A stretch of 64,000 bases of DNA from Aliidiomarina soli (GTDB lineage Bacteria > Pseudomonadota > Gammaproteobacteria > Enterobacterales > Alteromonadaceae), in the NCBI RefSeq assembly GCF_003986975.1, contig NZ_PIPO01000006.1:1-64000 (forward strand). Direction: 5' to 3'. The stretch's first letter is position 1. Every line of letters begins with the position of its first letter. This document shows positions 1 through 64,000 of the stretch, piece after piece. Under the pieces are notes generated by a model. It was not told the origin of the DNA, did no database searches, and saw only the letters and a program-made list of their open reading frames with translations. Both the position numbers and the translations under genes were made by a program.

Positions 1-99
1 GGTATCTTCGAATACATCGAGATCTTTTATAACCGCAAACGACGACACTCTGCTCTCGGCAATATCAGTCCAGCAGAGTTTGAGCGCAAATGCGCATAA
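1..99 (+). CDS. IS3-family transposase, C-terminal fragment
   Basis: Thirty-two codons in frame 1 end with TAA at 97-99. They contain the motif [19 protein letters not shown], typical of the extreme C-terminus of the IS3-family OrfB (DDE integrase-like) transposase, just after its catalytic glutamate. The rest of the gene is upstream of the window, so intactness cannot be judged. The transposase reads in the same direction as the disrupted gene that follows. Transcription leaving the element could therefore reach the downstream helicase gene. Confidence 0.8.
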
Positions 100-127
100 C
101 AGTGTCTACTTTTTGTGGGTAGGACCA
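1..127 (+). mobile_element. Right end of an IS3-family insertion sequence
   Basis: The first 99 bases encode the C-terminus of an IS3-family transposase. They are followed by a short non-coding tail whose last ~25 bases (ending GGTAGGACCA) resemble the terminal inverted repeat of this family. The element ends at about 127, because the reading frame of a disrupted OLD-family gene continues immediately after it. The left end and the target duplication lie outside the window, so the exact boundary is inferred. Confidence 0.7.
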
Positions 128-128
128 C

Positions 129-845
129 AACCTTCGTTTAGTAAGAGACTTCATCGAGAAAAGCTCAAACAACAGTGGTTCGCTTGTACAAACTATCATT
201 TCTACCCATAACCCAACGATCATCAACAAGCTTAAGATCTCTAATGTATTGGCGTTTACTGGAGAGAAAGCAATTAGCCTCTCCGACACTCCAACTAAGT
301 TGGTTGACTACCTAAGAAAGAGACCTAATTTCGACATTCTTAAGCTACTGTTCGCAAACAAGGTCATTCTCGTAGAGGGTCCAACTGAAGAAATGCTGAT
401 TAGCACTTATTTGTCTAAACAAGCAGCGCTTAACGACATTGATATTATTCCAATTGGTCAACGTGGTTACACTACATTCTTAGATATATGGCTCGTGCTA
501 AACAAAGATAATCAGAATAAGAAAATCGGTGTTATTCGTGATTATGACGATTCAGATGCAGCTAAAGAAAAACACGACACTTATGACGAAGCCAGCGAAA
601 ATGTAACTGTAAGAACAACAAATAACTACACACTTGAGATTGATTTAGTAGAAGCAGAAAACAACCTAGCTTTGCTAAATGGCTTGTTCAACATGGCTGG
701 TGACCTCGATGAAGTGTCCGGTCATATGATCAGTGGTAAAACAGCAAGAATGCTAGATGTATGTGATGCGATGGTGGATGAAGAAAACCCACTGGATATC
801 CAGCTACCGGCCCACATCGCTGAGGTCATTGAGGCTCTGTCATGA
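129..845 (+). pseudogene. OLD-family ATPase/TOPRIM nuclease (GajA-like), 5'-truncated by IS3
   Basis: The frame is open from the IS boundary to TGA at 843-845, about 238 codons. The first residues (NLRLVRDFIEK, then IISTHNPTII) look like the end of an ABC/OLD ATPase domain with its switch-histidine motif. The Walker A half is therefore missing and lay 5' of the insertion. The rest is a TOPRIM domain: ILVEGPTEEMLI supplies the conserved glutamate, VIRDYDDSD the DxD-type acidic motif, and TLEIDLVE a further acidic strand. A TTG at 249 could start a shorter product, but it would lack the ATPase. The stop overlaps the next gene's ATG (ATGA), so the pair was translationally coupled. An OLD nuclease followed by a UvrD-like helicase is the Gabija arrangement. 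Other OLD/UvrD pairs exist, so the system name is an inference. Confidence 0.7.
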
Positions 846-2215
846 TAGAAGTACAGATTGCTGGAGCAGGTGCAGGTAAAACTTATGGCTTAGCAAAGAC
901 TTTGATAGAACACATCAAAGCTTGTACTAACCATAAAAAGACTTTTGCTTTGACTTACACAAACTCAGCAACAGCGAAGATAGAGCAAGAGATAATCAAA
1001 CAACATGGCTTTATTCCCTCTAATCTCTGCATACAGACAGTCCATAGCTTTTTGTTGAACGAAATCATCTATCCGTTTTCATCATTCACTCTCGGTGATG
1101 TCTATAACGACACATCAATAATGATGCTACCTCCTCCTAAGTACAAAAATAGCCTTTTTGCACGACTTAGAAAGATAAATGTCATTCATACAGATAATGT
1201 GTACAACATCGCCAAACAAATTATTGATGAAACCATCAGCAAGCACAACAGCAAGGCTAAGAAAAAAAAGGTCCGCAGACTCTTGGCTATTCTAGGAAGT
1301 TGCTTTGACAAAATATTCATCGACGAAGTCCAAGACTTAGATGGAGATGCTCTCCGCTTTTTCGAGGTACTAGGCAGCAACAATATTGACGTATACATGA
1401 TTGGAGACCCGAAGCAAGCAATCAAGTTCCCTCAAGCGCTTGATACGTTCATTAAAAATGTAACTCCAAAAGAATACGCAAATATCTTACCGATCAACAA
1501 TCAAACCAGACGAGTACCCAAAGAGATACTGGTGATCTCAAATGGCTTCTGTTATGAAGGTCAGCAACAAGAGTCACTATCCGAGGTTGTCGGTGAACTC
1601 ATGTACATAGAATCGACGGACGGACGATACGACGAGCTACTAACGGGTTACATAGATACAAAGCAACTTGTTTGTATCGACAAAAAGAATGGTCGCTATA
1701 CAACTTCGTCTAAACACAAACACTCATTTCCACGAGATATTGAGGAAATGATTCGTGAGTCTAACCACAAAAAAGACAAGACTTTGTTTGTTAAAGCAGC
1801 TTTTGCTGACTTTATGGATGATGCAATCAAAGAAAGTAATGAGCGAGCCATAAGAAAACTCATTGCTCGGCATTCATTGAAAGTTAATAAAAAGCACTTC
1901 GCCCAACTACATGAACTATGCAATTCTTGCACAAAAAAAAACGTTCAATTCAGAGTCCAAAGTATCGACTCTATCAAGGGATTAGATGCCGACATCTGTG
2001 TAATCATACTGAGCTCTAGCACACTGAAATACTTAACCAAAAATGGTATTATTAAAGCGAATCAGTTTAATAAAGAATGGAAACGAGTCTATGTAGCTCT
2101 TACTCGTGCCAAGAAGAGGTTGGTCTTAGCATTAGATCACGATTTACTCGCTAAAGAAGACATGGCGGAAGTTAGGGATTCGATAGGTGCATTGGGGTTT
2201 GTTAACCACAACTAG
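842..2215 (+). CDS. UvrD/PcrA-like SF1 helicase (GajB-like)
   Basis: This 457-residue protein keeps the SF1A helicase motifs in order: Walker A GAGAGKT (residues 8-14), Walker B IDEVQD (160-165), motif III around IGDPKQAIK, motif V SIDSIKGLDAD, and motif VI YVALTRAKKRL near the C-terminus. At 457 aa it is shorter than UvrD/PcrA (~720 aa) and close to GajB of Gabija systems (~490 aa). Its ATG overlaps the stop of the truncated OLD gene. Codon use is AT-richer than in the genes after 2870, which fits horizontal acquisition. In Gabija, the GajA nuclease and the GajB NTPase/helicase form one anti-phage complex. With the partner's ATPase half gone, the system is probably inactive unless a second copy exists. 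The SF1 helicase identity is certain; the Gabija label is likely but not proven. Confidence 0.8.
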   Translation: MIEVQIAGAGAGKTYGLAKTLIEHIKACTNHKKTFALTYTNSATAKIEQEIIKQHGFIPSNLCIQTVHSFLLNEIIYPFSSFTLGDVYNDTSIMMLPPPKYKNSLFARLRKINVIHTDNVYNIAKQIIDETISKHNSKAKKKKVRRLLAILGSCFDKIFIDEVQDLDGDALRFFEVLGSNNIDVYMIGDPKQAIKFPQALDTFIKNVTPKEYANILPINNQTRRVPKEILVISNGFCYEGQQQESLSEVVGELMYIESTDGRYDELLTGYIDTKQLVCIDKKNGRYTTSSKHKHSFPRDIEEMIRESNHKKDKTLFVKAAFADFMDDAIKESNERAIRKLIARHSLKVNKKHFAQLHELCNSCTKKNVQFRVQSIDSIKGLDADICVIILSSSTLKYLTKNGIIKANQFNKEWKRVYVALTRAKKRLVLALDHDLLAKEDMAEVRDSIGALGFVNHN

Positions 2216-2285
2216 TATATATCTGTTCACGAATACCAATTTTAGTAGAAATGGGGCAAAAGTATGTTTTGAGTTTTAGGAACAA

Positions 2286-2312
2286 GAGTCAGTACCGCTT
2301 ACTCTGACTCGA
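2286..2312 (-). terminator. Weak hairpin after the 42-aa ORF
   Basis: A 7-bp stem GAGTCAG/CTGACTC with an 11-nt loop is followed on the minus strand by TTGTT. The U tract is poor, so termination is uncertain. Confidence 0.25.
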
Positions 2313-2325
2313 TATTGACGTAGCG

Positions 2326-2454
2326 TTACTTGGTCGAGGATTTGCTCGGCTTTAAGCCCGGACTGTTTCCTGGCGTTTTTTTATTGTCACGTCGACGCTG
2401 ATCTGGCTTGCCAGTCGACTTGGCTATTGGTTTTGGTCCTGGTTTCAAACCCAT
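2326..2454 (-). CDS. Small basic protein, 42 aa, unknown function
   Basis: A 42-codon frame starts at ATG 2454 and ends at TAA 2326. A Shine-Dalgarno-like AAAGGA lies 6 bases before the ATG. The product is almost entirely Lys, Arg, Pro, Gly and Ser (it starts MGLKPGPKP), with no hydrophobic segment, so it is predicted to be disordered and strongly cationic, as nucleic-acid-binding tails often are. A hairpin (GAGTCAG/CTGACTC, 2286-2312) follows the stop on the same strand and may end the transcript. It lies at the border of the AT-rich patch. I do not recognise a family; the ribosome site and the biased composition are the only support. Confidence 0.4.
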   Translation of the reverse strand: MGLKPGPKPIAKSTGKPDQRRRDNKKTPGNSPGLKPSKSSTK

Positions 2455-2652
2455 GATTTAATCCTTTCTTTAATGAGGCCATTCCTCGTTGTATAATCTT
2501 TGGGCAGTGTTAATGGTTTTCAAGATGTGTATGAAAAACAATCTAAACATCCCCAAGGTTTCTTGCTGGTAACTCATGTTTTGATGCGCTATCTAAAATG
2601 TACAGCGACAAGTTGGAGACACAAGGTGGATAGAATTACATCGGGACCGCAA

Positions 2653-2811
2653 ATGCTTACTGCTGAAGAAAAACAAGAGCTCCGTTGTGATATGCAAGGT
2701 TCCTCAGCCTGGGCCAAAGCCGGACTAAGACGTCGACGAGCAGCAAAAAATCAAAAAAATCCTGCGTATGGTATAAATGATGGTATCGAGAAAATCCACC
2801 TTTCTAACTAG
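2653..2811 (+). CDS. Possible small protein, 52 aa, unknown
   Basis: A frame from ATG 2653 to TAG at 2811 encodes a charged peptide with a helix-like segment (LTAEEKQELR, then GLRRRRAAKNQKN). The upstream extension of the same frame, back to about 2500, does not read like protein. There is no clear Shine-Dalgarno sequence before 2653. The amphipathic, Arg-rich helix makes it worth listing, but it may be a chance frame in the 2216-2873 interval between the defence remnant and nhaC. Apart from this ORF and the 42-aa ORF on the other strand, I see nothing in that interval. Confidence 0.25.
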   Translation: MLTAEEKQELRCDMQGSSAWAKAGLRRRRAAKNQKNPAYGINDGIEKIHLSN

Positions 2812-2873
2812 TTGTTATGTAGATATATTTTCTTCTCATTTATATTCGAGTGGGAATAACGCGGTAAGTCACC

Positions 2874-4271
2874 ATGGACGGTAGCTGGTATAGCTTGCTG
2901 CCGTCATTATTGGCGATCGTATTTGCCATCCTCACCAGGCGAGTCATTCTCGCCTTGTTGGGTGGCGTGCTACTGGCCAATGGACTTTTCTATGCACCCG
3001 ACCTGCTGAGCGCGTTTCTTGGCAGTGTGGTGTCCTTAAGTAGTGCTCTGGTCGACCCGGGCAACATGCAAATCTGGGCTTTCACCCTGATTATCGGCGC
3101 CTTGTTTGGTGTGCTGGAAGGGGGCGGGACGTTTGGTCACTTTGTCGCTGCACTGGAGCGCCGTCGGTTGGGTAACTCGCCACGTAAAGCGCGCCTGTTT
3201 ACCTGGTTTCTGGGTGTGGCGGTCTTTATTGAGTCGAATGTTTCGATTATGACCTCGGGTACCACTTCACGTCCGCTCTACGACCGTTTGGGCATGTCCC
3301 GCGAAAAGCTTGCTTACCTGATTGATTCGACCTGTGCGCCGATTTGTATTCTGATCCCACTGAACGCCTGGGGTGCTTTCAATCTGGGCTTAATCAGCGC
3401 GCAGGACATTGCCAACCCGCTGCTGACTTTTGCCCAATCGCTGCTATTTAACTTCTATGCCATTCTGGCTATTTTACTTGCGCTTTGGGTGGCCTGGAGC
3501 GGCTGGAGCATTGGCCCTATGCGTAAAGCAGACCGACGCGCGCTCAAGCAGGCTGAGCAGAACGCTGAGGCTACGACGCAGCCTCAGCTAGCTAGCGCGG
3601 ATTACAACTCCGCTGCAGCACGCAGCGTGATGCTAAGCCTGCTGAGTATGATCGTGCTGGTTCCGCTGATGCTACTGATCACGGGCAACGGCAGTATCGT
3701 GCAGGGCGCTGGCACCACCAGTGTTCTGGTTGCGGTCAGTTGTGCTCTGGGGCTGGCGGTATTGGGCGCGCGGGTAAGTCTGAAAACGTCATGGCGCAGG
3801 CTCGGCTGGCATGCGTTGCAAGGGGCGCGTAAAATCTTACCGTTGGCTATTATCTTGTGGCTGGCGATGGTACTGGGCGACATGACACGGATGCTCGGCA
3901 CCGCCAGTTTTATAACCAGCCTGATTGATGACAGTTTCCCGGTTTGGGTGCTGTTGCCGACCACCTTTATTCTGGCCGCGCTGACCGCGTTTGCCATCGG
4001 CTCGAGCTGGGGCACTTTTGCTATCATGCTGCCGCTGGCGATTCCGCTGGCGCTGTCACTGGGTTTACCCCCGGCGCCCTTTATTGCGGCGGCTATCTCA
4101 GGCGGAATTTTTGGTGACCATGCCTCGCCGATTAGTGATACTACAATTCTGGCATCACTGGCTGCGGGGACAGAACATATTGACCACGTACGTACCCAGT
4201 TACCCTACGCCTTGCTGGCGGCTTTTGGCACCATTCTGCTCTATCTCACCTATGGCCTCTGGGTGATGTAA
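2874..4271 (+). CDS. nhaC: NhaC-family Na+/H+ antiporter
   Basis: This 465-residue polytopic inner-membrane protein has about eleven hydrophobic segments and the NhaC domain layout. Characteristic pieces are the loop GVLEGGGTFGHF, the segment IESNVSIMTSGTTSRPLYDRLGMSREKLAYLIDST (shown here only as a landmark around residues 120-155), the cytosolic basic stretch near 215-245, and the C-terminal GIFGDHASPISDTTILAS motif. These are hallmarks of NhaC and related Na+-coupled exchangers. Exchange of Na+ for H+, for pH and salt homeostasis, is the expected role in a marine organism. The gene stands alone. It is separated from the accessory patch upstream by about 60 bases, and base composition changes to that of the core genome here. 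Exact substrate (Na+/H+ versus malate- or lactate-linked exchange) cannot be fixed from sequence. Confidence 0.85.
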   Translation: MDGSWYSLLPSLLAIVFAILTRRVILALLGGVLLANGLFYAPDLLSAFLGSVVSLSSALVDPGNMQIWAFTLIIGALFGVLEGGGTFGHFVAALERRRLGNSPRKARLFTWFLGVAVFIESNVSIMTSGTTSRPLYDRLGMSREKLAYLIDSTCAPICILIPLNAWGAFNLGLISAQDIANPLLTFAQSLLFNFYAILAILLALWVAWSGWSIGPMRKADRRALKQAEQNAEATTQPQLASADYNSAAARSVMLSLLSMIVLVPLMLLITGNGSIVQGAGTTSVLVAVSCALGLAVLGARVSLKTSWRRLGWHALQGARKILPLAIILWLAMVLGDMTRMLGTASFITSLIDDSFPVWVLLPTTFILAALTAFAIGSSWGTFAIMLPLAIPLALSLGLPPAPFIAAAISGGIFGDHASPISDTTILASLAAGTEHIDHVRTQLPYALLAAFGTILLYLTYGLWVM

Positions 4272-4277
4272 AAAAAA

Positions 4278-4307
4278 CGATATTGGCGTCAATTGACGTC
4301 AATATCG
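4278..4307. promoter_or_regulatory. 30-bp near-perfect palindrome upstream of the CsrB-like sRNA
   Basis: The arms CGATATTGGCGTC and GACGTCAATATCG flank a 4-base centre, with one G/T-type mismatch. It sits 7 bases after the nhaC stop and follows a run of seven A's. On the minus strand it would read as hairpin plus U tract; on the plus strand there is no U tract. Its centre is about 120 bp before the predicted sRNA start, the usual distance of an activator or enhancer site. It may be a terminator, an activator site, or both. Confidence 0.45.
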
Positions 4308-4376
4308 TCTGTTCGCAGTCCCTTGGGCATCGCTCAACCTCGCTACACCCCTTATCGTTCCTGTGATTTCAGTTTT

Positions 4377-4406
4377 TTGAAAAACTGGCGCGGCTCTTGC
4401 TATAGA
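4377..4406 (+). promoter_or_regulatory. Candidate sigma-70 promoter of the CsrB-like sRNA (extended -10)
   Basis: TTGAAA at 4377-4382, an 18-bp spacer, and TATAGA at 4401-4406 preceded by TGC, as in an extended -10. It overlaps the sigma-54-like element listed separately. Both predict a start near 4411-4413. Confidence 0.5.
4386..4401 (+). promoter_or_regulatory. Candidate sigma-54 (-24/-12) promoter of the CsrB-like sRNA
   Basis: TGGCGCGGCTCTTGCT matches TGGCAC-N5-TTGCW, with GG at 4387-4388 and GC at 4399-4400, exactly the required 12-base step. One base (A to G) differs in the -24 block. A start near 4411 is predicted. Confidence 0.45.
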
Positions 4407-4411
4407 TATAG

Positions 4412-4663
4412 GCAGATAACTGTACTCTATGTGCATAGTCGACTTCAGCTAAGCAATTAGCAGATTAAAAAACCTTGGAACGGCTTACAGGGACGTAAGT
4501 ACTGGACACCGCGTTAGGGAAGACGCAAGAGGACGCAGGGCTGGATGCCCACATGGAAGACACCTACAGGATGTAGCTACGCCAAAGGATTGGTGCCAAT
4601 GGATGGCAGCTAAGGGACGCGCAGGAAAGATAAGGGACCAGCCCGCAGGATGCGGGCTTTTTT
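4412..4663 (+). ncRNA. csrB: CsrB/RsmZ-type sRNA (CsrA-sequestering)
   Basis: The ~250-nt intergenic stretch holds 14 GGA motifs between about 4476 and 4650. Several are presented in small hairpin loops: CTTAC-AGGGAC-GTAAG, GGGC-TGGAT-GCCC, CTAC-AGGAT-GTAG and TGCC-AATGGA-TGGCA. The last GGA is the loop of the terminator hairpin itself. This is the diagnostic design of CsrB/CsrC/RsmY/RsmZ RNAs, which titrate the translational regulator CsrA/RsmA. No ORF is plausible here. In gammaproteobacteria such RNAs are usually induced through a GacA/UvrY-type response regulator; I do not see the usual UvrY palindrome, but a different 30-bp palindrome lies upstream. CsrA normally controls motility and carbon use, both prominent in this window. 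The 5' end is inferred from the overlapping promoter elements. Confidence 0.88.
4640..4663 (+). terminator. Terminator of the CsrB-like sRNA
   Basis: A GCCCGCA/TGCGGGC stem with a GGA loop is followed by TTTTTT, a strong rho-independent terminator. Confidence 0.9.
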
Positions 4664-4723
4664 CTTTCTGTCAGATAAATCCGTATACTAGACCTACCTT
4701 TTCCAATCGATACCCATATCTCA

Positions 4724-5251
4724 ATGCAAGACGACTATTACATGCAGCTGGCGCTGGAACTCGCTGATCAGGCCGAAGCTCAGGGCGAAGTCCCAGTTGG
4801 AGCGGTGATGGTGCATGACGGCAAGATAATCGGCCGTGGGTATAATCAGGTGATCACCCTGGCTGATCCGTCGGCCCACGCTGAAATGCAGGCGTTAAAA
4901 GAAGCCGCGCATTACCTGCAGAACTATCGGGTGCTAGACACAACGCTCTATGTAACGCTGGAACCTTGCCCAATGTGTGCTGGTGCTCTGGTACATGGGC
5001 GGGTAAAACGGCTGGTGTATGCTGCTGCGGATCTGAAGACAGGCGCCTGTGGGAGTGTGTTTAACTTAACTCAGGATCCGCGCCTCAACCATCAGCTGGA
5101 AGTCACTGCCGGGCTGATGGCCGAGCCCTGTGCGGAAAAGTTGTCGAACTTTTTCCGCCAGCGCAGAGCCGCTAAAAAAGCGTTAAAAAAAGCGGCACGC
5201 GCGTATCAGTCATCCTCTGATAGTGCCGGTTCGGATCCGTCCTCGTCCTGA
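4724..5251 (+). CDS. tadA: tRNA-specific adenosine deaminase TadA
   Basis: TadA converts adenosine 34 of tRNA-Arg(ACG) to inosine in the cytoplasm. The 175-aa product has the cytidine-deaminase-fold active site: HAE at residues 52-54 (zinc ligand His52, proton-shuttle Glu54) and PCPMC at 81-85 with zinc ligands Cys82 and Cys85. The N-terminal AEAQGEVPVGAVMV is also typical. The C-terminal tail is basic, then Ser/Asp-rich (SSSDSAGSDPSSS), and is probably disordered. The start at 4724 keeps the usual N-terminal helix; a Met six codons later is possible. The gene follows the CsrB-like sRNA terminator. Its 3' end overlaps, on the opposite strand, a small ORF downstream of mltF. Confidence 0.95.
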   Translation: MQDDYYMQLALELADQAEAQGEVPVGAVMVHDGKIIGRGYNQVITLADPSAHAEMQALKEAAHYLQNYRVLDTTLYVTLEPCPMCAGALVHGRVKRLVYAAADLKTGACGSVFNLTQDPRLNHQLEVTAGLMAEPCAEKLSNFFRQRRAAKKALKKAARAYQSSSDSAGSDPSSS

Positions 5252-5394
5252 GCTTTTCCTTTTTGCGTATCCTGATAAAACCATTTGGTACGGCGGTCCG
5301 TTAAATTCAGACGGTGCTTGCGCCAAAGCTGACGACGGCGTTCGTTGGGAATAATCCCCTTGCCACGAGGGGTATTGCGCATGCCTCGTTTCAT
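5206..5394 (-). CDS. Small Arg-rich hypothetical protein downstream of mltF
   Basis: A 62-codon ORF starts at ATG 5394, five bases after the mltF stop on the same strand. A GAGG Shine-Dalgarno sequence lies in the gap, suggesting translational coupling to mltF. The middle (NERRRQLWRKHRLNLTDRRTKWFYQ) is strongly basic and aromatic; the tail is acidic and overlaps the 3' end of tadA antisense. No signal peptide or membrane segment is seen. I do not recognise the family. Coupling and protein-like composition favour a real gene, but conservation has not been tested. Confidence 0.5.
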   Translation of the reverse strand: MKRGMRNTPRGKGIIPNERRRQLWRKHRLNLTDRRTKWFYQDTQKGKAQDEDGSEPALSEDD

Positions 5395-5399
5395 TTACC

Positions 5400-6845
5400 T
5401 CACTCCTCTGACTCGTCAGCCTGATCCTCGTGCTGGACGAGGCGATTGTCTCCAGGGTAGGGGATACGGTTTTGCGAATCCAACCATTGCAGCGTGTCAT
5501 AGTAGCGTCGGATATTGCCAACGTAGGTGACAGGTTCGTCGCCACGAGCGAATCCATAGCGGGTATCTTTGTAGTACTGCTTTTGCCGCAACAAGGGCAG
5601 ACGCGCGCGAACGTCAACCCAATAGTCAGCGTCGCCTCCCTGGCGGGCGGTAATTTCACGGGCATCATTTAAATGGCCGAGGCCAACGTTATAGGCCGCC
5701 AGAGCAAACCAGGTCCGGTCCGGTTCGGTGATCCGATCCGGCAGGCGTTGGTGCAAGCGCTCAAGGTAGCGAGCGCCGCCGCGAATGGCCTGTTCAGCAT
5801 CCAGTCGACTGCGCACGCCCATCGAGCGCGCGGTCGGCAGAGTTAGCATCATCATGCCACGCACCCCAGTGGGTGAACGCGCCCAGGGGTCCCACAGACT
5901 TTCCTGATAACTAATTGCAGCCAGCAGACGCCAATCCAGGTTGCCTGCATACTGTTGAAATAATTCAATATACTGTGGCAAGGTTTCGTCCACAGCCTGA
6001 ATAAACAGTTGCGTATCGACGTAATTAAAATGCTGAACATGGCCCCAGTAGCGATCGACCAGTTTAGTGATTTCGCCGCGTTCGTGTTGTCGCCCGATGT
6101 ATTCAATGGCGGCCGCATACAGCGAGTCGTCTTCGGCGAGCGGAAATGCCCAGGCCAGCGGCACATCAAAACGCACGGTAAAGGCTACACTCAGGTCAGG
6201 ATACAGGCGACGCTTGATATCCAGGGTATTGGTATCGGCAATGGTGAAATCAATTTCTTCGGAAATGACCTTAGCTAGTAGTTCGTCGGCATCGTAGAGC
6301 CGGGTCGCACGCCACTGCAAGTCCGGATACTCGGCCTGGACATCCTGCAAATACTCTTCGTGGCTGCTGCCTGAGACTACCACCAGCTCACCCTCGAGGT
6401 CACTCCAGTCGCGTGGACGTTGACGGGTGCCCTGTTTAAAAATCAGCCGTTGGTCGACACGGTGGTAGTAAGGGGTGAAACGCATGTGCTTGCGGCGTTG
6501 GTCCGTCACATCGAGTCCGGCTGCCAGAAAATCGACGCGGCCGTGCTCTAAATGCTCGAATAAATGCTCAATCTGCACTTCGTCGAGTACTCTGAGTTCA
6601 ACCCCTAATTCGTCCGCAAGGGATAGAGCCATTTCGTACTCAAAGCCCGTGGGACTCTCACCGTCCAGATGGTAGCTGGATGAGTTCATGATCGTGCCCA
6701 CGGTCAGATAACCACGCTGCTGTACCTCTTGCAGGTAATTCTGTTTAACCGGATCTGAATTACAGGCCGTTAATAATGAGACCGAAACGACTAGCAGACT
6801 AAGAGCCGCTAAGCGCAGGGATTTTTTTATATTTGGTTTTTCCAT
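5400..6845 (-). CDS. mltF: Membrane-bound lytic murein transglycosylase MltF
   Basis: This 481-aa lipoprotein cleaves the MurNAc-GlcNAc bond of peptidoglycan, forming 1,6-anhydro-MurNAc. It has a lipoprotein signal with lipobox LLTAC (lipidated Cys28), anchoring it in the outer membrane. An ABC-transporter solute-binding-type domain (about 40-268) is the regulatory module. The C-terminal SLT domain (about 290-430) carries the catalytic motif ISYQESLWDP with Glu315. Length matches MltF (~480-520). The gene is divergent from purL, as in many gammaproteobacteria, with about 140 bases between them. A small ORF follows directly and is probably co-transcribed. Confidence 0.93.
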   Translation of the reverse strand: MEKPNIKKSLRLAALSLLVVSVSLLTACNSDPVKQNYLQEVQQRGYLTVGTIMNSSSYHLDGESPTGFEYEMALSLADELGVELRVLDEVQIEHLFEHLEHGRVDFLAAGLDVTDQRRKHMRFTPYYHRVDQRLIFKQGTRQRPRDWSDLEGELVVVSGSSHEEYLQDVQAEYPDLQWRATRLYDADELLAKVISEEIDFTIADTNTLDIKRRLYPDLSVAFTVRFDVPLAWAFPLAEDDSLYAAAIEYIGRQHERGEITKLVDRYWGHVQHFNYVDTQLFIQAVDETLPQYIELFQQYAGNLDWRLLAAISYQESLWDPWARSPTGVRGMMMLTLPTARSMGVRSRLDAEQAIRGGARYLERLHQRLPDRITEPDRTWFALAAYNVGLGHLNDAREITARQGGDADYWVDVRARLPLLRQKQYYKDTRYGFARGDEPVTYVGNIRRYYDTLQWLDSQNRIPYPGDNRLVQHEDQADESEE

Positions 6846-6911
6846 GCAATCCTCTATGCGTTACTACCCTCTTTATACCATGCTAAAAGTTCCACTGCAT
6901 CGTCATTTATG

Positions 6912-6940
6912 TCGCAAAATATGGCCACTTTCTTTATAAT
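6912..6940 (+). promoter_or_regulatory. Candidate sigma-70 promoter of purL
   Basis: A perfect TATAAT at 6935-6940 lies 17 bp after a weak -35 (TCGCAA, 6912-6917), with the purL start codon 47 bases downstream. I see no clear PurR operator in the interval. Confidence 0.5.
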
Positions 6941-6986
6941 CGCAGCCACCAGACACCTGCTCAATTAACCTGCGGAGTCCAGACCA

Positions 6987-9900
6987 GTGCAAATTTTGCG
7001 TGGCGCGCCTGCCTTATCCGATTTTCGTCAACAAAAGCTGATCAACCGTATGCAACAAGCGGGCCTTGATGTCCGTTCTGTTAGCGCGGAGTTCATTCAT
7101 TTATATACCGCTGAACCTGCGCTTAACGAGCAACAGCAACATGTATTGCAGCAACTGCTAACCTACGGCCCGGCCCGGGAAGAAAAAGCAGGCGGTGAGC
7201 AGCAAGTTTTTGTCACTCCACGGCAGGGAACCATTTCCCCGTGGTCGTCGAAAGCTACCGATATAGCTCATAATTGTGGGCTGGTAGCGGTTAAGCGAGT
7301 CGAACGGGGCATCTTATATCATCTGCAAGGTGACTTTACGGCTGAACAATGGGAACTCGCGAAAGGCTTTTTACACGACCGGATGACCGAAAGCACATTC
7401 GCTACTCTGGATGAGGCCGAAGTATTGTTTGCCCATGCGCAACCAGCGCCGCTGAGCACCGTCGATATTCTTGCAGATGGCCGTAACGCACTGGCAACGG
7501 CAAATATTAATTTGGGTCTGGCATTGGCAGAGGATGAAATCGACTACCTGGTTGATAATTTCCGTGCCCTTGGCCGTAATCCCAATGACATCGAACTTTA
7601 TATGTTCGCGCAGGCAAACTCAGAGCACTGCCGGCATAAAATCTTCAATGCCGACTGGACGATTGATGGCGCAGAGCAGGCCAAATCGCTGTTTGGGATG
7701 ATTAAAAACACCTTTAAAAGCACCCCGGACTACGTCCTGTCTGCCTACAAAGACAACGCCGCGGTGATGGAAGGCTCTGCAGCCGGACGTTTTTTCCCGG
7801 CACCATTTGGCAGCGCCGATCCGGGTGAGTACGGTTATAGCAACGAAAATATCCACATTCTGATGAAAGTGGAAACCCATAACCACCCGACTGCCATTTC
7901 ACCGTATCCAGGTGCGGCCACCGGCTCGGGCGGTGAAATTCGGGACGAAGGTGCCACGGGTATTGGCGCCAAACCGAAAGCTGGGCTGGTTGGTTTCACC
8001 GTATCCAATTTACGCATTCCAGGTTTCGATCAGCCCTGGGAAGAAGATTTCGGTAAACCCGACCGTATTGTTACCGCGCTTGATATTATGTTGGAAGGCC
8101 CATTAGGGGGCGCCGCCTTTAATAATGAATTTGGCCGCCCGAACATTCTCGGCTATTTCCGTACCTACGAAGAAATGGTTGCAAGCCATAACGGCACCGA
8201 ACTGCGTGGCTACCATAAACCCATTATGATCGCCGGTGGTCTTGGCAATATTCGTGAAGACCACGTTGAAAAAGACGAGATCCCGGTTGGGGCGCCGCTG
8301 GTCGTATTGGGCGGTCCAGCGATGAATATCGGTCTTGGTGGCGGTGCTGCGTCGTCAATGACCTCAGGTACCTCATCAGCTGAACTTGATTTCGCCTCCG
8401 TGCAGCGTGAAAACCCGGAAATCGAACGCCGCTGTCAGGAAGTGATTGATCGCTGCTGGCAGATGGGTGCCGATAACCCCATTGTCTTTATTCATGACGT
8501 TGGTGCAGGTGGCCTGTCCAATGCGATGCCGGAGCTGGTCAATGACGGGGAACGTGGCGGTCAGTTTAAGCTGCGTGCAATCCCGAACGATGAGCCTGGC
8601 ATGAGCCCGTTGGCAATCTGGTGTAACGAGTCCCAGGAACGTTACGTGTTGGCCATCGACCCAGCCAAATTGGCTATATTCAGCGCCTTGTGTGAGCGCG
8701 AGCGTGCGCCGTTCGCGGTGGTAGGTGAAGCAACAGAAGAGCGTCACCTGAAACTGTACGATGAGGTTTTTGATAATTACCCGGTCGACATGCCGCTAAA
8801 CGTACTACTGGGTAAAGCACCGAAAATGCATCGCGACGTGACCAGCCGCAAAGCCGAGGGTGACAACTTTGCGACTCAGGGTATTGCTGTCGACGACGCC
8901 GTAGGTCGTATTTTACGCTTGCCAACGGTGGCTGAAAAAACCTTTTTGATAACCATCGGCGACCGCTCTGTCACCGGCTTAGTGGCTCGTGACCAAATGG
9001 TAGGACCATGGCAGATCCCAGTCGCAAACTGTGGTGTAACCGCCGCGTCGTATGACAGCTATGCCGGTGAAGCCATGTCGATGGGCGAACGCACCCCGGT
9101 GGCATTGCTGGATTACGCTGCCTCGGCCCGTTTAGCGGTTGCCGAAGCGATTACCAATATTGCAGCGAATGCCATTGGTGATCTAAAACGCATTAAGTTG
9201 TCAGCAAACTGGATGGCCGCCGCTGGTCACCCCGGCGAAGATGCCGGTTTGTACGAAGCAGTGAAGGCAGTGGGTGAAGAACTTTGCCCGGCGCTTGGCT
9301 TAACCATCCCGGTTGGCAAAGATTCAATGTCGATGAAAACCCAGTGGCAACAGGACGGCAAAGACACCGCTGTGACCTCACCGCTGTCGTTGGTTATCAC
9401 CGCCTTTGCCCGGGTCACTGATGTACGCAATGCGATTACCCCGCAGTTGCAGCCCAGCGCGAACGAAGATGACAACAAGCTGTTCCTGCTCGATTTAGGC
9501 CGTGGTCAGAACCGTTTAGGTGGTTCCGCCCTGGCGCAGGTCTACCGTTCAATCGGACAGCAGCCAGCAGACCTCGACAGCGCAGAGGATTTAAAAGGCT
9601 TCTTCCATGTTATTCAGACCCTGATCGCCGATGGCCAGCTCAGTGCTTACCACGACCGCTCAGACGGCGGACTCTTTACCACCTTGGCAGAAATGGCGTT
9701 TGCCGGTAACTGCGCCGTGGACGTTGAATTGCCAGCGAACACCGACGCTGTGGCTGCACTCTTCGCTGAAGAGCTGGGCGCAGTGGTTCAGGTCACCGCG
9801 GCCGGCGCTGCGCGGTTGCAGTCCCTGTGCCAAGAACACGGCCTCGACAACGTAGTGGTGGAACTTGGTGTTGTTAGCGCAGGCGATGAAATGCGTATTC

Positions 9901-10889
9901 GCCAGCAGGGCGAGACCGTCTTCAGCGCAAGCCGCTCCAGTTTGCGAGCAATCTGGGCCGAAACCACCGACCAGATGCAACGTCTGCGCGATAACCCGGA
10001 ATGCGTCAGCGAAGAATGGGCGATAAAAACCGATACCAGCAACCCTGGTTTGCACGCCGACCTGACCTTCGATCTGAATGAAGACATCGCCAGCCCGTAT
10101 ATTAATAAAGGTGCAGCGCCGCAGGTTGCGATATTGCGCGAGCAAGGCGTTAACTCCCATTACGAAATGGCAGCGGCATTTGACCGCGCAGGCTTCAAAG
10201 CGATTGACGTACACATGAGCGACATTCTCAGTGGGCGGGTCAGCTTAGAGCAATTCCAGGCACTGGCAGCATGTGGCGGCTTCTCGTACGGCGACGTACT
10301 GGGCGCCGGTGAAGGCTGGGCAAAATCAATTCTGTTCAACCAGCAAGCAAGGGAGCAATTCGCCACCTTCTTCGAGCGCAACGACACCTTGTCACTGGGC
10401 GTCTGCAACGGCTGCCAGATGTTATCCAACCTGCACAGCCTGATCCCAGGCGCCGAAGGTTGGCCGCGCTTTGTAACCAACCGTTCCGAGCGTTTCGAAG
10501 CCCGCGTCAGCATGGTAGAAGTACAAAAATCACCATCCCTGTTGTTTGCCGGTATGGAAGGTTCACGCATGCCAATCGCCGTCTCACACGGCGAAGGCCG
10601 AGTCGAGTTTAAAGATACCAATGGCGCCGCCAGCCTAAGCCAGGCCGGCCAGGTGGCACTGCGTTACGTCGACAACTACGGCAAAGTCACCGAGCAATAC
10701 CCCGCCAACCCGAACGGTTCAACCGGCGGTATGACAGGTATCACCAGCAACGACGGCCGCGTCACCTTAATGATGCCGCACCCTGAACGGGTCTTCCGCA
10801 CCGTCGCCAACTCCTGGCACCCCAGCGAGTGGGGCGAAGACAGCCCATGGATGCGCATCTTCCGCAACGCCCGCAAAGCCATCGGCTAA
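6987..10889 (+). CDS. purL: Phosphoribosylformylglycinamidine synthase PurL (large type)
   Basis: PurL performs the fourth step of de novo purine synthesis: FGAR + glutamine + ATP give FGAM + glutamate. The 1300-aa length matches the single-chain gammaproteobacterial enzyme (E. coli 1295). Domains in order are the N-terminal PurS-like region, a linker, the FGAM synthetase ATPase halves (SEHCRHK near residue 215, [11 protein letters not shown] near 297, later the DRSDGGLF motif) and a C-terminal class I glutamine amidotransferase. The amidotransferase carries nucleophile Cys in GVCNGCQML and a His/Glu dyad in MMPHPERVF. The start is GTG with GGAG about nine bases upstream. Large antisense ORFs inside the gene are codon-bias shadows. 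No rho-independent terminator follows; a 164-bp palindromic repeat begins 46 bases after the stop. Confidence 0.97.
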
Positions 10890-10935
10890 GCAAAAAGGCC
10901 CGCATCGCTCGGGGAGGGTGACGCTGGCTGCTTTC

Positions 10936-11099
10936 CGGGCGGGGGCGTAGGATTGGCCGCTTTGCGGGCGGGCAGGGGTTCTGTTTTGGGGGACGCCGCA
11001 AGTACATCCCTGTAGGCTCGGTTCGCGCATCCATGCGCTCAACGCCCCCAAAAGCAGAATCCCCCACCCGCCCGCGCGACCACTCCTACGCCCCGCGCA
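10936..11099. repeat. Large palindromic intergenic repeat, copy A
   Basis: A long imperfect inverted repeat. The outer arms around GGGGGCGTAGGA pair with TCCTACGCCCC, and the inner arms GGTTCTGTTTTGGGGG pair with CCCCCAAAAGCAGAATCC. They enclose a ~45-bp core with two short sub-hairpins (AGTACATCCCTGTAGGCTC and GCGCATCCATGCGC). The core is nearly identical in copies D (29891) and E (39358), while the arms differ by paired changes. It fills most of the 516-bp purL/phosphatase gap. Confidence 0.85.
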
Positions 11100-11207
11100 G
11101 CAGATCATCTTATACCCAGCGTTAATCTTTAGCGGGCTTTCTACGGCCAGTAAATTACTCATCGCTTAGCCAGAATAGACCAGTAAAATAGCGTTCAGAC
11201 ATTGAAT

Positions 11208-11360
11208 GGTGGGTGATGCTGGCTGCCCGGGTGGATGAGGAGTTCTGCTTTTGGGAGTGTCGGCCGCAGGGATGCGGCCGTCAAGCCCCCAGGGACGGGT
11301 TTACGGCGTCTCCCAAAACAGAACCCTCATCCGCCCGGAAAGCAGCCAGTGTCACCCACC
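11208..11360. repeat. Large palindromic intergenic repeat, copy B
   Basis: Same architecture as copy A with a diverged core. The outer arms GGTGGGTG..CTGGCTGC pair with GCAGCCAG..CACCCACC, and the inner arms TTCTGCTTTTGGGAG pair with CTCCCAAAACAGAA. The core carries the GGCCGCAGGGATGCGGCC hairpin and an AGGGACGGGTTTACG segment shared with copy C. It lies just downstream of the alkaline phosphatase terminator. Confidence 0.8.
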
Positions 11361-11376
11361 AGGCACCACGAGGGCA

Positions 11377-11404
11377 GAAAAAAGCCCGCGGCGCGGGCTT
11401 TTTG
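11377..11404 (-). terminator. Terminator of the alkaline phosphatase gene
   Basis: AAGCCCGCG/CGCGGGCTT stem with T/A runs on both sides, directly after the stop codon of the minus-strand gene. It can work in both directions. Confidence 0.88.
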
Positions 11405-11405
11405 T

Positions 11406-12788
11406 TTAGTGGGCTTTTATCCATTCGATGAATTGGTTGGCGATGTCGGTGTGGTCCTGACTGCCGCGGAAGCGGTCGGCCCATGGGCCTGCGGCGATAA
11501 CGGGGACGTCTTCGCCAGTGTGGCCACTGGTGGTCCAGCCGGCGCGGGTGTGGTAGTTGAGAATGTCGCGCAGGACGTCGTTGATTTTGTTGCGGCGGTC
11601 ATCGGCCTGGTATTCGGCGACGTCGACGATGGCTTGCTGTTGATCGGTGCTTAGTGGGTATGGCAGATGGGTTTCGATGTAGCCTTCCCAGTCGATCCAG
11701 GGCATGTCGTTGAGGTCAGTGGCCATGCTACGCAGGGCGCGGCCCTGGCGGCGTACTTCTGCGGCACGGAACTGATAAGCACCGTCGGCACCAAGGGTCA
11801 GGCCGCCGGTTGAATGGTCAGCGGTGACCACCAGGGCGGTGTCGCCTTGCTCTTCGACATATGGAATCAGGAATTCGAGCAGCTCGTCGAGTTCAGCCAT
11901 TTCGTGCATGGCGCAACCGATGTCGTTGCCATGACCACACCAGTCGATCATTGAGGCTTCGATCATCAGTACATAAGGCTTGTCGGCATTGTTAAGCAGA
12001 CGCAGGCTCTGTTCGGTCATGTTTTTCAGACGTGTCTGATCGTCGATGACGTTTGGCAGATTGCGCCCTGCAAAGAGGCCAATCAGGGGCAGGCGTTGTT
12101 GGGTCGCCAGTTCTTCGAAGCTGGTGACGACGCGCATGCCATTGTTGCGAAAGTGTTCGAGGTGATCAACGGCGTCATGCTCGTCGCTGGCAGGGCGAAC
12201 AAAAAAGTCTTCACCGCCGCCGAGAAGTAAGTCAAAGCGCCAGTTGCCATTGTCATCAAGGCTGGCGAACTGGTCGGCAATGTCGTTTTCCAGACGGCGG
12301 CTTTCGCTATGGGTAAAGAAGGCGGCGGGCGTGGCGTGGGTTACCTGCACGGTGGCAATGGCCGCGGTTAACATATCGCGTTCGTTGGCGTAGGCCATCA
12401 TGCTTTTAACGGGTTCCCGGTTAGGATCTACACCGATGGCGCCGTTGTAGGTTTTGACGCCTGAAGCAAGGGTGGTCGCACCGGCTGCGGAATCGGTCAC
12501 CAGAGTCTCGTCAGCGGGATAGGTTGAGGCTGCGCCAACCAGATACTGATCGAAAATAGTCTGTTCAATGTCGGCACGGTCGGTCATGCCGCGGCCGTCT
12601 TTAAAGTAGCGATAGGCGCTAAGGTATGGGAAGCCCATGCCGTCACCGATAACCAGGATCATGTTGCGCGGGGTTTCGGCGCCAGATTCTGCTGTTTGCG
12701 CAAAACTGGTTACCGGGGTGGCGGTGGTGAGCGCCGCGAGGATAAAGAGGCTGCTGAGCAGCGGCTTGGTGATTACTTTATTAAACAT
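11406..12788 (-). CDS. Secreted alkaline phosphatase
   Basis: An exported phosphomonoesterase of the alkaline phosphatase superfamily. The start at 12788 (MFNKVITKPLL) has GGGA six bases upstream; an in-frame ATG at 12800 lacks a ribosome site. A signal peptide of about 31 residues ends near TSFA. The metal-binding motif MILVIGDGMG follows. The nucleophile motif TDSAAGATTLASGVKT supplies the serine, and TADHSTGG and SGHTGEDVP supply the zinc-binding histidines. The expected role is release of phosphate from organic phosphate in the periplasm or outside the cell. The gene lies 47 bases downstream of smrA on the same strand. I see no clear Pho box in the short gap, so phosphate control is unproven. 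Confidence 0.9.
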   Translation of the reverse strand: MFNKVITKPLLSSLFILAALTTATPVTSFAQTAESGAETPRNMILVIGDGMGFPYLSAYRYFKDGRGMTDRADIEQTIFDQYLVGAASTYPADETLVTDSAAGATTLASGVKTYNGAIGVDPNREPVKSMMAYANERDMLTAAIATVQVTHATPAAFFTHSESRRLENDIADQFASLDDNGNWRFDLLLGGGEDFFVRPASDEHDAVDHLEHFRNNGMRVVTSFEELATQQRLPLIGLFAGRNLPNVIDDQTRLKNMTEQSLRLLNNADKPYVLMIEASMIDWCGHGNDIGCAMHEMAELDELLEFLIPYVEEQGDTALVVTADHSTGGLTLGADGAYQFRAAEVRRQGRALRSMATDLNDMPWIDWEGYIETHLPYPLSTDQQQAIVDVAEYQADDRRNKINDVLRDILNYHTRAGWTTSGHTGEDVPVIAAGPWADRFRGSQDHTDIANQFIEWIKAH

Positions 12789-12835
12789 CATTGATCCCAT
12801 GTATCACAACTATAAAAACCGAGAGCGAGTGCTTG

Positions 12836-13429
12836 CTAGCGGCGCCGGTTACGTTCTTTGTTGGCTATCTTAGCCGCGTTATTTTTCCGTATCATGACAT
12901 AAGTTGCACCTAATCCGCCATGTTCGGGGCGGGCGCTGTGTGCGGCCAGGACGGGCTCGAGTTGCGGCAACCACTGTCCGCAAAGACTTCTGAGCAAACC
13001 AGGCTTGGGTTGGCTGTGTCTGCTCATACCATGAATAATGAGTGCATTACGTACACCACGCTGGTAGCAGTCGTGAATAAAATTGGCCAGAGCATGGCGC
13101 GCCTGGGTCACGTTATGTTGCTGCAAACTAAGGCTGGCACTGGGCGTATAGTCGCCTCGTTTAAGGCTTCGGAAGACTCCATCCTGCACCCCATCGTGAC
13201 GCCAGCTAATAGCTTCACCCGGTTCGAGCCAGTGTTGGATAATTTCGCTCAAGGCGTCAGCGGGTTGATCCTGTGCTTCGGCTGCGGCGGCCTTCTGGCG
13301 TTCAAGCTGGGCTAGCGTTGGGGTAAACGCCTGACGGATGTCACCTATCGTGTCATGTTTTAAAGGAACGACGTCATCGCCAAGTAAGCTGTCAAAGCTA
13401 TCGTCCTGAGAACGGTTGTTGTCGTACAT
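12836..13429 (-). CDS. smrA: Smr-domain endonuclease SmrA
   Basis: The start at 13429 is set by a strong GGAGGTG Shine-Dalgarno sequence 5 bases upstream; the frame extends four codons further without support. The 197-aa protein has a charged N-terminal region (1-95) and a C-terminal Smr domain (about 100-188). That domain holds LSLQQHNVTQAR, where the LDLHG motif sits in most members, and IIHGMSRHSQPKPGLLRS, which matches the HGxG loop. The tail (AKIANKERNRRR) is basic. Stand-alone Smr proteins such as SmrA/SmrB act as nucleases; SmrB cleaves mRNA at collided ribosomes. The first His-containing motif is altered here (LSLQQH), which is worth noting for activity. Confidence 0.85.
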   Translation of the reverse strand: MYDNNRSQDDSFDSLLGDDVVPLKHDTIGDIRQAFTPTLAQLERQKAAAAEAQDQPADALSEIIQHWLEPGEAISWRHDGVQDGVFRSLKRGDYTPSASLSLQQHNVTQARHALANFIHDCYQRGVRNALIIHGMSRHSQPKPGLLRSLCGQWLPQLEPVLAAHSARPEHGGLGATYVMIRKNNAAKIANKERNRRR

Positions 13430-13488
13430 AGGCACCTCCATCCATAACGTATGGACCAGCGATTATATCAAAAGTGGCAGCAAGGAGG

Positions 13489-13516
13489 AAAAAAAAGCCG
13501 CCCTAAGAAGGGCGGC
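13489..13516 (-). terminator. Terminator of the porin gene
   Basis: GCCGCCCT/AGGGCGGC stem with a 4-base loop, followed on the minus strand by eight U's. It separates the porin gene from smrA. Confidence 0.92.
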
Positions 13517-13550
13517 TAAACAGGTTTTGACCTATGTAAACTGTTTCAGC

Positions 13551-14723
13551 TTAGAACGAATACTGCGCTGAAAACTGCACCCGGTCCATGTTGCCGTCAG
13601 CACCGCTAAGCAATTCACGGTTGGCGCTGCTATATTCGCCGCCGACGACCAACCGTTCGTTGACCTGATACATCATGTTGATTGCGTAACGCTGAGTACT
13701 GTCGTTGGCTACCGGACCTGCCAGCTCCATCTGGTTATCAATGTCAGCACGTGAGTAAATCAGGTTGGTGCGCCATTTCTCGCTCCACACATGACGGTAT
13801 GCAAACGAGAAACCAGTGACGTCAATCGCATCAAGATTGAGGTCTTCATTAATAATTGCACCGTTGGCGACATTAATACCGACGTAACGGCCTAACCCTG
13901 AGCCGTGCACCACACTGGTACGGATGTCGTGTGGACCAATGTCCCATTTCAGGGCTAAGCTGGCGCCGAACGCGTTCTCGGTGTCATCAACACCTTGTTG
14001 ACGCAACTCGAGGCGACGATAGATACCGGCGATACTAAAATACACGTTATCCAGCTTGGTCGCCCAGCGCGCTGTCAGGTCGGGCATGGCGGTGTCGCCG
14101 GAGGTGATGCGGCCGGTACCACCCTGATAGGGTGTTACTGTGGTTTCCGGTGCTTCAACTGAGACTGATAAACCATTGTCAAAGGTGTAGCGGATTTGTG
14201 GCTGACGGTTAAACACGATGCCGTCGGCAACCCCAACGAAGTCTGGCGCTTCAGGAATGATTGCAGTCTCCTGGAAGTTACTCCAGAACTGACCAACCCG
14301 CCAGTTGCGATAGTCAATGAAAGCATGACGGACGCGAGGGCTGTAGGAGTTGGTGATACGTTTGTCACCCCCTGCGGTGCCAAGGAAATCGAACTCGACG
14401 TAGCCACTGATGGTCTCACCATTGGCAAGTGTTTGCTTGGCTTCGAAGAAGAAGCGCGATTCACGTGCATGGAAATCTGTAACCGTGTTGGAGTCCCCAC
14501 CACCTACAGGGGTCAGGCCGGGAATATAGAAATCACGGCCGATACTACCACTGGGTAAAGTACCATCGTCAAAGTGGCTGGTCATAACGTCCAGCTTAAT
14601 ATACCCACCAACACGATAGTCTGTGTCTGCGGCGGCACTTGTCGAAACACCTAAGGTAGCTAGACTCAGAAGGGCGCCGGCTACAGCGCTCGAAACGAGG
14701 TTCTTGTTGCTCATTTTATTCAT
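13551..14723 (-). CDS. DcaP-like outer-membrane porin
   Basis: A 390-aa precursor with an N-terminal signal peptide (cleavage near STSAAA-DTD). It has the alternating, Gly/aromatic-rich pattern of an outer-membrane beta-barrel and ends in the classical C-terminal phenylalanine (FSAQYSF). The opening YRVGGYIKLDVM, the RDFYIPG segment and the RESRFFFEAKQ strand fit the DcaP family of trimeric porins for carboxylates and other small anions. The gene is divergent from acs, with about 160 bases between them; a porin for dicarboxylates next to an acetate-activation gene is a sensible pairing. The start could also be the Met at codon 4. Substrate is not readable from sequence. Confidence 0.8.
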   Translation of the reverse strand: MNKMSNKNLVSSAVAGALLSLATLGVSTSAAADTDYRVGGYIKLDVMTSHFDDGTLPSGSIGRDFYIPGLTPVGGGDSNTVTDFHARESRFFFEAKQTLANGETISGYVEFDFLGTAGGDKRITNSYSPRVRHAFIDYRNWRVGQFWSNFQETAIIPEAPDFVGVADGIVFNRQPQIRYTFDNGLSVSVEAPETTVTPYQGGTGRITSGDTAMPDLTARWATKLDNVYFSIAGIYRRLELRQQGVDDTENAFGASLALKWDIGPHDIRTSVVHGSGLGRYVGINVANGAIINEDLNLDAIDVTGFSFAYRHVWSEKWRTNLIYSRADIDNQMELAGPVANDSTQRYAINMMYQVNERLVVGGEYSSANRELLSGADGNMDRVQFSAQYSF

Positions 14724-14882
14724 TCTGCTAACCCTTTTTTTTAAGTAGAGAGAGTGAGAGAGTGTGAAGGTAAATCATCGGGCAAGGCGCCATTATAGGT
14801 CAATCTAGACTATGGTCTAATAGGTTTTTGAGGGTCTTAGCGAGTACAACTAGTACCACATTTGAATGACGGAGGAGTAGTC

Positions 14883-16826
14883 ATGGCACAAGCTCATTAT
14901 CCAATGCCAGCTGCACTAAAAGATGAAGCTCGCCTGGATGCTGCCAGGTACCAGGAGATGTATAACCAGTCGGTTCAGGACCCAGAATCCTTTTGGGCTG
15001 AACACGGCAAGCGGATTACCTGGTTCACCCCATACACTGAGGTGAAGAATACGCACTTTGGCAAGAATGACGTACAAATTGAGTGGTTCCGCGATGGCAC
15101 CCTGAATGCCTGCTACAACTGCGTTGACCGTCATCTGGCCGAGCGCGCTGATAAGACAGCCATCATCTGGGAAGGTGACGACGTCGACGAGCAGAAACAT
15201 ATCAGCTACCGGGAACTGCACGAGCAGGTCGCGAAGTTTGCCAATGGGTTGAAGAAGCTGGGCGTTAAAAAAGGCGATCGTGTGGCTATTTACATGCCGA
15301 TGGTGCCGGAGGCGGCCTATGCAATGCTCGCCTGTGCTCGTCTCGGGGCTATTCATTCAGTTATCTTTGCTGGTTTTTCGCCCAACGCGATTGCCGATCG
15401 GGTTAATGACTGTGGCGCTAAGGTGGTTATTACTGCCAACGAAGGGCGTCGCGGTGGTAAAGGCGTGGCGCTGAAAACCAATGTTGATAAAGCAGTTGCC
15501 GACAATGCATGCCCCTCGGTTAGTAGTGTGGTGGTATTCCAACATACTGAAACAGAGGTGCCCTGGAACAGTGAACTCGACGTGTGGTGGCATGAGCTGA
15601 TTGGTAATTGCGACAGCGACTGCCCGGCTGAAGTTATGCAGGCGGAAGATCCGTTGTTCATTCTTTATACTTCAGGCTCAACCGGCACACCAAAAGGTGT
15701 GCAGCATACGACCGGTGGTTACATGGTGTATGCCTCTATGACCCATGAGTATGTGTTTGACCTGCGTGAGGACGATGTTTACTGGTGTGCCGCCGATGTG
15801 GGCTGGATTACCGGGCACAGCTATATTGTGTACGGTCCGCTGGCCAATGGTGCGACGACACTGATGTTTGAAGGGGTGCCTACCTATCCTGATGAGACGC
15901 GGATTGCGAAGATCGTCGATAAACACCAGGTTAATATTCTCTACACTGCTCCCACCGCGATCCGCGCGTTGATGGCGAAAGGTGACGCAGCTGCGCGGGG
16001 CAGTAGTCGTGAAAGTTTGCGCATTCTTGGCTCGGTCGGGGAGCCTATTAATCCGGAAGCCTGGGATTGGTATTACAACTGCATCGGTAATGGCAAGTGC
16101 CCGATTATGGACACTTTCTGGCAGACGGAAACGGGCGGTATTATGATTACGCCATTGCCAGCGGTGAAGGATATGAAGCCGGGTGCGGCGATGATGCCAT
16201 TCTTCGGCGTGCAGCCTGCACTGGTGGACAACGAGGGCAATAAGCTTGAAGGCGTGGCGGAAGGCAATCTGGTGATTGCCGATTCCTGGCCAGGCCAGGC
16301 GCGTACCCTGTGGGGCGACCATGAGCGCTTTGTACAGACCTATTTCAGCACCTATGAAGGGTACTATTTCACCGGGGACGGCGCCAAAGTCGATGAAGAC
16401 GGTGATTATATGATTACCGGTCGGGTCGATGATGTGTTAAACGTATCCGGGCACCGTCTGGGAACCGCTGAAATTGAAAGTGCGCTGGTTGCTCACGAAG
16501 CGGTGGCGGAAGCGGCTGTGGTCGGTTTTCCGCATGACATCAAGGGTCAGGGTATTTATGTCTATGTCACTGTGGTGGAAGGAACCGAGCCGACTGATGA
16601 GCTGCGCAAAGAATTGATTCAATGGGTGCGCACGGATTTAAGCCCGATAGCGACCCCGGATCATATCCAGTTCTCACCAGGGTTGCCGAAAACACGTTCG
16701 GGTAAAATCATGCGCAGGATCCTGCGTAAGATAGCCGCTAACGAGCATGATAGTCTGGGTGATACATCTACGCTTGCTGATCCGAGTGTGGTAGAGTCAT
16801 TAATCGAAAACAGACTAAATAAGTAA
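14883..16826 (+). CDS. acs: Acetyl-CoA synthetase Acs
   Basis: Acs makes acetyl-CoA from acetate, ATP and CoA through acetyl-AMP. The start at 14883 is fixed by GGAGGAG six bases upstream, giving 647 aa (E. coli 652). ANL-family motifs are complete: P-loop [11 protein letters not shown] near 270, the acetate-pocket region around WQTETGG, the hinge [20 protein letters not shown], and the A10 catalytic lysine in [15 protein letters not shown]. That lysine is the usual acetylation site controlling activity. The gene heads a locus with its presumed regulator crbR 38 bases downstream. A short GCCGTC/GACGGC hairpin in that gap has no T tract, so read-through into crbR is likely. Confidence 0.97.
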
Positions 16827-16864
16827 GGCCGTCAGTAGTTTGGACGGCGCAGGTTAGAGGCGTT

Positions 16865-17524
16865 ATGACCAAACTATTAATAGCGGACGACCATCCTTTG
16901 TTTCGCGAGGCGCTGCAAGGCGCTCTCGCGACTCATTTAGATAACCTTTCTATTGTTGAAGCTGACAGTCTCGAAAGTACTCTCGAGGTGCTGAACGACG
17001 ATGACGACATTGATCTGCTGCTACTCGATTTACATATGCCGGGCAGCGGTGACTTGTATGGTTTAATTCGGATCCGCGAAGACTTCCCCTTGCTTCCTGT
17101 GGCCATTATCAGCGGCACCGAAGACCCGGCGGTGATAGGCCGTTGTATTGGCTTTGGCGCGCTTGGCTTTATTCCTAAATCGATGTCTTCTCAGCAAATC
17201 GCTGAAGCCATTGGCACTATTCTGGAAGGTGATGAGTGGGTGCCGGAGAGCTTACGCTCGCAGATGCAGGCGTTGTCCCAGGAAGACATTGAGCTGGCCG
17301 ACAAGGTGGCTGCGTTAACGCCACAGCAATACCGTGTGCTGTACCATGTGCATGAAGGCCTGCTGAATAAACAGATTGCCTATCAACTTGGCATTACCGA
17401 AGCCACTGTCAAAGCGCATATGACCGCAATATTCCGCAAGCTGGACGTTTACAGCCGCACTCAGGCGGTGCTCCTGGCCGAACGTCTGCAACTGGCGCCA
17501 CCAGATGATAATACCCTTGTCTGA
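16865..17524 (+). CDS. crbR: LuxR-family response regulator CrbR (acetate switch)
   Basis: The 219-aa protein has an N-terminal receiver domain (1-120; acidic pair Asp8-Asp9, phospho-acceptor Asp55 in LLDLHMPG) and a C-terminal LuxR-type helix-turn-helix (about 147-205; LTPQQYRVLYHVHEGLLNKQIA, then TEATVKAHMTAIFRKL). In Vibrio, the CrbS/CrbR pair activates acs when acetate must be scavenged. Here the gene is directly after acs. The matching SLC5-fused kinase is two genes on, with a chemoreceptor gene between. The assignment rests on domain type plus this neighbourhood. Confidence 0.85.
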   Translation: MTKLLIADDHPLFREALQGALATHLDNLSIVEADSLESTLEVLNDDDDIDLLLLDLHMPGSGDLYGLIRIREDFPLLPVAIISGTEDPAVIGRCIGFGALGFIPKSMSSQQIAEAIGTILEGDEWVPESLRSQMQALSQEDIELADKVAALTPQQYRVLYHVHEGLLNKQIAYQLGITEATVKAHMTAIFRKLDVYSRTQAVLLAERLQLAPPDDNTLV

Positions 17525-17622
17525 TGTTTAGAGCGTTTAAAAAAACAGCAAAGAATTAACAAAGATTACAGTTTTAAGTGTTTATAATTGCGCCAATTTT
17601 AACCAGTTGGAAAAGTTTTTTT

Positions 17623-19458
17623 ATGCGCTCCCTTTCTATTAAACACCGTTTAATCCTCAATACCGCCGTTTTAGTGGTTGGTTTGTTGATTATTCTTGGC
17701 CTGAACCAATACCAGGCATCACAACAAACGGAACTGGGCGAAGCGCAGCGACTCAATGAACGACTCGTGGCCGATATGCTGATGTTGCGTCGCAATGAAA
17801 AAGACTTTTTGATGCGCGCTGAAACGCGTTACCTGGCTACCTTTGATAGCAACGTCAGCACATTGCAGACACACTTGCAGCAGCTTGCAGATATTCTTGA
17901 AGCGCAGCAGATTGACCGTTCTCATTTAGAATCGTTTCGCCGCAATATCCGGCAGTACCAGCAGGGGTTTTCAAAGGTCGTTGCGGCCACAGAAACACTC
18001 GGTTTAACCAATGAAGACGGCAGGACTGCGGAGTTACTACAAAGCGCGAATCGACTCGATACCGCGGCATCCGCGGAAGCACGCGTTGCTATCATGCAAT
18101 TGCATGCACTGCGTACCAGTTTCATAGTAAATCCGGATCCGGCTATACGTGCTGAATTTGAACAGCAGGCTGATGCCTTGAATTCACAATTATCATCGTC
18201 TGCACAGCCGTTACTGACTAACTACCAACAGGCATTTGCGCGCTACGCCAGGCAACGTGAGCTGCTTGGTGTGGATGAGCGCAGCGGGTTGATGGGCGAG
18301 ATGCGAGCCGCGGTTCATCAAACTGAGGTCAATCTTGAGGAGTTGAGCGAGGTGGTCGAACAGGCGTTGGCCAGCAGCACGCAAAACTTGTCGCGGATGA
18401 TCCTGTTGGTGTTTGCCCTGGTTCTTGGACTGGTTGTTTTATTTAACTTATTGATAAGCCGAAGTATTATTCGGCCTATTCTGAGCATGCAAAGCATCAT
18501 TCAGCAGATTGCGGTGAACAAAGATCTGTCGATACGCCTTGATACAGCGGGCAACGATGAAGTGTCGTCGGTGGCAGTCAGCTTCAACCAGATGATGAAA
18601 GATTTTGAGAGAGTCATCGGCAATATGGCGACGGCATCTAATCAACTGGCAGCGGCGTCTCAGGAACTCAGTACCGTCAGTGATGAAGTCAGTGGTATTG
18701 CGCACAATCAGGAAGAGCAAACGGCAATGATCGCTACGGCAATCACCGAAATGGCGGCGGCTATTCAGGAAGTTGCCGGCAATGCGCTGGCGGCTTCAGA
18801 AGCGGCGGACAAAGGCGCGACCGAAGCAAATGCGGGGCAGCAAAGTATTACCCGCAATATCGACTCGATGGAGCAACTGCAGGGCGCGGTCACTGGCACC
18901 AGCGAACGGCTTCAGATACTCAATGAACGGACTCACGAAATCAGTAAAGTGGTCAATGTTATTCAGGATATTGCTGAGCAGACCAATTTGCTGGCACTGA
19001 ACGCAGCCATTGAAGCGGCACGTGCCGGTGAGCAGGGCCGTGGTTTCGCGGTAGTTGCAGATGAAGTCCGTACCCTGGCGGCCAATACCAAGGCCTCCAC
19101 GCAAACCATTCATGAAACGACCGAGCGCTTGTTACGTGGCGCCCGGGAGGCGATGGAAGCGATGCAAGTGTCGGCTGATCAGGCGAGTGAGAGTGGCAAT
19201 CTGGCGGCGCAGGCCGGTGATTCGTTTGCCCGCGTGTACGACTCGATCCAACAGGTTACCGAAATGGGTATCCAGATTTCCACCGCGACTGAAGAACAGT
19301 CGTCAGTGGCTCATGATATTACTGAAAATGTGAATAAAGTTGCAGACAGTGTCCGTCAGGTTGTCACCGGTGCGCATCAGTGCGCCTCGTCTAGCCAGGA
19401 GCTGGCGCGCCTTGCTGCGGATTTGCAAGATGAGGTAGCGCAATTTAAAGTAAGCTAA
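17623..19458 (+). CDS. Methyl-accepting chemotaxis protein
   Basis: A transmembrane chemoreceptor of about 611 aa. The likely start is ATG 17623 ([10 protein letters not shown]); the GTG at 17578 would add an unlikely N-terminus. TM1 is near residues 10-30. A long helical periplasmic domain with repeated Arg-Gln-Asn-Glu-type heptads follows (about 35-260, helical-bimodular style). Then come TM2 ([19 protein letters not shown]), a HAMP domain and the MA signalling hairpin with the invariant tip [20 protein letters not shown]. The C-terminus lacks a CheB/CheR-tethering pentapeptide. Its position between crbR and crbS suggests it senses acetate or other carboxylates, or the state of their uptake, but ligand identity is inference only. 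Confidence 0.92.
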
Positions 19459-19480
19459 CAATAATAACACTAGGATGCAG

Positions 19481-22400
19481 ATGAGCTGGATACTGATTGC
19501 CTCAGGGCTTGCTTATATAGGGCTGCTGTTTGTCATTGCAGTCTGGGGTGATCGACGCAAGACCAGAGGCTACCGCTGGAGTCTGCATCCGAGTGTATAC
19601 GCGCTGTCACTGGCCATTTATTGCACCTCGTGGACCTATTACGGTGCCATCGATAACGCAGCTACCAATGGCTGGAGTTTTCTGCCGATTCTGCTTGGCC
19701 CTATGCTGCTTTATATATTTGCGCTGCCCATCGTGCGCAAGTTGGTGGCGGTCAGTAAGCAGCAGAATATCACCTCTATTGCGGACTTCATTGCCTCGCG
19801 GTATGGCAAGCGGCATAAAATGGCACTGGTGGTTACTATCATTGCCGCGTTGTCGATTATTCCCTATATCGCATTGCAGCTTAAAGCGGTGGGGATCAGT
19901 TTCACCACCATCCTGGGCACCGACGATCCGACCGCCGCCTATTCATTAAAAGAACTCGCCGTGGCTATCCTGATGGCCGCCTTCGCGATCATGTTTGGAA
20001 CCCGCCATATTGATGTGACTCAGTACCGCAGCGGCATGATGCTGGCGATTGCATTTGAGTCCGCGGTCAAGCTGCTGGCACTGGTAGTGTCCGCCATCGT
20101 CGCCTGGTATCTGTTGCGGAGCGGGACTTCGTTGAGTCTGACTGCTCAGTTGCAAACCCTGAACCTGGGTGAAGGCTGGAGTTTTAGTCAGGCGCTGACG
20201 CCAATGTTCATGGCGCAGTTGTTCATGGCCGCTGGTGCTATTTTGTGTTTACCGCGTCAGTTTCATGTCACTGTGATTGATAATGTGCATTTGTCACACC
20301 TGAATACCGCGCGCTGGTTATTCCCACTCTATTTAATGCTGACCTCGCTGGCCATCGCAGTTATTGCGATTGCCGGGGTGACCCTGTTGCCGGATGCGAG
20401 CGGCAATTATTCCTTGCGCCTGCCGCTGTCGCAGGGCTTCGATGCGTTGACGGTGTTTGTCTATGTCGGTGGTATCTCAGCAGCCACGGCGATGGTGGTT
20501 ATCGCCACGCTGACCCTGAGCACTATGGTCAGCAACGACGTGATTATGCCGCTGGTTCTGAAGCGTGACGTAACCAGAATGCCCCAGGCGCGGCGTTTTT
20601 ACCGCAAGCTGTTGCTGGTCCGGCGGATTGCGATTACCAGTATCCTGCTGATGGGCTGGTTATGTTACCACCTGCTGTTGGCCCAGCTCGATCTGGTAAG
20701 TATGGGCTTACTGGCATTTTCGGTGGTGTTGCAGCTTCTTCCTGCCGTACTTGGTGGTTTGTACTGGCGACGCGGGCATGCTCAGGGGGTTTATGCCGGT
20801 CTGTTGGTTGGCTTTGTGGTGTGGCTGATGACCATTTTTCTACCCATCGTCAGCAGTGCAAATCTGAGTGAGACGCGGGTTGACGAAATTATTAGTTTTG
20901 GTGCCATGTATAGCTTCAGTGCCAATCTGATTGCGTATGTTGTCTTCAGCCTGATTGCGGTGCCGAGCCTGATTGACCGGATTCAGGCAATGGCGTACGT
21001 GCGTCCGCGAGAGTCAGCTCCACAAAGTGAGGGAACTCGTCACCACAGAGCACGTGGACGCGACATGAAGATGCTGATGCAGACGTTCCTCGGCCGTGAG
21101 CGTACGGAACAGCTGGTTACCGATTATACCCAGCGCCATGAACTGCAACTGAATGCGGTCGCTGATGAACAGTTTATCGACTTTACCGAACGCGCGATTT
21201 CCGGCGTATTAGGCGCGGCAACCGCACGTTCACTGGTGCGCGCTGCGTTAAATGACCGGCGTCTGAATATTGAGGAGGTGGTTCACTTCTTCGATGACAC
21301 CACGCAGGCGTTGCAGAACCAGCAGTCAATTATGTTCAGTTCGCTGGAAAACCTGGCGCAGGGGATATCTGTGGTCGATGCGGAACTGCGTCTGGTGGTC
21401 TGGAACAAGCGCTACCTGGATCTGTTTGAGTACCCCGACGGGATGGTGCAACCGGGGCGTCCTATTGCGGATATGATCCGTTACAACGCCGAACGGGGCG
21501 AATGTGGACCGGGTGATATCGATGGACTGGTAGAGAAACGGCTGCGGCATATGCAGCAGGGCTCACCCCATCGCTTTATCCGTCGTCGCAGTGACGGGCG
21601 TATTATCGAGATGGTCGGTAACCCGTTGCCAAGCGGTGGCTTTGTTACCAGTTTCACCGATGTGACTGAACATATCGAAACCCAGCAGGCATTGGAAGAT
21701 GCCAACATTGACCTGGAAGCGCGGATCGAAAGCCGGGCCCGCCAGGTGCGTGAGGTCAACCGTGAGTTGACCGAAGAAATCGAACGCCGGCGTGAAACGG
21801 AAGAAGCATTGAAAGGCGCGAAGGCAGAAGCTGAGGCGGCTAACGCCAGTAAAACCCGTTTCCTGGCGCTGGCCAGTCACGATATTTTGCAGCCGTTGAA
21901 TGCGGCCCGGCTGTATCTGGAAGCGATCGATCACGGGCAGCTGAATAGCAGAAATAACCAGTTGCTGAATAAAGTCGATAACGCGCTGGATTCAACAGAG
22001 AACCTGCTGTCGACCCTGCTGGCGATCGCCAAGATGGAGCAGGGCGCCCTGCAACCGAAATTAAAACATGTCGATTTGGATACGGTTTTACAGCCATTAG
22101 TGGCCGAATACGCGGTGCTTGCGGAGCAGCGTAAACTCGACTTCCGTGCTTACACGCGTTCACAGGTGGTGGTGCATACCGACCCCACCTATCTGCGCCG
22201 TATCGTGCAAAACTTCTTATCCAATGCGATCAAATACACCGAGCGTGGGCGGGTTGTGCTGGGTGTTCGGTTACGTGGCCGGCTGGTGGAAATCAATGTA
22301 TGGGACACCGGGCCAGGTATTCCGGAGCAGCAGCATGTACGAATTTTTGAAGCCTTTATTCGCTACCACAAAGGCTCAACCAGTGGTGTGGGCCTTGGTC

Positions 22401-22933
22401 TGTCGGTGGCGCAGCGGATGGCTAAACAGCTGGACTGTCCGATCCGGGTGAGTTCGGTGTTAGGTCAGGGAAGTTGTTTTTCGGTGCGCATACCAATGGG
22501 TGAAGCGGTGCATGTGGTGCGGCAGAAAGCACAGACGGTCAGCCGGGTGCAGACTTCTGCAATGCACTTTGTTTGTGTGGATGACGACCCGGAGAACCTC
22601 AATGCGTTGAGAGCCTTATTGGAGAAATGGGGCTCGACTTGCAGTCTGTTCACCCGTGCTGAGGATGCCATTGAGTATGCTAAGAGTCATCCGAAACCGG
22701 ATGGTGTTTTATTGGACTATCAGCTGGGTCATGAAGGTGATGGCCTGACCCTGGCTGCCGAATTATTGCAGATATGGGGTAAACCCTTACAGGGCGCACT
22801 GGTGACGGCGGTGCGTGAACCTGAGGTGAAAAAAGAAGCGCGCAAACTGGGACTGCAGTTTGTCGCTAAACCAGTTAAGCCTGCGCAACTAAAAGCACTG
22901 ATGCAGCATGTGCAGCGGGCTAACCGGCGCTGA
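19481..22933 (+). CDS. crbS: Hybrid sensor kinase CrbS (SLC5/SSS-fused)
   Basis: The protein is about 1150 aa; ATG 19481 has AGG six bases upstream and is preferred to ATG 19475. The N-terminal ~510 residues are a sodium/solute-symporter (SLC5) module with about 13 membrane segments. Next come a STAC-type linker (about 540-620) and a PAS domain (about 620-740, containing GISVVDAELRLVVWN and SDGRIIEMVGNPLPSGG). A coiled coil is followed by a HisKA domain (phospho-His in ASHDILQPLN), HATPase_c (NFLSNAIKYTERG, DTGPGIP, GVGLGLSV) and a C-terminal receiver (CVDDDPEN, then VLLDYQLG). This is the CbrA/CrbS family architecture. In Vibrio, CrbS phosphorylates CrbR to turn on acs. Repeats and a long palindrome separate it from the symporter operon downstream. 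Confidence 0.9.
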   Translation: MSWILIASGLAYIGLLFVIAVWGDRRKTRGYRWSLHPSVYALSLAIYCTSWTYYGAIDNAATNGWSFLPILLGPMLLYIFALPIVRKLVAVSKQQNITSIADFIASRYGKRHKMALVVTIIAALSIIPYIALQLKAVGISFTTILGTDDPTAAYSLKELAVAILMAAFAIMFGTRHIDVTQYRSGMMLAIAFESAVKLLALVVSAIVAWYLLRSGTSLSLTAQLQTLNLGEGWSFSQALTPMFMAQLFMAAGAILCLPRQFHVTVIDNVHLSHLNTARWLFPLYLMLTSLAIAVIAIAGVTLLPDASGNYSLRLPLSQGFDALTVFVYVGGISAATAMVVIATLTLSTMVSNDVIMPLVLKRDVTRMPQARRFYRKLLLVRRIAITSILLMGWLCYHLLLAQLDLVSMGLLAFSVVLQLLPAVLGGLYWRRGHAQGVYAGLLVGFVVWLMTIFLPIVSSANLSETRVDEIISFGAMYSFSANLIAYVVFSLIAVPSLIDRIQAMAYVRPRESAPQSEGTRHHRARGRDMKMLMQTFLGRERTEQLVTDYTQRHELQLNAVADEQFIDFTERAISGVLGAATARSLVRAALNDRRLNIEEVVHFFDDTTQALQNQQSIMFSSLENLAQGISVVDAELRLVVWNKRYLDLFEYPDGMVQPGRPIADMIRYNAERGECGPGDIDGLVEKRLRHMQQGSPHRFIRRRSDGRIIEMVGNPLPSGGFVTSFTDVTEHIETQQALEDANIDLEARIESRARQVREVNRELTEEIERRRETEEALKGAKAEAEAANASKTRFLALASHDILQPLNAARLYLEAIDHGQLNSRNNQLLNKVDNALDSTENLLSTLLAIAKMEQGALQPKLKHVDLDTVLQPLVAEYAVLAEQRKLDFRAYTRSQVVVHTDPTYLRRIVQNFLSNAIKYTERGRVVLGVRLRGRLVEINVWDTGPGIPEQQHVRIFEAFIRYHKGSTSGVGLGLSVAQRMAKQLDCPIRVSSVLGQGSCFSVRIPMGEAVHVVRQKAQTVSRVQTSAMHFVCVDDDPENLNALRALLEKWGSTCSLFTRAEDAIEYAKSHPKPDGVLLDYQLGHEGDGLTLAAELLQIWGKPLQGALVTAVREPEVKKEARKLGLQFVAKPVKPAQLKALMQHVQRANRR

Positions 22934-22940
22934 TGTTCTG

Positions 22941-23064
22941 ATTCAATGGGGGCGAGCGCGGGGCTTGAACGTTGAATTGGTGGTTTGGTTGGGTTCAATG
23001 GGGGCGAGCGCGGGGCTTGAATATTGAATTGGTGGAGCTAATTCAATATTCAAGCCCCGCGCTC
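22941..23064. repeat. Short palindromic repeat cluster (GCGCGGGGCTTGA family), three copies
   Basis: Two direct copies of a ~52-bp unit (TTCAATGGGGGCGAGCGCGG, then GGCTTGAA..TTGAATTGGTGG) start near 22942 and 22994. A third, inverted copy at 23040-23064 pairs with the second: 25-bp perfect arms (23006-23030 and 23040-23064) with a 9-nt loop. Other members are at 33728, 40788, 60345, 63778 and 63836. Confidence 0.85.
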
Positions 23065-23076
23065 TTGCGGTGAAGA

Positions 23077-23138
23077 TATAGTCGTAGAAAAGGGGGCAGT
23101 ACGACCTTGGTCGTACTGCCCCCTTTTCTACGACTATA
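23077..23138. repeat. 62-bp perfect palindrome, REP/RAYT-like hairpin
   Basis: Thirty-base arms (23077-23106 and 23109-23138) are fully complementary around a TT centre. The core AAAAGGGGGCAGTACGACC resembles the AAAGGGG(T/A)CAG-type palindromes scattered in gammaproteobacterial genomes and linked to IS200-like RAYT transposases. No RAYT gene is in the window. It lies about 90 bases before the DUF4212 gene and would form a very stable hairpin in any crbS read-through transcript. Confidence 0.85.
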
Positions 23139-23229
23139 GTCCAATTCCCGTTTCTCCATTCACTGATAAAGTCGCTAATGACCCAATAAGTATAACTTTC
23201 ACAACAACAACTAACTGGAGGGCGTTCAT

Positions 23230-23496
23230 ATGGCATTTGAATCTGCAGATCATGCCAAAGCCTACTGGAAAGAAAACCTGTCGCTGATGCTCAAACTACT
23301 GTTTGTGTGGGCGCTGGTTTCTTTCGGATTCGGCATATTCCTCGTTGACGTACTGAACCATGTGCAGTTTTTCGGTTTTAAACTGGGCTTCTGGTTCGCA
23401 CAACAGGGTGCGATTTATACCTTTATCGTACTGATTTTTATCTATATTCGGCAGATGAACAAGCTGGATAAAAAATACCAGGTCGACGAGGAGTAA
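23230..23496 (+). CDS. DUF4212 small membrane subunit of a sodium/solute symporter
   Basis: An 88-aa protein with two hydrophobic helices (about 18-40 and 53-73) and a charged C-terminus (MNKLDKKYQVDEE). Proteins of this type are encoded directly before a large SSS transporter, as here (3-base gap), and are thought to be its small subunit. A GGAGGG Shine-Dalgarno sequence precedes the ATG. The operon with the SSS gene lies downstream of crbS, which fits carboxylate uptake. Confidence 0.85.
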   Translation: MAFESADHAKAYWKENLSLMLKLLFVWALVSFGFGIFLVDVLNHVQFFGFKLGFWFAQQGAIYTFIVLIFIYIRQMNKLDKKYQVDEE

Positions 23497-23499
23497 TCG

Positions 23500-25209
23500 A
23501 TGGATATTCAAACATTAACCTTTATCGTCGTTGGCCTGACGTTTGCCCTTTATATCGGAATTGCGATTTGGGCTCGCGCGGGTTCAACCAACGACTTTTA
23601 CGTAGCAGGCGGTGGTGTTCCACCAGTAGCGAACGGTATGGCAACCGCTGCCGACTGGATGTCCGCAGCTTCCTTCATTTCGATGGCCGGCCTGATTTCA
23701 TTCATGGGGTACGACGGAAGTGTCTACCTGATGGGCTGGACCGGGGGTTACGTACTGCTGGCGCTTTGTTTAGCTCCGTACTTACGTAAATTTGGTAAGT
23801 TCACAGTGCCAGACTTTATCGGCGACCGTTATTATTCACAAACGGCACGTACGGTAGCGGTATTCTGTGCCATCGTAGTGTCCTTTACTTACATCGCAGG
23901 TCAGATGCGTGGTGTTGGGGTAGTCTTTAGTCGCTTCCTTGAAGTTGATATCACCGCCGGTGTTCTTATCGGTATGGCGATGGTGTATTTCTACACCCTG
24001 CTCGGTGGTATGAAAGGCATTACTTACACCCAGGTTGCGCAGTACTGCATTCTGGCGTTTGCCTATACCGTACCTGCGGTCTTTATTACCTTCCAGATGA
24101 CCGGGCATATCCTGCCGCAAACAGGTTTCGGTGCAACGCTGGCTGACGGCTCTGGCACTTACCTGCTTGAACGTCTTGATGGCTTGTCTCGTGAGTTAGG
24201 TTTTGCCGCATACACCGAAGGGTCACGGGCAACACTGGATGTGTTTGCAATTACCCTGGCTCTGATGGTGGGTACAGCTGGTTTACCACACGTTATCATT
24301 CGCTTTTTCACCGTACCTAAAGTAAGTGATGCCCGTCGTTCTGGCGGTTGGGCGCTGGTATTCATTGCTGTGGTTTACACCACTGCTCCGGCGATCGCAT
24401 CGATTACTAAGGTGAATGTGCTGGATACTATCAACGGACCTGATCAGCAAGGTGTGATGTATGAAAATGCGCCTAGCTGGATTAATAACTGGGAACAGAC
24501 AGGACTAATTCAGATCAGTGAGGAAGCTCGCGCAGGTGAAGAGCCAATGTTCTTCTCCAACGATGACCGTGCTAACACCAATGTCGATGCTGATATCATC
24601 GTTCTGGCCAGCCCGGAAATTGCGAACTTGCCTAACTGGGTGGTCGCATTGGTAGCAGCTGGTGGTGTAGCAGCCGCATTGTCTACCTCGGCAGGCTTAC
24701 TGTTGGTTATTTCCAGCTCAGTCTCACACGACTTACTGAAACGAACCTTTAAACCAGATATTACTGATAAGCAGGAGCTATTGGCGGCACGGATTGCGGC
24801 AGGCTTTGCGGTTCTTATCGGTGCTTACTTTGGTATCAACCCTCCCGGATTCGTGGCGCAGGTGGTCGCCTTCGCGTTCGGTCTGGCAGCAGCATCCTTC
24901 TTCCCTGCGATTATTATGGGTATCTTCCATAAACGCATGAATAGTACAGGTGCTATTGCCGGTATGGTGACAGGTATCGTGTTTACCCTGGCATACATTA
25001 TCTACTTTAAGTTCATGAACCCAACGGCGGGACCAGATGAATGGTTCATGCAAATTTCGCCGGAAGGAATTGGTACTGTAGGTATGCTTCTGAACTTCAT
25101 CGTTGCTAATATTGTGCTGAAGTTCACGAAAGAATCGCCAGCGGAAATCCAGGAATTGGTCGAGTCTATCCGCTATCCAAAAGGATCGGGTGCGGCGACA
25201 GGCCACTAA
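23500..25209 (+). CDS. Sodium/solute symporter (SSS family; acetate/carboxylate permease-like)
   Basis: This 569-aa inner-membrane protein has about 13 transmembrane segments and typical SSS features: ARAGSTNDFYVAGGGVPP near the N-terminus, ATAADWMSAASFISMAGL forming the Na+ site region, and LALMVGTAGLPHVIIRFFTVP. It resembles ActP/VC2705-type transporters that work with a DUF4212 or YjcH partner and take up acetate, propionate or pyruvate with Na+. A ~45-residue hydrophilic insert (about 320-370) is present. The gene follows its partner and precedes a DUF294 regulator gene, as in Vibrio and Shewanella acetate loci. A terminator follows. The exact substrate is inferred from the neighbourhood. 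Confidence 0.88.
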   Translation: MDIQTLTFIVVGLTFALYIGIAIWARAGSTNDFYVAGGGVPPVANGMATAADWMSAASFISMAGLISFMGYDGSVYLMGWTGGYVLLALCLAPYLRKFGKFTVPDFIGDRYYSQTARTVAVFCAIVVSFTYIAGQMRGVGVVFSRFLEVDITAGVLIGMAMVYFYTLLGGMKGITYTQVAQYCILAFAYTVPAVFITFQMTGHILPQTGFGATLADGSGTYLLERLDGLSRELGFAAYTEGSRATLDVFAITLALMVGTAGLPHVIIRFFTVPKVSDARRSGGWALVFIAVVYTTAPAIASITKVNVLDTINGPDQQGVMYENAPSWINNWEQTGLIQISEEARAGEEPMFFSNDDRANTNVDADIIVLASPEIANLPNWVVALVAAGGVAAALSTSAGLLLVISSSVSHDLLKRTFKPDITDKQELLAARIAAGFAVLIGAYFGINPPGFVAQVVAFAFGLAAASFFPAIIMGIFHKRMNSTGAIAGMVTGIVFTLAYIIYFKFMNPTAGPDEWFMQISPEGIGTVGMLLNFIVANIVLKFTKESPAEIQELVESIRYPKGSGAATGH

Positions 25210-25250
25210 CTTCAGACAGCGTGATTAGTCATGCACTCTGATAACAATGG

Positions 25251-25284
25251 AACCCCCGGGCGTTAAGCTCGGGGGTTTATTTTT
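25251..25284 (+). terminator. Terminator between the symporter and DUF294 genes
   Basis: AACCCCCG/CGGGGGTT stem with a short loop, then TTTATTTTT. The T tract ends directly at the annotated start codon of the next gene, so it also occupies that gene's ribosome-binding region. Confidence 0.85.
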
Positions 25285-27129
25285 ATGGCTCTTGATTTAC
25301 AGGATATGGCGGATTTTCTAAAGCAAACGCCGCCTTTTGATGCACTGGATAACGCCCGGTTTGACTATGCCCTGGACCATGCTGAAGCGGTGTATGTCAA
25401 CCAGCACAACCGCGATGAAATACTGCGCGAAGGGCACCCGACCTTATATGTGGTGCGTTCAGGTACCTATGACCTGAATGATAAGCATGGCAAGTTTATC
25501 GAGCGGTTGGAAACGGGCGACGTGTTTGGTTTTCCGGCCCTACTCAGTGGGCGGGCGATTACTAACCAAATCGAGGTGTTGGCTGATGGCATCCTATTTT
25601 GCTGGGATGCAGCTACCTTCGCGTACCTGCGCCGTTACTCTGAACCCTTTGAACGTTATTTCATGCAGGCGCAGGAGCGCCGATTACTGGTGGAGCATCG
25701 TGGTGAAGACTCGACCCCAGACTGGACTGAGCGCGATATAGGCAGTGTCATTTCGCGCCCTTTAATCAGTATTGGCAGTGACACCAGCATTCAGCAAGCA
25801 GCGATTTCGATGAGTGAGAATAAAGTGTCGAGTTTGCTGGTGGTGGATGAAGGCCAGCTTCGCGGGATTATCACCGACCGTGATATCCGTAACCGGGTTG
25901 TCGCCAAGGGCATGGATTACGGGGTTGCGGTGACCGCCGTGATGACCCAGATGCCGGAAGCTGTCTATACCCGGCAGAGTTTATTTGATGCACTGACAAT
26001 GATGAACCAGGCCAATATTCATCACTTACCCGTGTTGGACGACGAAGAGCGGCCAGTCGGTATGATCACCACCACTGACCTAATGAAGCAGCAACGCAGT
26101 GAGCCGGTGTTTTTAATGAATGCGCTGTTTAAAGCGCAAAGCCGTGAAGCGTTGGTCGAGGAAGCACAGAACATCCCGCACTATTTGCGTACCTTCGCCA
26201 CCCGGGTCAAAGACATTGGCATGGTCGGTCGGTTACTGGCCTCACTGACGGATGGCATGACACGCAAGCTGATTCGCTTGTATGAGCATGAACACGGTGC
26301 CGCCCCCGTTGCCTATGCGTGGATGGCTTTTGGCTCACAAGCACGCGAAGATCAAACTCTGAGTTCGGATCAGGACAACGGTCTGCTGTTAGCCGATGGG
26401 ATCAAAGAGGGTCAGCGCGAGTACTTCCATAAACTCGCGGAGTTTGTCTGCACAGGTCTGGCGGACTGCGGGATTCGTTTGTGTCCGGGTGACGTCATGG
26501 CGATGAATCCAAAATGGAACAAAACCTCACTGGAATGGCAACAGCAGATTAAAAAGTGGGTTCAGTCACCGACGCCCGATGCAATAATGCACAGTATGAT
26601 TTTCTTCGATAGTAGAATGATAGCCGGCAATCAGCAGCTCTATCGACGACACCGCGACGCCATTGGCAAAATTGCCCAACGGGATATTTTCCTGGGCAAC
26701 ATTGGCCGTCATATTGGTGAGCTAAATGTACCACTGGGGCTTTTTAACCGCTTGCGCACGAAAAGTGAAAAGGGCGGCGACTATATTGATATTAAAACCC
26801 AGGGCGTAGCCGTTATTAACGACATTGTGCGCCTTTACTCATTAATAGAAGGCTTAACCATGCCAGCGACTCCAGCGCGGTTGCAGGCTTTGCAGAGCCA
26901 TAACCTGCTCACAGCTAAAGATAATCAGAACCTGCTTGAAGCCTGGCAATTTTTAACCCAGCTACGATTGTCACATCAGTTAAAATTGCAGGGCGATTCC
27001 ACTGAACCGGTTAATTCCATTGACCCGGAAACCTTAAGCACACTGCAGCGACGCCAATTGAAGGCTGCTTTTAGTGTGATCAAAGATGCGCAGCAAGGGG
27101 TTGGTTTCAAAGTGGGGAGAGGGCTGTAA
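25285..27129 (+). CDS. DUF294/CBS/cNMP-binding nucleotidyltransferase-like protein
   Basis: A 614-aa soluble protein with a cyclic-nucleotide-binding-like domain (about 10-125), a CBS pair (about 150-275; LLVVDEGQLRGIITDRDIRNRV), a DUF294 nucleotidyltransferase-fold domain (about 310-450) with GSQAREDQTLSSDQDNGLLL (the GS...DxD signature), and a C-terminal DUF294 substrate-binding domain. Such proteins are regularly linked to acetate/SSS loci and are presumed to regulate uptake; direct biochemistry is scarce. ATG 25285 directly abuts a terminator T tract and lacks a Shine-Dalgarno sequence. ATG 25306 (MADFLKQTPPF) has AGGAT upstream and may be the true start. Confidence 0.85.
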   Translation: MALDLQDMADFLKQTPPFDALDNARFDYALDHAEAVYVNQHNRDEILREGHPTLYVVRSGTYDLNDKHGKFIERLETGDVFGFPALLSGRAITNQIEVLADGILFCWDAATFAYLRRYSEPFERYFMQAQERRLLVEHRGEDSTPDWTERDIGSVISRPLISIGSDTSIQQAAISMSENKVSSLLVVDEGQLRGIITDRDIRNRVVAKGMDYGVAVTAVMTQMPEAVYTRQSLFDALTMMNQANIHHLPVLDDEERPVGMITTTDLMKQQRSEPVFLMNALFKAQSREALVEEAQNIPHYLRTFATRVKDIGMVGRLLASLTDGMTRKLIRLYEHEHGAAPVAYAWMAFGSQAREDQTLSSDQDNGLLLADGIKEGQREYFHKLAEFVCTGLADCGIRLCPGDVMAMNPKWNKTSLEWQQQIKKWVQSPTPDAIMHSMIFFDSRMIAGNQQLYRRHRDAIGKIAQRDIFLGNIGRHIGELNVPLGLFNRLRTKSEKGGDYIDIKTQGVAVINDIVRLYSLIEGLTMPATPARLQALQSHNLLTAKDNQNLLEAWQFLTQLRLSHQLKLQGDSTEPVNSIDPETLSTLQRRQLKAAFSVIKDAQQGVGFKVGRGL

Positions 27130-27144
27130 GATGGTGGCTGACCT

Positions 27145-27828
27145 ATGCTAATTAGCCTGCTCGATAAACTTGGCCAGCTCGGCCAGGGGATGCAGTCGAA
27201 TATCATTAACAGCGATGGCCGCGAGCGGCAAGCCAGCCTTCAGGGTAGGTGGCAACAAGCCCGCTATGTCGCCCTGGATCTGGAAACTGATGGTCTTGAC
27301 CCTGAGCAGCATCGGATTCTGGCTATCGGCTGGGTGCCGCTAAGCGTGCCTCGGATTGCGCTGAATGCGGCGGATTACGGGGTGATTCAAAGCGATCAAC
27401 CACTTAGCCAAAGCGCGGTTATTCATCAGTTGTCTGAACAGGACATTCAGGGCGGAGAAGCCCTGGCCAAGGTGCTTAAACGGCTGGCAAAAAGCCTCGA
27501 TGGGGCGGTGTTAGTGGCGCACCATGCCGGGTTTGACTGGCAGTTTCTGCAGCGTGCTTTTAATCAGCAGGGGGTGGCATGTCAGCCACTGGCATTGATG
27601 GATACGTTAAAACTTGAACAGACCCGTCTGCAGCGTCAGAAAGACTGGCTGGAAAAGGGCGAACTGACACTGGCGGCTTGCCGGCAGCGCTATGGATTGC
27701 CGCCGGTGCGGCAACATCATGCCTTAAGTGACGCTGTGGCCTGTGCCGAGTTGTTTCTTGCTCAAGCCTATAAGATAGTAGGTGCGCAAAAGACCTCGCT
27801 GAAAGGGCTATTGCGCTACTCGAGGTAA
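27145..27828 (+). CDS. DnaQ-like DEDDh 3'-5' exonuclease
   Basis: The 227-aa protein carries the DEDDh exonuclease motifs: ExoI DLETDGLDP (Asp and Glu near 45-47), ExoII AHHAGFDWQFL, and ExoIII HHALSDAVA with the catalytic His and Asp. It is PolC/DNA polymerase III epsilon-like but encoded next to a DUF294 gene, an arrangement found in other gammaproteobacterial acetate loci. It is therefore more likely an accessory nuclease than the replicative proofreader. The 15-base gap and same strand suggest one operon with the DUF294 gene. It converges with flgT; only 12 bases separate the two stops. Confidence 0.85.
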   Translation: MLISLLDKLGQLGQGMQSNIINSDGRERQASLQGRWQQARYVALDLETDGLDPEQHRILAIGWVPLSVPRIALNAADYGVIQSDQPLSQSAVIHQLSEQDIQGGEALAKVLKRLAKSLDGAVLVAHHAGFDWQFLQRAFNQQGVACQPLALMDTLKLEQTRLQRQKDWLEKGELTLAACRQRYGLPPVRQHHALSDAVACAELFLAQAYKIVGAQKTSLKGLLRYSR

Positions 27829-27840
27829 GCAGTGTGGTGC

Positions 27841-29010
27841 TTAACGCACCACCACCCGGTCATTGACCTGAATGTTACTGCCGACTTCGTCATCGGCGAC
27901 ACGGGTCAGCGCGGAGGAGCGTTCAACCTGGGCTACAGTCAACCGATACGGGCTGAGCACCCACTGCTCACGGTAGATACCCTGATCATCAATGAAGTTG
28001 CCGCGATGGTAGATATGCAAGTTTTGTCCTTCGTCGACCCCATGATTAGCACCCAGGTTAACGGTGACCTGGTTACCGCTCACCGCGATGACCTGGCCCT
28101 GAGGCTCTTCGCAGGAAAGCCGTTCATCGACACCATAGACCAAATCCTGCATCCGTTCCTGAATCAGGTTGCCATAGGCACTGTTCCAGAAACGCTGGCC
28201 GAAGGGGTCAACTTGTTCGTTGTAATCAAAATCCCACACTGTCTGCCCGCGGACGTTAGCGCGGGTAATTAAGTCACCACTGGACGCTTCAAACACATAC
28301 AAAGTCAGCGCCATATTGCGGTTCTGGTTGGCTGGCGTCCAAAAGGTGTAATTGGTTCCGCGTTGCTCGGTGCTAATATCATCAAACACCGCTGCCATCA
28401 CATACTGAGCATCCGTTTCTTTGCCGATACGGCGGGCAAATCCAGCCATCGCCTGGTCGTTGTTGGCGGTACGCATCTCAGTCAGACCGACTTTGCGCTC
28501 AATCCGGTGTTCCAGGAATAGGGTATTGCTGTGTTGGGCCAGCATTTCTGCGAATCGTTGTGAAGCCGCACGTTCAAGCTCCCATAATGCGCCATGCCGC
28601 GCCTGCTCAGCCCGGGCCAGCTCAAATGGCACAATCGACACCCCTTTGCGGAAACTTGCTGCCGGGCAATGTTCTTCGTCCTGACGGATATTGGCGCGGA
28701 TGGTGACTTCAATACGGTTATCACGTATCCGCTCGCGGACAATTTCTGCCTGCTCAATCGAGCCTTCAGCACTCCATTCAAAAAAGTCGCCGGTTAGCAC
28801 ACCATCCACGACCTGCTCGACACTGGCGACCCGACCGCCTGAGAAATCAAGGCTTTGCCGTAGCGCATTGGTAACGGCCTCAGAACGAGCTGCTTTGACG
28901 TCGTTGTTTACAATCGGCGCACTACCGGTACTCTCGTACCATTCTGCCTGCGTCGGTAGGGCAAGGCTAAGTAAAGTGAGCAGGGCACTGAATAAGAAAA
29001 CTTTCTGCAT
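27841..29010 (-). CDS. flgT: Flagellar H-ring protein FlgT
   Basis: FlgT forms the outer H ring around the basal body of sodium-driven polar flagella in Vibrio and relatives. The start is ATG 29010 (MQKVFLF), set by GAGGAAAG upstream; the frame runs 24 codons further without support. It is a 389-aa precursor with a signal peptide ending near PTQA-EWYES. The N domain (about 20-110; ARSEAVTNALRQSL) is followed by a TolB-like M domain and a C-terminal domain (QGQVIAVSGNQVTVNLGANHGV). The gene diverges from flgP. A sigma-54-like promoter lies 33 bases upstream of the start codon. It marks the left edge of the flagellar block. Confidence 0.88.
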   Translation of the reverse strand: MQKVFLFSALLTLLSLALPTQAEWYESTGSAPIVNNDVKAARSEAVTNALRQSLDFSGGRVASVEQVVDGVLTGDFFEWSAEGSIEQAEIVRERIRDNRIEVTIRANIRQDEEHCPAASFRKGVSIVPFELARAEQARHGALWELERAASQRFAEMLAQHSNTLFLEHRIERKVGLTEMRTANNDQAMAGFARRIGKETDAQYVMAAVFDDISTEQRGTNYTFWTPANQNRNMALTLYVFEASSGDLITRANVRGQTVWDFDYNEQVDPFGQRFWNSAYGNLIQERMQDLVYGVDERLSCEEPQGQVIAVSGNQVTVNLGANHGVDEGQNLHIYHRGNFIDDQGIYREQWVLSPYRLTVAQVERSSALTRVADDEVGSNIQVNDRVVVR

Positions 29011-29042
29011 GGGTCTTTCCTCACGAAATTTGTACTCAACTA

Positions 29043-29058
29043 TGCAGCTTTTGTGCCG
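29043..29058 (-). promoter_or_regulatory. Candidate sigma-54 promoter of flgT
   Basis: On the minus strand CGGCACAAAAGCTGCA has GG and GC at the required 12-base step and a near-consensus GGCAC and TGCA. The first T of TGGCAC is C. Confidence 0.6.
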
Positions 29059-29105
29059 ATAGAGAATAAACGCTAGTAACAATACACTAGATCAAGGAGT
29101 CGAGC

Positions 29106-29561
29106 ATGTTACGTAACCTCATTATTGCCGCCAGTATTGGCTTATTGTCTGCCTGCAGCAGTATGGACCGGCATGTCGAATACACCACAGTAACCCCGGA
29201 GTCATTCCCGGAGCTAACCGCTGTTGGTTACGCCCCCATCGCCAAGCAAAATGGTGGTACGGAGCAGGAGCGAGTGCTGCAGGCAATGCGTGCATCACGC
29301 CTTGAAGCGTACCGTGAACTGGTTGAGCAAGTACAAGGCGTACGCATTAGCGGAACCAGCGAAGTCAGCGACATGATGCTTCGCGACGACCAGTTCCGCA
29401 GCCAAATCAGTGGCGTTATCCGCGGAGCCGAAGTAGTCCGCAGTTACCCAGTCGGCGACGACTACTACGCCACCGAACTGCGCCTCGACTTCGAACAGGT
29501 CCACAACCTCTACATCGCAACCGTACGCCCCACCAAAGTCGACCGGATACTCTACTACTAG
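29106..29561 (+). CDS. flgP: Flagellar outer-membrane lipoprotein FlgP (LPP20 family)
   Basis: A 151-aa lipoprotein with signal and lipobox LLSAC (Cys17), followed by the LPP20/FlgP domain (AVGYAPIA, ALRASRLEAYRELVEQVQGVRIS-like pattern around 60-85, then DYYATELRLDFEQVH). FlgP of Vibrio is an outer-membrane part of the sheathed polar flagellum basal disk and is needed for motility. The gene diverges from flgT. In Vibrio, flgO precedes flgP; no flgO is present here. A strong terminator follows. Confidence 0.88.
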   Translation: MLRNLIIAASIGLLSACSSMDRHVEYTTVTPESFPELTAVGYAPIAKQNGGTEQERVLQAMRASRLEAYRELVEQVQGVRISGTSEVSDMMLRDDQFRSQISGVIRGAEVVRSYPVGDDYYATELRLDFEQVHNLYIATVRPTKVDRILYY

Positions 29562-29575
29562 TAACCACACACCAC

Positions 29576-29602
29576 CAAAAAGCCCGCGCCGCGGGCTTTT
29601 TG
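29576..29602 (+). terminator. Terminator of flgP
   Basis: AAAAAGCCCGCG/CGCGGGCTTTTT stem flanked by A and T runs, 15 bases after the stop. Confidence 0.9.
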
Positions 29603-29615
29603 CGTCGGCGCGCAG

Positions 29616-29843
29616 GGCGGGTCCCGCTGGCTGCTTCCCGGGCGGGTGGGGAGAGCCGGCAAAGGTTGGCTTTGCGGGGGACAAGGCATGTGTTTGCTGG
29701 GACGCCGTAAACCCGTCCCTGGGGGCTCGACTCGCGCATCCATGCGCGAGACGCCCAGCAAAGCACATCGCCTCATCCCCCGCGCCAACCTTTACCGGGC
29801 TTGCTTGTTTCGTTTACCCGCGCAGCCAGCGACACCCGCCTGG
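29616..29843. repeat. Large palindromic intergenic repeat, copy C
   Basis: The longest copy. The inner arms TTGCTGGGACG and CGCCCAGCAA replace the TTTTGGGGG/CCCCCAAAA pair of copies A and D, so pairing is kept with different bases. The core keeps CCGTCCCTGGGGGCTCGA and the GCGCATCCATGCGC hairpin. Outer arms GGTTGGC..GCGGGGGA / TCCCCCGCGCCAACC extend it. It sits between flgP and flgN. Confidence 0.75.
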
Positions 29844-29890
29844 CCAATTATGTTTAACGTTTAAACTCGTCCGTTAAGTGATCGTTGGAT

Positions 29891-30043
29891 TGGGCGTAGA
29901 GTTGGCCGCGCGGACGGGTGGGGGATTCTGCTTTTGGGGGCGTTGAGCGCATGGATGCGCGAACCGAGCCTACATGGATGTACTTGCGGCGTCCCCCAAA
30001 ACAGAACCCCTGCCCGTACGTGAAGCGGGTAACTCTGCGCCCA
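29891..30043. repeat. Large palindromic intergenic repeat, copy D (inverted orientation)
   Basis: The core is the reverse complement of copies A and E (GCGCATGGATGCGCGAACC). The inner arms GATTCTGCTTTTGGGGG and CCCCCAAAACAGAACC pair, and so do the outer arms GGGCGTAGAGTT and AACTCTGCGCCC; TAGAG/CTCTG differs from the TAGGA/TCCTA of copy A. It ends 8 bases before the flgN stop and may serve as the flgMN 3' end. With copy C it fills the 490-bp flgP/flgN gap. Confidence 0.85.
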
Positions 30044-30051
30044 CGCGGGGT

Positions 30052-30477
30052 TTAGGCTTTGATGCTGGAGCCGGATGGGCCGGTCGAGGTTTTGCCTTTG
30101 TTGGTGTAGGTTACTGTGGTGCCGGTGTAGGCAGCCTGAATGCTTTGTTTTAGGTTTTGAATGCGACCGAGTGTCATGCGTACGATTTGGCCGTTGACTT
30201 CGTTATTGGTCTGGCAGGATTCCATCAGCTGGATGATTTGTTTGCGCTTGTCGCGCAGCTGCGGATGGGTGGAGATGATTTCTTTTTGCGGATGCTCGGC
30301 GATTTGCTCATCCAGGGTTTGGATCTGGTCGAGCAATGCCTCTTTTTGATCGGTCAAGGTTTCCAGCGCAGGGGCAGCGCGCTGGACTAGCAGTTGTTTC
30401 TCGCTCGCCTGTAGTTCCACCAGTTGCGTCAATTGCGCAATCTGCTGCTCTAATAAATCAGCAAGCAAGGCAGCCAT
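30052..30477 (-). CDS. flgN: Flagellar export chaperone FlgN
   Basis: FlgN is the cytoplasmic chaperone for hook-junction proteins FlgK and FlgL. The 141-aa product is nearly all alpha-helical (repeated LLEQQIAQLTQLVELQ-like heptads, 5-110) with a Thr/Gly/Ser-rich tail ending SGSSIKA. Helical length and position directly after flgM are typical, since sequence identity in this family is low. It is co-transcribed with flgM (11-base gap) from the FliA promoter at 30833-30859. Its presumed clients flgK and flgL lie downstream in the same cluster. Confidence 0.8.
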   Translation of the reverse strand: MAALLADLLEQQIAQLTQLVELQASEKQLLVQRAAPALETLTDQKEALLDQIQTLDEQIAEHPQKEIISTHPQLRDKRKQIIQLMESCQTNNEVNGQIVRMTLGRIQNLKQSIQAAYTGTTVTYTNKGKTSTGPSGSSIKA

Positions 30478-30488
30478 GGGTAAGGGCC

Positions 30489-30797
30489 TTATTCTCCGTT
30501 GCCGAACATGTCAGCTTCAAAACTGGCAATGTTGGCAGCGAGACGCTCAGCGTCAATTGAATAGTCGCCATTGGCGAGCGCTTGTTTAATACGCTCGACT
30601 TTGGCTTCATCAACGCCAGAATTGTTTTCTGCACGGCGCTGCAATTGCGCGAGCTGTTGCGCTTGCGGTGTCAGCGAAACCGCGTCCTGACGAGGTGCAG
30701 ACTGAGTAGTCTGAGCTTCTGCCGGACGTGATTGTTGTTCAAATTTAGTGTTCAGTTGAGTGTTGTTGACACTCGAGTTTACGTTATTGATAGCCAT
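30489..30797 (-). CDS. flgM: Anti-sigma-28 factor FlgM
   Basis: FlgM binds FliA (sigma-28) until the hook is finished, then leaves through the export channel, freeing FliA for flagellin transcription. The 102-aa protein has the typical disordered Gln/Ser/Asn-rich N-half and a C-terminal FliA-binding helix region (DEAKVERIKQALANGDYSID, then AERLAANI). A 16/16 consensus FliA promoter lies upstream, giving the classic negative loop in which free FliA makes more FlgM. Confidence 0.92.
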   Translation of the reverse strand: MAINNVNSSVNNTQLNTKFEQQSRPAEAQTTQSAPRQDAVSLTPQAQQLAQLQRRAENNSGVDEAKVERIKQALANGDYSIDAERLAANIASFEADMFGNGE

Positions 30798-30832
30798 AAT
30801 TTGCCCCTAGTAAAATCTAACCTACGCCAACC

Positions 30833-30859
30833 TTATCGGCGTTGCAGTAATAAACTTTA
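30833..30859 (-). promoter_or_regulatory. FliA (sigma-28) promoter of flgMN
   Basis: On the minus strand TAAAGTTT-N11-GCCGATAA, an exact match to the consensus with exact spacing. Confidence 0.93.
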
Positions 30860-30870
30860 GTCGAATTTGC

Positions 30871-31575
30871 TTAAAAAACGACACGTACTTCATTGCTGCC
30901 TGAAACCACTGCCTGGACGTCCCGGTTTGAGCGGCTATTGCGTACGGTGATGCGGTCACCCATCAGGCCATCGCTTCGGGCAACCCCGGTCGCGCGAACT
31001 TCCAGCCCATTGGAACCGGATATGATTGTAACATTCTGGCCGCGGCAAACAAAGCAGGTATGACGCGCCTGAATTGCCTGGTTGGTGCCAATACGGCGTT
31101 TTATTTGCGCGCCGAGTAGCTCGTCGATATTGGTGTGCGCTGAGTCGCGTAACTGATGAATGTCGACGTGGTTAAATTTTACGTCACTACGGCCGATAAC
31201 ATCCCCAGGAGACAACGGACGCGCGGCTACTACGATGGCGCGCATTTGCTGAATACGTACTGGAATAAACAGCCGCCAACCTTCATAGTCATGGCATTGA
31301 ATTAATACGGTGGTCTGGCGGTCGAGAGTTGCGTTGTTGGCCAGGTTGACGTCAATGGGTTGCTGGCAGGTGCGGAGCCCCATACGTGGGTCGAGTGAGC
31401 CAGCGCTGACTTCAATCCGGTCATCACTGGATTCACGGGCGATCAACGACTTGACGTGGTCTTCGGCCAGGGTGACCAGCTCGGCTGGGCCATACTGAAG
31501 GGCCTCGGTGCTGTGAGCACTGAGGGGTGCAGCGACTATGGTCAGGAATAGCGTCAGCATTGTGACTGCTTTCAT
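30871..31575 (-). CDS. flgA: Flagellar P-ring chaperone FlgA
   Basis: FlgA is the periplasmic chaperone that helps FlgI assemble the P ring. The 234-aa precursor has a signal peptide (MKAVTMLTLFLTIVAAPLSAHS). An N-domain contains the RMGLRTCQQPIDV motif, and a C-terminal SAF domain (about 110-234) contains ARPLSPGDVIGRSDVKF, IGTNQAIQ and the final NSRSNRDVQAVVSG. It reads on the same strand as flgMN but is 73 bases upstream of flgM with the FliA promoter between. It can therefore be transcribed both before and with flgMN. It diverges from cheV. Confidence 0.92.
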   Translation of the reverse strand: MKAVTMLTLFLTIVAAPLSAHSTEALQYGPAELVTLAEDHVKSLIARESSDDRIEVSAGSLDPRMGLRTCQQPIDVNLANNATLDRQTTVLIQCHDYEGWRLFIPVRIQQMRAIVVAARPLSPGDVIGRSDVKFNHVDIHQLRDSAHTNIDELLGAQIKRRIGTNQAIQARHTCFVCRGQNVTIISGSNGLEVRATGVARSDGLMGDRITVRNSRSNRDVQAVVSGSNEVRVVF

Positions 31576-31784
31576 GCAGAAGGCCTCATGTTTTGTTCAG
31601 GTTGCCTGTGTTACATCATGTGCATGTAATGGACAGCACTATGCGACACGGGCAAAAAAAGGTATAACTAGACTAGTGTACGTCAATCTTCCGACGTAAC
31701 AGGAATTAGCTGGAAAAGCATGCAATACCTGTGCCTGGTAGAGGGTTAGACAAGAAAACACAGCAACACATCACGGAGAGCAAC

Positions 31785-32741
31785 ATGGCAGGTATTTTAG
31801 ACTCGGTAAATCAACGCACTCAACTGGTCGGTCAGAACCGCCTTGAGTTATTGTTGTTCAAGTTGCACGGGCGTCAGCGGTTTGGCATCAACGTGTTTAA
31901 AGTTCGTGAAGTTTTGCAATGCCCGAGGCTTACGGCATTGCCTAAACGCAACGCATTTATTCGTGGTGTAGCTCATATTCGAGGCCAGGCTGTGTCGGTC
32001 ATTGACCTTAGTATGGCCACTGGTGGCAAGCCAATCGACGATATCCATAATCGTTTTGTGATTATTGCCGAGTACAACCGCACGGTGCAGGGTTTCCTGG
32101 TGGAAGGTGTTGAACGCATTGTAAATATCAACTGGGAAGCGGTGATGCCACCACCGAAAGGGGCAGGGCGTTACAGTTACCTGACTGCTGTGACTGAGAT
32201 TGACAACGAATTGGTTGAGATCTTAGATGTAGAAAAGATTCTTGATGAAATCAGCCCATTGAGTACCGATGTAAGCGAAAGCGTACGTGAGCAGAGTAAT
32301 CCGCAAACACTCGAAGACGTGACTATTTTGGTCGCAGATGATTCGACAGTGGCACGGAACCAGGTTAAACGCGCGTTGAGTTCGCTGGGCGTGAAGATGG
32401 AAGTGGTAAAAAACGGCCGCGAAGCGCTGGACTGGTTAAAAGCGAAGGCTAAAGAAGTGGGTGGCGATATTTCGCCTCACGTGCCACTGATGGTGTCGGA
32501 TATTGAAATGCCGGAGATGGATGGGTACACGCTAACGGCGGAAGTCAAAGCTAATCCGGATTTGAAAAAAATGCATGTCATTTTACATACGTCGCTCAGC
32601 GGTGTGTTTAATCAGGCGATGGTGAAAAAAGTCGGTGCTGATGACTTTATTGCTAAATTCCATCCGGATGAGCTGGCGGGTGCGGTGCAGAAATGGTTGA
32701 AAACCGATGAACCAGCAGCACAAGCACAAACGTCGACGTAG
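31785..32741 (+). CDS. cheV: Chemotaxis coupling protein CheV
   Basis: The start is ATG 31785 (MAGIL), with GGAG at -7; the longer frame lacks a ribosome site. The 318-aa product joins a CheW-like coupling domain (about 15-155; RFGINVFKVREVLQ and IRGQAVSVIDLS) to a receiver domain (about 185-305; VADDST, phospho-acceptor Asp in MVSDIEMPEMDG). CheV links chemoreceptors to CheA and is tuned by phosphorylation. The cheV-cheR pair just before flgB is characteristic of Vibrio, Pseudomonas and Alteromonadales polar flagellar clusters. I see only a poor promoter candidate upstream. Confidence 0.95.
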   Translation: MAGILDSVNQRTQLVGQNRLELLLFKLHGRQRFGINVFKVREVLQCPRLTALPKRNAFIRGVAHIRGQAVSVIDLSMATGGKPIDDIHNRFVIIAEYNRTVQGFLVEGVERIVNINWEAVMPPPKGAGRYSYLTAVTEIDNELVEILDVEKILDEISPLSTDVSESVREQSNPQTLEDVTILVADDSTVARNQVKRALSSLGVKMEVVKNGREALDWLKAKAKEVGGDISPHVPLMVSDIEMPEMDGYTLTAEVKANPDLKKMHVILHTSLSGVFNQAMVKKVGADDFIAKFHPDELAGAVQKWLKTDEPAAQAQTST

Positions 32742-32835
32742 TACTGAGCCAACATGCAGAATTGGAAGAAAAGATATAAATAACGCATGAAAAATGACAC
32801 GACCAATCATATGAATAACGTAGGGATAGCCATTG

Positions 32836-33669
32836 GTGAATGATCGCGAGCTTGATATAGCGGATTATAACCAGTTCAGACAGTTTCTCGAACACCAGTG
32901 CGGCATTGTACTGGGCGAGAACAAGATGTACCTGGTTAAAAGCCGGCTAGGTCCCCTGATGAACAAGTTTAATATCGATTCATTGTCAGAGCTGGTGCGT
33001 CGTTCGATGGCGATCAGTGAACGTGCATTGCGCAGTGCGGTGCTGGATGCGATGACCACGAACGAAACCTTGTGGTTTCGCGATGTGTACCCGTTTGAAT
33101 TACTCAAAACGAAACTGTTTCCTGAGTTTGCAAATTTAAAACGGCCACTAAAAATATGGTCGGCTGCATCGTCCAGTGGTCAGGAAGCCTATTCTATTGC
33201 TATGAGTTTGCTGGAGTTTAAACAAAAGAACCCGGGTGCACTCAGCCATGGCATTCAGGTGGTGGGGACGGATATATCGAACAAAGTACTGGCTCAGTCA
33301 AAAGAGGCGGTCTACGACGGTTTATCGCTGGCACGTGGGTTAAGTGACGAACGCAAGAAGCGATTCTTCGAGCCTGCCGACGATAATAAAATGCATGTGA
33401 AAAAAGAAGTCAGTTCGATGGTCTCGTTTCGCCATTTGAATTTGCTGGATAGCTATTCATTGTTAGGTAAGTTCGACATCATATTTTGCCGTAACGTGCT
33501 GATTTATTTTTCACCGGATGTGAAAAAGAAAATTCTCGCTCAGTTTCGTGGCTCTCTGAACCCGGATGGGTACCTGATTCTGGGTGCATCTGAATCGATT
33601 TCAGGTCTTAGCGAAGACTACAGCATGATCCGCTGTAACCCCGGTATTATTTACCAGCGTAAAAACTAA
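32836..33669 (+). CDS. cheR: Chemotaxis methyltransferase CheR
   Basis: CheR methylates glutamates of chemoreceptors with S-adenosylmethionine. The 277-aa protein has the CheR N-domain (5-65) and the SAM-binding domain with IWSAASSSGQEAYSIAM (GxGxE-like loop), VVGTDIS, and FDIIFCRNVLIYF. Start choice is unclear: GTG 32836 or the TTG directly before it; AGGGAT lies 8-11 bases upstream. The gene follows cheV by about 95 bases and ends with a terminator. The nearby acetate-linked chemoreceptor is a possible client. Confidence 0.94.
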   Translation: MNDRELDIADYNQFRQFLEHQCGIVLGENKMYLVKSRLGPLMNKFNIDSLSELVRRSMAISERALRSAVLDAMTTNETLWFRDVYPFELLKTKLFPEFANLKRPLKIWSAASSSGQEAYSIAMSLLEFKQKNPGALSHGIQVVGTDISNKVLAQSKEAVYDGLSLARGLSDERKKRFFEPADDNKMHVKKEVSSMVSFRHLNLLDSYSLLGKFDIIFCRNVLIYFSPDVKKKILAQFRGSLNPDGYLILGASESISGLSEDYSMIRCNPGIIYQRKN

Positions 33670-33677
33670 CCTTTCTA

Positions 33678-33703
33678 AGCGGCAGCCAATTGCCGCTTTT
33701 TTT
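33678..33703 (+). terminator. Terminator of cheR
   Basis: AGCGGCA/TGCCGCT stem, 6-base loop, then seven T's. Confidence 0.92.
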
Positions 33704-33727
33704 ATAACCGTCTTTCAACACACCCTG

Positions 33728-33792
33728 GCGCGGGGCTTGAACATTGAATTGGCTTGCCTTTGATTGCTCAATTCAATGTTCAAGCCCCGCGC
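33728..33792. repeat. Short palindromic repeat (GCGCGGGGCTTGA family), head-to-head pair
   Basis: The 23-bp arms GCGCGGGGCTTGAACATTGAATT (33728-33750) and their exact complement (33770-33792) flank a 19-nt loop. AACATT/AATGTT replaces the AATATT/AATATT of the 23006-23064 copy, keeping the stem paired. Confidence 0.85.
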
Positions 33793-33844
33793 TCGCCCTC
33801 GTTGAAAGGGGGATTTAGCAGATGTTTGTCTTTGCCGCCACCTT

Positions 33845-33860
33845 TGGCACAGTGCTTGCT
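33845..33860 (+). promoter_or_regulatory. Sigma-54 promoter of the flgBCDE operon
   Basis: TGGCACAGTGCTTGCT matches TGGCAC-N5-TTGCW with exact spacing (GG 33846, GC 33858). It lies 35 bases before the flgB start. Confidence 0.88.
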
Positions 33861-33894
33861 TATGTATTTGCAGTAATGAATAAGCGAGGCTGTT

Positions 33895-34293
33895 ATGGCA
33901 ATTGGTATTGATAAAGGTTTAGGTATCCACCCGCATGCGCTGCTCGCCCGAGAAGCCCGTGCTACGGTGCTGGCGAGTAACATCGCGAATGCTGATACCC
34001 CCGGCTATAAAGCAAAGGATATTAATTTCCAGGATGCGCTGCAGCGGGTGCAAAGTCGTTCCGGTTACAGTATGTCCCGAACCCACAGCAAGCATTTTGA
34101 ACTGGACTTGCAAGCCAATAATCGCGAGCAATATCGCGTTCCAGATCAACCAGATACAGGTGATGGCAACACTGTAGATGTACAAGTGGAACGGAATTTG
34201 TATATGAGAAACTCTATGGAATACCAGGCAAGTTTACAGTTTCTGAATGACCGTATATCAGGCATGAAGAAAGCCATTACCGGAGGCCGTTAA
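33895..34293 (+). CDS. flgB: Flagellar proximal rod protein FlgB
   Basis: FlgB forms the most MS-ring-proximal part of the rod. The 132-aa protein has the rod/hook N-terminal motif LASNIANADTPGYKAKDINF (about 27-46) and the heptad-rich C-terminal helix (YMRNSMEYQASLQFLNDRISGM) typical of axial proteins. It is the first gene of flgBCDE, with a sigma-54 promoter 35 bases upstream, and is 1 base from flgC. A cytoplasmic protein exported by the flagellar type III system, it has no signal peptide. Confidence 0.96.
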   Translation: MAIGIDKGLGIHPHALLAREARATVLASNIANADTPGYKAKDINFQDALQRVQSRSGYSMSRTHSKHFELDLQANNREQYRVPDQPDTGDGNTVDVQVERNLYMRNSMEYQASLQFLNDRISGMKKAITGGR

Positions 34294-34294
34294 G

Positions 34295-34744
34295 ATGAGT
34301 TTGTATAATGTTTTTGATGTAGCAGGCAGCGCGATGAGCGCCCAGAACCTGCGCCTGAATACCACAGCCAGTAACCTGGCAAACGCAAACTCAGTGAGCA
34401 GCTCGGCTGGCGAGACCTATCGTGCCCGTCATCCGGTTTTTGCGACTCAACTGCAGCAAGCTATGCAGGGTCGGCCTGGCCGGGAAAGTCTGATGCAGGA
34501 AGACTCAGCGGTTGGAGTTAAAGTCATGGGTATTGTGGAAGACGAGACACCTTTGATTGTGGAGTACTCGCCGAATCATCCGATGGCAGATGAAGAAGGC
34601 TATATTTACAAGCCGAATGTGAATGTAATGGAAGAGATGGCAAACATGATGTCGGCCTCTCGTTCGTACCAGACCAATGTGCAGATCGCGGACTCAACTA
34701 AGCAGTTGTTGAGTCGTACCTTGCGCATGGGCCAGAACCAGTAG
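34295..34744 (+). CDS. flgC: Flagellar proximal rod protein FlgC
   Basis: This 149-aa axial rod protein has the N-terminal SAMSAQNLRLNTTASNLANANSV-type motif (residues 10-32 region), a central PIVEYSPNHPMADEEGYIYKPNVNV-like segment, and the C-terminal SRSYQTNVQIADSTKQLLSRTL helix. The exported rod subunit packs next to FlgB and FlgF. It lies in the flgBCDE operon between flgB and flgD with very short gaps. Confidence 0.96.
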   Translation: MSLYNVFDVAGSAMSAQNLRLNTTASNLANANSVSSSAGETYRARHPVFATQLQQAMQGRPGRESLMQEDSAVGVKVMGIVEDETPLIVEYSPNHPMADEEGYIYKPNVNVMEEMANMMSASRSYQTNVQIADSTKQLLSRTLRMGQNQ

Positions 34745-34759
34745 GTGAGGTAACCAAGA

Positions 34760-35458
34760 ATGGTTGACAATGTAAACAACAATAGCTCGCCGCTCAGAGA
34801 CCTGTACTGGCAGCCTGAAGAAAGTGCTGAGGCGGCCAAACCGGAAGACTCGCGCTTAGGTCAGGAGGATTTCTTCAAGCTTCTGACCCAGCAGTTAAGT
34901 ATGCAGGATCCGAGTAAGCCAGTAGAAAATGACCAGATGATCGCTCAGATGACCAGTTTCACTATGGCTGAAGGGATTACCGGGTTAAGTGAGCAATTTA
35001 AAGATTTTGCGGAAAGCATGACCTCAAACCAGGCACTGCAGGCATCAAGCCTGGTTGGTCGCCAGGTGCTGATCCCGTCGGATGTGGGTCATTTCGATGG
35101 CAGTAAGCCGATAGAGGGCATGGTTGCTACCGAACAAACAACTCAGAATACAACGTTGCGTATCGAGAATGAAGCCGGTCAGGTTGTTCGTACTATCGAT
35201 ATGGGAACCTTACCAGCGGGTCAACACCGTTATAGCTGGGATGGTTTAGACGATAGCGGCGAAGTTGTGCCGGCCGGCGATTACAAAATTGCCGCCAATG
35301 GTCGGGTCGGTGGTAGCAGTGAAGACCTGATGGCGCTGACCTATGCCAATGTTGAAAGTGTAAGTACAGGTGGTCAACGCGGAATCGTACTAAACCTGGA
35401 ATCCATCGGACGCATCGACTTTAAAGATGTCATTCAGATTACAAACGGTAACGGCTAA
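34760..35458 (+). CDS. flgD: Hook cap / hook assembly protein FlgD
   Basis: FlgD caps the growing hook and guides FlgE polymerisation. The 232-aa protein has the conserved N-terminal region (LGQEDFFKLLTQQLSMQDPSKPVENDQM, about 29-56) and then FlgD Ig-like and tudor-like domains (GTLPAGQHRYSWDGLDDSGEVVPAGDY). It is exported by the flagellar apparatus without a signal peptide. It follows flgC by 15 bases in the operon and is followed by its partner, flgE. Confidence 0.95.
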   Translation: MVDNVNNNSSPLRDLYWQPEESAEAAKPEDSRLGQEDFFKLLTQQLSMQDPSKPVENDQMIAQMTSFTMAEGITGLSEQFKDFAESMTSNQALQASSLVGRQVLIPSDVGHFDGSKPIEGMVATEQTTQNTTLRIENEAGQVVRTIDMGTLPAGQHRYSWDGLDDSGEVVPAGDYKIAANGRVGGSSEDLMALTYANVESVSTGGQRGIVLNLESIGRIDFKDVIQITNGNG

Positions 35459-35493
35459 TTAGGCTGAGCCCATAAAAAATAATGAGGTGACTT

Positions 35494-36825
35494 ATGTCAT
35501 ACTTTATCGCTCTAAGTGGTTTATCTGCATCGCAACGCGATTTGGATACAACTTCAAACAACGTTGCAAACGTAAATACAACTGGCTTTAAAGGATCACG
35601 GGCTGAGTTCGGTGATGTGTATGCATCATCAATCTTTACTAATAGCCGAACTAAAGTCGGTGACGGTGTACAAATTCAGCGCGTGGCTCAACAGTTCAGT
35701 CAGGGTACCCTGGACTTTACTGAAAACTCGTTGGACATGGCCATTAAAGGTGGCGGGTTCTTCGTGACCGCGCCAGAGCAAGGGTCTCAAGACTACAGCT
35801 ACACCCGTGCGGGTGCCTTCAAAATGGACCGCGACAATTACATCGTGGATAACTCCGGCGACTATTTGCAAGCCTATCCGGTCAATCGTGAAACAGGCGC
35901 GAATTCTTCAACCGCGTTGAGTACCACAGGTCCAGTCGAAATTCCGACTACCGCTGGTTCTCCACAAGCCACTGACGAATTGTATCAGTCAGTCAACCTG
36001 GACTCGCGTGAGAACGCCATTCTGGATCCGTTCGATCCGACGGATGATGCAACCTACAGCCATTCGACGTCTGCTACTGTGTATGACTCGCTGGGTGAAG
36101 CGCACACTGTTACCACTTACTATGCACGTCGTGATGATGCAGCCACGGGCGAGACGCAGTGGGATGTGTATAAAACAGTGAATGGCGAGATGCAGGATTT
36201 TGATGCACCAGGCGGAACACTGGTTGCCGATGCAACCTCTGGTGGTAATACGGGTGTTCGCATCCAGTTTGATGCAAGTGGCCGTCCTACAGGACCTGAT
36301 TTAACCGCAGACGGGTATTTCGAACCGGGTGAATTCACGTATACACCGACCAGTGGTGCGGATCCGTTAGACATCGTTTTCAATTTCCGTAGTGAAGGTG
36401 GTAATGCAACGCCAACTCAGTTCGCTTCAGCGTTTGAGCTACAGGCTTTGAAACAGAACGGGACCACCGTTGGTCGATTGACCAATGTCGAGATTAACGA
36501 GAATGGTCTTATCGCTGCTGAGTACTCCAATGGTTCAACTCAGTACCTCGGCCAGGTGGCATTGGTGCAGTTTAATAATGACCAAGGACTTGAGCAGGTT
36601 GGCGGTACCAAGTGGCGTCAAACCAATAATTCGGGTGAGGCCATCACCGGTACAGCGGGTATTGGTACCTTTGGTGCTATCGAGTCATCTGCGCTGGAGA
36701 ACTCCAACGTAAACCTGACTGAAGAGCTGGTCGATATGATCGTTGCACAGCGTAACTACCAGGCGAACTCGCGTTCACTTGAAGTCAACAGCACCTTGCA
36801 ACAGACTATTCTGCAGATCCGTTAA
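35494..36825 (+). CDS. flgE: Flagellar hook protein FlgE
   Basis: FlgE polymerises into the hook. The 443-aa protein has the N-terminal D0 motif (ALSGLSASQRDLDTTSNNVAN, then NTTGFKGSRAEF), a FlgE D2 domain (around 150-330) and the C-terminal D0 helix (LVDMIVAQRNYQANSRSLEV). The initial residues ALSGL, with SNN..N..TTGFK, are diagnostic of hook/rod proteins. It is last in the flgBCDE operon, closed by a terminator at 36847-36870. Confidence 0.96.
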   Translation: MSYFIALSGLSASQRDLDTTSNNVANVNTTGFKGSRAEFGDVYASSIFTNSRTKVGDGVQIQRVAQQFSQGTLDFTENSLDMAIKGGGFFVTAPEQGSQDYSYTRAGAFKMDRDNYIVDNSGDYLQAYPVNRETGANSSTALSTTGPVEIPTTAGSPQATDELYQSVNLDSRENAILDPFDPTDDATYSHSTSATVYDSLGEAHTVTTYYARRDDAATGETQWDVYKTVNGEMQDFDAPGGTLVADATSGGNTGVRIQFDASGRPTGPDLTADGYFEPGEFTYTPTSGADPLDIVFNFRSEGGNATPTQFASAFELQALKQNGTTVGRLTNVEINENGLIAAEYSNGSTQYLGQVALVQFNNDQGLEQVGGTKWRQTNNSGEAITGTAGIGTFGAIESSALENSNVNLTEELVDMIVAQRNYQANSRSLEVNSTLQQTILQIR

Positions 36826-36846
36826 TAACGGAAACAGACTGAAGAA

Positions 36847-36870
36847 ACGGGCGCTCTGGCGCCCGTTTTT
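36847..36870 (+). terminator. Terminator of the flgBCDE operon
   Basis: ACGGGCG/CGCCCGT stem followed by TTTTT. Confidence 0.92.
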
Positions 36871-36939
36871 GTTTCTGCTGTACCTTTCTAAGCTCCAAAT
36901 CAAAATTCCCCAGATTAACTTCCGTCCATTCCTCAAAGT

Positions 36940-36955
36940 TGGCACAGCTCGTGCA
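36940..36955 (+). promoter_or_regulatory. Sigma-54 promoter of flgF
   Basis: TGGCACAGCTCGTGCA: perfect TGGCAC and TGCA blocks, GG/GC step of 12 bases. It lies 49 bases before the flgF start. Confidence 0.85.
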
Positions 36956-37003
36956 TTAATCACTGCATAGACTGAACAAGTATTCGCAAAGCTGAGGCTT
37001 ACA

Positions 37004-37750
37004 ATGGATAACATGCTCTACATTGCCATGAGTGGCGCCAAAGAAGACATGAACGCGGTTGCGGTGCGGGCTAATAACCTGGCTAACGTGAATACCACCG
37101 CGTTTAAAGCCGATTTGGCTCAAGCCCGTGCCATGCAAGCGTATGGCGAAGGCCATCCGAGCCGGGTGTTTTCACTGACCGAACGTGCCGGGCAAAACTT
37201 TGCCGCAGGTGCACTAAGAACGACCGGTCGTGACCTGGATGTTGCCGTAGTAGGCCAGGGCTGGCTGCACATTCTCGATGAGAATGGTGAAGAAGCTATG
37301 ACCCGCAACGGTAATCTGGAAATTAGCCAGGGTGGCATGTTGCAAACATCCAGCGGCCAGCCAGTCATGGGCAACGCAGGTCCAATTTTTATTCCATTGC
37401 CGATCACTGACATTACCATCGGCAAAGACGGCACGATTTCCGTGCAGCCTCAGGGTGCACCATCTCAGGTACGTGAAGAAATTGACCGTATCAGTGTGGT
37501 AAACCCGCCCAATGGAAATGTTGAAAAAGGCACTGATGGCCTGTTCAGAATGAAAAATGGCGAAGAATTGCCGTTGCCGGAATTTGATGCCCAGCTTGAA
37601 GTCGGTGCATTGGAAGGCAGTAACGTAAATGCCATCGAAGAAATGACTCAGATGATTGCGCTGCATCGTAACTACGAACTCAGCGTGAAAATGATGAAGG
37701 CTGCTGAAGAAAACGACGAGCGGCAAGAACAACTCTTACGTATTTATTAA
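37004..37750 (+). CDS. flgF: Flagellar proximal rod protein FlgF
   Basis: This 248-aa axial rod protein has VRANNLANVNTTAFKADLAQ near the N-terminus, a central Dx-domain shared with FlgG (DLDVAVVGQGWLHILDENGEEAMTRNG region, about 72-100), and the C-terminal EEMTQMIALHRNYELSVKMM helix. It is the first gene after its own sigma-54 promoter and probably starts the flgFGHIJ transcript. The spacing to flgG is about 25 bases. Confidence 0.95.
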   Translation: MDNMLYIAMSGAKEDMNAVAVRANNLANVNTTAFKADLAQARAMQAYGEGHPSRVFSLTERAGQNFAAGALRTTGRDLDVAVVGQGWLHILDENGEEAMTRNGNLEISQGGMLQTSSGQPVMGNAGPIFIPLPITDITIGKDGTISVQPQGAPSQVREEIDRISVVNPPNGNVEKGTDGLFRMKNGEELPLPEFDAQLEVGALEGSNVNAIEEMTQMIALHRNYELSVKMMKAAEENDERQEQLLRIY

Positions 37751-37775
37751 TATTTCCCCTTAGCGGAGGTGGATG

Positions 37776-38564
37776 ATGCATCCAGCACTGTGGATTAGTA
37801 AAACTGGTTTAGACGCGCAACAACGCGATATTTCAATTACATCAAACAACCTGGCTAACGCCAGTACGATCGGCTTTAAGAAAGACCGGGCCGTCTTTGA
37901 AGATTTGTTGTACCAGAACATTAACCAGCCGGGTGGCCAGTCAACAGCTGACACTGAGTTGCCTTCAGGTTTAATGTTAGGTGCGGGTTCGAAAGTAGTC
38001 GCGACGCAGAAGAACTTCTCGCAAGGCAACATGCAGACCACTGACAACTCACTGGATATCATGATCAATGGTCCGGGCTTCTTCGAAATACTGATGCCGG
38101 ATGGAAGTATTTCCTACACCCGTAATGGTCAGTTCACCCTCAATAACGAAGGTGACCTGGTAACGCCGGGAGCCGGTCATCCATTGCAACCGGGCATTAA
38201 TATTCCGGATGATGCACAATCTGTGACCATTGCCCAGGACGGCGAAGTGTCAGTGAAACTTGCCGGTGAAGCGCAGAATCAGGTGGTTGGGCAAATTAAC
38301 GTGGCCAACTTTATCAATCCAGCTGGTCTCGAGCCACGCGGTGAGAACCTCTACGTTGAGACTGCCGCCAGTGGTCAGCCACAGGTCAATGTTCCAGGTT
38401 TGGACGGTAGTGGTTCTTTGGTGCAAGGTTCACTTGAAACATCCAACGTCAATGTGACCGAAGAGTTGGTGAATCTGATTGAAAGCCAGCGTGTGTATGA
38501 AATGAACTCAAAAGTAATTTCGTCGGTTGACCAGATGCTTGGCTTCGCGACGCAACAAATGTAA
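37776..38564 (+). CDS. flgG: Flagellar distal rod protein FlgG
   Basis: FlgG is the main subunit of the distal rod, spanning the periplasm to the outer-membrane rings. The 262-aa protein begins MHPALWISKTGLDAQQRDI, has SNNLANASTIGFKKDRAVFED and the FlgG-specific NFSQGNMQTTDNSLDIMINGPGFFEI region, and ends with the ELVNLIESQRVYEMNSKVISSVDQML helix. ATG 37773 immediately before is an alternative start; GGAGGTGG precedes both. It is followed by flgH within about 16 bases. Confidence 0.97.
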   Translation: MHPALWISKTGLDAQQRDISITSNNLANASTIGFKKDRAVFEDLLYQNINQPGGQSTADTELPSGLMLGAGSKVVATQKNFSQGNMQTTDNSLDIMINGPGFFEILMPDGSISYTRNGQFTLNNEGDLVTPGAGHPLQPGINIPDDAQSVTIAQDGEVSVKLAGEAQNQVVGQINVANFINPAGLEPRGENLYVETAASGQPQVNVPGLDGSGSLVQGSLETSNVNVTEELVNLIESQRVYEMNSKVISSVDQMLGFATQQM

Positions 38565-38580
38565 ATGTAGGGTGATGCTT

Positions 38581-39270
38581 ATGTTCCTGCGTAATTTAAA
38601 ACGGCTAACGGGCCTGATTGCCCTCTCTCTGGCGGCATGTACGTCGGTTCCCGAACCGACGCCTATGCCTGATGACCCTTACTATGCGCCGGTGATGCCT
38701 GAAGAACAGATTGACCCGGCGGTCGCGAACGGTTCACTGTTCCGCGGTCAGAATGTCAACGGGCTGTATTCGGACATTAAAGCGCGCAATTTAGGTGACA
38801 TCATTACGGTGCGGCTGCAGGAACAAACTACAGCGTCGAAATCAGCGAGTACAGGTACATCGCGTAATACCAACGTGGATCTGCCAACACCAACCTTGTT
38901 TGGCCGCGATGTGACTGTATCTGGCAATCCGATCTCTGCTGGTATTAATGGTGGCTCCGAATTTAGCGGTGACTCATCCGCGGATCAGAGTAACCAGTTG
39001 CAAGGTGAAATTACCGTGGCGGTTATCCGCGTACTACCGAACGGCAATCTGATTGTACGTGGCGAAAAGTGGCTAACCCTGAATAACGGCGAGGAATACG
39101 TCCGCCTGACCGGGATTATCCGGCCCCAGGATGTGCGCTCAAATAACACCATTGAGTCCAATCGCGTTGCCAATGCACGCATTGAATACTCGGGCACTGG
39201 CAGCCTTGCCAGCGCTCAGCGTGAAGGCTGGTTAACCCGCTTCTTCAACGGCCCCATCTGGCCTTTTTAA
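38581..39270 (+). CDS. flgH: Flagellar L-ring lipoprotein FlgH
   Basis: FlgH forms the L ring in the outer membrane. ATG 38581 (MFLRNLKRL) has AGGG 8 bases upstream; the frame extends back into flgG without support. The 229-aa lipoprotein has lipobox LAAC (Cys20). Conserved segments are SLFRGQNVNGLYSDIKARNLGDIITVRLQE-like (about 48-77), NPISAG, and the C-terminal LTGIIRPQDVRSNNTIESNRVANARIEYSG region. A terminator follows, so flgI may need its own promoter or read-through. Confidence 0.95.
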   Translation: MFLRNLKRLTGLIALSLAACTSVPEPTPMPDDPYYAPVMPEEQIDPAVANGSLFRGQNVNGLYSDIKARNLGDIITVRLQEQTTASKSASTGTSRNTNVDLPTPTLFGRDVTVSGNPISAGINGGSEFSGDSSADQSNQLQGEITVAVIRVLPNGNLIVRGEKWLTLNNGEEYVRLTGIIRPQDVRSNNTIESNRVANARIEYSGTGSLASAQREGWLTRFFNGPIWPF

Positions 39271-39290
39271 AAGCTACCAGCCTGTTGCTA

Positions 39291-39315
39291 AGAGCCCGCT
39301 TTGCGGGCTTTTTTG
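39291..39315 (+). terminator. Terminator after flgH
   Basis: GAGCCCGC/GCGGGCTT-type stem (GCCCGC/GCGGGC) with a short loop, then TTTTTT. It lies inside the flgF-flgJ gene run. Confidence 0.88.
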
Positions 39316-39357
39316 TACCTGGCGGATAGTCAAAGGCAAGGGGCTTGGGCGAGGGCT

Positions 39358-39507
39358 TGGGCGTAGTAGCCCGCTTTCCGGCCGGATTGGGGTTCTGTTT
39401 TGAGGGACGCCGCAAGTACATCCCTGTAGGCTCGGTTCGCGCATCCATGCGCTCAACGCCCTCAAAAGCAGAATCCCCAACCCTACCGCGCGGGCTACTA
39501 CGCCCAG
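39358..39507. repeat. Large palindromic intergenic repeat, copy E
   Basis: The core is identical to copy A over about 45 bases. Arms have paired changes: TTTTGAGGG/CCCTCAAAA instead of TTTTGGGGG/CCCCCAAAA, and GCGTAGTAGCCCGC/GCGGGCTACTACGC instead of the TAGGA/TCCTA arm. It fills most of the 357-bp flgH/flgI gap. Confidence 0.87.
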
Positions 39508-39627
39508 CAGCACATACCGCCTTATCCCGCACAGGCAATCTTAACTGAGCCTGCCCTACCACCTTGGCACGGAATGTGTATGAATGGTTGGAGAATGAAC
39601 GATCCGTTGGGGTTAGGGGATTAGATT

Positions 39628-40749
39628 ATGTGGTATTTAAAAGCGAAATTTTGGCATGTAGTGGGGCTGTCGGCTTTGTTGCTGGCGACCAGTACGTTGT
39701 CGCAGGTAGCGCAGGCACAGCGTATTAAAGATGTGTCGCAGGTGGCGGGTGTGCGTTCGAACCAGCTGATGGGCTATGGCCTGGTAGTCGGTTTGCCGGG
39801 TACCGGTGAACGAACGCCGTTTACTGACCAGACGTTTCGCACCATGCTGGGCAATTTCGGCATTAACTTGCCGGAGGGGCAGCGTCCGCAGATCAATAAC
39901 GTTGCCGCTGTTGCCGTGCATGCGGAAATTCCAGCCTTCGCCAAGCCAGGTCAACAAATCGATGTGACAGTGTCGTCGGTGGGAGATGCCGATAGTCTGG
40001 TCGGCGGTACTCTACTGCAGACTTTTCTAAAAGGCGCTGACGGTGAAGTATACGCGGTCGCGCAGGGCAATATGGTGGTAGGTGGTCTTGGTGCTGAAGG
40101 CCTTGATGGCTCCAGTGTGGTGATTAATACCCCGACGGTTGGCCGTATTCCTAATGGTGCTATGGTCGAGCGTGAGATCGACACCGGCTTTGCGCAAAGC
40201 GAATTTATTACCTTTAACCTGAATCGTGCTGATTTCACAACGGCGAAGCGCATGGCTGAGGCAATCAACGATTTGGTAGGTCCTGGCAGCGCGACACCAG
40301 TGGATGCTGCATCGGTACGTGTCATAGCACCGCAGGACATTAGCCAGCGAGTCAGTTACCTGTCGACGCTGGAAAATATTCAGATTACTCAGGGTGAAGC
40401 CCCGGCCCGTATTGTGGTTAACAGCAGAACCGGCACCATTGTAGTCGGTAACAATGTGCGCCTGCATCGCGCCGCTGTGGCTCACGGTAATATGCAGGTC
40501 AATATTATGGAGAACCTGAATGTGACTCAGCCAGGCGCGTTTGCGCAGGGCGAGACTGTAGTGACTCCGAATACGACCATCGAGATCCAGCAGGAAGACG
40601 CGCGTATGTTCCTGTTTGACCCGGGTGTTTCGCTGAATGATTTAATTAGTGCCATCAACCAGATCGGTGCTGCGCCAAGCGATGTTATCGCCGTGCTGGA
40701 AGCACTGAAACAGGCTGGCGCCATCGACGGAGAGCTGGTCGTCATCTAA
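39628..40749 (+). CDS. flgI: Flagellar P-ring protein FlgI
   Basis: FlgI forms the periplasmic P ring around the rod. The 373-aa precursor has a signal peptide (cleavage after QVAQA) and a mature start at [26 protein letters not shown]. Family motifs are [21 protein letters not shown] and the C-terminal [37 protein letters not shown] (about 330-366). Its chaperone FlgA is encoded at 30871. A copy of the large palindromic repeat and a terminator separate it from flgH. A short REP-like hairpin separates it from flgJ. Confidence 0.97.
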
Positions 40750-40787
40750 TTGGCCTTAAATTTGCATTAATCACAACATAATTGGTA

Positions 40788-40822
40788 ATTCAATGATCAA
40801 GCCCCGCGCTCGATCATTGAAT
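40788..40822. repeat. Short palindromic repeat (GCGCGGGGCTTGA family), single copy
   Basis: ATTCAATGATC/GATCATTGAAT arms (11 bp) enclose the inverted core AAGCCCCGCGCTC. The arm bases differ from other copies, but pairing is kept. Confidence 0.8.
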
Positions 40823-40842
40823 CTTCGGCAGAGAGCAGGGTT

Positions 40843-41850
40843 ATGATGGACAGCTTCAGTAGTAATCATTTAGAGCAAGCTCGCAGCAATTCGGTTTACG
40901 ATTTGCAGCAGTTAGATGATTTGCGTCAGCGCGGCCTGAACAACGACGAGAGTGCGTTGCGGGCGGCGGCTGAGCAGTTTGAAGCACTGTTCATGAACAT
41001 GCTGATGAAAGGGATGCGTGCGGCTAACAAAGTATTTGAAGACGGCGAAAACCCGTTTAGTAGCCGCGACGTCGAGTTCTTTCAGGACATGCATGATAAC
41101 CAGTTAACCAGTGAGCTTTCTAAGCAAGGTACATTAGGGCTGGCTGAACTGATGGTGCAGCAGCTGAGCCCTACTGGAACAGCGGATCATACTCCGTCCG
41201 ATTTGCTTCCAGCGCAGCGTGTTAACGGTAGTGCACATCAAACAGCGCACAGCCAGAGTGATCAAGCAGTACCTTACCAGGATGCCCGCGGCACTCAGGA
41301 CGAGCTGGCAGCGGCAAACAATCGCCGCAGTGACAACATGGTTCTCGCCGATCGCGCCGACTGGCGCCCTGGCAACCCAATTGAGTTTCTCGAAACGCTG
41401 GCGCCTTATGCTAAGCAAGTCAGTGAAGAAGCGGGTATTGCACCTGAATCTGTGCTGGCTCAGGCCGCACTGGAAACTGGCTGGGGCCGTCATGTGGTGG
41501 CCGATGACAACGGTAGCAGTAATAACTTATTTAATATTAAAGCGGACAACCGTTGGGATGGTGATCGGGCGCAAACCATGACCACCGAGTATTACAACGG
41601 TCAGCCACAACGAGAAAGCGCATTCTTCCGTTCTTACCAAAGTGTTGCGGACAGCTTTCATGACTATGTGGACTTCCTGCAAACCAACCCGCGTTATCAG
41701 CGTGCGTTGGAAGTAGGGAAGGACGCTGGTCAGTTTGTAGAAGAGCTGCAACAGGCGGGTTATGCAACCGATCCGTCTTACGCACGCAAGCTGCAAACCA
41801 TCATGCAAAGTGATGTGATGCAAAATGTACGCGAGAAATTTGGTTTCTAG
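40843..41850 (+). CDS. flgJ: Flagellar rod-assembly protein / peptidoglycan hydrolase FlgJ
   Basis: FlgJ is the rod cap and cuts peptidoglycan so the rod can pass. The 335-aa protein joins a rod-scaffold domain (about 40-105; AAEQFEALFMNMLMKGMR and QLTSELSKQGTLGLAELM), a Gln/Ser-rich linker, and a C-terminal glucosaminidase domain (about 180-330; ESVLAQAALETGWGRHVV with the catalytic Glu, SNNLFNIKAD, and YATDPSYARKL). The dual-domain form is typical of gammaproteobacteria. The start is MM at 40843, with AGGG upstream. Confidence 0.95.
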   Translation: MMDSFSSNHLEQARSNSVYDLQQLDDLRQRGLNNDESALRAAAEQFEALFMNMLMKGMRAANKVFEDGENPFSSRDVEFFQDMHDNQLTSELSKQGTLGLAELMVQQLSPTGTADHTPSDLLPAQRVNGSAHQTAHSQSDQAVPYQDARGTQDELAAANNRRSDNMVLADRADWRPGNPIEFLETLAPYAKQVSEEAGIAPESVLAQAALETGWGRHVVADDNGSSNNLFNIKADNRWDGDRAQTMTTEYYNGQPQRESAFFRSYQSVADSFHDYVDFLQTNPRYQRALEVGKDAGQFVEELQQAGYATDPSYARKLQTIMQSDVMQNVREKFGF

Positions 41851-41898
41851 CCGATATAGAAAGCGCTCGGTATAAAAACTCTTGAAAGGAGAGAGTGA

Positions 41899-43986
41899 AT
41901 GTCTTTTGACTTATTGAACCTGGGTAGGAATGCAACGCTGGCGCATCAGCGCTCGCTGCAGATTACCGGTAACAACATTGCTAATGTAAACACGGCCGGT
42001 TATATCCGTGAACGTCCTGTTTACAATGAGTCAGGCATTGGCTACGGCCTTGACCGCTTAGAAGTCGAGCGCATGGTTGATCAATTTACCCAGCGCCAGG
42101 TGCGGGTTGACACCTCGCGTGCTGCCTTTACCGATACCTATCTGGATCAGGCGACCCGTATCGATACGGTGCTTGGCCGGGATGAAGGATCTGTAGCCAC
42201 GGCGATTGAGAAGTTCTTCGACCTGATGCAGGACACCAATAATGACCCTGGGTCGCTCACCTACCGTGAATTGCTATTGACTGAAGGCGAAGGGGTCGCC
42301 GCCCGGATGCGCGAGATGGGAGAATTTCTGCAGAACCAGTACGATCAGTTTAATGATCGCCTGGACCTGGAAGTTGACCGTGCAAATAATCTGATTGAGA
42401 GTATTTCCGAGCTGAACAAGGAAATCTCAAGTTATACCAGTACCAAGAAAGAAAAGCAGGGCGCGCTCAATACATTGCTTAATGACCGTGATGAGAAGCT
42501 GCGTGAGTTGTCTGAATATGCTGACATTCGCGTCACCGACTTTTCGAATGGCCGCCAGAATATCACCCTGGCCACTGGTCAAAGTCTGGTCATGGAAGAT
42601 GGTACCTTTAATCTGATTGCCCTAAAGGGGGATCCGAATCCATTACGTCCGGAACTGACCACGCAAACCCGAAGTGACGGCAAGCTGGTCGATGTTCCGG
42701 TGGATGTGACCCGTATGGGTGGCACCATCGGTGGCATGGTGGCATACCGTGATGAGGTGCTGGAGCCGACTCAATTTAAACTAGGCCAGATGGCAATGGG
42801 CTTTGCCGATGCGCTAAACGAGCAGAATCGTTTAGGCATGGACCTGGACAATGAGCTGGGCGGGGTGTTCTTTGATTTGAGCAACACCGAAACGACCGCG
42901 TTGCCGCATACTGATACTAATACCGGCACCAATCAGCGGATTGATGTTCGCCTTGAGGCAGGCAAAGCTGCTGAGCTGACTGCTCACCGCTACGAAGTAC
43001 GTATCCAGCCGTCCGGCACTGAGTTTCAGGTAGTCGCACTCGATACCAATGGTCGTATGATTGGTGACGAAACGGATTATCCGGTTGGCACTATAGGTGC
43101 GGCGGGCGACTGGGAAGGTGATCTGGGCATTGGCATGGAATTTAATTTCGCCGACGGCACCTTTGATCCAGGCGATCGCTTTGAAGTGAATTTCACGCAG
43201 AATGCCGCGTTGAATATCGGTGTGGGTATCACACGCCCGGAAGATATTGCACTGGCTGCTCCGGTTCGGGTTGGAGAAAATCCCGAGAACTCTGGCGGTG
43301 GTGAGATCAGCTTCGAAGGTATGGACTCTGTTGATAACTTTTTCGACGGCACCAATAACGAATTGCTGAACGATGCACCGGTGCAGATCCGCTATGAAGG
43401 TCGTGTCGGCAATACCCATCAGTTGAGTATTGTTGACAATGACGGCAATACGGTTGGTTACTTTGAGGGAACCAACATGGACAACATTCTGGATAATGCA
43501 GTGGAATGGAACGGCGTAGGTGCCTTCCCGGATATGACTACGACTCCGACATTGTATGATTTTACTCCAGACTATGATGTTAGTCTGAGCGGCAATCCGG
43601 ATGCGGGTGACAGCTTTGATATTGAATACAATAGCAACGGCTTTGCAGATAACAGCAACAGCCTCGCGATGAGTGAGCTACAGCGGGAAAAAACCTTGCG
43701 CCGTAACCCCATCGTAGAGGGTGAAAAGAACATGATGAGCTTTAATGAAGGCTATGGCCGGATGGTCTCCGACGTGGGTAATAAAGTCTCCCAGGCGCGT
43801 ACCTCCGATGAAGCCGCCAAGTCTTTGCTTGAGCAGTCGACCAGTTTCTTTGAATCGGTATCTGGGGTCAACCTGGATGAAGAAGCATCGAATTTGCTCA
43901 AATACGAACAATCGTACAACGCAGCAGCTCGCATTATTACGGTGTCACAAACGATATTCGACACCTTGCTAAGCTCAACGCGTTAA
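41899..43986 (+). CDS. flgK: Hook-filament junction protein FlgK (HAP1)
   Basis: FlgK joins hook to filament. The 695-aa product is longer than E. coli FlgK (547) through an expanded middle domain rich in Asp, Gly and Asn (about 330-600), common in marine polar flagella. Terminal D0/D1 parts are conserved: LNLGRNATLAHQRSLQITGNNIANVNTAGYIRERP at the start and the C-terminal SGVNLDEEASNLLKYEQSYNAAARIITVSQTIFDTLL helix. It is exported with the FlgN chaperone. AAAGGAGAG precedes the ATG. flgL follows after 16 bases. Confidence 0.96.
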   Translation: MSFDLLNLGRNATLAHQRSLQITGNNIANVNTAGYIRERPVYNESGIGYGLDRLEVERMVDQFTQRQVRVDTSRAAFTDTYLDQATRIDTVLGRDEGSVATAIEKFFDLMQDTNNDPGSLTYRELLLTEGEGVAARMREMGEFLQNQYDQFNDRLDLEVDRANNLIESISELNKEISSYTSTKKEKQGALNTLLNDRDEKLRELSEYADIRVTDFSNGRQNITLATGQSLVMEDGTFNLIALKGDPNPLRPELTTQTRSDGKLVDVPVDVTRMGGTIGGMVAYRDEVLEPTQFKLGQMAMGFADALNEQNRLGMDLDNELGGVFFDLSNTETTALPHTDTNTGTNQRIDVRLEAGKAAELTAHRYEVRIQPSGTEFQVVALDTNGRMIGDETDYPVGTIGAAGDWEGDLGIGMEFNFADGTFDPGDRFEVNFTQNAALNIGVGITRPEDIALAAPVRVGENPENSGGGEISFEGMDSVDNFFDGTNNELLNDAPVQIRYEGRVGNTHQLSIVDNDGNTVGYFEGTNMDNILDNAVEWNGVGAFPDMTTTPTLYDFTPDYDVSLSGNPDAGDSFDIEYNSNGFADNSNSLAMSELQREKTLRRNPIVEGEKNMMSFNEGYGRMVSDVGNKVSQARTSDEAAKSLLEQSTSFFESVSGVNLDEEASNLLKYEQSYNAAARIITVSQTIFDTLLSSTR

Positions 43987-44002
43987 CGGAAGGAGCTAAG
44001 AT

Positions 44003-45223
44003 ATGCGTATATCGACAAGCATGATGTACGACCGTGGCTTGAACTCGGTCACTGAACGCACATCGAAACTATTGAAAGTGCAGGATCAAATGGCGCGTGA
44101 AACTAAAATTCTGACGCCTGCCGATGACCCCGCCGGAAAAGCGCAGGCACTGTCGCTGACCGAGCGCATTGCACAGAACGATCAGTTTCGGAAAAATGCT
44201 GAATTGTTGCTAAATGATTTGCAGCGTCAGGAGTCGGTAATGTCGAATGTGACCGACTCACTGCACCGGGCTAAAGAACTGTTTGTACAGGCAGGTAATG
44301 GTGCATTGAGCCAGCAGGATCGCAAGTCGGTAGCGCTGGAACTTGAGGTTCTGCGCGACAATGTGCTGGATATGATGAACGCACAGAATGAAAACGGTGA
44401 CTACCTGTTCTCCGGCAGTCAGTCTGAAGTGCGTCCTTTTACCTTAGATCCGGTCACTGGTACTTATGAGTACAATGGTGATTCAAGCAACCGCAAGGTT
44501 CAGGTCACGGCGAATCAGCAATTGCAGTCGACATCATCGGGGGCAGAAGTATTTCAGCAGTCGCCAATGGAATTGATGGCCAGGGTTGGTAATTATACCG
44601 GTGCTATTACTGGTGGTAATACCTTTATTGCTGATCGGGGGGCCTGGGATACGTTCCACCAGGCCAACTACGACAAAGACAATGCGGCCAATAACGTCTA
44701 TCGGGTTGAGTTTAACGCTGGTAACTACGAAGTTCTGGATGCAGCGAATAACGTGCTGGATGCAGGGGCCTATACACCAGGCGATCCGGTTGTGTTTAAT
44801 GGCATGGAAATGCGGGTGCAGGGCACTCCGGCGGCTGGTGATGAGATTGAATTTCGGTTAAGTCAGCCAAAACAGAGCGCCGCCACCATGCTCAATGACA
44901 TGATCAATCTGTTGAATGACCCTAATGCGCTACAAGACGAACTGGGGCAGGGGATTGAGTTCTCGATTGCTAACCTTGATTCAGTCGAAACCTCGCTGGG
45001 TATAGCTCGGGCCAGAACCGGTAGCCGGATGAACAGTGCCGAGACCGCGGTTTTAACGAACACTGATTTTTCAATTGCAAATAAAGATACTCGGGCCAAA
45101 ATCCAGGATGTGGATTACGCTGAAGCGATGACTGAACTGACCAAGCAGGATACAGCGCTGCAGGCAGCTCAGGCGACCTTTACCCGAATTACCCGCCTAA
45201 GCTTATTTGACTATCTACGTTAA
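44003..45223 (+). CDS. flgL: Hook-filament junction protein FlgL (HAP3)
   Basis: FlgL is the second junction protein and shares the flagellin fold. The 406-aa product begins MRISTSMMYDRGLNSVTERTSKLLKVQ, has the N-terminal LTPADDPAGKAQAL motif and SGSQSEVRPF, and closes with DYAEAMTELTKQDTALQAAQATFTRITRLSLFDYL. It is exported with FlgN. It is co-transcribed with flgK and ends at a terminator before the flagellin genes. Confidence 0.95.
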   Translation: MRISTSMMYDRGLNSVTERTSKLLKVQDQMARETKILTPADDPAGKAQALSLTERIAQNDQFRKNAELLLNDLQRQESVMSNVTDSLHRAKELFVQAGNGALSQQDRKSVALELEVLRDNVLDMMNAQNENGDYLFSGSQSEVRPFTLDPVTGTYEYNGDSSNRKVQVTANQQLQSTSSGAEVFQQSPMELMARVGNYTGAITGGNTFIADRGAWDTFHQANYDKDNAANNVYRVEFNAGNYEVLDAANNVLDAGAYTPGDPVVFNGMEMRVQGTPAAGDEIEFRLSQPKQSAATMLNDMINLLNDPNALQDELGQGIEFSIANLDSVETSLGIARARTGSRMNSAETAVLTNTDFSIANKDTRAKIQDVDYAEAMTELTKQDTALQAAQATFTRITRLSLFDYLR

Positions 45224-45270
45224 TTGACTGACTCAGTGAGCTGCCATTAACGCAGCTCATGCAAACGAAA

Positions 45271-45310
45271 AGCCTGATACCGGCACTTGGCCGTTATCAG
45301 GCTTTTTTTA
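45271..45310 (+). terminator. Terminator of flgKL
   Basis: AGCCTGATA/TATCAGGCT stem with a 15-nt loop, then TTTTTTT. Confidence 0.92.
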
Positions 45311-45366
45311 TGGCCGCAAAATGAAGAGAATTTAGCCGCTGACGAATAAATAGATGAATAAATAGT

Positions 45367-45393
45367 TAAAGTTTTGCCAAAGGTGACCGTTAC
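45367..45393 (+). promoter_or_regulatory. FliA promoter of flagellin gene 1
   Basis: TAAAGTTT-N11-ACCGTTAC: perfect -35 block, 5/8 in the -10 block, correct spacing. Confidence 0.65.
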
Positions 45394-45458
45394 ATAAGTC
45401 AAGCAAGTCGACTTGCGTTTATTAACTAGATTGCCGAGGTTCGGCGAGGAGAAATACC

Positions 45459-46283
45459 ATGTCACTATATGTAAACACTAACGTATCATCGTTGAATGCT
45501 CAGCGTCAGTTAATGACTTCAGGTAACGGTCTTGACACTGCATTTGAGCGTCTTTCATCTGGCTACCGTATCAACAGCGCTGCTGACGATGCTGCCGGTC
45601 TGCAAATCACCAACCGCATGACATCGCAAATCAACGGCCTGAACATGGCTGTGCGTAACGCCAATGACGGTATCTCTGTAGCACAAACTGCTGAAGGTGC
45701 ATTGCAGGAAACTACCAACATGCTACAACGTATGCGTGAGCTGGTGGTTCAGGCTGATAACGGTATCAACAACGCGGAAGACCTGGCTGCAATCCAGCAG
45801 GAAATCGGTGAGTTGAATGACGAAATCGACCGTATCGCGGATACCACACAGTTTTCAGGTCGTAACATTCTGGACGGTACCTTTGCCGGGGTTGATTTCC
45901 TGGTTGGTTCACAAGGTCTGGCTGAAGAGAAAGTAACTATCGATATCCCGGCTCGTATGGGAGCGGCTGAATTAACATCAGCGACGGTCGATGTTGCGTT
46001 AAACGACTCAGACGTAGATTTAGCGTCTATTGACGCTGCGATTGAAAGCGTTGGCACACTTCGCTCTGAATTGGGTGCTAGCCAAAACCGTTTCCAGTCA
46101 ACCATTTCTAACCTGAGCAACATCTCTGAGAACGTATCAGCAGCTCGCTCACGGATTATGGATACTGACTTCGCAGCAGAAACTGCACAGCTGACTAAGT
46201 TCCAGATCACTCAGCAAGCCAGTACCAGCATCCTGGGACAAGCGAACCAGCGTCCTCAGGCAGCGTTGTCACTGCTGGGTTAA
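45459..46283 (+). CDS. fliC: Flagellin 1
   Basis: A 274-aa filament subunit. It has the conserved N-terminal D0/D1 part (MSLYVNTNVSSLNAQRQL; RLSSGYRINSAADDAAGLQI) and C-terminal part (SRIMDTDFAAETAQLTKFQITQQASTSILGQANQ, about 235-268), with only a ~75-residue variable middle and no large D2/D3. It is nearly identical to flagellins 2 and 3 in the terminal thirds. It has its own FliA promoter and terminator. Flagellins of this type are chaperoned by FliS, encoded at 53224. Confidence 0.97.
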   Translation: MSLYVNTNVSSLNAQRQLMTSGNGLDTAFERLSSGYRINSAADDAAGLQITNRMTSQINGLNMAVRNANDGISVAQTAEGALQETTNMLQRMRELVVQADNGINNAEDLAAIQQEIGELNDEIDRIADTTQFSGRNILDGTFAGVDFLVGSQGLAEEKVTIDIPARMGAAELTSATVDVALNDSDVDLASIDAAIESVGTLRSELGASQNRFQSTISNLSNISENVSAARSRIMDTDFAAETAQLTKFQITQQASTSILGQANQRPQAALSLLG

Positions 46284-46299
46284 TTCACTCCGAACGCTT

Positions 46300-46327
46300 A
46301 AAAAAGCCGGGCTTGCCCGGCTTTTTT
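46300..46327 (+). terminator. Terminator of flagellin gene 1
   Basis: AAAGCCGGGC/GCCCGGCTTT stem with a TT loop, then T's. Confidence 0.93.
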
Positions 46328-46416
46328 GTGTCCGTTACAAAAAAAACTTAAAACGCTATAGCCCTTGCATGTCAGTAGGTATAGCGATTTTCTAAATAAA
46401 AATAGCAAAGCCGGGT

Positions 46417-46443
46417 TAAAGTCTGCTGCCAAGTCGCCGTTAG
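46417..46443 (+). promoter_or_regulatory. FliA promoter of flagellin gene 2
   Basis: TAAAGTCT-N11-GCCGTTAG: 7/8 and 6/8 matches, correct spacing. Confidence 0.8.
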
Positions 46444-46503
46444 CAGGGGTAAGCATGGTGCGATGCGCCATTTAAAAAAGCGACAGCAAGCAGGAGTTTG
46501 ATT

Positions 46504-47328
46504 ATGTCTTTATATGTAAATACCAATGTTTCGTCACTGAACGCTCAGCGTCAGTTAATGACATCAGGCAATGGCCTGGACACCGCGTTTGAGCGTCTGT
46601 CTTCTGGCTCTCGCATTAACAGCGCAGCTGACGATGCCGCCGGTCTGCAGATCACCAACCGGATGACTTCTCAGATCAATGGTCTGAACATGGCGGTACG
46701 TAACGCCAATGACGGTATCTCAGTAGCACAAACTGCTGAAGGTGCATTGCAAGAAACCACCAACATGCTGCAGCGTATGCGAGAGCTGGTGGTGCAGGCT
46801 GATAACGGAGTTAATAACGCGGAAGATCTGACAGCAATTCAGCAGGAAATTGGCGAGCTCAACGATGAGATTGACCGTATCGCTGATACCACTCAGTTCT
46901 CAGGCCGCAATATTCTTGATGGAACCTTTACCGACGTTGACTTTCTGGTCGGTAGCCAGGGGCTGGCTGACGAAAAAGTCACTATTGATATCGCAGCGCG
47001 AATGGGTGCAGCAGAACTTACCTCAGGTACAGTGGATGTAACCGTGAACGATTCTGAAACGGATCTGGGTGCAATTGATGCAGCGATTGAAACAGTGGGT
47101 ACCACGCGTTCAGAACTGGGTGCTTCACAGAACCGTTTTCAGTCAACCATTTCTAACCTGAGCAACATCTCTGAAAACGTATCAGCAGCTCGTTCACGGA
47201 TCATGGATACGGACTATGCTGCAGAAACTGCACAGCTGACCAAGTTCCAGATCACTCAGCAGGCCAGTACCAGCATTTTGGGTCAGGCAAACCAACGTCC
47301 TCAGGCCGCGTTGTCACTGCTGGGTTAA
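46504..47328 (+). CDS. fliC: Flagellin 2
   Basis: A 274-aa flagellin starting at ATG 46504 (MSLYVNTN); the two codons before it are in frame but the AGGAG site fits this start. Sequence is almost the same as flagellin 1 outside residues ~140-215, where T/A/D substitutions cluster (GTVDVTVNDSETDLGAIDAAIETVG). It has its own FliA promoter and terminator. It is probably a filament subunit, interchangeable with or spatially ordered relative to the other four. Confidence 0.97.
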   Translation: MSLYVNTNVSSLNAQRQLMTSGNGLDTAFERLSSGSRINSAADDAAGLQITNRMTSQINGLNMAVRNANDGISVAQTAEGALQETTNMLQRMRELVVQADNGVNNAEDLTAIQQEIGELNDEIDRIADTTQFSGRNILDGTFTDVDFLVGSQGLADEKVTIDIAARMGAAELTSGTVDVTVNDSETDLGAIDAAIETVGTTRSELGASQNRFQSTISNLSNISENVSAARSRIMDTDYAAETAQLTKFQITQQASTSILGQANQRPQAALSLLG

Positions 47329-47389
47329 GTGCCCGCCTTCAACAACGGTTGGCCCGGAGGGGCGCTGGGCCAGCTGTTGTTACTCTGCA

Positions 47390-47415
47390 AAACCAGGCGA
47401 AAGCCTGGTTTTCTT
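47390..47415 (+). terminator. Terminator of flagellin gene 2
   Basis: AACCAGGC-GAAA-GCCTGGTT hairpin followed by TTCTTG. A second hairpin (ACAAC..GGCCC / GGGCC..GTTGT, 47341-47381) lies between it and the stop. Confidence 0.8.
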
Positions 47416-47465
47416 GTATCTGGACGGCGTTATCAGGCGAAAGCAATAAAAATAGCAATTTCTGC

Positions 47466-47492
47466 TAAAGAAAAAAATCATCCCTCCGATAA
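47466..47492 (+). promoter_or_regulatory. FliA promoter of flagellin gene 3
   Basis: TAAAGAAA-N11-TCCGATAA: 6/8 and 7/8 matches, correct spacing. Confidence 0.8.
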
Positions 47493-47588
47493 CTTAAGTA
47501 ACCAAGGCGCACTGCAGACAAGGCATTGACGCTTTAACTAACAATGAAACAAGCGGCTAAAGAAAGTCGACTATAAAGGAGACGCCCC

Positions 47589-48416
47589 ATGTCTTTATAT
47601 GTAAATACCAACGTATCATCTTTGAATGCTCAACGTCAGTTAATGACTTCAGGTAACGGTCTTGACACTGCATTTGAGCGTCTTTCATCTGGCTACCGTA
47701 TCAACAGCGCTGCTGACGATGCTGCCGGTCTGCAAATCACCAACCGCATGACGTCGCAAATCAACGGCCTGAACATGGCTGTGCGTAACGCCAATGACGG
47801 TATCTCAGTAGCACAAACTGCTGAAGGTGCGTTGCAGGAAAGCACTAATATGATGCAACGGATGCGAGAGCTGGTTATCCAGGCAGATAACGGGATTAAC
47901 AATGATGAAGATCTCGCTGCTATTAACCAGGAATTGGTTGAGTTGCAGGATGAAATCGACCGTATCGCGGATACCACACAGTTCTCTGGCCGCAACATTC
48001 TTGATGGTTCTTTTACCGCAGTAGATTTCCTGGTTGGTAGCCAGGGCTTAGCGGAAGAAAAGGTTACTATCGATATTCCTGACCGCATGGGCTCAGCAGA
48101 GTTGTTTGGTGGCGCGGTAGGTGTTGCTGCAGGATTCGACGCTGAAACGGTATTAGGCCAAATTGATGCCGGTATTGAAAACGTGGGTGAATTGCGTTCA
48201 GAACTGGGTGCTAGCCAAAACCGTTTCCAGTCAACGATTTCTAACCTGAGCAATATCTCTGAAAACGTATCAGCCGCTCGCTCACGTATTATGGATACTG
48301 ACTTTGCAGCGGAAACTGCTCAGCTGACTAAGTTCCAGATTACGCAGCAAGCCAGCACCAGTATTCTTGGACAGGCGAACCAGCGTCCTCAAGCGGCACT
48401 CTCGCTACTGGGCTAA
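47589..48416 (+). CDS. fliC: Flagellin 3
   Basis: A 275-aa flagellin with the same D0/D1 ends. Its first ~90 codons are nearly identical at the DNA level to flagellin 1, suggesting gene conversion. The middle (about 115-200) is distinct (LVELQDEIDRIADT; FGGAVGVAAGFDAETVLGQIDAGIENVG). AAAGGAG lies 8 bases before the ATG. It has its own FliA promoter and a terminator about 105 bases after the stop, giving an unusually long 3' UTR. Confidence 0.97.
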   Translation: MSLYVNTNVSSLNAQRQLMTSGNGLDTAFERLSSGYRINSAADDAAGLQITNRMTSQINGLNMAVRNANDGISVAQTAEGALQESTNMMQRMRELVIQADNGINNDEDLAAINQELVELQDEIDRIADTTQFSGRNILDGSFTAVDFLVGSQGLAEEKVTIDIPDRMGSAELFGGAVGVAAGFDAETVLGQIDAGIENVGELRSELGASQNRFQSTISNLSNISENVSAARSRIMDTDFAAETAQLTKFQITQQASTSILGQANQRPQAALSLLG

Positions 48417-48520
48417 TCCAACTTCCAGCGCTCCTGGCTTTGCCAGCTGCGCGGGGGAAAGAGCCAGCCACTCAGGGAAAGGGGAATTTGGGGCACCCTG
48501 TTTGGCTGGCAGACCTCATC

Positions 48521-48548
48521 AAAAACCAGGCTTTTGCCTGGTTTTTTC
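48521..48548 (+). terminator. Terminator of flagellin gene 3
   Basis: AAAACCAGGC-TTTT-GCCTGGTTTT hairpin with further T's. The 48417-48520 leader to it holds no ORF I can support. Confidence 0.88.
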
Positions 48549-48676
48549 TTATCCGGATTTCCATTTTTTCGTTATACCTGGCTTTATTTCACCTTTTTTT
48601 ATGCCTCTGTAAGCCCCGTGCGCTATGGGGCTTTAAAGGAAAATACGTTTTTTTCAAAAAAAACGTAAAATAATCC

Positions 48677-48703
48677 TAAAGGTTCTTTCTCCAAGGCCGA
48701 AAC
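48677..48703 (+). promoter_or_regulatory. FliA promoter of flagellin gene 4
   Basis: TAAAGGTT-N11-GCCGAAAC: 7/8 and 6/8 matches, correct spacing. The rest of the 48417-48793 gap shows nothing else. Confidence 0.8.
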
Positions 48704-48793
48704 CCTTGATGTAGGGGAAGGTTTTGTCACTTGTGGTTGGGTGGCATAACACAATAACTAGGCAACAGGTGAAAACCTGTAAAGGAGAATAGT

Positions 48794-49618
48794 ATGTCAC
48801 TATACGTGAATACGAACGTGTCGTCTTTGAACGCACAACGTCAACTTATGACTTCAGGCAGCGGCCTGGATACCGCTTTCGAGCGTCTTTCATCTGGCTT
48901 CCGTATCAACAGCGCTGCTGATGACGCGGCAGGTCTGCAAATCACTAACCGTATGACCTCGCAAATCAATGGCCTGAACATGGCTGTTCGTAACGCGAAC
49001 GACGGTATCTCTGTTGCACAAACCGCTGAAGGCGCCATGCAGGAATCTTCAAACATGTTGCAACGTATGCGTGAACTGGTTGTTCAGGCAGACAACGGTA
49101 TCAACAACGACGAAGATCTGGCGGCTATCAACCAAGAAATTGGTGAGCTGGTTGACGAAATCGATCGTATCGCTGGTACTACTCAGTTTTCTGGTCAGAA
49201 CCTGTTAGACGGTAACTTTGACGCTGACTTCCTGGTTGGTTCACAAGGTTTAGCTGACGAGAAAGTAGGTATCGCGATTGGTAACATGGACGCGCTTACT
49301 CTGGGTGTTGACGCTGCAACTATCACCGTAGCAGCTGGCTTCGACTCAGAAGCTTTCTTAACTGCCATTGATGGCGCTATCGAAACTGTAGGTACAGCAC
49401 GTTCTGAACTGGGTGCCACTCAGAACCGTTTCCAGTCTACTATTTCTAACTTAAGCAACATCTCTGAAAACGTTTCTGGTGCTCGTTCACGCATCATGGA
49501 CACTGACTTTGCTGCAGAAACTGCGAACTTAACTAAGTTCCAGATCACTCAGCAAGCAAGTACTGCTATCTTGGGTCAAGCGAACGCTCGTCCTCAAGCG
49601 GCATTGTCACTGCTGTAA
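48794..49618 (+). CDS. fliC: Flagellin 4
   Basis: A 274-aa flagellin, with standard terminal regions and a distinct middle (GNMDALTLGVDAATITVAAGFDSEAFLTAIDGAIETVG). It ends ...LSLL without the final Gly of the others. DNA in the terminal parts has more T-ending and abundant-tRNA-type codons (GTT, GCT, AAC, CGT) than the neighbours, a pattern seen in very highly expressed genes. It may therefore be the major filament subunit; this is inference. AAAGGAGAA precedes the ATG. It has its own FliA promoter and terminator. Confidence 0.97.
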   Translation: MSLYVNTNVSSLNAQRQLMTSGSGLDTAFERLSSGFRINSAADDAAGLQITNRMTSQINGLNMAVRNANDGISVAQTAEGAMQESSNMLQRMRELVVQADNGINNDEDLAAINQEIGELVDEIDRIAGTTQFSGQNLLDGNFDADFLVGSQGLADEKVGIAIGNMDALTLGVDAATITVAAGFDSEAFLTAIDGAIETVGTARSELGATQNRFQSTISNLSNISENVSGARSRIMDTDFAAETANLTKFQITQQASTAILGQANARPQAALSLL

Positions 49619-49650
49619 TTCCATACCCCTACTTACAGCCAGTAACGCAG

Positions 49651-49676
49651 AAGCCAGGCATATGCCTGGCTTTTGT
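49651..49676 (+). terminator. Terminator of flagellin gene 4
   Basis: AAGCCAGGCA/TGCCTGGCTT perfect stem, then TTTT. Confidence 0.93.
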
Positions 49677-49742
49677 TATTTCTGCGGCTGAATAATTTGA
49701 CTGAGCTGGAAGCCAATTAAGAGAAATTGGTGAACGCAGGGC

Positions 49743-49897
49743 AAAAAAAGAGTCGACTGAACTGGAAAAGGAGGTTGTAGGGGGGCATCCAGTTCAGCCG
49801 ACAGACAGTCATTGTGAAAGAACCGGCCGAGTTGGAAAAGGAGGTTGTAGGGGGGCATCCAACTCAGCCGGCAGACAGTCGTTAAACCGTTTCACGA
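49743..49897 (-). ncRNA. Candidate sigma-54-dependent sRNA with two anti-Shine-Dalgarno hairpin loops
   Basis: Read on the minus strand, the region contains a 70-nt unit twice. Each unit starts GACTGTCTGyCGGCTGA and forms a 13-14-bp stem around an identical 23-nt loop (ATGCCCCCCTACAACC, then TCCTTTT). The distal hairpin spans 49823-49871 and the proximal one 49752-49802. Loop-closing stem bases differ in a paired way: GAGTTGG/CCAACTC in one, GAACTGG/CCAGTTC in the other. Seven U's (49743-49749) directly follow the second stem, as in an intrinsic terminator. A near-consensus -24/-12 promoter lies about 10 bases before the predicted 5' end. The loops expose CCUCCUUU, complementary to AAAGGAG(G) ribosome sites such as those before flagellins 3 and 4. 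No RNA family is recognised. A 60-codon minus ORF across it is probably chance. Confidence 0.65.
49752..49871 (-). repeat. Tandem hairpin repeat, 70-nt period
   Basis: Two hairpins have identical 23-nt loops (49766-49788, 49836-49858) and diverged but paired stems. Each stem has one mismatch, at different places. The flanking CAGACAGTC (plus strand) is conserved on the same side of both. Confidence 0.85.
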
Positions 49898-49906
49898 TTA
49901 GGATAA

Positions 49907-49922
49907 TGCAGAGCTTGTGCCA
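49907..49922 (-). promoter_or_regulatory. Sigma-54 promoter facing the tandem-hairpin RNA
   Basis: On the minus strand TGGCACAAGCTCTGCA has perfect TGGCAC and TGCA blocks and the exact 12-base GG/GC step. It closely resembles the flgF promoter. The predicted start is near 49897. Confidence 0.75.
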
Positions 49923-49962
49923 ACTTTTTTAAAATCCTGATAAATAATGCAGATAGCTAAAA

Positions 49963-50102
49963 AAATGGCCGCTCAGCCGGTCTATTCACCAGCCTGACCC
50001 TGTTAGTGAACGCTTTAACGACTAAAAGACCCCTGATTATTTCGGCAAAGCACTGGCTCTGGAATCGCCCAAAGGAATGAATTCGCCTGAGGGCGGCCAT
50101 TT
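49963..50102. repeat. Long-range inverted repeat before flagellin gene 5
   Basis: AAATGGCCGCTCAG (49963-49976) pairs with CTGAGGGCGGCCATTT (50087-50102), apart from a 2-base bulge, enclosing about 110 bases. I see no protein gene in the 49923-50198 interval; a minus-strand ORF here reads as chance sequence. Confidence 0.5.
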
Positions 50103-50198
50103 CTCGCCAGAGCGGCGAACTTTGCCGCTTTACGGCAGAGCCATGCGCGTCAATTTGCATAGTTTAGAATAAATTAATGTAGAAAGCACAAAAATCAC

Positions 50199-50225
50199 TC
50201 AAGCTTCATTTAGTTCAGCCGATAA
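50199..50225 (+). promoter_or_regulatory. FliA promoter of flagellin gene 5
   Basis: TCAAGCTT-N11-GCCGATAA: perfect -10 block, 6/8 -35 block, correct spacing. Confidence 0.88.
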
Positions 50226-50309
50226 CTAACTGAGGTGGGGTAGTCCGTGTCATGTTTTGCGGGCTAAACAGGTTGTAGATCGGGCTTTGCCCGTTTATTG
50301 AGGTGTCGT

Positions 50310-51152
50310 ATGGCACTCTATGTAAATACCAATATTGCGTCATTGACCGCGCAGCGTCAGCTAATGACGTCGTCGTTTGGGTTAAACCAGACGTTCCAGC
50401 GTTTGTCATCGGGTTTTCGGATCAATAGTGCGGCCGATGACGCAGCCGGATTGCAAATAAGCACCCGGATGACGTCGCAGATAACTGGTTTGAACCAGGC
50501 AGTTCGCAATGCCAATGACGGTATTTCGGTGGCGCAGGTAGCAGAAGGGGCGATGCAGGAAGTCGGCAACATGCTACAACGCATGCGCGAACTGGTTATT
50601 CAGTCAGACAACGGCATCAACGCCGCGGAAGACAAAGTGGCGATTCAGCGTGAGATTACCGCTTTACAGACAGAAGTGGATCGCATCGCAGAGACCACGG
50701 CGTTTTCCGGACGAAAACTGCTGGACGGCAGTCTTGCCACCGACGGACTGAATTTTTTAGTCGGTTCAACTGGGCATGCGGCTGAGCGGATTAGCCTGAC
50801 TATTGCTGGCGCAAGCACCACGGATCTGGCTATTACCCAGACTGAAGTTGACGTGCGCGAAGGGTCAGGACTGTCGGCCGAGGATATGCTGCAGTCACTG
50901 GATAACGCCATTCGAGACCTTGGCCGCTCACGTTCTGGTCTTGGGGCGAAACAGAACCGGATGCAGTCAACGGTTGCGAACTTAAGCAATGTAGTAGAGA
51001 ACGTCAGTGCTGCCCGGTCGCGGATTATGGATACGGATTTTGCCGCAGAAACGGCAAAACTTGTCCGCTTTCAGATCATGCAACAGGCAACTATTGCCAT
51101 CCTCGGCCAGGCAAACCAGAGTCCATCGTTGGTTTTGTCACTTTTAGGGTAG
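50310..51152 (+). CDS. fliC: Flagellin 5 (divergent)
   Basis: A 280-aa flagellin starting at ATG 50310 (MALYVNTN) with GAGGTG upstream. D0/D1 motifs are present (RLSSGFRINSAADDAAGLQI; SRIMDTDFAAETAKLVRFQIMQQATIAILGQANQ), but it differs from the other four at many positions (TAQRQLMTSSFGLNQTFQ, FSGRKLLDGSLATDGLNFLVGSTGHAAERISLTIAG). The C-terminus is LVLSLLG. Codon use is less biased than in flagellin 4, suggesting lower expression. Specialised filament positions are known for minor flagellins in polar filaments. It is separated from the others by the sRNA region and has a strong FliA promoter. Confidence 0.95.
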   Translation: MALYVNTNIASLTAQRQLMTSSFGLNQTFQRLSSGFRINSAADDAAGLQISTRMTSQITGLNQAVRNANDGISVAQVAEGAMQEVGNMLQRMRELVIQSDNGINAAEDKVAIQREITALQTEVDRIAETTAFSGRKLLDGSLATDGLNFLVGSTGHAAERISLTIAGASTTDLAITQTEVDVREGSGLSAEDMLQSLDNAIRDLGRSRSGLGAKQNRMQSTVANLSNVVENVSAARSRIMDTDFAAETAKLVRFQIMQQATIAILGQANQSPSLVLSLLG

Positions 51153-51195
51153 TGTGGATAGCAGACCAGGCTGGTGAAAAAATAGACTTTAGGGT

Positions 51196-51223
51196 TAAAG
51201 TAAAACGGTGAACTGGCCGATAG
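51196..51223 (+). promoter_or_regulatory. Candidate FliA promoter of flaG-fliD
   Basis: TAAAGTAA then GCCGATAG with a 12-base gap (one longer than usual). Block matches are 6/8 and 7/8. Confidence 0.65.
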
Positions 51224-51288
51224 TTATATAGGGGCATACCTGAATAAGCTGTACAGGTAGCAAAAAAAGGTAGGTTGGAGAGTAGGTT

Positions 51289-51738
51289 ATGAGTATAGAA
51301 TCGATGAATTCAGACTCACTGCCACGTATAGACAGCAGTGAGCAAAACCGGACTCAGGCGCAGCAGACACAGGCGCAGGAAGCGAACGAATTGAATCCGC
51401 GTACGATAGACAGCGTACGCGAGGCCATTCGGGAGCAGCGCACAGAAAATTCAGAGCAGCGTGAAATGAGTCAGGACGAATTGTTAAAAACAGCAGAACA
51501 ATTTGTCGAAGTGGCGCAAACTTTGAATAGAGAACTGCAGTTTTCGGTGAACAAAGACATTGACGAAACCGTGATTACGGTGATTGACCGCAATACGGGT
51601 GAAACCGTAAGGCAGATTCCGTCTGAAGAAATTGTGCGCTTAGCAGAGCGGGTGCGGGAACTTAGTGCCAGTCAGGGGCAAAGTACCCAACCTGAAATTG
51701 ACAGCGCGACAGGCTTTCTAGTCGATAGCCTGGTTTAA
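51289..51738 (+). CDS. flaG: Flagellar protein FlaG
   Basis: FlaG is a small cytoplasmic protein that influences polar filament length. The 149-aa product has a Gln/Glu-rich, low-complexity N-half (1-65) and the conserved FlaG domain (about 75-130; LQFSVNKDIDETVITVIDRNTGETVRQIPSEEIVRLAERVREL). Gene order flagellin-flaG-fliD-fliS matches Vibrio and Pseudomonas polar clusters. It follows flagellin 5 and is probably co-transcribed with fliD, 31 bases downstream. Confidence 0.93.
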   Translation: MSIESMNSDSLPRIDSSEQNRTQAQQTQAQEANELNPRTIDSVREAIREQRTENSEQREMSQDELLKTAEQFVEVAQTLNRELQFSVNKDIDETVITVIDRNTGETVRQIPSEEIVRLAERVRELSASQGQSTQPEIDSATGFLVDSLV

Positions 51739-51769
51739 TGTATTTGAAATATAAAAGGGAGATTTTCCC

Positions 51770-53152
51770 ATGGCAATGACATCATTAGGTGTAGGTTCAG
51801 GGATTGACCTGGACGGCATGGTTCGTCAGTTAGTGCAGATAGAGCGTCAGAGCAAGGAATCGCGTCTGGTTGAACGTAGCAAAGCCGCAGATAGTAATAT
51901 TTCTGCAGTGGGTAAGCTGAAAAGCTCAATGACCGAACTGGTTAACTCATTGGATAGCTTAAGTCGTGAACGCGACCTAACGGCACGCACGGCAACCATC
52001 AAGGGTCAGGATGAAGACAACCCGTTCTTTACCGCCAACGCGAACCAACGTGCTGCGACCAGTAATTACAATATCCAGATAAATCAGGTGGCGTCAGGGT
52101 CACGGATGCAATCAGCATCGTTTGCCAACTCGACGGATCCACAGGCAACGGGCGCGGGCTCGCTTACCTTCAGTGCCGGTGGCGATAATACCTTTGATGT
52201 CGATGTTGAAGACGGCGCCAGCCTGAGTGATATTGCGAATGCGATAAATCGCTCAGACAACAATTTTGGTGTCACTGCCAGTGTTATTAATACAGGTACC
52301 GAGAGCTTTCTGGTGTTTGATTCTACCGTTACTGGCGATGGTAATGATTTGTCGGTTACGGCCAACGGCGTCGGTGGCCTGGATGGTTTAACCGATGCCA
52401 ACCTGACTGAGCGTAAGGCAGCGCAAGGCGCGATCATGACCGTTGACGGAATTGAAGTGCGCAGCGACTCGAATACTTTTGACAACGCCATTGAAGGGGT
52501 CTCTATTACCGCGGAGCGTGAAACAGGTGTGGATGACGCACCCAAGCTAACGGTAGAGGTGGACGAAGAAAGTATTCGCGAAATGGTGGATGATTTCGTA
52601 TCGGCGTATAACGGTCTGGTCGATGAAATTGCCAAGCTGACTGAGTATGTGCCTGAGGGCAAGAGCGGTCCGTTAATCGGTGACTCTATGGTGCGCTCGA
52701 TTCGTAGTCGTATGGCGTCGATTATCTCCACCCCAATCGAGGGCGGCGGTGATTTCAATAGCCTTTATCAAATGGGTATTGTAACTGACAACGATGGTAA
52801 GATTGAGTTTGACCCGCGTAATATTGGCGGTGGTACCGGTACTCAGCGTTTCGACCAAGCATTGTCGCAGAACTTTGACGGCATGGTTGAGTTGCTTTCC
52901 GGTGAGAACGGTATCGCTACTCAATTGCGTGAGGTTACCCGCGAGTATACCCAGTCGCAGGGGTTACTTGATGGTCGTACCAACGTCTACGAAAGTCAGA
53001 AGAAAATGGTCGACAACGAACGTGAGCAATTCGAGCGCTATATGGAGCAGTATGAATCCAACCTGCGCCAGCGTTTTGGCTCGCTTGATCAGAACATTGC
53101 ACGGATGTCCTCTAGTCTGAACTTTCTGACCCAGTGGGGCGGCGGCGGCTAA
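51770..53152 (+). CDS. fliD: Filament cap protein FliD (HAP2)
   Basis: FliD caps the filament and inserts flagellin. The 460-aa protein has the conserved FliD N-domain (SLGVGSGIDLDGMVRQLVQIERQ, about 5-27) and the FliD C-domain (about 230-440; VDDFVSAYNGLVDEIAKLTEY, DSMVRSIRSRM, then the SLDQNIARMSSSLNFL helix). GGGAG precedes the ATG. A perfect 12-bp hairpin follows 8 bases after the stop, before fliS. Confidence 0.96.
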   Translation: MAMTSLGVGSGIDLDGMVRQLVQIERQSKESRLVERSKAADSNISAVGKLKSSMTELVNSLDSLSRERDLTARTATIKGQDEDNPFFTANANQRAATSNYNIQINQVASGSRMQSASFANSTDPQATGAGSLTFSAGGDNTFDVDVEDGASLSDIANAINRSDNNFGVTASVINTGTESFLVFDSTVTGDGNDLSVTANGVGGLDGLTDANLTERKAAQGAIMTVDGIEVRSDSNTFDNAIEGVSITAERETGVDDAPKLTVEVDEESIREMVDDFVSAYNGLVDEIAKLTEYVPEGKSGPLIGDSMVRSIRSRMASIISTPIEGGGDFNSLYQMGIVTDNDGKIEFDPRNIGGGTGTQRFDQALSQNFDGMVELLSGENGIATQLREVTREYTQSQGLLDGRTNVYESQKKMVDNEREQFERYMEQYESNLRQRFGSLDQNIARMSSSLNFLTQWGGGG

Positions 53153-53160
53153 ATAGCGAT

Positions 53161-53189
53161 AAAGTATCGGCGCCTGGCGCCGATACTTT
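53161..53189 (+). terminator. Strong hairpin between fliD and fliS
   Basis: AAAGTATCGGCG/CGCCGATACTTT perfect 12-bp stem with a 5-nt loop but no T tract. It may pause, process or partially terminate transcription between fliD and fliS. Confidence 0.6.
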
Positions 53190-53223
53190 GAGTAACAGAT
53201 AGTAAAACCGAAAAGGTATTGTT

Positions 53224-53652
53224 ATGTATAAGAAAGGTGTGAATGCGTATCAAAGCGTTGGTGGTCGCGATCAGGCGACAACAGCGGACCCGTATCAGCT
53301 GATTCAAATGTTGATGAATGGGGCGTTGCAAAAGCTCGCTATCAGCAAAGGCGCAATGGAGCGGAAAGACCTTGAGACCAAATCGGAAAACCTGACTAAG
53401 GCGCTGTCAATTGTAAGTGCACTGCAGGAAGGTCTGGATATGACCGTTGACAGTGAAGTGGTCAATAACATGTTTGATTTGTATGACTACATGAAGCGTC
53501 AGATCATCGAGGCCATGGGCGAGAACAAGCTTGAGGCCGTGGATAACTGTCTGTTAGTGATGCGCAACCTGAAAGAAGGCTGGGATGCTATTCCGGTTGA
53601 GGCCCGCAACCAGGCCTTTGCTCAGCGTGATCAGATGGCTGTAGGTGGATAA
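53224..53652 (+). CDS. fliS: Flagellin export chaperone FliS
   Basis: FliS binds flagellin C-termini and prevents cytoplasmic polymerisation. The 142-aa protein is helical with the family signature AYQSVGGRDQATTADPYQLIQMLMNGALQKLAISKGAM-like N-half (10-48) and LYDYMKRQIIEAM (about 83-95). It overlaps or abuts the next gene (stop 53650-53652, TTG 53654). Five flagellin clients lie upstream. Confidence 0.95.
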   Translation: MYKKGVNAYQSVGGRDQATTADPYQLIQMLMNGALQKLAISKGAMERKDLETKSENLTKALSIVSALQEGLDMTVDSEVVNNMFDLYDYMKRQIIEAMGENKLEAVDNCLLVMRNLKEGWDAIPVEARNQAFAQRDQMAVGG

Positions 53653-53653
53653 C

Positions 53654-53974
53654 TTGAGCGAGAGTTTGCCGGAACCAACCGACTTACTGGCTCAGGCGGA
53701 AGCGTTGGAAGCTGAGTTAAAGCAACTTGCCGATGCCGAAGAGCTGGATGATGATGCGTTAAGTGCGGTACTGGAAAAGCGCGAGACGCTGCATCAGAAA
53801 ATGGGGGCAGCATTAGACAATGACGAGGTTGCGCTGGATGTTTATCAACCGTATTTTCGTCAGGCTTACCAGAACACCAAGACGTTGTTACAGCGTTGTC
53901 AGGCTGAACAAAGTGACGTCAAAGAGCGTTTAATTACCCTGAATACATCAAAAAAAGCGCGCAAAGCTTACTAG
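53654..53974 (+). CDS. FliT-like small helical flagellar protein
   Basis: A 106-aa helical, acidic N-terminal protein with a basic C-terminus (TSKKARKAY). The likely start is TTG 53654 with AGGTGG just upstream; the frame can open at GTG 53645 inside fliS. Position directly after fliS is the place of fliT, which encodes the FliD chaperone, and the size fits. Sequence identity to known FliT is low in general, so the call rests on position, size and helical content. Confidence 0.65.
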   Translation: MSESLPEPTDLLAQAEALEAELKQLADAEELDDDALSAVLEKRETLHQKMGAALDNDEVALDVYQPYFRQAYQNTKTLLQRCQAEQSDVKERLITLNTSKKARKAY

Positions 53975-53988
53975 CCTGCGCGCTTTTT
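53951..53988 (+). terminator. Terminator after the fliT-like gene
   Basis: AAAAGCGCGCA/TGCGCGCTTTTT stem with a 14-nt loop. It overlaps the last codons of the gene. Confidence 0.88.
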
Positions 53989-54160
53989 GATCGAACCACT
54001 TCTAACACAGCCTGAAGACCCGTAAACAATCTGAAAACTGAAGCGGCTGGCTATGTACCTGGCCATTGCAAACAGGTAGTATTTCGTTACTAGTGTTTGC
54101 GCTAGCAAGCTACGTAAAACGATCAACGGATAAGGCCCAGCGCCAGGATTAGCGGATATC

Positions 54161-55381
54161 ATGAGCACCTTATTAGGCTACCTTTCTCAGTTTACCGACT
54201 CTAAGCAACCGCGGGTCCACAATTACGGCCCCAACGTCCAAAGCACCCAGACTTTCAAGGCTGTGGCCAAACAGGCTAAAGCCTTGCGCAATCAGTATGC
54301 AGCCGTCGCAGGCTCGCGTCTGGCGCTCACCCTGACCGCGTCGGCTGACGCGTTAGTGCACATGGTGGCTCTGGATGGTTTCGTCGCTGAATTGATTTTG
54401 CTGCCAGTTGATCACGCAGTTCCGAAAGGCTGTCATTTCCATATTTCCGAGCGCGGGCAGCTGCGCGACCTGAACGACTATAGCAGCGACAATCTGCCAG
54501 TGGTGACCCAGTGGGGACTGCTGGACGAGCACGGTGACGTGATTAGCTATTCGCTGGATGAACTGGCGAACAATGACCTGGTACAGCAAGACTCCATGCA
54601 GCATCCACTGCGCTGGGGCGTCATGCAGGAACCGGCCGAGCTGGCCGGGCTTCTGGTGTGGTTACGGGCGCTAAGGCATGGTGAAGACATCGTGCTGGCA
54701 CAAGCGGACACATTAAATGCGTTGGCTGATATGTTTATTCATGCTGAAGTCAACGCAATAGCGGCGCCGCCTCGCTTATGGCGTAACCTGACCGCGTCGG
54801 AAGAAATCACTCGACTGGCACTGCACTTTGCTTTAGTCAATGGTGGTATCGTTGATGCGGCGACGTTGCAGCGGTTGGAGAATTTATTCCCGGATGCCAT
54901 GCTGGCGCACAGCTTCTCGAACACCGGGGCAGGGGTGAGCTGGCTGATTGATGACCGTGAACCAGGGCTGCCGGTCTCACTTTTTGCCGCCAACGACGAT
55001 GGCCTGAAGCTCGAAATCAATGACGCCCAGCTGGATATTCGCTTTACCGGCAGCGGCGCCACAATCCATACCGGCTACCTCGCGGTTAAACAGGATCAAC
55101 GGGTATTTTTACTGGGCCATCAAGACAACCAACTCATGGTAGGCGGCCGCGGCGTGCAGCCGGAAGTGGTTGAGCAAGCGTTGTTGCAGGTGGTTGGCGT
55201 GGCTGACGTACAGGCATCGAGTATGCCTAACCCGGTGCTTGGTGAACTGGTGCGGGTGGACGTACTGGCACCATCACAACGGACTGTCGCGGAACGTAAA
55301 CTATTTAAACGGACGTTGCAGGAACATTGCCGGGAATGTCTGGAACCCTGGCAGCGGCCGGCACGTTACTATTTCCATTAA
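54161..55381 (+). CDS. Degenerate ANL-type (AMP-ligase-like) protein
   Basis: A 406-aa protein whose C-terminal half resembles adenylate-forming enzymes. HSFSNTGAGVSWL sits where the A5 motif is expected, and GHQDNQLMVGGRGVQPEVVEQALLQVVGVADVQA matches the A8 hinge and C-terminal subdomain. Two catalytic features are absent. No A3 phosphate loop (YTSGTTG-like) is visible in the middle, and the protein stops at RPARYYFH, just before the A10 lysine. It is also about 100 residues shorter than usual. It may act on an acyl-AMP made elsewhere, bind a carrier, or be a pseudoenzyme. The location directly after fliS/fliT, before a YecA-like gene, hints at a link to filament modification, which is speculation. 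Confidence 0.6.
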   Translation: MSTLLGYLSQFTDSKQPRVHNYGPNVQSTQTFKAVAKQAKALRNQYAAVAGSRLALTLTASADALVHMVALDGFVAELILLPVDHAVPKGCHFHISERGQLRDLNDYSSDNLPVVTQWGLLDEHGDVISYSLDELANNDLVQQDSMQHPLRWGVMQEPAELAGLLVWLRALRHGEDIVLAQADTLNALADMFIHAEVNAIAAPPRLWRNLTASEEITRLALHFALVNGGIVDAATLQRLENLFPDAMLAHSFSNTGAGVSWLIDDREPGLPVSLFAANDDGLKLEINDAQLDIRFTGSGATIHTGYLAVKQDQRVFLLGHQDNQLMVGGRGVQPEVVEQALLQVVGVADVQASSMPNPVLGELVRVDVLAPSQRTVAERKLFKRTLQEHCRECLEPWQRPARYYFH

Positions 55382-55433
55382 GTGTTAATTTTTCTTAAAC
55401 TATCAGCTTTCCATTAATCCCGGAGTGTCCTTA

Positions 55434-56684
55434 ATGTCCCACAGTACGGCGCAGCTGCTTGAGCGCTTTTCACAACTGGCAGAGCCGGATACTTTCGATA
55501 GTCATCAATTGCCCGATTATGAGCTTGGCTCTGAGGACATTGACGCAGCTGTGGAGCTGATCGGGACGGATTATTTTATCCAGCATCCCCTGGCCGCGAC
55601 CCATGCACTGCTGGCGTTGCTGCAATGCCACGATGACAGTTTGTTCGCCCGGGCGTTAGGGGCTGCGGATGAAGGTTTATTGCATGCGCAACAAGAGTAC
55701 ATCGTCAGTTATGCGCTGCCATACTGTGACGCGCCGTTAATTGGCTTGCTTGATGCGCTGATGGGAAATAGCGAGCACAGCGATGAGCGGCGTGTCTTTG
55801 CTGCCTGGTTGTTGCAGCAGTATGCAGCGTTGCACCCGGAATACTATGGTCGCGTGGCCAAAGTGGTCGGTGCCCGGCTGCAGGACTTTACGGCTAATCC
55901 GGCAGAGGTAAATGGGGTACTGGTTGAAACCTGTGTCAGTATGCAGGCCGAAGAGCTGCTTCCACTTATTCAACGTGCTTATCAACAAGAGTTGGTGACA
56001 AGTGCTGAGTATGCCAGCGCCGCCGCCGTTGAAGAGGCGTTATTAACCCCGGAAACTGCATTTGAAGCTGGCCTTGAGCAGTTTATGCATACCAAAGAAC
56101 TGGATGAGATCCGGCAGGCACTGGAAACGAAGTTTCAGCGACGCCAGGGGAGCGGATTACGTACCATGGCGGAGCTCGATGGCTTGCTCTATGCGCTGGC
56201 ACTGAGCCCAACGCCAGTCGCCCGGTCGTTATGGCTGGCCCTGTTGCAGGACGAAACGCTGGCAGATATCAGCGAGGACATCTGCGAAGAGAGCGTTGAT
56301 CAGCTGACCACCTACTACTCGGAAGTAAAAGACTCGCTGCTAGCCGGCGAAGCTGCCCCTTATTATGAATCCGTGGCGGTCGAGAACCTCAACAGTTTAG
56401 TGCCGTGGGCGGGTGGTTTCCTGTCTGGCTTTAGCTTGTGGACGGAAAGTGACCGCCTGAGCACGGAAAAGGCGGATGCGACTCAGGAACTGCTTGAGTT
56501 CCTGCATGCCATTGTCGCCGACAAGCCTCTGCCGGAGCAGTACCAGGCGCTGGCGCACAGTGACTACCATATGATTATGCAGCTAATGTTGCAGCGCGCC
56601 TTCGAGGAAACTCAGCAGAGCAGTGACGAGCTGACCCTGGATGACGATTCGTTGCAGGACTTTTTTGAGGGGTTTGACCGTTGA
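55434..56684 (+). CDS. YecA/YgfB-like (UPF0149) protein with N-terminal helical-repeat domain
   Basis: A 416-aa acidic, all-helical cytosolic protein. The start is ATG 55434, with CGGAG 8 bases upstream. The N-terminal ~190 residues look like HEAT/DUF1186-type repeats (CDAPLIGLLDALMGNSEHSDERRVFAAWLLQQY region, about 100-135). The part around 245-390 matches UPF0149 (LDGLLYALALSPTPVARSLWLALL, then LVPWAGGFLSGFSLW and DYHMIMQLML-like). No SEC-C zinc tail is present. Function is unknown. It overlaps the next gene's TTG start, so the two are probably translated together. Confidence 0.65.
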   Translation: MSHSTAQLLERFSQLAEPDTFDSHQLPDYELGSEDIDAAVELIGTDYFIQHPLAATHALLALLQCHDDSLFARALGAADEGLLHAQQEYIVSYALPYCDAPLIGLLDALMGNSEHSDERRVFAAWLLQQYAALHPEYYGRVAKVVGARLQDFTANPAEVNGVLVETCVSMQAEELLPLIQRAYQQELVTSAEYASAAAVEEALLTPETAFEAGLEQFMHTKELDEIRQALETKFQRRQGSGLRTMAELDGLLYALALSPTPVARSLWLALLQDETLADISEDICEESVDQLTTYYSEVKDSLLAGEAAPYYESVAVENLNSLVPWAGGFLSGFSLWTESDRLSTEKADATQELLEFLHAIVADKPLPEQYQALAHSDYHMIMQLMLQRAFEETQQSSDELTLDDDSLQDFFEGFDR

Positions 56685-57103
56685 CCTATTCAGAGTTAGA
56701 ACTTGCCTACATGCTGGTGTCAGCGAAAGGCTCGGGGCTGGATGTGAATGCATTTATAGAACGTGCCAATGGCGCTATTCACATCGATAATATTGAGCTC
56801 AATGATGGCGACGAGATCCCTGCGGATCTGGATGATGCGACTAAGTACGTACGCGTGCCGGCACAGGATGACTTGCTCAATGAATTTGAGCTGATGGGCT
56901 TGCTGGTTGAACGTCAACTGAGTGAGCAGGAGCAGGCTGAATTCGCTCAGACTACGCAGGACTGTACAGCGCAAGCGGCGGTCCGGGCTGGTATTCACTA
57001 CCTGAATTCAATTGGCAAACTGGCTGCCTGGCGACAGCTAGTGACGACAGCGCAGGAACGCGCATTGCGCAACTGGGCGGAGAAAGAAGGGCTTGGTTTG
57101 TAG
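56681..57103 (+). CDS. UPF0158-like protein
   Basis: A 140-aa acidic protein. A TTG start at 56681 overlaps the upstream TGA, with GAGGGG 9 bases before. The N-half pattern, ELELAYMLVSAKGSGLDVNAFIERANGAIH, then PADLDDATKYVRVPAQDDL, matches UPF0158 proteins, which start with an E/DL..A...VS..... .AYLDR.TG.I pattern. The C-half is helical (AAWRQLVTTAQERALRNWAEKEGL). Role unknown. It ends at a bidirectional terminator shared with rpsT. Confidence 0.65.
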   Translation: MTYSELELAYMLVSAKGSGLDVNAFIERANGAIHIDNIELNDGDEIPADLDDATKYVRVPAQDDLLNEFELMGLLVERQLSEQEQAEFAQTTQDCTAQAAVRAGIHYLNSIGKLAAWRQLVTTAQERALRNWAEKEGLGL

Positions 57104-57121
57104 GCTCGGCAAAATCCAGAT

Positions 57122-57152
57122 ACAAAAAAACCGGCGAGTAGCCGGTTTTTTG
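57122..57152. terminator. Bidirectional terminator between the UPF0158-like gene and rpsT
   Basis: AAAAAAACCGGC/GCCGGTTTTTT stem with a GAGTA loop. A/T runs on both sides serve the convergent genes. Confidence 0.93.
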
Positions 57153-57188
57153 ATCTGCGCGTGGCGCGATTCACTTAAACAACACGAA

Positions 57189-57452
57189 TTAAGCTAATGC
57201 TTTAATTTGTGTGTTCAGGCGGCTCTTATGGCGAGACGCTTTGTTTTTGTGAATCAGGCCTTTGCTCGCGTAACGATCAAGGATTGGCGTCAATTCTGCG
57301 TATGCGTTTGATGCTTTTTCCTGGTCGCCAGCAGCGATAGCTGCGTTAACTTTTTTCATGTACGTGCGCATCATTGAACGACGGCTCGCGTTGTGCTGAC
57401 GACGTTTCTCGGATTGTACCGCACGTTTCTTAGCAGACTTGATGTTAGCCAA
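57189..57452 (-). CDS. rpsT: 30S ribosomal protein S20
   Basis: S20 is a basic, helical primary binder of 16S rRNA. The 87-aa product ([21 protein letters not shown] start) matches the usual length. The start codon is TTG, with AGGAG 5 bases upstream. E. coli rpsT also uses UUG, which is tied to its translational autocontrol, so the same control is likely here. A sigma-70 promoter lies at 57515-57544. It is divergent from murJ, as in most gammaproteobacteria. Confidence 0.98.
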
Positions 57453-57514
57453 GGTAAACTCCTAAATTCTGTAAGCTGTGTCTGACATTGCTGTCTTAAC
57501 GTTTAAGGCCGCGG

Positions 57515-57544
57515 ACTATACCCGAATTCGGACCTAAAAGTCAA
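57515..57544 (-). promoter_or_regulatory. Sigma-70 promoter of rpsT
   Basis: On the minus strand TTGACT, 18-bp spacer, TATAGT. The predicted transcript leader is about 55 nt. Confidence 0.7.
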
Positions 57545-57719
57545 TCCATTGTGAATGACATTGATAAAATTTGTGCGCGTATTCTACCGACCTGCTGGCC
57601 TGAGGGCAACAGTTATTTGGTTAGTATCTGAACGTGGCTTTTGCGTTTTAGGGTCTATGCCTGCGTTTTGCTATCCCGTACTATAGCCTGTATTCGGATT
57701 AACAGCGCAGGACGTTGCC

Positions 57720-59345
57720 TTGAGCACAACTGAACCCTCACCGTCGACCCCGTCTGAACCTCAGGGGCAGGTGGATACTCCAAAGCAGTCACCCCGTCTG
57801 GTTCGTTCCGGGCTGGTGGTCAGCGCGATGACCCTTATTTCACGGGTCCTCGGCTTGGTACGGGATATTGTGATTGCCGCTCTGATAGGGGCTGGTCAGG
57901 CGGCGGACGTATTTTTCTTTGCCAATAAAATTCCCAATTTTTTGCGCCGTCTGTTCGCCGAAGGCGCCTTCGCACAGGCGTTTGTACCGGTATTAACGGA
58001 ATATCACCGCGGAAGGTCGCTGGATGAAACGCGGCTGCTGATCGCCCGGGTCGCAGGCACCCTGGGCACCATTATTACTGTGGTGACCATACTGGCGGTG
58101 ATCGGCTCGCCAGTGGTGGCTGCGATGTTTGGCTTCGGCTGGTTTCTTGATTACTGGCAGGGCGGGCCGCACGCTGAAAAGTTTGAGCTTGCCAGCCTGT
58201 TGTTAAAAATTACCTTTCCTTATTTGTGGTTTATTACTTTCACCGCGTTAGCCGGTGCGATTCTGAATACCATAGGTAAGTTTGCGGTGGCGGCCTTTAC
58301 CCCGGTTTTTCTCAACGTGGCTATTATTGCCGCGGCCTGGTGGCTGGCTCCGAACCTGGCACAGCCGGAGATTGGGTTAGCCATTGGCGTCTTTGCTGGT
58401 GGTCTGGTGCAGTTTTTGTTTCAACTGCCGTTCTTAAAGCGCGCCGGTTTTCTGGTCCGCCCACGCTGGGGCTGGAACGACCCTGGGGTCAAACGTATCC
58501 GGCTGTTGATGCTACCCGCAATTTTTGGGGTGTCAGTCAGTCAGATAAACTTACTCTTTGATACTCTGATTGCCTCCTTCCTGATGACCGGCTCGATCAG
58601 CTGGCTCTATTATGCCGACCGTTTACTTGAGTTCCCGCTCGGGCTGTTCGGCATCGCCATCGCCACGGTTATTTTACCGGCACTATCAGCGCGGCACGTA
58701 GACCAGTCACTGGCGCATTTTCGCGAAACTCTGGACTGGGGAGTGCGCGCGGTCAGTATGCTGGGTTTACCGGCGATGGCAGGACTCATTGTGCTGGCTC
58801 AACCGATGCTGATGGTGCTTTTTATGCGCGGTGAATTTAGCGTCGATGATTCGCGGATGGCATCCTATAGTCTGATGGCATACGGTGCAGGTTTGCTGAG
58901 CTTTATGCTGGTTAAAGTACTGGCAACCGGGTTCTTTTCGCGCCAGGACACCAAACGGCCGGTGAAGTACGGCATTATCGCGATGGCAGCGAACATGGTA
59001 TTCAACGTGATTTTTGCGATTCCTTTTGGTTATGTTGGCTTGGCCATCGCCACTGCGTTGTCTGGAACCGTAAATGCCTTGTTGCTGGCGGGCGTGTTGT
59101 ACCGCGAAGGAGTGCTGGCGTTACCAAGGGCCACCTTAGTGTTTTTTGCCCGAATTATCGCTGCGACACTGGCCATGGTGGCCGTGATCCTAATCTTGTC
59201 GCCGCCAATCACAAGCTGGCTGGAGCAGGGTAATCTGCTCCGCAGCCTCTGGCTTGGGGGCCTGATCGGCGCTGGTGGCCTGGTCTACGGCGCCAGCTTC
59301 CTGCTCCTCGGCGGCCGCCTGCGCCACCTGCGCACGCCTCACTAA
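57720..59345 (+). CDS. murJ: Lipid II flippase MurJ
   Basis: MurJ flips lipid II across the inner membrane for peptidoglycan synthesis. The 541-aa protein has about 14 membrane segments. Landmarks are SAMTLISRVLGLVRDIVIAALIG near the N-terminus, FFFANKIPNFLRRLFAEGAFAQAFVPVL (about 60-88), and LYYADRLLEFPLGLFGIAIATVILPALS (about 293-320). An N-terminal cytosolic tail of about 25 residues is Pro/Ser-rich. The start is TTG with AGGA upstream. It is the first gene of murJ-ribF-ileS-lspA-fkpB. Confidence 0.96.
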   Translation: MSTTEPSPSTPSEPQGQVDTPKQSPRLVRSGLVVSAMTLISRVLGLVRDIVIAALIGAGQAADVFFFANKIPNFLRRLFAEGAFAQAFVPVLTEYHRGRSLDETRLLIARVAGTLGTIITVVTILAVIGSPVVAAMFGFGWFLDYWQGGPHAEKFELASLLLKITFPYLWFITFTALAGAILNTIGKFAVAAFTPVFLNVAIIAAAWWLAPNLAQPEIGLAIGVFAGGLVQFLFQLPFLKRAGFLVRPRWGWNDPGVKRIRLLMLPAIFGVSVSQINLLFDTLIASFLMTGSISWLYYADRLLEFPLGLFGIAIATVILPALSARHVDQSLAHFRETLDWGVRAVSMLGLPAMAGLIVLAQPMLMVLFMRGEFSVDDSRMASYSLMAYGAGLLSFMLVKVLATGFFSRQDTKRPVKYGIIAMAANMVFNVIFAIPFGYVGLAIATALSGTVNALLLAGVLYREGVLALPRATLVFFARIIAATLAMVAVILILSPPITSWLEQGNLLRSLWLGGLIGAGGLVYGASFLLLGGRLRHLRTPH

Positions 59346-59411
59346 GCATTCAATAAACGAGTTGAATTGTGGGTGAAACCTAGGCGGGGTTTGGGGTATA
59401 ATCGAGCGCTT

Positions 59412-60335
59412 ATGGAACTTATTCGCGGTTTACACACAATTACTCCGTCCCATCGCCACTGTGTTCTCACCATTGGTAATTTTGACGGCGTTCACCTCGG
59501 GCATCAGGCGGTGCTGCAGCGGGTGCGAGCCCGTGCGGCTGAATTACAGCTACCGGCGGTAGTGATGACCTTTGAGCCGCAGCCGCTTGAATTCTTTCGC
59601 CCGGAAATTGCTCCGGCACGGCTGACCACCTGGCGCGAGAAGTATCAGTTACTGAAAAGTCAGGGTATCCAGCGCATGCTGTGTACTCCGTTCAATCAAA
59701 AATTTGCCAGCCAGGCTGCAGAAACCTTTGTAAAAACCACGCTGGTCGATAAACTCGGCGTTAAGCTGGTTGTGGTGGGTGATGATTTTCGTTTTGGTAA
59801 AGACCGCGCTGGTGATTTCGCGCTGTTGCAAGCAATGGGTGAGCAGTATAACTTTGCGGTGGTTGACACCCAAAGCTATCGCCATGATACCCAACGTGTT
59901 TCCTCGACGTTAATCCGAGAAGCACTGGAGCAGGGCCATTTTGCCGATGCCGAGGAGATGCTTGGCCGACCTTTTACTCTGCGCGGCAAAGTAAGCCATG
60001 GCGCAAAGAAAGGGCGAACCATTGGTTTTCCGACCGCGAATGTTCCACTGAAGCGATTGCGTTCACCCTTGCAGGGGGTGTTTGTGGTTCAGGTCGAAGT
60101 AGCAGGCAAACGCTACAACGGGGTTGCCAATATTGGCCGGCGGCCTACGGTCAATGGCCAGGGTGTCCAGCTTGAGGCGCACCTGTTTAACTTCGCCGGC
60201 GACCTGTATGGTGAAGAGATGGTCGTCACCCCTTTGCACAAAATTCGCGACGAAGTGAAGTTTGCTTCGTTGGAAGAGCTAAAACAACAAATTCACCTGG
60301 ATGTAATGCAGGCTCAGGCCTACGCAAACCGCTAG
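59412..60335 (+). CDS. ribF: Bifunctional riboflavin kinase / FAD synthetase RibF
   Basis: RibF converts riboflavin to FMN and then FAD. The start is ATG 59412 (MELIRGLHTI); the frame extends 15 codons upstream without a ribosome site. The 307-aa protein has an N-terminal nucleotidyltransferase (FAD synthetase) domain with LTIGNFDGVHLGHQAVL and SSTLIREALEQG, and a C-terminal riboflavin kinase domain (about 180-305; GKVSHGAKKGRTIGFPTANV, then GVANIGRRPT). Gene order between murJ and ileS is conserved in gammaproteobacteria. Confidence 0.97.
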   Translation: MELIRGLHTITPSHRHCVLTIGNFDGVHLGHQAVLQRVRARAAELQLPAVVMTFEPQPLEFFRPEIAPARLTTWREKYQLLKSQGIQRMLCTPFNQKFASQAAETFVKTTLVDKLGVKLVVVGDDFRFGKDRAGDFALLQAMGEQYNFAVVDTQSYRHDTQRVSSTLIREALEQGHFADAEEMLGRPFTLRGKVSHGAKKGRTIGFPTANVPLKRLRSPLQGVFVVQVEVAGKRYNGVANIGRRPTVNGQGVQLEAHLFNFAGDLYGEEMVVTPLHKIRDEVKFASLEELKQQIHLDVMQAQAYANR

Positions 60336-60344
60336 GTCAGTCAT

Positions 60345-60383
60345 GAATTCAAGATTCAAGCGCGGGGCTTGAATCTTGAATTC
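60345..60383. repeat. Short palindromic repeat (GCGCGGGGCTTGA family)
   Basis: 16-bp perfect arms GAATTCAAGATTCAAG/CTTGAATCTTGAATTC with loop CGCGGGG. It sits between ribF and ileS, inside a presumed operon. Confidence 0.87.
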
Positions 60384-60420
60384 GGGTAATAATTCATAAA
60401 GCGACGGAAATTAGAAAGGC

Positions 60421-63264
60421 ATGAGCGACTATAAGCACACGTTAAACTTACCTGAAACGCCGTTTCCTATGCGCGGCAACCTGGCGCAACGCGAACCGAA
60501 AATGCTTGAGCAATGGTACGCCGCCGATCTGTATGGCGAGATCCGCAATGCGCGTGCAGGTCGCGACAAGTTTATTCTGCACGACGGCCCTCCGTACGCT
60601 AACGGTCAGATCCACATTGGCCATGCGGTCAATAAAATCCTTAAAGATGTAGTGGTGAAGTCGAAGACCTTAAGTGGTTTTGACGCCCCTTACGTTCCAG
60701 GCTGGGACTGCCATGGTTTACCGATTGAACTGGTGGTTGAGAAAAAGCATGGCAAGCCGGGCGTTAAATTAACCGATGCAGAGTTCCGTGAAAAATGCCG
60801 TGAATTTGCCCTCAGCCAGATCCAGGGGCAGCGTGAAGACTTTAAACGTCTGGGTGTTCTTGGTCAGTGGGACCAGCCCTATATGACGATGGCTTTCGAA
60901 CAGGAAGCCAATACTGTTCGCGCGCTGGGTAAAGTGATCGAGCGTGGCCATCTGCAACAAGGCTTTAAGCCGGTGCACTGGTGTACCGATTGTGGTTCGG
61001 CGCTGGCGGAAGCTGAGGTTGAGTATAAAGACAAAACGTCTCCGGCGATTGACGTTAAATACCCGGCCCAGAACGAAGCTGAACTGGTGGCGGCTTTTGA
61101 ACACCCGGAAGGGCACGAAGGCAGCGGCCCGGTTAGCGTGGTCATCTGGACCACGACCCCGTGGACAATTCCGGCCTCGCAGGCGATCACCTTAGCCGGT
61201 GATCTGGAGTATGCCCTGGTCCAGGTTGAAGCAGGGAATGGTGATAAACCAGTCGAACGTCTGATCATGGCGTCTGATCTGGTAACCGATGCGATGGCTC
61301 GGTATGGTATCGATAAATATCATAAGCTTGGCTTCTGCAAGGGCGCGGCGCTGGAAAAAATGACAGTGAATCACCCGCTGTTTGAGCGTGATATTCTGCT
61401 GATTCTGGGCGACCACGTTACCACCGAATCAGGAACCGGTTGTGTACATACAGCCCCCGGGCACGGTGTTGATGACTACCTGGTTGGTAAGCAGTACGGC
61501 CTTGAGGTGTATAATCCGGTTAATGACCGTGGTGTGTATAAAGATGACACCCCGATGTTTGCCGGTCAGCACGTATTTAAAGCCAACGATGTCATTACCG
61601 AAGCAATTAAAGATGCAGGCAACCTGGCGCACCACGAAGCCTATCCGCACAGCTACCCGCATTGCTGGCGGCATAAAACTCCAATTATTTTCCGTGCTAC
61701 ACCGCAATGGTTTATCAGCATGGAAAAAGAAAACTTGCGCCGCGATGCGCTGGAACAGATCAAAGAGGTTCGCTGGGTCCCTGAGTGGGGCGAAAACCGC
61801 ATCGCCAGCATGGTAGAAGGGCGTCCTGACTGGTGTATTTCGCGTCAGCGCACCTGGGGCACGCCGCTTACTTTATTTGTTCATCGCGAAACCGACGAAC
61901 TGCATCCGCGCACGCTTGAGTTGCTGGAACAGGTCGCAGGTAAAATTGAACAGGCCGGTATTCAGGCGTGGTTTGATTTGGATACCGCAGAACTCCTGGG
62001 CGATGAAGCAGAACAGTATCGCAAACTGACCGACACCATGGATGTCTGGTTTGATTCCGGGGTCACTCATTATTGTGTGCTTGATCAGCAGGAACAGCTG
62101 GCTTGGCCGGCGGATCTGTATCTGGAAGGCTCGGATCAACACCGCGGCTGGTTCCAGTCCTCGCTGATGACTGGCGTTGCGACCAAAGGGAAGGCCCCGT
62201 ACCGCCATGTACTGACCCACGGGTTTACCGTTGATCAGGATGGACGCAAGATGTCCAAGTCGCTTGGCAACGTGGTTTCACCGCAGGAAGTAATGAACAA
62301 ACTGGGTGGTGACATTCTGCGTTTGTGGGTTGCTTCAACGGACTATACCGCTGAAATGACAGTGTCAGACGAAATCCTTAAACGCTCAGCCGATGCCTAT
62401 CGCCGTATTCGTAACACCGCGCGTTTTCTGCTTTCTAACCTGAATGGCTTCGTCCCGGCAGAGCATGCGGTAGCGACTGAAGATATGGTTGAGCTGGATC
62501 GCTGGATTGTCGGCCGGGCGCGGACACTGCAAAGTGAAATTATCGATGCCTACGACAACTATCAGTTCCTTAGTGTGACCCAAAAACTGATGCACTTCTG
62601 CTCGATTGAACTTGGTAGTTTCTATCTGGATATTATTAAAGACCGCCAGTACACGGCGAAACAAGACAGTGTTGCACAACGCTCGTGCCAGACCGCGCTG
62701 TGGCATATTGTCGAAGCGCTGGTGCGCTGGATGGCGCCTATTACCAGTTTTACCGCACAGGAAATCTGGGAACTGATGCCTGAAGTTGAGGAGCGTCAGA
62801 CTTATGTGTTTACGGCGGAGTGGTATCAGGCATGGCCACAGCTGGATGTTGAGAGTCAGCTGAGTGACAGCGATTGGCAACAACTGTTGGTGGTGCGCGG
62901 TGAAGTCAACCGGGCACTTGAGCAGGCACGCCGTGACGACCGTATTGGTGGCTCGCTGCAAGCCAACGTTATGCTCTATGTCAGTGACGAGCTGGAAGCG
63001 CTGTTGGCTAAACTTAAAGACGAGCTACGTTTTGTGTTGCTGACGTCGCACGCTGACACAGCGCCGTTGAGTCAGATCCCAGATGATGCCATTGCCACCG
63101 ACGTTGAGGGGCTTAAAGTGGTGGTCCTGAAATCACCGCATACCAAATGTGCTCGCTGCTGGCATCACCGTGAAGAGGTTGGCACTATCAAAGAGCATCC
63201 TGAGCTATGTCAGCGCTGTGTCACCAACGTGGATGGCGACGGTGAGCAACGGAGTTTCGCCTGA
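60421..63264 (+). CDS. ileS: Isoleucyl-tRNA synthetase
   Basis: This class I synthetase charges tRNA-Ile and edits valine. The 947-aa length matches E. coli (938). The HIGH motif is [15 protein letters not shown] (near residue 57-71). The CP1 editing domain includes [13 protein letters not shown] and [18 protein letters not shown]. The tRNA-binding/catalytic loop is [11 protein letters not shown]. The C-terminal zinc finger is [12 protein letters not shown]...LCQRC. AAAGG precedes the ATG. The stop overlaps lspA by one base. No T-box is expected or seen in this group. Confidence 0.98.
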
Positions 63265-63767
63265 TGAAAACACAACGGCCAGCGCGTTGGCAGGACAGTG
63301 GCTGGCGCCTGATGTGGGTGCCATTGCTGATTATTGTTCTTGATCAGCTTACCAAGCAGGCAATTCTGGCGACCTTGAGTCTGTATGAACGAATCAACGT
63401 GCTGCCGTTTTTTGACATTGTGCATGCACAAAATTACGGTGCCGCATTTAGCTTTTTAAGTGATGCCGGTGGCTGGCAGCGTTGGTTTTTTACCCTGCTG
63501 GCGGTGGTTATATCGGCGGTGTTGGCTTTCTGGATGCGTCGTCAGTCGCGTCAGGAATGGCGTTTAAACTGGGCATTCGCGCTGGTTATTGGTGGCGCGC
63601 TGGGTAACGTTCTGGATCGGTTGCAGCATGGGTACGTGGTAGATTTTCTAGATCTCTATATTCGTCTGGGCGACAGTAGCCATCACTGGCCTGCATTTAA
63701 CGTAGCTGACAGCGCGATTGTCATTGGCGCTGCCCTGATGATTTGGGACGGCTTTCGAAATCGATAA
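63264..63767 (+). CDS. lspA: Lipoprotein signal peptidase LspA
   Basis: LspA cleaves signal peptides of prolipoproteins in the inner membrane. The 167-aa protein has four membrane segments and the family motifs: DQLTKQAIL, NYGAAFSFL, GGALGNVLDRLQHGYVVDFLD and FNVADSAIVIG. The two catalytic aspartates are in the last two motifs. It is translationally coupled to ileS (TGATG). Clients in this window include MltF, FlgP and FlgH. Confidence 0.97.
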   Translation: MKTQRPARWQDSGWRLMWVPLLIIVLDQLTKQAILATLSLYERINVLPFFDIVHAQNYGAAFSFLSDAGGWQRWFFTLLAVVISAVLAFWMRRQSRQEWRLNWAFALVIGGALGNVLDRLQHGYVVDFLDLYIRLGDSSHHWPAFNVADSAIVIGAALMIWDGFRNR

Positions 63768-63777
63768 TCGCAAACGT

Positions 63778-63815
63778 GAATTCAATGATCAAGCGCGGGG
63801 CTTGATCATTGAATT
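63778..63815. repeat. Short palindromic repeat (GCGCGGGGCTTGA family)
   Basis: 15-bp perfect arms AATTCAATGATCAAG/CTTGATCATTGAATT around the loop CGCGGGG. ATGATC replaces AGATTC of the 60345 copy, with both arms changed. Confidence 0.87.
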
Positions 63816-63835
63816 GGTCCCCATAGAGCGGGCCG

Positions 63836-63870
63836 ATTCAACATTCAAGCCCCGCGCTCGATGGTTGAAA
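63836..63870. repeat. Short palindromic repeat (GCGCGGGGCTTGA family), inverted, degenerate
   Basis: ATTCAACATTC - AAGCCCCGCGCTC - GATGGTTGAA: inverted core with imperfect arms. It lies 15 bases before the fkpB start and includes part of its leader. Confidence 0.7.
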
Positions 63871-63884
63871 ACGAAGAGGTAGAT

Positions 63885-64000
63885 ATGAGTGAGTTAGCGG
63901 TCATCGGTGAGAATAGCCGGGTAGTGATGCATTTTTCGATTAAGCTGGAAGACGGCAGTGCGGCGGATAGTTCGAAAGTGCACGGAAAGCCCGCGCGCTT
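63885..64000 (+). CDS. fkpB: FKBP-type peptidyl-prolyl isomerase FkpB (SlpA), N-terminal part
   Basis: Thirty-eight codons before the window ends: MSELAVIGENSRVVMHFSIK, then LEDGSAADSSKVHGKPARF. This N-terminal strand pattern (V..H F.IKLEDGS.AD.S...GKPA.F) is typical of SlpA/FkpB, a cytoplasmic FKBP-fold isomerase. The position after lspA and the upstream GAGG (8 bases before ATG) agree. ispH would be expected next. Confidence 0.88.
   Translation, partial: MSELAVIGENSRVVMHFSIKLEDGSAADSSKVHGKPAR

Follow-up and report, generated by a model that had tools for sequence, protein, structure and literature searches.

Among flagellar small RNAs (sRNAs), FliX derives from the 3'UTR of fliC. Tandem or C-rich sRNAs antisense to Shine-Dalgarno sequences include the alphaproteobacterial CCUCCUCCC RNAs and Listeria LhrC. 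FliX, MotR, UhpU and FlgO are described as sigma28-dependent, UTR-derived sRNAs of Escherichia coli that act on flagella, and the abstract of that work names no opposite-strand sister sRNA (PMC10578931). OmrA and OmrB of E. coli repress the translation of flgM, freeing sigma28, in a paper whose abstract draws no tie to sigma54 (PMC7549644). In Campylobacter jejuni, CjNC1/4 are reported as sigma28-dependent with predicted sigma54-class targets (PMC4626219), and CJnc230 (FlmE) is reported as an RpoN-dependent sRNA of a flagellar locus that is processed from the flgE mRNA, has also an RpoD promoter according to a section heading, and pairs through a single-stranded region with the flgM ribosome site, by which FlgM is repressed, its overexpression raising late genes (PMC11187230).

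The locus described here was observed in a stretch of 64,000 nucleotides of Aliidiomarina soli DNA, hereafter the window, and its features are collected in Table 1. As predicted from sequence, it resembles CJnc230 in being of sigma54 type, in lying in a flagellar locus and in matching the flgM ribosome site; it differs in that a sigma54 promoter of its own is predicted within the flagellin cluster, whereas CJnc230 is cut from the flgE mRNA, in that a hairpin loop would provide the binding site, and in the occurrence of a sister hairpin (type B) in a flagellin 3'UTR. Campylobacter jejuni belongs to a group distant from the host, and the element would act like CJnc230 if the model holds. The proposed flgM repression that would free sigma28 is shared with OmrA/OmrB, which differ by placing a 5' seed on the early coding sequence, by needing Hfq and by also hitting flhD. 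The role proposed for type B, that of a late-class UTR RNA with a regulatory function, resembles FliX, MotR, UhpU and FlgO, although these have other targets. LhrC and the CCUCCUCCC RNAs likewise carry repeated C-rich loops antisense to ribosome sites, but the loop of the present element is longer and nearly invariant, and two hairpins exist in only 2/11 species. With moderate confidence, the locus is considered to encode a sigma54-stage, trans-acting antisense sRNA that would block flgM and tune sigma28-class mRNAs, with type B as its decoy.

Table 1. Features of the sRNA locus, its candidate targets and the sister hairpin in the window.
Feature	Position	Strand	Basis or remark
flgM (anti-sigma28), proposed main target	30489..30797	minus	PF04316, E 3.4e-16
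flgM leader GUAGG...UAGGGGCA, ribosome site complementary to sRNA loop	30802..30825	minus	
Sister hairpin (type B), loop AAAGGGGAATTTGGGGCA	48463..48510	plus	flagellin 3 3'UTR, before terminator
UGUAGGGG right after sigma28-type -10 of flagellin 4	48710..48717	plus	complements loop CCCCUACA
Shine-Dalgarno AAAGGAG of flagellin 4	48781..48787	plus	complements loop CUCCUUU
Flagellin 4, proposed target	48794..49618	plus	convergent with the adjoining sRNA locus
sRNA locus	49743-49923	minus	antisense to flagellins, inside flagellin cluster
Predicted sRNA, ~154 nt	49743..49896	minus	ends placed by promoter and T-run
T7 run following hairpin 2	49749-49743	minus	
Hairpin 2, 15-bp stem	49802-49752; loop 49767-49787	minus	loop same as in hairpin 1
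Hairpin 1, 15-bp stem	49872-49822; loop 49837-49857 UGCCCCCCUACAACCUCCUUU	minus	fold and covariation
Sigma54 -24/-12 type promoter TTGGCACAAGCTCTGCA	49923-49907	minus	sequence and conservation at 11/11 loci
AGGUUGUAG in flagellin 5 leader	50270..50278	plus	9-nt loop complement

The initial annotation had described a sigma54 promoter facing two hairpins with identical loops, spaced 70 nt apart and followed by T7, together with compensatory stem changes (GAGTTGG/CCAACTC versus GAACTGG/CCAGTTC), and all of these were found in the sequence. The loop length of 23 nt that it gave is right when the closing pairs are counted, 21 nt lying inside them, and each full stem measures 15 bp. The start site is expected at ~49896, downstream of TTGGCACAAGCTCTGCA, and hairpin 2 together with the T-run is terminator-like as well. 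For the minus strand, the folding energy is -60.3 kcal/mol (z -8.3), which none of 200 shuffles equalled, and the plus strand gives z -2.7, with 1/200 shuffles equally good. The arrangement observed is real and beyond chance. No family in Rfam 15 matched the window at the gathering score, which agrees with the earlier remark that no family was recognised, and the 6 matches obtained in E-value mode are at chance level (the best reached 16.4 bits, where the cut-offs are 50 and 60). Within the open-licence literature, no paper on this RNA was found by title or abstract opening, and none was found with both Aliidiomarina and 'small RNA'; the sRNA beside the flagellins looks like one that was previously unlisted.

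The sigma54-type promoter proposed ahead of the RNA gained support from the homologous loci, as TTGGCAY-N7-GC, a -24/-12 element, is present within 150 nt upstream of the stem in 11/11 of them, against a background rate of 0.6% of 6,820 slices of 150 nt, and the distance from the expected start to the stem differs between loci (5-58 nt). Judged by this conserved element, the sRNA is probably sigma54-dependent. A similar promoter pattern matched 4 further sites in the window, two of them upstream of the presumed flgB and flgF, middle-stage flagellar genes, and the remaining two at 9833 and at 31091, the latter inside the frame preceding flgM, which is presumably flgA.

A DNA search of 17 genomes of the genus detected the locus in 9, and a covariance model built from 9 hairpins and run on the same 17 genomes returned the same 9. 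A search of genome contigs with the loop pattern yielded 7 stretches, each bearing an Aliidiomarina or Idiomarina MAG label, and added two species with promoter sequences of their own, A. sp. B3213 (L028) and A. celeris (L033). In the order sample, searched under strict filtering (E <= 0.001, with 13 candidates scored for each genome listed), 1/394 was positive, namely the own genome alone; in the family sample (E <= 0.1), 5/39 were positive, comprising the own genome and 4 weak matches of 20-26 bits, two of which are short terminator-like hairpins and none of which showed a flagellin-like frame in its 3-kb locus by a simple regular expression. Plasmids and viral contigs gave 0 matches to the sRNA each, and the order, family, plasmid, viral and contig searches leave room for diverged homologues. 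Flagellins are present in all 17 genomes of the genus, and those of the 9 sRNA-positive genomes are closer relatives of the window's flagellins, so the presence of the sRNA seems to follow one lineage; judged from flagellin similarity, the positive species look like a single lineage. Two tandem hairpins occur only in the window species (G000) and its near twin G009, and one hairpin in the other 9 species.

The stems and the loop displayed different patterns of change. Among 9 sequences, 135/135 stem cells are paired, with double changes in 10/15 pairs, and slid controls drop to 16-52%. After addition of the stems of L028 and L033, which stand outside the training set of the covariance model and of which the L033 stem is identical to that of G011, 10 distinct stems representing 11 species gave 150/150 paired cells, comprising 127 Watson-Crick and 23 G-U pairs with 0 mismatched. 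The loop UGCCCCCCUACAACCUCCUUU is identical in 9/11 species, G013 having one C extra and G016 a shortened 3' end. Homologous loci with conserved stems and an unconserved loop had been named in advance as evidence against the RNA, and the opposite was found, the loop being kept while the stems covary. Complete pairing with 23 G-U pairs, together with the near-invariant loop, argues for an RNA that is read antisense to the flagellins. A plus-strand RNA for the element at 49743-49877 was excluded by the fold and by the G-U pairs, since the 23 G-U pairs would be A-C mismatches there. A CsrA decoy was also rejected, as there is no GGA within the loop, and where the window copies carry one at the loop edge, other species show GGG or GAG. 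Comparison among species supports a conserved RNA fold, its strand, its promoter and its near-invariant loop.

The flgM gene, overlooked in the initial annotation, emerged unexpectedly when upstream regions were ranked by duplex energy with the loop, and it appears to be the likeliest main target of the sRNA. The loop segments UGCCCC and CUAC match its ribosome site. GGGGCA stands just before the flgM ATG in 9/9 sRNA-positive genomes versus 0/8 sRNA-negative genomes, a split that may represent one evolutionary event, so that the tests are not independent, and [C/U]GUAG lies farther upstream in the short sigma28-type flgM leader in 9/9 versus 1/8. The idea was drawn from five genomes and G016, with G005 and G013 as new confirmations, and G009 in this comparison is a near twin of the window genome. 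The mean loop-flgM duplex energy, computed without accessibility and with the flgM start of G004, G010 and G014 placed at an upstream TTG, was -20.4 kcal/mol in the positive and -10.6 kcal/mol in the negative genomes; the former was matched by 3/2000 mononucleotide and 39/2000 dinucleotide shuffles of the loop, whereas the latter is unremarkable, being matched by 591 and 845 of 2000 shuffles. Dinucleotide shuffles across the target tests give p of only ~0.01-0.03. Among upstream regions, flgM ranked 5/53, 8/40, 2/38, 1/37, 1/38 and 2/39, and no rank was obtained for G005, G009 and G013, whose stretches leave flgM outside or hold it at their edge; other genes stood higher in some rankings, among them 27145 (window) and 29630 (G013). 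The complementarity is conserved together with the sRNA, as expected of an sRNA that represses flgM, though within one lineage. Separately, the flgM start codon seems to be TTG in the 8 sRNA-negative genomes and ATG in the positive ones.

Loop complements were also observed at other late flagellar genes. The AAAGGAG sites that the initial annotation placed ahead of flagellins 3 and 4 were correct. In 9/9 sRNA-positive genomes, flagellin or flaG leaders carry the tag [U/C]GUAGGGG 7-8 nt past their sigma28-type -10, close to where some flagellin mRNAs of sigma28 type are predicted to begin, and GUAGGGG was found in 0/9 flagellin leaders of sRNA-negative genomes, with 0 matches of the pattern CCGAWAN{2,14}GTAGGGG at the flagellin clusters of the 8 negative genomes. 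GUAGGGG is present upstream of 22/57 late genes versus 1/274 others, any 7-nt loop complement upstream of 49% of late genes versus 4.7% of others (a contrast reached by 8/2000 mononucleotide and 27/2000 dinucleotide shuffles), and AAAGGAG upstream of 12/59 late genes, all 12 of them flagellins, versus 3/274 others. GGGGCA within 150 nt upstream is not specific to flgM, as it was found at 16/59 late genes (flgM 8/8, flagellin 5, flaG 3) and at 12/274 others; in the ribosome site proper it was found in 10 genes among 418 frames, including flgM 6, flagellin 2 and flaG 1. The late-gene counts omit G009, which is near-identical to G000, and the flgM of G005 and G013 is included in the counts of 59 and absent from that of 57. 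For the count of 57 the classifier found 0 late genes in two sRNA-negative regions, and the counts of 59 exclude those regions, so that neither supplies an sRNA-negative control; the non-independence of related genomes applies to all target counts. Genome-wide, CCGAWAN{2,14}GTAGGGG gave 18 matches versus 13 in a reversed control, 13/18 being at flagellin loci and 5 non-flagellar, and TAAAN{13,17}CCGATAN{5,11}GTAG gave 27 versus 28 in the control, 11/27 being at flgM, flagellin or flaG of positive genomes; both leader patterns are not rare and are telling through location and spacing only. Within the regions examined, the complementarity predicted for the loop is concentrated on late flagellar genes, and the overlapping late-gene matches together span most of the loop and would account for its near-complete conservation.

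These matches raise a competing explanation, which we regard as unlikely though worth weighing, in which flagellin and flaG mRNAs and not flgM are the main targets, so that sigma28-class messages would be held back or 5'-protected during the sigma54 stage. The location of the sRNA inside the flagellin cluster, the tag soon after the sigma28-type -10 in every positive genome and the restriction of the late-gene AAAGGAG sites to flagellins agree with it, but the tag is carried by only some flagellins per genome, and the UGCCCC part of the loop fits flgM in 8/8 non-redundant genomes and only 5 flagellin and 3 flaG leaders. The flagellin UGUAGGGG lies ~75-85 nt upstream of the start codon, and a duplex at that distance would not directly block ribosomes and could even stabilise the mRNA.

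Some flagellin leaders (48718-48780 in the window; G005, G006, G009) display, as judged by eye, an apparent hairpin with a constant loop UUGUGGUUGG and a changing stem, situated after the 5' tag and ahead of the ribosome site. In the near twins, a sigma28-type promoter with GGGTAGG behind it was also noticed at G000:C1:421198-421235 and G009:C1:526009-526046, preceding a 453-aa frame with a hydrophobic start.

The covariance model also found weaker hairpins downstream of another flagellin, the type B hairpins, and both ends of the window's type B loop are complementary to the sRNA loop. An alignment of 8 type B stems (6 obtained with the antisense-strand model and 2 by sight of sense-strand scans) holds 120 cells, namely 97 Watson-Crick, 19 G-U, 0 A-C and 4 other, with double changes in 8 pairs and pairing on the flagellin-sense strand; an earlier list had been filtered for good sense-strand stems, which favours the sense strand, and the alignment was recounted without this filter. 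Since the window copy contains two mismatches and lacks a G-U pair, its strand was assigned from the relatives. Type B loops mostly retain (A)AAGG[A/G]G and (G)GGGC[A/G], which are exact or G-U complements of the sRNA loop ends, and the mean loop-loop energy with the sRNA is -20.3 kcal/mol versus -10.8 kcal/mol for shuffles (0/500 as good), the energies taken species by species being reached by 0 to 41 of 500 shuffles. A clear copy exists in 9/11 species, the copy of G005 is degenerate, and G016 yielded none. In the sRNA loop of G016, CCUCUUA replaces CCUCCUUU, while the flgM-matching part and the flgM site are intact; this is one case, yet it seems to fit what a decoy or partner would leave behind. 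Type B and the sRNA look like homologous DNA on opposite strands, and their complementarity would thus be partly by descent. These patterns make type B a candidate decoy for the sRNA.

The same features bear on a sense-antisense pair, in which the sRNA would mainly control, or be controlled by, the type B hairpin and the leader matches would be secondary. Covariation of the two hairpins on opposite strands, loops complementary at both ends and the altered loop part of G016, where no type B was found, are consistent with such a pair; it is nevertheless quite unlikely, because the middle of the loop, CUACAA, is invariant yet unmatched in type B loops and because homology accounts for part of the complementarity. 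As a further observation, the type B loops of G007, G011, G012, L028 and L033 contain a possible inner GGAG/CUCC-like hairpin, which would hide part of the site that matches the sRNA.

The initial annotation had suggested a generic anti-Shine-Dalgarno RNA pairing with many strong ribosome sites, which is improbable. The loop does contain ACCUCCUU, which we take to be the 16S tail sequence, and pairs with AAAGGAG, and the matches to late flagellar genes stood; the anti-Shine-Dalgarno part, however, is one stretch of a loop that is conserved nearly throughout, beyond CCUCC, with the flgM site as its best-conserved partner, other genes in these regions are poor in 7-nt complements (1868 and 1967 of 2000 shuffles give at least their 4.7%), and in G016 the anti-Shine-Dalgarno part is the part changed. 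It is scarcely credible that there is no regulatory RNA and that the locus is a short ORF (AUG/GUG CCC CCC UAC AAC CUC CUU), a repeat element or a palindrome at the DNA level. Although AUG or GUG stands at the loop start and the stems are palindromic, third codon positions vary no more than the others and the G-U pairs favour a single RNA strand. A loop peptide was ruled out by the extra C of G013, which shifts the frame, and a repeat element by the low copy number, each genome having one such locus and no more than one weaker sister match (E <= 0.01).

According to the preferred reading, with flgM as the main target, the sRNA would be transcribed from its sigma54 promoter along with the hook-basal-body genes, and its rigid hairpins would display the fixed 21-nt loop. 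Pairing of the loop with the flgM ribosome site (GUAG...GGGGCA) would leave less FlgM in the hook-basal-body stage and ease the release of sigma28, while overlapping loop segments may pair with sigma28-class leaders, at the [U/C]GUAGGGG tag, at the AAAGGAG site of some flagellins and at flaG in some species, with a possible effect in either direction. Rising flagellin mRNA would bring the type B hairpin, titrating the sRNA as a decoy. Transcription, pairing in the cell, the direction of regulation and the decoy role are all inferred from these comparisons. Only tentatively can it be proposed that one ancestral hairpin behind the flagellins gave rise to two opposite-strand RNAs, a sigma54-stage sRNA directed at flgM and late messages and a sigma28-stage 3'UTR decoy copying its target sites, which together would form a self-resetting sigma timer.

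The sRNA may help to time the handover between two flagellar stages. If the preferred reading is true, both Campylobacter and a flagellated marine gammaproteobacterium have RpoN-dependent sRNAs acting against FlgM, perhaps through convergence, and this suggests that an RNA layer is often part of the handover from sigma54 to sigma28. An sRNA decoy that arose as a sister hairpin on the opposite strand would have an unusual origin. With loop, target sites and decoy all delimited at single-base resolution, the switch is testable with few point mutations.

Two minor features were observed close to the sRNA in related species. A flagellin-like stretch with 2 in-frame TAG stops adjoins the sRNA locus at G011:C1:128216-128575, and in A. 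celeris (L033), from ~5850, a unit of ~70 bases is present twice in tandem soon after the sRNA hairpin.
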